The position numbers and the translations under genes were made by a program. DNA of 22,724 nucleotides. Source: a virus. Below are positions 1 through 22,724 of this stretch, in pieces; position 1 is the first letter of the stretch, and every line of letters starts with the position of its first letter. Below the pieces are notes generated by a model that made no database searches, had not been told where the DNA came from, and was given only the letters and a program-made list of their open reading frames with translations. Location: IMG/VR virus record IMGVR_UViG_3300020438_000299, positions 1 to 22,724 of that record; one strand, 5' to 3'.

Positions 1-1446
1 TCAGGCAATGTTCTTAACAGAGCTGGATATTGTGACGTTCTCGATGTAGTTCTTGACGGACCATACTATATTGACCCCGATTGGTTTAACGCTGATCCTG
101 ATAATAGATTAGAAACAAGATGGGATGGGACAGTTGTTCCTACAACATCCGCTGCTCAAAACTGGTGGAGAATTACATCTCAACGTAGTAGCCAGTTTGC
201 ATCTTTCGGAAGTATATTAGTAAGTACTAATTATAGTAGAGACAACGTACATGGTAGCCCAGATCAAACAGCTTACGATGCTGATCATGGTACCCAATGC
301 GCTAGTTTAATATATGGCCGCACACACGGGTGGGCATATAACGCAAACAAGTGGCACTTGAATTTGTATGGTTCGGTATATAATGTAGGAAGCTTTGAAA
401 TAGGATTTGATGTACAAAAGATATTTCATCAGAATAAACCAGTAAATCCAATATTTGGAACAAAAGATCCTACAATTAGTAGTAATAGTTGGGGATTTAG
501 GGCATCAGATAAAAGCGGATCTTATTATTATCATAGAGAGTCTTCAGCCTCATATGGAGGAACCGGCGCAGAGCCACAATTCATTAGTGTTCTTGGAAGT
601 CAGGGAGACGGCGGTCGTTGGAAAAGCGAATTCTACGATAATAGCATGACAACAGCTGGAGACGAACTTACTGCAGCCGGAGTTATTTTTATTGCAGCCG
701 CAGGAAATAGTAATCAGGTTCAACACAATCCTGATCATGTCGATTACGATAATAGGATATCTGCTAACAATACAAACACCATGTATCAAGACACATTTAC
801 GTCATTTGGATATAGTGTAACAGGTACAACTAACCGCCGTGGATTTCCTCAACATATCGGAAAAACTGAAGGACAAACCTCATACGGCAATAGCACTGTT
901 AAATTTCCTGCAATTAATATTGGTTGCTTAGATGATTTTTTAGTTAATAGCTATGAGCAAGATCGAAAGGTTAACTATAGCGATATGGGAAGTGCCATAG
1001 ATTTGTTTGCTCCAGGTGATGGTACATTAGCAGCTTGTCCAGATGCTTCTTACGGAACTGACACTTCAAGAAGCGATGGGGTATATGCTGATTTAACGGC
1101 TATAGCTGAATGTCGAGATGTAAGATTTAGTGGTACAAGCGCGGCATGCCCTGTTGCTGCAGGATTTCTTGCAACAGTAATGCAATATAACAGGGCATGG
1201 ACATATGAGAATCTTCGTAACTGGATTCAGAGTAATGTGGATGAGCAGTCAACGTCTGACATGTATGAAGGTATAGATGATACAAATCCTACTGGAGGTT
1301 GGACCGATTATAACAAACTACAGGGTGCTGATCGGAGAATACTATATCAGGCAACAATTCCTGTAAGTACTCCTTATCCTGCAGATTTTAAAATCGATGG
1401 AAGTATTGGCTTATCTGGAGCTGTTAGGCTCAGTAAAGTAGTATAA
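1..1446 (+). CDS. Subtilisin-like S8 serine peptidase, 5' end missing
   Basis: The reading frame is open from base 1, so the N-terminus lies outside the window; the visible part is 481 residues. All four S8 signatures are present, numbered from the first visible codon: Asp19 in VVLDGP, His96 in DHGTQCASLIYG, oxyanion-hole Asn236 in IAAAGNS, and nucleophile Ser380 in FSGTSAACPVAAG. The order and spacing fit a complete subtilase domain, so it should be an active endopeptidase. About 100 residues follow the Ser motif; the end (GSIGLSGAVRLSKVV) could be a small docking segment. I see no membrane segment. An in-frame TTG at 358 would remove both Asp and His and is not the real start. The gene is followed by a late promoter and structural genes, so a virion or host-surface role is inferred. 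The peptidase call is firm; the target is unknown. Confidence 0.9.
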   Translation, partial: SGNVLNRAGYCDVLDVVLDGPYYIDPDWFNADPDNRLETRWDGTVVPTTSAAQNWWRITSQRSSQFASFGSILVSTNYSRDNVHGSPDQTAYDADHGTQCASLIYGRTHGWAYNANKWHLNLYGSVYNVGSFEIGFDVQKIFHQNKPVNPIFGTKDPTISSNSWGFRASDKSGSYYYHRESSASYGGTGAEPQFISVLGSQGDGGRWKSEFYDNSMTTAGDELTAAGVIFIAAAGNSNQVQHNPDHVDYDNRISANNTNTMYQDTFTSFGYSVTGTTNRRGFPQHIGKTEGQTSYGNSTVKFPAINIGCLDDFLVNSYEQDRKVNYSDMGSAIDLFAPGDGTLAACPDASYGTDTSRSDGVYADLTAIAECRDVRFSGTSAACPVAAGFLATVMQYNRAWTYENLRNWIQSNVDEQSTSDMYEGIDDTNPTGGWTDYNKLQGADRRILYQATIPVSTPYPADFKIDGSIGLSGAVRLSKVV

Positions 1447-1449
1447 ATA
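1442..1449 (+). promoter_or_regulatory. T4-type late promoter box TATAAATA
   Basis: This is a perfect match to the T4 late -10 consensus, read by the phage sigma gp55 with gp33 and the sliding clamp gp45 in T4. It overlaps the stop codon of the peptidase gene (TAA at 1444-1446). The box ends 23 bases before the ATG at 1473, leaving room for a short leader with AGAGG at 1462-1466. It probably starts the transcript for the tail-fibre-like gene, gp8 and genes beyond. Confidence 0.75.
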
Positions 1450-1472
1450 GATTAAACGTTTAGAGGTATAGA

Positions 1473-2459
1473 ATGACTCGTCAAAACCTAGCAACCGGCA
1501 CATATGCTAATGATGGAAGTGGTGATACGCTTCGTCAGGCTGGTCAGAAAATTAATGAAAACTTTATAGAACTTTACCAAAAACTTGGTGGAGATAGTAA
1601 TGTATTGACTGGCGAAATTTCTGTTACAGGGAACGGTCTAGCATTTGAAGGAGTGACAGCTGACGGTTATGAAACTCGTCTTAAAGCAATAGATCCTACA
1701 CTAGATCATACTATTAATTTACCAAATGCTTCTGGCAATATCGTATTAGATACCAGTACCCAAACATTAACAAATAAAACATTAACTTCTCCTATATTAA
1801 GTTTAGTTAAAATACAAGATCTTGATGCTTCTCATACATATGATATTATTGCGGGTTCATTGTCTGCGAATCAAAATCTTAATTTACCTAGCTTGACCGA
1901 TAGTGATACTTTTGTTTTTGCAGATGCGAGTCAGACATTAACAAATAAAACATTAACTTCTCCAGCTTTAAATACTCCAGCTATAATAGCGTCCCTTAAT
2001 GATGTTAACGGTGCTGAGATATTTGGCGTATCTCCAGAAGCAAATGCAGTTAATCATATCAATGTACATAATGCAGCAGCGGGGGCGCATCCTAAACTAG
2101 CGGCCCACGGAGATGACACTAATATTAATATTGTTATTGAAGGTAAGGGTACGGGTTCTGTTAATCTGAAAAAGGCTTCATATACTTCTTCAGAAATAAC
2201 ATCTGCAGGAAATGCTTCTACATCACACACGTTTATTATATGTAACTCTGGTACTGCTCTTGCTGTAGGTATGGCAAACGGAACTATAGTTGGAGAGAAT
2301 AAAATATTTACGAACAAAGGCGCAGGTACTGCCACAATTACTCCTACTACTTTTGGTCCTGGAACAAGCATTTCTCTTGCACAACATCAAGGGTGCCAAA
2401 TGATATGGGATGGACTCAACTGGCAGTTGATTGGTAATTACGGCGGAACAGTGAGCTAA
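1473..2459 (+). CDS. Tail-fibre-like virion protein
   Basis: A 328-residue protein. Residues 3-40 carry a motif common at the N-terminus of structural proteins in marine T4-like phages (ANDGSGDTLRQAGQKINENF), probably an attachment element. The middle holds two copies of TLTNKTLTSP, a motif typical of phage tail fibres, separated by 57 residues. The C-terminal 80 or so residues (from AGNASTSHTF through NKGAGTATITP to IWDGLNWQLIGN) resemble a globular beta domain found at the end of phage fibre proteins. The start is well set: AGAGG at 1462-1466 with six bases to the ATG, behind a late promoter. The stop is followed at once by the gp8 ribosome site. Its exact place in the virion cannot be read from the sequence; a baseplate-attached fibre or spike is most likely. 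Confidence 0.75.
   Translation: MTRQNLATGTYANDGSGDTLRQAGQKINENFIELYQKLGGDSNVLTGEISVTGNGLAFEGVTADGYETRLKAIDPTLDHTINLPNASGNIVLDTSTQTLTNKTLTSPILSLVKIQDLDASHTYDIIAGSLSANQNLNLPSLTDSDTFVFADASQTLTNKTLTSPALNTPAIIASLNDVNGAEIFGVSPEANAVNHINVHNAAAGAHPKLAAHGDDTNINIVIEGKGTGSVNLKKASYTSSEITSAGNASTSHTFIICNSGTALAVGMANGTIVGENKIFTNKGAGTATITPTTFGPGTSISLAQHQGCQMIWDGLNWQLIGNYGGTVS
1764..1963 (+). repeat. 29-bp direct repeat pair (1764-1792 and 1935-1963)
   Basis: Two identical 29-base copies lie 171 bases apart and encode TLTNKTLTSP. Each copy also contains an internal repeat of ACATTAAC. Exact identity at synonymous sites suggests a recent duplication or gene conversion between fibre motifs. Confidence 0.85.
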
Positions 2460-2469
2460 GGAATCTAAA

Positions 2470-3846
2470 ATGGTTGCAATTATTACAGATAAATTTAAAC
2501 GGCAGGTTCTAGCCGACATCTATACAAACGTTACAGATTCTGCTGCTACGTATTATGTAGGTATTGGCAGATCAAATGATTGGAATGCAACTGACGCAGC
2601 TCCTACGCCGTTAAACACAGCAAAAGAAGAAAGAGATTTTCGTCTTAATCTTCAATCTATGAAAAAGGGCGAAGACGTCTCATATGTCGTTCCTCGCTAT
2701 AACTGGTCTTCTGGTACAATTTATAGTGGATACGATGATCATATTCAAGGTTATCCATCAAACGCCTATTATGTTATGACCGACGAGCTTGCTGTTTATA
2801 TTTGCCTGCAACAAGGTAGGGACCTTCAAGGTAATGCGGTTACGTCAACTACTAAACCTACCGGAACGCTTTTAGATCCTTTTACTACATCGGATGGTTA
2901 TGTATGGAAATATTTGTATGGTCAAACAGCGTTGAGATCTACTAAGTATACTTCGGCCAATTACATTCCAATTCAATTTATTGATTCTGCAGATGCAACT
3001 TATCCAGCTCTTGAGCAGGAACAATACGCTATTCAAAATGCTGCAATACCTGGAGAAGTCATCGGAGTTAAATTAAACAACGGTGGGACAGGTTATACAT
3101 CTGCTCCAACTATTACATTTACTGGAAACGGTACGAAGACGCCATTAGCTACTGCAACTGTTTATAACGGTTCGGTTGTTAAAGTAGAAATGGATGATTC
3201 TGGGTCAGGTAAAGCTTTTGGTAAAAATTACGATTATGCCTCAGTAATATTCTCTGGAGGTGGAGGAAGCGGTGCACATGCTAGAGCAGTGATTTCTACT
3301 CCAAAAGGAATCGGAGGAGATCCAAGAGACGATCTTAGATCATCGGCCTTAATGTTCAATACTAAGCTTATTGGTGATGAAACAAATGCATTGATTACTA
3401 GTAATGATTATAGACAAATCGGTCTCATAAAAGATCCTAAAGTTGGTCCACTATTAACTGACTCTGATTTTGAGGGTACTGCTGGTAATGTCTTGAACAA
3501 ACTTAAGTTTGGTTCTATAGCTCAGGTATTTAGCGAGGATAAAATTATATTAGGATCTAGCTCAGCAGCTAAAGCATATATTGATAATGCGGATTCTAAT
3601 TATGTATGGTACCACCAGACTGACTCAACTGGGTTTACTTCATTTATTGAAGGCGAAACTATTACTGAAACCGATGGTAACGGCGAGGGCATCTTAGATT
3701 CTGCCTCTGTCGACGGTGACACACTCGCATATATACAAGGAACAGTCAGTCCTTTGTCAGGCGAATTGTTATACATCGACAATAGAGCTGCGATCGAACG
3801 AGATCCTGCACAAACCGAAGATATTAAAGTTATCATCCAACTGTAG
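2470..3846 (+). CDS. 8: Baseplate wedge subunit gp8
   Basis: A 458-residue homologue of T4 gp8, a wedge protein of the contractile-tail baseplate. Against T4 gp8 as I remember it, these segments align: the N-terminus (AIITDKFKRQVLADIYTNV and then YYVGIGRSNDW), VVPRYNW, YICLQ, the DGYVWKYLY segment, and a C-terminus of the form SGELLYIDNRAAIERDPAQT followed by ED-I-K-V-I. The protein is about 120 residues longer than the 334-residue T4 protein. Much of the excess lies at about residues 196-285, a Gly-rich beta segment containing NGGTGYTSAPTITFTGNG and SGGGGSGAHARAVIS. Start: AAGGA at 2458-2462 with seven bases to the ATG, ten bases after the previous stop. It is co-transcribed with its neighbours. 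Confidence 0.9.
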   Translation: MVAIITDKFKRQVLADIYTNVTDSAATYYVGIGRSNDWNATDAAPTPLNTAKEERDFRLNLQSMKKGEDVSYVVPRYNWSSGTIYSGYDDHIQGYPSNAYYVMTDELAVYICLQQGRDLQGNAVTSTTKPTGTLLDPFTTSDGYVWKYLYGQTALRSTKYTSANYIPIQFIDSADATYPALEQEQYAIQNAAIPGEVIGVKLNNGGTGYTSAPTITFTGNGTKTPLATATVYNGSVVKVEMDDSGSGKAFGKNYDYASVIFSGGGGSGAHARAVISTPKGIGGDPRDDLRSSALMFNTKLIGDETNALITSNDYRQIGLIKDPKVGPLLTDSDFEGTAGNVLNKLKFGSIAQVFSEDKIILGSSSAAKAYIDNADSNYVWYHQTDSTGFTSFIEGETITETDGNGEGILDSASVDGDTLAYIQGTVSPLSGELLYIDNRAAIERDPAQTEDIKVIIQL

Positions 3847-3858
3847 AGTATTTAATAA

Positions 3859-6800
3859 ATGGCGACAAATTTCACAGAAAAAGTCTTTAGCGATACGTAT
3901 AAGGACGACTATAAAGATAGTAACAACTACCACAGAATTATGTTTAATTCTGGTCGTGCTCTACAGGCTCGGGAGTTAACTCAATCCCAAACTATTGCGC
4001 ACAAAGAGCTGGAGAGATTTGCCAGAAACATATTTAAAGAAGGCTCATCAGTAAATCCTGGCGGACCAAGTATCAATACACGATATGAGTTTATTAAATT
4101 AGATACATCGATTAACCAACTACCAGCAAATTTAACTACTGTGGTTGGAGATGAGTTCACCGGACAAAACTCAACATTTAAATTTAAGATATTGGAAATA
4201 GTAGCTGCAACTGCTACGGATCCTGCTACTTTATATGTTACGTATACAGATACGCTAGCTGCGTCCTCATTTGAATCTTCTAATACGGTTTCTGCAGGTG
4301 AAGATATTGTTGGTACTGTTTCAGGCGTTACACTTACCGTACAGACTACCAATACCACTGCAAACCCGGCAACTGGATTTGGTACACGCTTTTCTGTAGA
4401 CCGCGGTGACTTTTTTACACAGGGACATTTTGTTTTCTGTGAGCGTCAATCAAAGATTATAAGTAAATACGATCAACTTCCTACATGTACAGTAGGATTT
4501 AAAGTTACCCAAGATATTGTCACAGCTTCAGATTCAGAACTCTTGTATGACAACCAGGGTGCTACTCCTAATACATCTGCCCCGGGTGCTGACAGATATC
4601 GCATTCGTATGACACTAGCATTAGATACTGAAGTTGACTCGGATCAAAACTTTGTATATTATTGTAGAGTGCGAAACGGTGTAGTATTTGACGCAGTAAC
4701 TGGAAATGATGCTTACGCAAAAATTGAAGATAGATTGGCTACACGAACTAAAGACATCAATGGTGATTTCTTTATAAATCCATTTATTATAAATTACGAA
4801 CCTGACTCTGATGATGACATTTTACAAGCCGTAATATCTTCTGGCCTTGCTTATGTTAATGGTTATAGAGTAGAAAAAACATTTCCGACACGTCTCAGAG
4901 TTCCAAAGGCCAGAGATACTATTATCAAAAATAACGAAGTGGTTGCAGCCTCATATGGCAACTATATTACTGTTACAGACTTAGTTGGTCTTCCAAACGT
5001 TAATGTGTTTCAACAAAGAAATCTTAGGTCAGCTGTAGGCCATGGCGGATCTACTATTGGTACATGTAGAATTCGCTCTGTTGAAGAAGACGGACCATAT
5101 TATCGTTATTATATTTTTGACATTTCAATGAATGCTGGCCAATCTTTTGCGGATGTAAAATCAATCGGCGGTAACGCTTTTGACTATGCCAACCTAGTAT
5201 TAGAAGGCGGTAGCGCAGTTCTAAATGACGTAGGTGGTAATAATCTATTCTTTGCATTACCTAACCCAAGACCTAAAACATTATCTGATATATCGCTAGA
5301 GGTATATCGTTCATTTAACGCTTCGCTTGACCCGAGTGGTGCCGCTACTCTTACTCTTACTGCTACCGGAGAAACCTTTGGTAGTGTAAACGACTGGGTA
5401 GTTTCTGTTGATTCCGATGGGGCAATTATTTCTCCTACAATTAGTGGGGCTGGAACTCAGGCTGCTACAATTAGTGGTGGTCCAACAAACTCAAATATTG
5501 AAATTATTGCTAAGGTCAATAAATCATCAGGCAGTGTTCGTACTAAAACGCTTGCTGAAACTACAATTATAAAACAAGTAGAATCTGACGGTACTGGTAC
5601 TGCATTCATTAAACTAGATAAACCAGATTTGTTTAAACTAGATCGATTGCGCGATTCTGATTCTGATGGCGCTGATAGGATAAGCGACTTTATTATCGAT
5701 AACGGACAAAGAGATAACTGGTATGGTCCAGCAAGACTAATTCTTAAAGGTGATAAAGCCGCTCCAAGTGGAAACGTTTTTGCTCGGTTTAGATATTTTA
5801 CGCATGGCGCATCAGGCGATTTCTTTGCTGTTAACTCTTATACCGGCCAGGTGAATTTTTCAGATATTCCATCTCATACATTAAACGACGGTTCGGTTAT
5901 TCCTTTAACTGACGTGCTTGATTTTAGACCACGTAAAACTGATAGAGACTCAGACTTTACTGGTGGTACTGCTCGTATTAACGAAATACCTACAAACACA
6001 GATCTTATTACACTTGATGCTGAATATTATCTTCCACGATTTGATAAAATAGTAATTGATCAAGATGGCAATATTAAGGTAATACAAGGTAACTCAGCAC
6101 TTGAGCCACAGTTTCCTGAAATTCCAGACGGCGACTTGCTACTAACAGATATTAAGCTAGAGAGCTTTACTAAAAGCGATTCTGACTTGGGTCTTGCTCC
6201 TCATGAAACAAAACTATATAACATGGACGACATTGGTAGCATTTCATCTAAATTAGATGCGCTTTATGACTTGACAGCACTATCACTTATTGAAACTGGC
6301 TTATCTAATTTTGCAGTGTTTGACTCAACTGGAAATGATAGAACTAAATCCGGATTCTTAGTTGATGGATTTAAAGATCAACTTGGTTCTAGCTTTAATA
6401 ATATTGAATATAGAGCATCCATCGATCCACAAAACGAAATACTTAGACCGACGTTTAGCGAAGAAGCCATTCGCTTAATTTACGACTCTGATCTTTCTAC
6501 TAATACTATTCTTAAAGGTGATAACGTCTATAAGAAATTTAATCATGTAGAATACATTGATCAGCCACAAGTATCTGGTGTTATGAACATTAACCCATTT
6601 GCAGTTATAACAAACCTAGGAGCGCTTGAGCTTTCTCCTTCATCAGACGAATGGAGAGAAACAAGACAAGCTGCTGATGTTGTAACAGGCGGTGGTACAG
6701 TAAATGCATTTAGCGGAAATCAATCTCAGCTGTTTAATAACTCACAGTGGAATTGGGCTGGATCAAATGTCGGCTCATCTAGGTCGACTGTTATTGGCTC

Positions 6801-9087
6801 TTCATCATCTTCCAATGTAAGTTTTTCAAGGCAGAATTCTGGTATCGTCGCAAACGTTGGTAACTGGAGAGGTTCATGGGATAGAACTAATACTACAGTA
6901 ACAAATACTACTACAACAACAAGTGCTACTGCTAGAGTAAGCTCATTCTCTACAATACGAAGTGTTGTAGGAAATAGAGTTATTGATGTTGCAATGATAC
7001 CGTTTATGAGATCTCGAAGAGTTAGTTTTAAATGTCAAGGCATGAAACCTAACACTAGAGTATTTCCATTCTTTGATGGCGTTAATGTAGATAACTGGGT
7101 AAAATCAGATACATTTACTAGAATTGCTACAACTAATAATGAAGTTGGCAATAGGTATAATAGAAACACTGGACACCCTGATGGGGCTACTTCTCTATTT
7201 ACAAATGCTGAAGGCGTTGTAGAAGGTGAATTTTTTATTCAAAGTGGAGTATTTAGAACTGGTACAAGAGAGCTTAAATTTCTTGATATTTCAGCCGATA
7301 ATGAAAATGATGCAACATCTGTAGCGGTAGCCGCATTTGCTTCAACCGGAGTATTAGAAACACGGCAGCGCACCATTCAAACTACTCGTGTTAGAAATAT
7401 TGTAACTGGTACTACAAGTAGCAGCTCTTCTTCAAGTTCAACTCGAGCCGGCCAAGCTAATATTAATATTTGGAATGTAGTAACTGGAGAACGCCGTGTT
7501 AACGGTGTTGTTACTACTCCTCCACGAACTGTACGACAAATAGATCCATTAGCTCAGTCATTCTTTGTTCCAGATCAAGATGGTGTTTTCTTAAGTAAGG
7601 TTGAAGTTTTCTTCCAAACTAAAGATGATACTATTCCAGTACAATTGCAAATACGACCAATGATTCAAGGAAGCCCCGCTTCTACTGATGTTATTCCTGG
7701 TTCAGTTGTGTTTAAATCGCCATCTTCTATATCTACAAGCGCTAATGCATCTGTTGCGACTACGTTTGAATTTGATGAGCCGGTATTCCTAATGCCATAC
7801 GAAGAATATGCTATAGTTCTTATTGCAGAGACAGACAACTATAATGTCTATGTAGCAGAAACTGAGCAGTTTGTTTTAGGTTCTACCGAAAAACGAATTA
7901 CTTCACAGCCTACTCTTGGTTCTTTGTTTAAATCACAAAATGCTACTACATGGTCTGCGGATCAAACAAGAGATATGATGTTTAAACTATTTAGGGCGGA
8001 CTTTAGTACTGCAGCTTCAAGTGCTGTTTTACGAAATGCAAATATTCCTAATAGACTACTAGACACGGATCCTATCGTAACCGAAGCTGGTAACACACGT
8101 ATGATCATGTCGCACGATGATCACGGGATGCAGGTAGGAGATACTGTTAAAATCTTAGGATTAGATTCTTCGCAAACATACGCTGGAATAAATGCCACAT
8201 CTATTATCGGTAATAGAGTTATCGATAGCGCTGATAATAATACATTTACGTTTGATGCTGATTCTGCTGCTGGTACATCAGTATCACTTGGCGGATTGCT
8301 TATGTCTAGTTCTCAGAACTATTCGTTTGAAAGTGTATTTCCATATATTGAAACTAACATTCCGCAATCTACTGCAATTCAGGTAAGCGGTAGATTTACT
8401 TCAGGCAAATCGATTGCTGGAAATGAAACTCCGTATAGTAAAGATACTACATATGTAAATCTTGTACTGAAAGAAAATAACTTTCTTAGTGCTCCAGCCC
8501 TAGTAGCCAACTCTACTATAGAAACTGCTAATTTGCCTGCAGGAGAAAAATCAACCGATATTAAAGTTGATATGCAATCTTCTTCACAATTCGTTAGTCC
8601 TGTACTTGATATGCAAAGAGCATCGTTGTGGTTAACACATAACAAAATCGATAATCAAGATTCTGCCGGATCAAGCTTAACTAATATTAATACTCCTATT
8701 AATTTTGTTGCTGAGACAGATAAAACTGGTGGTACTTCACTATCTAAACACATCACACGACCAGTTACTCTTGCAGCTAGCGCGCTAGGATTAAAAATTA
8801 TCCTTGCTGCTAACAGATCTTCTGTTGCAGATTTTGACGTATATTATAAAGTTATCAGTGACGATGCTACGTTCGATGAAGTAAATTGGGTAGAAATAAA
8901 AAGACAAGTTAATCTACCTACTGATGAGAATCCTAGCATTTTCAGGGACTATGAATATTTAGTCGGTGGACCTGGAGGATTAGCAGTTCCGTTTAACAGA
9001 TTTATAATTAAAATTGTTATGAGATCTTCCAATAACGCTAAAGTTCCACAGTTTAAAGATTTACGGGTTATAGCGCTGGCGGTATAA
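3859..9087 (+). CDS. Giant DUF4815-type baseplate/virion structural protein
   Basis: A 1742-residue protein. Residues 24-69 (YHRIMFNSGRALQARELTQ, then FKEGSSVNPGG) match the N-terminal signature of the DUF4815 structural family of marine myoviruses. A conserved block at about 1045-1075 reads IPFMRSRRVSFKCQGMKPNT and FPFFDG. Another at about 1228-1385 runs from DPLAQSFFVPDQDGVF through EYAIVL to LGSLFKSQN and DQTRDMMFKLFRADF. Ser/Thr-rich linkers flank the central block: SSRSTVIGSSSSS, then NTTTTTSATA, then a run of eight Ser near residue 1191. Its place next to gp8, where T4 has its large wedge protein gp7, suggests a wedge component, but equivalence to gp7 or gp10 is inference. The start follows the gp8 stop by 12 bases and the ribosome site is weak. 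Its stop overlaps the next ATG by one base. Confidence 0.8.
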   Translation: MATNFTEKVFSDTYKDDYKDSNNYHRIMFNSGRALQARELTQSQTIAHKELERFARNIFKEGSSVNPGGPSINTRYEFIKLDTSINQLPANLTTVVGDEFTGQNSTFKFKILEIVAATATDPATLYVTYTDTLAASSFESSNTVSAGEDIVGTVSGVTLTVQTTNTTANPATGFGTRFSVDRGDFFTQGHFVFCERQSKIISKYDQLPTCTVGFKVTQDIVTASDSELLYDNQGATPNTSAPGADRYRIRMTLALDTEVDSDQNFVYYCRVRNGVVFDAVTGNDAYAKIEDRLATRTKDINGDFFINPFIINYEPDSDDDILQAVISSGLAYVNGYRVEKTFPTRLRVPKARDTIIKNNEVVAASYGNYITVTDLVGLPNVNVFQQRNLRSAVGHGGSTIGTCRIRSVEEDGPYYRYYIFDISMNAGQSFADVKSIGGNAFDYANLVLEGGSAVLNDVGGNNLFFALPNPRPKTLSDISLEVYRSFNASLDPSGAATLTLTATGETFGSVNDWVVSVDSDGAIISPTISGAGTQAATISGGPTNSNIEIIAKVNKSSGSVRTKTLAETTIIKQVESDGTGTAFIKLDKPDLFKLDRLRDSDSDGADRISDFIIDNGQRDNWYGPARLILKGDKAAPSGNVFARFRYFTHGASGDFFAVNSYTGQVNFSDIPSHTLNDGSVIPLTDVLDFRPRKTDRDSDFTGGTARINEIPTNTDLITLDAEYYLPRFDKIVIDQDGNIKVIQGNSALEPQFPEIPDGDLLLTDIKLESFTKSDSDLGLAPHETKLYNMDDIGSISSKLDALYDLTALSLIETGLSNFAVFDSTGNDRTKSGFLVDGFKDQLGSSFNNIEYRASIDPQNEILRPTFSEEAIRLIYDSDLSTNTILKGDNVYKKFNHVEYIDQPQVSGVMNINPFAVITNLGALELSPSSDEWRETRQAADVVTGGGTVNAFSGNQSQLFNNSQWNWAGSNVGSSRSTVIGSSSSSNVSFSRQNSGIVANVGNWRGSWDRTNTTVTNTTTTTSATARVSSFSTIRSVVGNRVIDVAMIPFMRSRRVSFKCQGMKPNTRVFPFFDGVNVDNWVKSDTFTRIATTNNEVGNRYNRNTGHPDGATSLFTNAEGVVEGEFFIQSGVFRTGTRELKFLDISADNENDATSVAVAAFASTGVLETRQRTIQTTRVRNIVTGTTSSSSSSSSTRAGQANINIWNVVTGERRVNGVVTTPPRTVRQIDPLAQSFFVPDQDGVFLSKVEVFFQTKDDTIPVQLQIRPMIQGSPASTDVIPGSVVFKSPSSISTSANASVATTFEFDEPVFLMPYEEYAIVLIAETDNYNVYVAETEQFVLGSTEKRITSQPTLGSLFKSQNATTWSADQTRDMMFKLFRADFSTAASSAVLRNANIPNRLLDTDPIVTEAGNTRMIMSHDDHGMQVGDTVKILGLDSSQTYAGINATSIIGNRVIDSADNNTFTFDADSAAGTSVSLGGLLMSSSQNYSFESVFPYIETNIPQSTAIQVSGRFTSGKSIAGNETPYSKDTTYVNLVLKENNFLSAPALVANSTIETANLPAGEKSTDIKVDMQSSSQFVSPVLDMQRASLWLTHNKIDNQDSAGSSLTNINTPINFVAETDKTGGTSLSKHITRPVTLAASALGLKIILAANRSSVADFDVYYKVISDDATFDEVNWVEIKRQVNLPTDENPSIFRDYEYLVGGPGGLAVPFNRFIIKIVMRSSNNAKVPQFKDLRVIALAV

Positions 9088-9320
9088 TGAGAAAAGAATA
9101 TAAAAAGGTAGAAGGGTCCGAAAGTCTTTATAGAGATCCTTCTACAAACGCAATAATAAATACTGATTTAGATGGCATTGCACGAGCTAGATTATTAAAA
9201 GCCGAACGAAAGAAAAAAGCTTTAGAATTTGAACAGGTTAAAGAAGACGTAGAAGAAATGAAGCAAGGTATGTCAGACATAAAATCTTTGCTACAACAAT
9301 TGGTGGACAAAAATGGCTAG
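9087..9320 (+). CDS. Small charged coiled-coil protein, function unknown
   Basis: A 77-residue protein rich in Lys and Glu. The N-terminal part contains LYRDPSTNAIINTD, resembling a motif in small proteins encoded among structural genes of marine T4-like phages. Residues 35-77 form a probable coiled coil (leucine/valine heptad-like spacing in FEQVKEDVEEMKQGMSDIKS and LLQQLV). It starts on the last base of the upstream stop (TAATG) and its end overlaps the next gene by eight bases, so translational coupling is likely. It could be a small adaptor or chaperone for the giant protein upstream; nothing in the sequence proves that. Confidence 0.75.
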   Translation: MRKEYKKVEGSESLYRDPSTNAIINTDLDGIARARLLKAERKKKALEFEQVKEDVEEMKQGMSDIKSLLQQLVDKNG

Positions 9321-9699
9321 AACCTTTGTAGATTTAAATGACCTTGTCAACACGTGGCGGGAAAAAACAAACGAGCTAAGTTACAAAATTGGTGACTTGA
9401 CTAATCTTGCCACAGGCGGTGATTCAGATCTCGTCCAAGCCATTAACGAATTACATACTGAAGTGACTAGCAACACAGTTTCACTTGCTGGCTTAAACTT
9501 ATTAGATTCTGCCGGAGTTCTAGCACTGGTTGGTGGAACGTTTCCAGTAAATACTTCAGATCTTGCTGACTCATCTGTTACTTTAGATAAAATGGCAAAC
9601 GACGCAATTGGACAAGATCAGCTTTTGACCGTACAAGGTTTAGCAATCTATGATTCTGCAGGAACGCTCTTAAAGCAGTTGTATGGCGCAGGAGCTTAA
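9313..9699 (+). CDS. Small tail-fibre-like virion protein
   Basis: A 128-residue protein. Residues 7-50 (LNDLVNTWREKTNELSYKIG, then DLVQAINELHTEV) are a helical segment of the kind seen at the N-terminus of marine phage fibre proteins. The C-terminal half contains LADSSVTLDKMANDAIGQDQ, a fibre-type repeat motif (S-V-T-L-D-K-M-A-N-D-A-I). It overlaps the preceding gene by eight bases, with GGTGG six bases before the ATG. Its size suggests an adaptor or collar around a fibre rather than a full fibre. Recognition is by motif style, not by a named family. Confidence 0.65.
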   Translation: MARTFVDLNDLVNTWREKTNELSYKIGDLTNLATGGDSDLVQAINELHTEVTSNTVSLAGLNLLDSAGVLALVGGTFPVNTSDLADSSVTLDKMANDAIGQDQLLTVQGLAIYDSAGTLLKQLYGAGA

Positions 9700-9701
9700 A
9701 A

Positions 9702-10706
9702 ATGGCTGTAATCAGGCCCCTAAAATTAAGTGCGTCAGGGGACTTAATCGAAATGAGTTCTGGAGAAGTCCAGCTTCTTATTAATGAAGCTATACGACTT
9801 TATGGAACTGCTCCTGGTATTGAACTATCGTATGATCAAGGCTCAGATGACGGCACAGGTTTTCAATATAAGCTTGACGCTATAGTAGAAAATCGATTGC
9901 AGGCCAGTCCTCTTGCAACAGGAAGTAGCCCGTGGCCAACCCCTGCAGCTTCAACATATCTTGCAACGTCGTATGATGCTATGCTATTGAATATGACATG
10001 GAGAACAGCTTTTCCGTATAAAAACAGAGCTGGTAGCTCGTACGCCAATCAATCATATCCGATATATTATCACTCTGATGGTATAGTGCAAGCTGCAAGC
10101 TGGGTTGATATAAAGGATACAATCATAGCGCCGGCACTTACAAGTCTTGCGTCATCTGCTATTACTCCGGCTGCAGCTGCAGGAACATATTTTGTTTCTA
10201 CCAATACGTCGGAAATAGATGCTACTTTAGTATCACCTAATCCAATTGCTAAAGACACGCAAGCAGACATAGATGGATTTTCTACCGGATCTTTACCTGA
10301 AGTACAAGATCAGCCAGATAATTCTCAAACCGTTGATTATTATCTTCACCGAGTTAATGCTCCTGCAGAGGTGCCTTTTACTGTTCCAGCAGTTACTTTA
10401 GATCCTGAACATAGTATTAATACTATGAGCCGTAGTGTGTATCAGGATATGATTCTACATTTAATGCAATATTGGGCTGTGTGGGGAGCCGACTATAATC
10501 TAGCTTTACGATATCAAACTGGAACCTTAGCATACTTTACGAGTATTGGTTATAATACTAGAGGATCTGGTATGACTGATACATATACTACATCATACGT
10601 ACAAAGATATGAACAGCCTAATTCAAGTACATACTATTCTCAGAACGTACCGACTGGAACTCCTTCGGTTCAGACTGCTAAATATTTAGGAGTCGGCTTA
10701 TCATAA
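9702..10706 (+). CDS. Virion structural protein, marine T4-like type
   Basis: A 334-residue protein beginning MAVIRPLKLSASGDLIEMSS. This resembles a structural protein that recurs next to fibre genes in cyanophages, where the same Arg-Pro-Leu and D-L/I-x-E-M-S pattern occurs near the N-terminus; this is from memory, not from a search. The body is rich in Ser, Thr, Tyr and Ala, with no membrane segment and no catalytic motif that I can see. AGGAG at 9690-9694 stands seven bases before the ATG. It lies between a fibre-like small protein and the coiled-coil repeat gene. I cannot assign a T4 gene number. Confidence 0.7.
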   Translation: MAVIRPLKLSASGDLIEMSSGEVQLLINEAIRLYGTAPGIELSYDQGSDDGTGFQYKLDAIVENRLQASPLATGSSPWPTPAASTYLATSYDAMLLNMTWRTAFPYKNRAGSSYANQSYPIYYHSDGIVQAASWVDIKDTIIAPALTSLASSAITPAAAAGTYFVSTNTSEIDATLVSPNPIAKDTQADIDGFSTGSLPEVQDQPDNSQTVDYYLHRVNAPAEVPFTVPAVTLDPEHSINTMSRSVYQDMILHLMQYWAVWGADYNLALRYQTGTLAYFTSIGYNTRGSGMTDTYTTSYVQRYEQPNSSTYYSQNVPTGTPSVQTAKYLGVGLS

Positions 10707-10719
10707 TGAAAGGTTTATT

Positions 10720-11910
10720 ATGGCACTTTTTTCTAATAAGATCGAAACTGCAAAGTTTGTAGATCATCAGGAAAAAACAATTGAAGTATTGTATAAACAA
10801 ACTCCTGAATCAGTAACACTTTCCACTTACATTTTAGAATTAAATTATAATAGTCAAGATTTTTTAGATCTCTTGGAAGAGGTTAGTATTGAGCAACTTC
10901 AAGATAACACTAGAGAGTTTTATGGCAATATTCATAAAAATAGATCACAGAGTGTTCACGCCGCGGCGGAAGTAATGTTTATGGACTGGATCGCTAATGC
11001 TCAAATAGATCTAGATAAGCAAGATGAAGAGCGATATAAATTATTTGAAAAATATAAAGAAGAGCAACTTAGCGTATTACAATCTGAAGTAGATGCGCAA
11101 GTAGAACGTAGAGTTTCTGAAGGATTCAAAGGCGTTCAGGCAGAATTAGATGTACAAATTGAAGAACGCTATAAAGAGGCTGATGAGTATAAAAAGCAAC
11201 AATTAGAAATTCTACAAAATGAATTAGATGTACAAATTGAAGAACGCTATAAAGAGGCTGACACTTATAGAGAAGAACAATTGTCTATTCTACAAAAAGA
11301 AATAGATGAGCAGACACAAGGTCGATTTAAAGAAACTGATGAGTATAAAGAACAACAATTAGAAATTCTACAAAAAGAAATAGATGTACAAATAGAAAAT
11401 AGATTTAAAGAAGCTGATGAGTATAAAGAACAACAATTAGAAATTCTACAAAAAGAAATAGATGAGCAGACACAAGGTCGATTTAAAGAAGTAGAAGCTT
11501 ATAAAGAAGAACAATTATCTATTCTACAAAATGAGTTAGATGCACAAATAAAAAATAGATATAAAGAAGCTGATGCTTACAAAGAAGAACAATTAGAAAT
11601 TCTGCAAAAAGAAATTAACGAACAAGCAGAATCAAAACATCAAGAAATTGAAGGTATGAAAAATGAGTTTCTTAAAAAATTCAGTATTACTTCTCCTTCG
11701 CCTGTGGTGTATTCGCCAGAAAAGGTTGCAAAATATATTATAGATAATTTTGAAGATGAAGACACAATTTTCAAAACTAAGTTAGAAATTTTTAATTTGC
11801 CTGAAGTTAAAAATAGCAAAAATCGTGAAATGAAAATGAAGGTACGTAAAGCAAAAACTGTACCAGAAATATTTGCAGCATATTATGACATACAACATAG
11901 TAACAGTTAA
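10720..11910 (+). CDS. Coiled-coil protein with tandem 26-residue repeats
   Basis: A 396-residue protein in three parts. Residues 1-98 form an N-terminal domain (MALFSNKIETAKFVDHQEKT onward) that I do not recognise. Residues 99 to about 325 are tandem units with consensus D-x-Q-[IT]-x-x-R-[FY]-K-E-x-x-x-Y-K-E-x-Q-L-x-I-L-Q-x-E-[IL]. About 70 C-terminal residues follow, Lys/Glu-rich. The repeat must form a long charged helix bundle, since a 26-residue unit with seven core positions fits a coiled coil. GAAAGG at 10708-10713 is six bases from the ATG. The C-terminal end overlaps the next gene. It could be a rod-like virion fibre, a whisker-like protein or a scaffold. It heads a block of sugar- and methyl-transferase genes and may be their substrate, which is inference. 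Confidence 0.8.
   Translation: MALFSNKIETAKFVDHQEKTIEVLYKQTPESVTLSTYILELNYNSQDFLDLLEEVSIEQLQDNTREFYGNIHKNRSQSVHAAAEVMFMDWIANAQIDLDKQDEERYKLFEKYKEEQLSVLQSEVDAQVERRVSEGFKGVQAELDVQIEERYKEADEYKKQQLEILQNELDVQIEERYKEADTYREEQLSILQKEIDEQTQGRFKETDEYKEQQLEILQKEIDVQIENRFKEADEYKEQQLEILQKEIDEQTQGRFKEVEAYKEEQLSILQNELDAQIKNRYKEADAYKEEQLEILQKEINEQAESKHQEIEGMKNEFLKKFSITSPSPVVYSPEKVAKYIIDNFEDEDTIFKTKLEIFNLPEVKNSKNREMKMKVRKAKTVPEIFAAYYDIQHSNS
11014..11694 (+). repeat. 78-bp tandem repeat array (26 codons per unit)
   Basis: Units start at 11014, 11092 (short, 57 bases), 11149, 11227, 11305, 11383, 11461 and 11539, with a decayed ninth from 11617. The DNA itself repeats. A 41-base stretch at 11143 recurs at 11221. 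A stretch from 11338 recurs at 11416 for about 49 bases. The start of unit 5 (11305) is repeated exactly at unit 7 (11461), so units 5-6 and 7-8 also form a 156-bp higher-order pattern. The second unit lacks seven codons. Confidence 0.9.
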
Positions 11911-12559
11911 ATTTGGAAACAAATATACATCTGATTTTGTTAACAAACTATATAGGGACATTAGCTATTTTTCTCGAGGATATTATATTTCTAGCAGGTT
12001 TAAATTTTACTGCTACACTGATAATCCGGAAGGATTAATACCTGGCATTGAGGTAATTGATGCCAGACGTGATCCTACATTAAAAGGTGTCTGGAACAAA
12101 CTTAGATTGTTTGATCCAGATATGCCTTTTAAATCGGGGCATAATATTTACATAGACCTAGACACCTATGTGTCTGATTGTATATTTACTAGATTAACAG
12201 ATCATGATTGGAACACACTACACGTGTGTGGCGCGCCCTGGAAAAATGATAAACAAAGATATGGAAGATTATCTAACTATGACGTAACTATACATAGTTC
12301 TGTTATGTCATGGAAAGCTAATACTAATCATGAAATATGGGAGTATTTTAATAGTGGATTGCGTGATTATTATATGAGAAAATATTCAGGAGGTATGGAT
12401 AGATTTCTTGCTCATGAAGATATTATTTTAAAAACATTTAAAAGTAATTTCGTACGGTCTATGAAATACAATACAGAAATAAAAGACGCGGCTATTGTGT
12501 CATTTGAGGAAATAGATGTACAACTCGGAGATCTTATACCGAACTATAAAGCTAGGTGA
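11885..12559 (+). CDS. Glycosyltransferase-like protein
   Basis: A 224-residue protein from the ATG at 11885; a TTG at 11873 would add four residues. The fold signals are those of a nucleotide-sugar transferase: an N-terminal strand followed by GNKY (residues 5-14 onward), FYCYTDNPEG, then GVWNKLRLF, and a DxD motif as IYIDLDTYV with Asp91 and Asp93, which would bind the metal and nucleotide sugar. HED near the C-terminus (FLAHEDIIL) is a second acidic site. The DxD surroundings resemble GT8-like proteins, but I cannot fix the family or the sugar. It overlaps the coiled-coil gene by 26 bases and the methyltransferase gene by 44 bases. No secretion signal is visible, so it should act in the host cytoplasm. 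Confidence 0.75.
   Translation: MTYNIVTVKFGNKYTSDFVNKLYRDISYFSRGYYISSRFKFYCYTDNPEGLIPGIEVIDARRDPTLKGVWNKLRLFDPDMPFKSGHNIYIDLDTYVSDCIFTRLTDHDWNTLHVCGAPWKNDKQRYGRLSNYDVTIHSSVMSWKANTNHEIWEYFNSGLRDYYMRKYSGGMDRFLAHEDIILKTFKSNFVRSMKYNTEIKDAAIVSFEEIDVQLGDLIPNYKAR
12506..12510 (+). promoter_or_regulatory. Ribosome binding site GAGGA deciding the 12516 start
   Basis: GAGGA lies inside the glycosyltransferase coding sequence, five bases before the ATG at 12516. It supports that start over the in-frame ATG at 12579 and makes a 44-base overlap with the upstream gene. Confidence 0.65.
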
Positions 12560-13139
12560 AGAAATTTATAATGAATCTATGTATGGCATCGATGACCTAT
12601 ATAGAATTAAAGATCTATCACATTCTGTAGATAACAATCATTGGATCGGTAAACAATTACTTGCTGAGAAGTTTTGCGAATTATACAATCATGACGCCGG
12701 TAAATTATTAGTACTCGGCGGATGGTACGGTATGATGGCTTATCAATTACGCAAGCAATGGCCTGAAAAACAAATGAATATAGAATCTACTGATATGGAT
12801 CCTATGTGTGAAGAGTACGGCTATAAACTATTTCATGATTATGATATTGCATTCTCCACCCTCAACATAAATGACTCTTTTATTATACCACAATATACAG
12901 GGATTGTAAACACCTCTTGTGAGCATATGGAACAAAAAGATTTAATTAATATAGTTAAATCAAAGGACCCAGATTGTTGGGTCGCTTTTCAATCAAATAA
13001 CTATGTAGATTTAGATTCACATATTAATTGTTATCCTACAGCTGAAGTATTTGCAGAGAGTCTAGATCTTAATTGGGTGGCTGATATTGATACAATAGAC
13101 TTAGGTGATTTTAAGAGGTTTACCGTCATTGGAAAATAA
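12516..13139 (+). CDS. SAM-dependent methyltransferase-like protein (class I)
   Basis: A 207-residue protein. The sequence KLLVLGGWYGMMAYQL (residues 63-78) looks like motif I of class I methyltransferases, where the Gly-rich loop binds S-adenosylmethionine. Asp93 and Asp95 in ESTDMDP are at the motif II position that would hold the ribose. IVNTSCEHM at 130-138 fits the motif IV strand, and FKRFTVIGK is a plausible final strand. A variant with Trp in the Gly-rich loop is found in phage proteins encoded beside glycosyltransferases, as I recall. The target is unknown; a sugar or a protein side chain would suit the context. The start has a good ribosome site. It overlaps both neighbours, by 44 and 11 bases, so coupled translation is likely. 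Confidence 0.65.
   Translation: MYNSEILYRTIKLGEEIYNESMYGIDDLYRIKDLSHSVDNNHWIGKQLLAEKFCELYNHDAGKLLVLGGWYGMMAYQLRKQWPEKQMNIESTDMDPMCEEYGYKLFHDYDIAFSTLNINDSFIIPQYTGIVNTSCEHMEQKDLINIVKSKDPDCWVAFQSNNYVDLDSHINCYPTAEVFAESLDLNWVADIDTIDLGDFKRFTVIGK
13113..13118 (+). promoter_or_regulatory. Ribosome binding site AAGAGG for a TTG start
   Basis: AAGAGG is ten bases before the TTG at 13129 and lies inside the upstream methyltransferase gene. It favours TTG 13129 over GTG 13105 as the start of the second glycosyltransferase-like gene. Confidence 0.45.
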
Positions 13140-14028
13140 AGTAGTATTTAGTATTTTTATTGATATTCCTGAAGATCGTTTAGATAATCCAGGATGGTGG
13201 GAAAACGGTAAACAGATTGTAACGGATAAAAGTAAGCAAACAAAATTAGCTTTACTTAATAATGCCGAACTTGTAACCGAACGCCAAAAACAATATGCAA
13301 ACTACATTGGAGCTGACTATATACTATTTCAATATGATAGTACATATAAAAAGTTCTTTAATGATATAAAAAATAGGTTTACAGAGATCAGCGAATATGA
13401 TATAGTAAACTTCTATAAACATCGTGTTATGCGAGACTTAGCGGACCAGTACGAGTACGTCTGCTACTTAGATTTCGACGTTGTACCAAATACCACTGAC
13501 TGTATATTTCAATCTCATAATGTAGATAAAATGATGGCTGTCGCTGAATCAAATCGACTTGCTATTCGTGGCAAAGTAATGAAGTCAGAAAATTACAATC
13601 TTTGCATACGAAATCCTGCTACAAAATATTGGAACACTCACGCTCTTCTTATGGAAGAAGGTCATGACCCTGAGAATGATGTTTTTAATACTGGAATTAT
13701 GGCAGCATCGTCAGAGGTAATTAAACAAATAGACTATTTTAAAGACTTTGAATATATTATAAAACTCATGAGCGATGTAAAGCATGATGAATTTTCTATG
13801 TATCCTAAAAATATTCAGAGAGTATTTAATTACGACAACGAAACCGTGTTTTCATACTGGGTCAAATCTAGAGAGATACAAATACAATACCTGGCAAAAG
13901 AATGGCATTGGTTAGTTGATGAATTAGTATCTGACCCCAGTCATATAGATCCAAAGGCAAAATTATATCATTTTATAAACAAGAAAATGGAGTGGATTAA
14001 AGATATAAATAGAAACAAAGTAACTTAA
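13129..14028 (+). CDS. Second glycosyltransferase-like protein, non-ATG start
   Basis: A 299-residue protein from TTG 13129 (first residues MENKVVFSIFIDIPED). A GTG at 13105 would add eight residues, and the first in-frame ATG is about 100 codons in and would remove the N-terminal fold. VVFSIFIDI is a typical first strand of a nucleotide-sugar transferase. VERQKQYANYIGADYI-type helix sequence follows (here TERQKQYANYIGADYILF). The DxD motif is YLDFDVVP with Asp115 and Asp117. Later, NTGIMAAS suits the acceptor region. It is not a close copy of the first transferase upstream. It overlaps the methyltransferase gene by 11 bases and carries a late promoter near its 3' end. Donor and acceptor are unknown. 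Confidence 0.7.
   Translation: MENKVVFSIFIDIPEDRLDNPGWWENGKQIVTDKSKQTKLALLNNAELVTERQKQYANYIGADYILFQYDSTYKKFFNDIKNRFTEISEYDIVNFYKHRVMRDLADQYEYVCYLDFDVVPNTTDCIFQSHNVDKMMAVAESNRLAIRGKVMKSENYNLCIRNPATKYWNTHALLMEEGHDPENDVFNTGIMAASSEVIKQIDYFKDFEYIIKLMSDVKHDEFSMYPKNIQRVFNYDNETVFSYWVKSREIQIQYLAKEWHWLVDELVSDPSHIDPKAKLYHFINKKMEWIKDINRNKVT
14004..14011 (+). promoter_or_regulatory. T4-type late promoter box TATAAATA inside coding sequence
   Basis: A perfect late consensus lies within the last codons of the second glycosyltransferase-like gene and ends 30 bases before the ATG at 14042. It should start a separate late transcript for the small beta-sandwich protein and the 1309-residue fibre protein. The leader carries only a weak AAGAG at 14027-14031. 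Confidence 0.7.
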
Positions 14029-14041
14029 GAGTGTTTGTACA

Positions 14042-14392
14042 ATGGCGCAATACGAAGAACTATCAATAGATAAGGGTACTGATATTACTCTCCAACTTGA
14101 GTTGGAAGATACAAGCGGCAATCCAAAAAATCTAACGAATCACACTGTTGCAGGTAAAGTCAAAAAAACATACAATACACCTGACAATGAGGCGACATCT
14201 TTTACTGCCGAATTAGTAGCTCCTGCTACTAGCGGTGTGGTAAATCTTTCATTGACAAATACTCAGACAGGCGCATTTAAAGCCGGGCGATACGTATATG
14301 ATGTAGAAATTTCTTTCGTAGATAGCGATGCACAAACAGTGATAGAAAGAATTCTTGAAGGCACAATCACAGTCACACCATCCGTGACATAG
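14042..14392 (+). CDS. Small beta-sandwich virion-type protein
   Basis: A 116-residue protein with alternating hydrophobic strands: DITLQLELEDTSG, TVAGKVKKTY, GVVNLSLTN, then GRYVYDVEISFVDSD and ILEGTITVTPSVT. The K/R-Y-x-Y-D-V-E-I and E-G-x-I/V-T-V-T-P patterns are recurrent in small baseplate-associated proteins of marine myoviruses and in the BppU-like N-terminal domain of other phages, which suggests an immunoglobulin-like attachment fold. There is no signal peptide and no catalytic motif. It stands behind its own late promoter and 16 bases before the large fibre gene, so it may join that fibre to the baseplate; this last point is inference. Confidence 0.65.
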   Translation: MAQYEELSIDKGTDITLQLELEDTSGNPKNLTNHTVAGKVKKTYNTPDNEATSFTAELVAPATSGVVNLSLTNTQTGAFKAGRYVYDVEISFVDSDAQTVIERILEGTITVTPSVT

Positions 14393-14408
14393 CTTTAAGG
14401 AATTCCGC

Positions 14409-17400
14409 ATGAAGGTTGTTGTTGGTCAAAACACGATCGTTAAAAAAATTACAGTTGGAACTCCATTACGTGTGGGGTCTGCCGCAAATGGGTCACTTAC
14501 AGGTCTAGACGATGTAAATGGTTCCGTAAATCTTGCGCACGACACGATACTTCAATACGATTCTGCCTCAGGTAAATTTAAACACGTATCGCCTGCTGCT
14601 CTTGCATCTGACGGTTTAACAGTTGCAGCGTCTGGCATGGGTTCATTGTCAGAAAGCGGTGGTACGCTTACATATGTTGGTCCAAGTGCTGATAGCATTA
14701 CAACTCTCTTTAACGCAACATATGACAGTAATTCTTTTGGAACATTAACACAAACTGGCGGAACTACGCATCTCGTAGGTCCAACTGCAGCACAAATACG
14801 TGGACTGTTTAGTGGTGCTAATAGTTTAAACTATAATCAGGCTACTGGCGAATTTAGTGTAACTGTACCTAGTACTTCTGCTGGATTTGATTCTGATTTA
14901 GCATTAAAGACTACTGATGACTTAGCTGAAGGCTCTAACCTTTACTATACCGACTCCCGCGGTCGGGCAGCTATTACAGTTAGTGACGCTGGTGGATTTG
15001 GTTCCCTTACGTACAATTCAGCTTCAGGACAAATAGTATATACTGGTCCATCTGAAACTGAAACGCGGAGCGTTCTAAGTGTTGGCGATAATCTCGCATA
15101 CGATTCGGCAACAGGTAAGATTACATTTACAGGAAACTTGGGTGGCGATTTTGGAGCTGGAGATGCTCAAGCAGCCTTAACTGTTTCAAGTACTGGCGAT
15201 TATGGATCGCTATCATATAATTCATCTACCGGGCTATTTACTCATGTTGGAGTAAATGATTCCGATATCCGCGGTGCTATATCAGCAGCTGGCGATCTAA
15301 ATTATAATCAATCGACCGGCATAATAAGTTTTACAGAGAAAACAGATGCTCAAATACGAGCGTTGTTTAATGTATCAGGTGATCTTGGTTACGATACTGC
15401 GACTGGCGTATTTAGTGTGGATCTTGGTAGCGTCGATGTTACTGACTCAGCTGTAACACGAGCACTATTCTCTGTTACAAATGATGCTGGTGATTACGGG
15501 TCGCTTGCATACGATGCGGGCACAGGTCAATTTGCATTTACAAAAGTTACTGACTCTGATATAAGAGGAACATTATCTGCTGCTGGTGACCTTAGTTATA
15601 ATCAAACTACTGGTCAGTTTAGCTATAATAAAAGAACAGACGCAGATATCAGATCCTTATTTAGTGGGTCTAACGATGTAACATATGATCCTAATACTGG
15701 TGTCATTGATGTAAACGTAGGACCACACTATGGAGATAGCGATGCTCGTAATGTTTTCTCTGTTAATTTTGTCGGTGATACTGCTTTCGATTCTAGCCCA
15801 TATGGTGGGGCTTCTTATAATGCTAGTACCGGTTTACTTACTATTAGTGGTACTACTGATTCGAACATTCGGAACTCCTTAACTGTACAAGACTCTGGCG
15901 GTTTAGGATCTCTTACATATAATACTAAACAAGGTAGAATAGTATATACTGGTCCTGGTGTCAGTGATGTCTCAAGCCTTCTTTCAGCTACTACTGATTC
16001 TCTTTCAATGGGTAAACTTACCCTTGATTCGAGTAAAGGCCAATTCACGCTTAAATTAGAAGATGATAGTGTCCGCGCTCTCTTTAGCGTAGTGTCTGAT
16101 CAAGAAGGTGGAACAAATCTTACATACAACCAGGAAACTGGTGTATTTACCCATAGTGGACCAAGTACTTTAGATTTAAGATCACAGCTTAGTATCGTTG
16201 ATGCTGGTGGAGATGGTTCGTTTACATATTTCGAATCAGGTGGCGTATTTACATATACTGGACCAAGCCCTGCCGAAGTAAGAGCTCACTTTGAAGGTGG
16301 TCTTGGAATTGATTATAATGAAGCTACCGGCACATTTAGATTAGATAGTTCTGCTAACATTGTTACAGGTAGTATTGTTACAGGCCAATTGACAGTTACC
16401 GATTCTGCTGTTATTAATAGAGCTACAATTTCAAATAGATTACTTGTTGATAGTATTTCTACAATTGATCCTACTTCACTTCTTAGTATAGAAGGTGGAG
16501 AAATTGCTCTAAAAGCTGACAGAATTTTACTTGATGCTCCGTTTTTGCATTCCACCGACAATAGAATTATCTTTTCAGTAGATGATAGTAATCCCGCAAG
16601 TGTAGACCGCGGCGGTTTTGTTATTGGTGCCGGTTCAGCTACAAAATTTATGCTATATCTTGATAGCTATGAGCACTTTCTAGTAAATACTGGATTAGAG
16701 GTTCAAGGATCTTTAACTGGACCAACGATTGATTCTATTAATAAACGTATAGATGAGCTACCTGATTCTGCTCAGACGAAAGGCATTTTGTCTGCTGGCC
16801 CTGGTTTATCGTATGACAATACTAACGGAATATATCGCATTATATCTTCTGGTGTAACAGCTGGAACTTATGGTGATGCGACAAATGTTTCTCAGCTTAC
16901 AATAGACTCATTAGGAATTATTACTGGTGCTGTTGACGTTCCTATATCAACAGTCAATAATTTCACATATGATTCTGCTACCGGCAATCTTAAGATTACA
17001 ACTGCGACAGATAGTTTTAATGTCGGAATTACATTAGATCCTTTTACAACTAATAATCTTGTAGAAGGTCCTAACAATCTATATTATACACGTGCACGAT
17101 TTGATAGTGCATTAGATGATAGCACGTCTGAAACAAGAATACGTCAATATTTTAGAACAGATCTTGCATCTGATTCATCTCGTCAACAAGTAAGAAAATA
17201 TATTAATGTTGGCGCAAGCTTAACATACGATTCTGCAACTGGTAAGTTAACAACTAATCAGGCGCTTGACTCAAATAGTAATGTACGTTTTAATAATATT
17301 GTTCAGACCGGGCAGTTACAAGGTCCAGCAGAGTTCATAATCGATCCAGCAGCTGTTGGTGATAATACTGGTACAGTTAAGATTCTTGGTAACCTTCAAG

Positions 17401-18338
17401 TCGAAGGTATACAAACGATTATTAATTCTACTACGGTTTCTGTCAATGACAAAAACATTGTACTAGGTGACTCAGCCGCCGATTCATCTGCGCTACATGG
17501 AGCAGGAATTACGCTAGGCGGAACAAACATTGTAGACAAACCATCGTTTACATATTCTCATGCCGGCCAAAGGTTTGTATTTAATCGTAACATTCAGGCT
17601 GACAGCTTTTATGGTGATGTAACAGGCAATGTGACAGGTGATGTAGTTGGTAATCTTACTGGCAACGTAACTGGTCAAGTATCCGATATATCAAATCATA
17701 ATACTGATAGTCTTGCTGAAGGTTCTACAAATCTTTACTTTACAACTCAACGAGCAAGGAACTCAGTTTCAGTTGTCGATGCTGGCGGGGACGGAAGTTT
17801 AGTATACGATTCTGCGGCTGGTCAATTTACATACACCGGCCCTAGTCCTGCAGAAACAAGACAACATTTAAATGTGCTTGATGCTGGCGGAGACGGAAGT
17901 TTAACGTATGATAGCGCTCTAGGTAAATTTACATATACAGGTCCTTCACCTACAGAAGCACGTGCTCACTTTCAAGTTAATGACACCGGAGGAGATGGAT
18001 CACTTGCATATGACTCGGCAACTGGCACATTTACATATACTGGTCCATCTGAAGCTGAATTTTATCAACATATAAAAAATAATGCTGATAGCTTTGGAGA
18101 TCTTACTTTTGATTCTAACTATGGTACAAATGGCGGATTTGCTCTACATACAAGACATATATTAAGACATAGAGAAGTTTATGCAGATTCAATGGTTAAT
18201 AACCAAGAATATTTCTTAATGTATAGTGGTACAACTGGAGGAAATCTTGTGAAAGTTAGAGGCGATACTATGGCTTCAAAATTCGGTGGTGGCGGTGGTG
18301 GTGCCGGCGGAGGACTTTTAGGTTATATTAATATGTAA
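14409..18338 (+). CDS. Large repeat-built tail-fibre protein with Gly-rich C-terminus
   Basis: A 1309-residue protein built from many degenerate units of about 34 residues with core G-S-L-x-Y-D-S-A-T-G-x-F-x-Y-T-G-P-S-x-x-E-x-R. They fill about residues 75-640 and 820-955 and return as three tight copies at about 1122-1223. Spacers of the form E-G-S/P-x-N-L-Y-Y/F-T-x-x-R appear three times (for example EGSNLYYTDSRGR). The segment GNLQVEGIQTIINSTTVSVN with KNIVLGDSA (about 995-1025) is a domain I associate with marine phage fibres. The end, residues 1291-1309, is glycine-rich (GGGGGGAGGGLLGYINM), like tip-proximal adhesins. AAGGA at 14397-14401 is seven bases from the ATG. It probably recognises the host surface. 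Confidence 0.8.
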   Translation: MKVVVGQNTIVKKITVGTPLRVGSAANGSLTGLDDVNGSVNLAHDTILQYDSASGKFKHVSPAALASDGLTVAASGMGSLSESGGTLTYVGPSADSITTLFNATYDSNSFGTLTQTGGTTHLVGPTAAQIRGLFSGANSLNYNQATGEFSVTVPSTSAGFDSDLALKTTDDLAEGSNLYYTDSRGRAAITVSDAGGFGSLTYNSASGQIVYTGPSETETRSVLSVGDNLAYDSATGKITFTGNLGGDFGAGDAQAALTVSSTGDYGSLSYNSSTGLFTHVGVNDSDIRGAISAAGDLNYNQSTGIISFTEKTDAQIRALFNVSGDLGYDTATGVFSVDLGSVDVTDSAVTRALFSVTNDAGDYGSLAYDAGTGQFAFTKVTDSDIRGTLSAAGDLSYNQTTGQFSYNKRTDADIRSLFSGSNDVTYDPNTGVIDVNVGPHYGDSDARNVFSVNFVGDTAFDSSPYGGASYNASTGLLTISGTTDSNIRNSLTVQDSGGLGSLTYNTKQGRIVYTGPGVSDVSSLLSATTDSLSMGKLTLDSSKGQFTLKLEDDSVRALFSVVSDQEGGTNLTYNQETGVFTHSGPSTLDLRSQLSIVDAGGDGSFTYFESGGVFTYTGPSPAEVRAHFEGGLGIDYNEATGTFRLDSSANIVTGSIVTGQLTVTDSAVINRATISNRLLVDSISTIDPTSLLSIEGGEIALKADRILLDAPFLHSTDNRIIFSVDDSNPASVDRGGFVIGAGSATKFMLYLDSYEHFLVNTGLEVQGSLTGPTIDSINKRIDELPDSAQTKGILSAGPGLSYDNTNGIYRIISSGVTAGTYGDATNVSQLTIDSLGIITGAVDVPISTVNNFTYDSATGNLKITTATDSFNVGITLDPFTTNNLVEGPNNLYYTRARFDSALDDSTSETRIRQYFRTDLASDSSRQQVRKYINVGASLTYDSATGKLTTNQALDSNSNVRFNNIVQTGQLQGPAEFIIDPAAVGDNTGTVKILGNLQVEGIQTIINSTTVSVNDKNIVLGDSAADSSALHGAGITLGGTNIVDKPSFTYSHAGQRFVFNRNIQADSFYGDVTGNVTGDVVGNLTGNVTGQVSDISNHNTDSLAEGSTNLYFTTQRARNSVSVVDAGGDGSLVYDSAAGQFTYTGPSPAETRQHLNVLDAGGDGSLTYDSALGKFTYTGPSPTEARAHFQVNDTGGDGSLAYDSATGTFTYTGPSEAEFYQHIKNNADSFGDLTFDSNYGTNGGFALHTRHILRHREVYADSMVNNQEYFLMYSGTTGGNLVKVRGDTMASKFGGGGGGAGGGLLGYINM
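17772..18077 (+). repeat. Three tandem 102-bp units (34 residues each)
   Basis: Units start at 17772, 17874 and 17976. Each encodes V-x-D-x-G-G-D-G-S-L-x-Y-D-S-A-x-G-x-F-T-Y-T-G-P-S-x-x-E. They are far closer to one another than to the older, more diverged units upstream in the same gene. Confidence 0.85.
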
Positions 18339-18349
18339 TGTAATATTTG

Positions 18350-18357
18350 TATAAATA
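18350..18357 (+). promoter_or_regulatory. T4-type late promoter box TATAAATA
   Basis: A perfect late consensus lies in the 39-base gap between the fibre gene and the ATG at 18378, with 20 bases from box end to start codon. It probably drives the two small proteins and the very large downstream fibre gene. Confidence 0.8.
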
Positions 18358-18377
18358 AGGTAAAAGAAGTAGGAATT

Positions 18378-18716
18378 ATGGCAGCAACATTTTCAACCAG
18401 CTATGTCAAAAACGTAGGAAGCACAGAGGCTACTCTGTATACCGCTCCACCAGGGCTTACTGGTAGACACCTTGTTGTAAGCTTAGTTGCTACAAATATA
18501 TTTGGATCTGCAATACCTATAAGCGCAAAGTTGGTACAAGGATCTGACTCAGTTTATATTGCATATAATAAAAGAGTTTTAGCAAATGATACGATTGATT
18601 TGCTTATAAATAACTCAAAGATAATGATTCAAAATGGCGATGTAATAAAAGTTTCTGCGCCTGTTGATGATGCGTTCAGTATTATTATGACAGTAGTAGA
18701 GGAAGTTGAAACATGA
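18378..18716 (+). CDS. Small beta-rich virion protein, function unknown
   Basis: A 112-residue protein beginning MAATFSTSYVKNVGSTEATL. The Y-T-A-P-P-G-L-T-G-R-x-L-V-V segment, followed by strand-like stretches (PISAKLVQG, DVIKVSAPVDD, FSIIMTVVEEV), resembles small jelly-roll-like proteins in cyanophage structural clusters. The short leader after the late promoter contains GTAGGA just before the ATG. It ends in an ATGA overlap with the next gene, so the two are translationally coupled and probably made in similar amounts. It could be a fibre adaptor or decoration protein; the sequence does not decide. Confidence 0.7.
   Translation: MAATFSTSYVKNVGSTEATLYTAPPGLTGRHLVVSLVATNIFGSAIPISAKLVQGSDSVYIAYNKRVLANDTIDLLINNSKIMIQNGDVIKVSAPVDDAFSIIMTVVEEVET
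18605..18612 (+). promoter_or_regulatory. Candidate internal late promoter box TATAAATA
   Basis: A perfect octamer lies inside the small virion gene, about 100 bases before the next start at 18713. It could boost the downstream genes, but the sequence is simply the codons for L-I-N-N and the distance is longer than at the other boxes, so chance is a real alternative. Confidence 0.3.
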
Positions 18717-19015
18717 GTTACGGTCACGATAATGAAGGCGGCATATATACCGGTACTTCTTATTCTGATAAAACCTTTTATGGTTTTAGATTGGATAGCA
18801 TCGGAGATTTAACTTGTACGATTATTCGTTCAGATGACAGCGACGTTGTTGAGCTGCCATCAAAAGTTTCAGCCTCATACTTTGATTCTAACGTGGATTC
18901 TTTAGGAGTAACATTTGCTGATCCTGACGAGTATAGAGCACACTTTTGGTCAATGGACGCAATAACATTTAGATTTAATCAAAATAACGGCCACCTTGAA
19001 ATGGTTGTATACTAA
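18713..19015 (+). CDS. Small virion-cluster protein, function unknown
   Basis: A 100-residue protein beginning MSYGHDNEGGIYTGTSYSDK, rich in Asp, Ser and aromatic residues. It shows alternating strands (FYGFRLDSIGDLTCTIIRSD, then ITFRF and HLEMVVY at the C-terminus). It has no cysteine pair, membrane segment or recognisable active site. It overlaps the preceding gene by four bases (ATGA) and has GAGGAAG about nine bases before its ATG. It sits directly in front of the giant fibre gene, so a role in fibre attachment or assembly is possible but not shown. Confidence 0.65.
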   Translation: MSYGHDNEGGIYTGTSYSDKTFYGFRLDSIGDLTCTIIRSDDSDVVELPSKVSASYFDSNVDSLGVTFADPDEYRAHFWSMDAITFRFNQNNGHLEMVVY

Positions 19016-19035
19016 TGATTCGGAGTAAATAATCG

Positions 19036-22000
19036 ATGGCAACAGTAATAGATCTCGGTAAATTAAGATTTGAGTATCGTGGCGAGTGGACGAATGCTAC
19101 TACGTACGAGGCTAATGACGTTGTCAAGTATGGCGGCAATCTTTACGTTTACAAATATGGTTTAAAAACTTCAGGCAACATTCCACAAACGGCTTCCTTG
19201 TATTGGGACCTGATGGTAGAAGGCTTTAAGTTTGAAGGTGCGTATGACTCTGACACAACATATAATGTTGGCGACGGATTCTCATATGGTGGTATTGTTT
19301 ATATCACAACAGCCAATAGTATAAGCGGAACACGTCCACCAAATGCTGGATATTCTACGTTTACAGATGGTCTTCAATACGAAGGCGAATGGAGTAATTC
19401 AACTCAATACCAAAAGTCAGATATTGTTAAGTATGGCCCAAAGTCATATATTGCTTCTGCTGATCCTGCAATTGGCGCGAATCCGTTAACAGCATCATGG
19501 CAAATATTTTCTGATGGTATATCTTTCGATAGCGCATATGATAGTACTGTTACATATAAGCCAGGTCAGGTTGCAAAATGGGGCAATAATTCTTATATCG
19601 CAAATCAAGATGTAGGTGCCGGAGATTCTCCAAATGTAGCTGGGAACTGGACTCAAATTATTGAAGGACAAAGTTGGAAAGATTCATATAATAGTTTAAC
19701 AAAATATTATGAACATGATATTGTAACCTTTGCGACACGTACATACAAATCTAAGCGTGATAACTTATTAAATGTTAGACCAGATACTAATACTGCTCTG
19801 TGGCAACTTATAGGTACTGGACTTAAGGCTGAAGGTATTTGGTCAGGCAGTACAGTATATTATGTGGATCAATTAACAACATATGGTAATACGACATATA
19901 GAGCTAAAGCTGAAACAATTAACCAAGTTCCAGATGTGACACCAGCTGTATGGGAAGAAATTGCTTCAGGTGTTGATACAAGAGGAAGCTGGGGTGGAGG
20001 AACACTATATTATAAAGGTGATATTATCGTTAACGGTAATAAATCTTATATAAAAAATGCTTCATCGCACACTTCTAATACAACCTTTGATTCAGATAAT
20101 TCTAATTGGACAACTTTAACCGACGGCGTTAGATACAGAGCTGGCGGATACGATAGTTCTGCTAGTTATTTAATTAATGACATCGTACAATATAGTACAA
20201 GCTCTTATATAGCTTTAGAGAATTTTAACGCTTCTGGAAACTTTGGTAGTGAACTGACCGCAGGCAAATGGGAATTACTCGCTGCTGGTGGCGGTTCGGT
20301 TCTTCCTTCTCTTGCGGTAAGCGATAAAGGTAAATTTTTAGGATCTACAGATGGCGTTGCTTATAGCTGGCAATATCCTGGCAAAGCTGATAAAGTTTAC
20401 TATGTTGCTGAAAACGGTAACGCAGATTCTGATTTGGGTCAAACGGTCGATACAGCTTGGGGATCTTTAAAATTCGCATTAGAAAATGTGACTGGTCCAG
20501 CTACTATCTTTATTAAAGACGGTAAATATCGCGAAAACCTACCTATGACGATTCCTGCTAACATTACGCTTAAGGGTGATGGTCAAAGGAACACTGAAAT
20601 TCATCCAGCTGCTGGCGACTCGCAAGAAACTATGTTCTTTGTAAATAGTGGAGTTCTTGTTGAAGAACTTAAATTTACAGGACTTACTGGGTTTGCGCTA
20701 GATGGATCTAATCCTCATGATATTGAAGACGCTACAATTGGTGGAGTTTACTTTAGACTTGACCCAACTGCAGTTATTCTAAAATCTCCATATATTAAAG
20801 AATCAACAGCATTCTCAACCGGTGGCGTTGGAGCTGTTATTGACGGAGGGCTTAACAGTAATCCAGCAAACCAAGGTTCTATGGTTTTCCACACATTTAC
20901 GCAAGTTCATAACGGTGGTGCTGGTTTCCATGTTCGCAAAAACGGTAAATCAGAAATCGTTTCTTGCTTTACATATTATTGTGATTTTGGCCTTGTAACA
21001 TCTAGCGGTGGTAAGATTAGAGCTCTTAACTGTAATAACTCTTATGGTACTTACGGCGCGGTTGCTGAAGGATTTGATTCCAACGAAGTTGCAATTACAG
21101 GTAAAATTAGAGGTACTTCACTTCATTACGACGGTAATACAATAACTGGTGGTACTGAATTCTCTGTAGGATCGAAGATTGTTGGTGAAGCAAGCAATGA
21201 AAAAATAGATAGAGCGACTCGTGCTGCTAACGTTTCCTTCCATTCTCCCAATCACGGTTTAACAACTGGCCAAAAAATATCTATTACAGGTATGACACCT
21301 TCAACGTGGGCGTCATTGTTCACGGCTGATAGTTATTGGGTTTCAGCTACAGACTCTTCTAACTTTGTACCGTACATTGACTCGGCAAGATCTACAGGTA
21401 TTGATACGCAAAATGCTGGCGGTAGAAACACTGTTAGTACAACAATTACAGATATTGCTCGTCAAAACCCAGTAAGATTAACTGTTACGACTGCGGCAAA
21501 CGCTGATTCATATGCTCCTCACTATATACAAAGTGTTGGTGGTATGACTCAAATGAATAACCGCTGGGTCACGTTTGATAGTGGAGCTGCTACATCTGCA
21601 TCTACTCTTTTTGCAAGAGAAGGTGAAAACGTTAAGATTCAAGTTAAAAACGCTGGTAGCCAAACAGAATTGGCTGGTACGACTGGAGGGTCGACCCTGA
21701 CATTTGGTTCTGCTAACCCAGCAATTACTCTTTATAGAGGTTCAAGATATAGATTTATTGGTGACTCGGCAAGCGCCGTAACAAAATCAGTTGCCGGTGG
21801 ACGTTTCTATCTTTCTACTTCTACTAGCTGGGATTCAAGTAACTTTACAGATGAATACACAACTGGAATCCTAAATAGTAGAAACAATCTTGATGGTGAT
21901 TCAACTCTTGATAGTACAGTAGACGGACTACTCTTTGAAGTTGGACCTACAACTCCAGCAACGTTGTATTATAACTTTGACAGTGCTACTTCTGCTTCTC

Positions 22001-22724
22001 AAATGAGAGGGCAAATTAACATTGTTAATCCTCCGTTCATTGATGCTCAATCATATAGCGTTTATACTTCTGGTGGTCAAGCTAGACTGATGGATTCAGG
22101 CGACTACTTCGACTCTGCTCATTGGAACGCTGAAGCTCCTACGGCTGACGTTATTAATACGCAACCTACTGAAGATAAAATCTATGTAGAAAATATTACT
22201 TTCCCAGGATTTGCCGGCGGTGAACTTATTAGTCAAGGCGCAGTAAATGCAAGCCTTGTTAACTCAAACTTTTATCGAGGCCAATATGGCTATATTGTGT
22301 CAATTGATACTTTAACTGGACAGCCAAAACCTGGTCAATCTATATCGTTTACGGGTGATGCTGATAGTGCGGGATACGCAAGAGCATATGTTGTTTCTAG
22401 CGTAACTGGATATGATTCAAGCACAGGGCAAGCGACATTAACATTATCGCAGCAAAAGCTTGAAACAAATGCTTCAGTTGATGATACTAACGTAACAGTT
22501 AGAACTAATTATTCTCAGGTAAGACTTACAGGTCACGACTTCTTGAGTGTTGGTACTGGTGGAGTGACCACAACCAATTATCCTGGAACTCCAACGCAAG
22601 CTGCTTCTCAAGGAAACGAAGTTATTGAGACTGCCCCTGGTCGAGTTTACTTTATCTCGACTGACCAAGATGGTAACTTTAGAGTTGGTAACTACTTTAG
22701 AATTGACCAGGCTACTGGACGAGC
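19036..22724 (+). CDS. Giant modular fibre/adhesin protein, 3' end missing
   Basis: The frame opens at ATG 19036 (MATVIDLGKLRFEYRGEW) and stays open through the window end: 1229 codons visible. GGAG at 19022-19025 is ten bases upstream. Residues 12 to about 418 hold eight modules of about 50 residues. From about residue 454 the style changes to a pectin-lyase-like beta helix (KVYYVAENGNADSDLGQTVD, then GPATIFIKDGKYREN and ITLKGDGQR). A segment near 897 (ITLYRGSRYRFIGDSA) resembles the YRG-x-x-Y-x-F cupredoxin-like motif of marine phage proteins. Near 1203 the motif GRVYFISTDQDGNFRVGNYF is one I know from giant structural proteins of marine T4-like phages. It is most likely a long tail or baseplate fibre that contacts surface glycans. 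Confidence 0.8.
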   Translation, partial: MATVIDLGKLRFEYRGEWTNATTYEANDVVKYGGNLYVYKYGLKTSGNIPQTASLYWDLMVEGFKFEGAYDSDTTYNVGDGFSYGGIVYITTANSISGTRPPNAGYSTFTDGLQYEGEWSNSTQYQKSDIVKYGPKSYIASADPAIGANPLTASWQIFSDGISFDSAYDSTVTYKPGQVAKWGNNSYIANQDVGAGDSPNVAGNWTQIIEGQSWKDSYNSLTKYYEHDIVTFATRTYKSKRDNLLNVRPDTNTALWQLIGTGLKAEGIWSGSTVYYVDQLTTYGNTTYRAKAETINQVPDVTPAVWEEIASGVDTRGSWGGGTLYYKGDIIVNGNKSYIKNASSHTSNTTFDSDNSNWTTLTDGVRYRAGGYDSSASYLINDIVQYSTSSYIALENFNASGNFGSELTAGKWELLAAGGGSVLPSLAVSDKGKFLGSTDGVAYSWQYPGKADKVYYVAENGNADSDLGQTVDTAWGSLKFALENVTGPATIFIKDGKYRENLPMTIPANITLKGDGQRNTEIHPAAGDSQETMFFVNSGVLVEELKFTGLTGFALDGSNPHDIEDATIGGVYFRLDPTAVILKSPYIKESTAFSTGGVGAVIDGGLNSNPANQGSMVFHTFTQVHNGGAGFHVRKNGKSEIVSCFTYYCDFGLVTSSGGKIRALNCNNSYGTYGAVAEGFDSNEVAITGKIRGTSLHYDGNTITGGTEFSVGSKIVGEASNEKIDRATRAANVSFHSPNHGLTTGQKISITGMTPSTWASLFTADSYWVSATDSSNFVPYIDSARSTGIDTQNAGGRNTVSTTITDIARQNPVRLTVTTAANADSYAPHYIQSVGGMTQMNNRWVTFDSGAATSASTLFAREGENVKIQVKNAGSQTELAGTTGGSTLTFGSANPAITLYRGSRYRFIGDSASAVTKSVAGGRFYLSTSTSWDSSNFTDEYTTGILNSRNNLDGDSTLDSTVDGLLFEVGPTTPATLYYNFDSATSASQMRGQINIVNPPFIDAQSYSVYTSGGQARLMDSGDYFDSAHWNAEAPTADVINTQPTEDKIYVENITFPGFAGGELISQGAVNASLVNSNFYRGQYGYIVSIDTLTGQPKPGQSISFTGDADSAGYARAYVVSSVTGYDSSTGQATLTLSQQKLETNASVDDTNVTVRTNYSQVRLTGHDFLSVGTGGVTTTNYPGTPTQAASQGNEVIETAPGRVYFISTDQDGNFRVGNYFRIDQATGR
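19069..20288 (+). repeat. Eight tandem modules of about 50 residues, carbohydrate-binding-like
   Basis: Each module follows G-x-W/Y-x-x-x-T-x-Y-x-x-x-D-I/V-V-x-Y/W-x-x-x-x-Y-I/x-A, then a Pro-containing loop and W-x-x-x-x-x-G. The aromatic pattern recalls CBM5/12 chitin-binding-like modules. Modules 2 and 7 are the most altered. Protein similarity is clear, while the DNA has diverged. Confidence 0.75.

Follow-up and report, generated by a model that had tools for sequence, protein, structure and literature searches.

When marine T4-like phages encode glycosyltransferases in their fibre region, the usual assumption is that these target the host. The locus described here raises the question of whether such enzymes, when encoded next to a methyltransferase-like protein and a repetitive helical protein, might act on the virion itself. 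The window (the whole stretch of DNA that was analysed, a 22.7-kb virus record with about 16 genes on the + strand) carries four such genes, designated CC, GT1, MT and GT2. The reading developed below, to which roughly even odds are given, is that this block serves as a transferable module for decorating the virion, in which CC is the dedicated acceptor or adaptor.

The block and the slot that it fills

The initial annotation had described four consecutive, mutually overlapping genes, and these were found where it placed them, on the + strand, each running into the next. The block and its surroundings read as follows.

Upstream of the block, + strand: gp8-type baseplate gene (PF09215)
Upstream of the block, + strand: VrlC-like gene, 1742 aa (phrog_358)
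Upstream of the block, + strand: gene for a phrog_473 protein (PHROG match)
Upstream of the block, alongside G334, + strand: gene for a 128-aa fibre-like protein
9702..10706, + strand: G334, fibre-like structural protein, directly 5′ of CC
10720..11910, + strand: CC, member of an unnamed family
11885..12559, + strand: GT1, predicted GT-A glycosyltransferase (DLD motif, residues 91-93)
12516..13139, + strand: MT, predicted class I SAM-dependent transferase (GGWYG and NTSCEHM motifs)
13129..14028, + strand: GT2, putative GT8-like glycosyltransferase (DFD motif, residues 115-117)
14042..14392, + strand: H116, L-shaped tail fibre assembly-type protein (phrog_3304, E 1.7e-18; phrog_1084, E 1.4e-21)
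Downstream of the block, + strand: gene for a 1309-aa repetitive fibre

CC and GT1 overlap by 26 nt when GT1 is started at the ATG at 11885, which is the start in relatives (the start given earlier, 11873, is an upstream TTG). GT1 and MT overlap by 44 nt, and MT and GT2 by 11 nt (TTG 13129) or by 35 nt if the alternative start GTG 13105 is used. All four genes are under purifying selection, with omega between 0.04 and 0.27.

The block had also been said to interrupt a baseplate/fibre cluster. The baseplate and fibre flanks are indeed there (PF09215, phrog_358, phrog_473, phrog_3304), but the block is better described as filling a known hypervariable slot that extends from VrlC to the next fibre-assembly gene, with H116 as its right border. 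In sequence comparison, the 1742-aa VrlC-like product is 32-35% identical to the VrlC-type proteins of Mosig, HTVC008M and C48C1. The slot corresponds to the “host recognition cluster” (HRC) of pelagimyophages, a known hypervariable island rich in glycosyltransferases (PMC7029224), as it is a variable island past VrlC with tail-fibre genes and glycosyltransferases; the record itself carries no host information. Cassettes with radical SAM genes are described for the HRC as well, and its glycosyltransferases, of which GT8 is the commonest type, were interpreted as modifiers of the host O-antigen or O-chain (Zaragoza-Solas et al. 2020, PMC7029224). In the parts of that paper drawn on here, neither CC, nor a CC–GT1–MT–GT2 unit, nor linkage independent of strand, nor co-divergence is described.

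The left-hand neighbour, G334, has no match in Pfam or PHROG, and both ends are conserved in its family (77 sequences). It lies directly 5′ of CC for 73 of 86 distinct CC genes, the remaining 13 being on stretches where no G334 is visible. Two further open frames lie at the ends of the window. The 5′-open frame at 1-1446 precedes the fibre/baseplate genes and contains the subtilisin-like motifs HGTQCASLI and GTSAACPVAAG, which, by reading of the sequence only, suggest a serine-protease-like domain within a phage structural region. The 3′-open, fibre-like frame at 19036-22722 has repeated short modules (Y..GD.V.YGG..Y) that, by eye, resemble carbohydrate-binding repeats.

Predicted activities of the three enzymes

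Searches of Pfam, PHROG and PDB sequences with the window’s own CC, GT1, MT and GT2 gave nothing significant, and relatives of each were therefore collected and aligned. The catalytic-type motifs are nearly invariant across 75-108 relatives per family, and both aspartates of the DxD motif are invariant (100%) in 100 relatives of GT1 and 75 of GT2.

The AF2 model of GT1 (pLDDT 85, pTM 0.87) was compared with the PDB using Foldseek, which returned BoGT6a (E 3.5e-9), LgtC (an LPS galactosyltransferase), the blood-group transferases and the catalytic domains of UGGT, with E values of about 1e-9 to 1e-7. GT1 thus models as a GT-A glycosyltransferase of GT6/GT8-like type, and a remote homolog in Phage C48C1 falls into a glycosyltransferase family (phrog_1962, E 3.9e-21). 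The assignment of GT2 as a putative GT8-like glycosyltransferase was made through its relatives, 6 of 21 of which match PF01501 (Glyco_transf_8; best 3.3e-7), one of them with 29.2 bits against a cut-off of 24.3, while the window’s own GT2 alone falls below the PF01501 threshold. A homolog with 34% identity (E 2e-49) is encoded by Pelagibacter phage Mosig. The likeness to GT6/GT8 enzymes such as BoGT6a and LgtC lies in the GT-A fold for GT1, in PF01501 for the GT2 relatives and in the conserved DxD, but identity to them is only about 10-14%. The possibility that GT1 and GT2 are close paralogs was discarded, as a profile comparison found no significant similarity between them.

The model of MT (pLDDT 89, pTM 0.88) matched class I SAM enzymes in the PDB, so that MT is predicted to be a class I SAM-dependent enzyme with a Rossmann-like SAM-binding fold. 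CntL, an aminobutanoyl transferase, and nicotianamine synthase appear among many methyltransferases in the Foldseek results, and there is a weak sequence similarity to CntL (E 0.023). Because of this side resemblance, transfer of a methyl group rather than of another SAM moiety is likely but not certain. The earlier picture of two DxD-type transferases flanking a class I methyltransferase-like protein is therefore borne out by the models of GT1 and MT, in which the GT-A core and a SAM pocket-type fold are present, and for GT2 by the Pfam GT8 matches of its relatives.

The fold types also bear on whether the enzymes could hypermodify phage DNA, as in the glucosylated hydroxymethylcytosine of T4. 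Phages do glycosylate their DNA by means of glycosyltransferases, but the T4 alpha- and beta-glucosyltransferases are GT-B enzymes, in contrast to the predicted GT-A fold of GT1 and the GT8-like GT2; moreover, no hydroxymethylase or nucleotide-pool gene lies within the window, and the location of the block is a late structural one. DNA glucosylation, which is very improbable here, was rejected on fold type and genomic context.

The CC family and its association with transferases

The 26-residue repeat of CC reported in the initial annotation is real: Tandem repeat analysis (TRF) found a 78-bp unit in 6.1 copies with 78% matches at 11142..11615 (+), and identity at a lag of 78 was 0.783, compared with at most 0.470 across 2000 codon shuffles. 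CC is a probable coiled coil, judging from its sequence. An alignment of 33 diverse members showed, however, that what is kept in the family is an N-terminal domain (about residues 1-70) and a C-terminal helical domain (about 332-390), and that the repeat, inserted between them, varies in length, being short or absent in many relatives and reaching up to seven units in others. The repeat was accordingly rejected as the key feature of CC, and with it the argument that it makes CC an obvious substrate. Family members range from 142 to 418 aa, with a median of 191. In a near-identical relative (L002:1807-3060), CC has 418 aa rather than the 396 aa of the window; a difference of 22 residues in so close a relative indicates that the number of repeats changes quickly. 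A threonine is nearly invariant (96% of 85 relatives).

CC therefore represents an unnamed family with conserved N- and C-terminal domains. It has no consistent Pfam, PHROG or PDB match, and assorted PHROG matches to coiled coils were judged compositional. A role as a tail fibre assembly chaperone was considered and dropped: one member of 23 weakly matched phrog_4697 (E 0.0075), a search with the 33 diverse members gave no chaperone match, and CC does not resemble the protein annotated as a chaperone in C48C1. At three loci (L226, L227 and L229), two tandem CC genes follow G334.

The order CC–GT1–MT–GT2 is fixed in relatives of 47-99% identity, and the survey of related genomes found the four genes strictly syntenic rather than scattered down to about 48-60% identity. 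MT and GT2 are separated by a 138-aa gene in one sub-group, and in more distant relatives the block is prolonged by GT3, a further GT-like gene, and by several radical SAM/SPASM proteins. Two such loci (L010:7501-12858 and L014:7519-11984) encode, between GT3 and the fibre-assembly gene, clustered radical SAM proteins alongside separate SPASM proteins, with some of the SPASM domains as stand-alone small proteins. The same module was seen in L063, L070, L073 and L076, which are labelled as Rhodobacteraceae, Rhodobiaceae, Pelagibacter and Gammaproteobacteria MAGs and look like phage fragments.

Since the loci used to follow the linkage of CC to transferases should not be chosen by the enzymes, viral contigs were picked by a DNA pattern for the C-terminal motif of G334, DYR(A/T)QEFP. 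At least 80 loci matched, and 76 of the 80 listed encode G334. Among the matches listed with at least 2 kb downstream, a GT or MT gene was present within 6 kb at 45 of 46 CC-positive loci and at 0 of 8 CC-negative ones (Fisher p 9e-9 for the matches listed, uncorrected for the relatedness of the contigs; the CC-negative loci may be one lineage). At the lone CC-positive exception among these matches, L337, a gene that is GNAT-like by eye adjoins CC, and at two of the CC-negative loci (L317 and L342) G334 stands beside collagen-like fibres and neck-type genes. The transferases are on the strand opposite to G334–CC in 33 of the 52 loci with CC plus GT among the matches listed, and the link between CC and the transferases is thus not just that of one operon.

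The convergent arrangement is found in Mosig-like phages, where MT–GT2–GT3–GT1 faces CC–(epimerase)–G334 and where larger versions add aminotransferase, carbamoyltransferase, epimerase and radical SAM-type genes. Pelagibacter phage Mosig EXVC030M (MT647606) is the sole culture found in which homologs of G334, CC, MT, GT2, GT3 and GT1 occur together, but unlike that of the window its cassette is convergent, about 18 kb long and equipped with sugar-biosynthesis, carbamoyltransferase and radical SAM-type genes. The HTVC008M cluster has neither CC, G334 nor the block enzymes. In Phage C48C1, CC comes directly after a giant fibre gene and ahead of the fibre-assembly gene; it is adjoined by a different GT-like gene and a 2OG-oxygenase-like gene (both by eye, with nothing found for them in Pfam or PHROGs), and the GT1 and GT2 homologs are located elsewhere, away from CC.

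The radical SAM genes raise the alternative that CC is a RiPP-like or otherwise enzymatically matured precursor, on which radical SAM/SPASM enzymes would act first and which a GT and MT would then decorate, the window being a reduced version without the radical SAM step. The radical SAM/SPASM class includes known peptide-modifying members, the matches in the related clusters are clear (PF04055 up to 5e-14, PF13186 up to 5e-10), and 2OG-oxygenase-like or GNAT-like neighbours occur on a reading of the sequence without Pfam confirmation. Against this, the window lacks radical SAM genes, as do 9 of 26 loci with CC plus GT (matches listed, at least 5 kb), radical SAM enzymes act on sugars too, and CC does not have a leader/core layout, all of which makes maturation of this type quite improbable.

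Divergence was followed at 29 loci with all genes, most of them colinear and only 4 of the convergent type. Pairwise distances of CC correlated with those of MT, GT1 and GT2 (Spearman 0.67-0.71), and the partial correlation of CC with the cassette was 0.43 with VrlC as the control and 0.56 when both ends of G334 were added as controls (Mantel p 0.002, the lowest value that the permutations allowed). The partial correlation of G334 with MT was -0.22, although G334 is equally close to CC and is unsaturated (mean distance 0.58); with E77, a short gene, as the control, the pattern was the same. As it is CC and not G334 that co-diverges with the enzymes, the left end of the inherited unit lies between G334 and CC. 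With most loci colinear, physical linkage contributes to these distances, and in the colinear type the physical closeness of CC and GT1 could alone be enough to produce correlated values. One pair of loci runs counter to the general trend: between L188 and L189, MT, GT1 and GT2 are nearly identical (3-6% different) while CC differs by 50% and G334 by 56%, which is a swap of the cassette without CC.

It might be argued that G334–CC is no more than the left-hand boundary of a hypervariable island in which sugar-modification genes are common, and that CC and the enzymes are functionally unrelated. Such an island has been described for the region (PMC7029224), many neighbouring genes vary, and related phages may share the arrangement by descent. 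This explanation is unlikely, however, in that at 58 of 85 distinct CC loci no other gene separates CC from the nearest transferase, the same enzyme families recur in both strand arrangements, and the CC distances follow the cassette after control for the backbone. The earlier proposal that CC is a partner or carrier thus holds in its first part, the partner role having gained independent support from linkage and co-divergence, but not in its argument for a substrate from the repeat.

Virion or host surface as the acceptor

The remaining alternative is that the transferases act on the infected cell, whose O-chain or other surface glycan they would change so as to prevent co-infection or keep new virions off the debris, and that CC and G334 are fibre parts that merely adjoin them. 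In its favour are the published reading of the HRC, with GT8 as the commonest type and SAR11 nearly without restriction systems (PMC7029224), the GT8 character of the GT2 relatives and the resemblance of GT1 to LgtC. Modification of the host surface alone would leave unexplained that CC predicts the transferases (45/46 versus 0/8 in the matches listed) and that it, not G334, co-diverges with them. The serotype-converting gtr clusters combine a membrane flippase with a membrane-spanning GT; in the four proteins of the block, the maximum hydropathy over 19-residue windows is 0.74 and there is no transmembrane stretch, so that the block encodes no flippase or membrane GT, and no ligase is found in it either.

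The distribution of MT points in the same direction. At least 493 members were confirmed in viral contigs, compared with 15 loci in the genomes of 84,980 bacterial species, at least five of which are phage-like. Of 297 genomes from the order to which G001, a Candidatus Pelagibacter MAG by its title, belongs, 2 had a match, namely G001 itself, on a phage-like contig, and a weak match interrupted by stops, none of them a clear host surface-glycan gene. In five Kiloniellaceae loci (L065, L066, L067, L068 and L069), a distant MT homolog lies beside large peptide ABC transporter-like genes and may represent a cellular use of the family, non-glycan by context. Together, the missing membrane parts and a family that is rare in bacterial genomes and abundant in viral contigs favour a virion-side role and make action on the host surface the less probable alternative.

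To our knowledge, there are few reports of glycosylated structural proteins in phages. There is precedent for such glycosylation by phage enzymes, however: the virions of mycobacteriophages Che8 and Rita are glycosylated, the acceptor being the major capsid protein (Freeman et al. 2023, cited in PMC11256854), and for the jumbo phage XacN1 unassigned glycoproteins were described (PMC5852040). Like the block, these phages encode glycosyltransferases that are believed to decorate virion proteins, but the portions of these accounts considered here (PMC11256854, PMC5852040) mention no partner resembling CC and no syntenic unit containing a methyltransferase.

For the virion-decoration module, we infer sugar donors, an order of reactions, a methylation step and a virion-protein acceptor. 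In this module, which a marine T4-like phage keeps in its host-recognition cluster, GT1 and GT2, both of GT-A type, would successively attach one or two sugars, and MT would cap or modify the sugar, O-methylation being the simplest reading. CC would be the dedicated protein partner, either as the acceptor or as an adaptor presenting a tail-fibre protein from the same cluster, and on release from the cell the host-recognition apparatus of the virion would carry a small capped glycan. Several points count against such a module: CC is not rich in S/T/N (13%, versus 25% in G334), the glycosyltransferases of the region have a published host O-antigen reading (PMC7029224), and the extra genes of Mosig-like phages are expected for sugar biosynthesis whatever the acceptor. 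A narrower version, tentative and rather unlikely, is that CC is a phage-specific glycan carrier, a small virion protein with the sole function of receiving the capped glycan and displaying it on interchangeable tail fibres, the site perhaps being the near-invariant threonine.

The HRC site and its richness in glycosyltransferases were already known; what is new is the CC family, its linkage to the transferases and their co-divergence. CC predicts the transferases, adjoins them on either strand and co-diverges with them, unlike the neighbouring fibre, and this linkage and co-divergence speak for action on the virion side, in which CC would be the acceptor or an adaptor. They suggest a phage that decorates its own virion, and not the host alone, with a capped sugar, and the linkage provides a testable list of substrates. 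The arrangement recurs in many uncultured aquatic phages and, among the cultured phages found, only in Mosig. If CC is indeed a glycan carrier, then CC and the transferases would form a swappable unit that alters how the virion meets its host.
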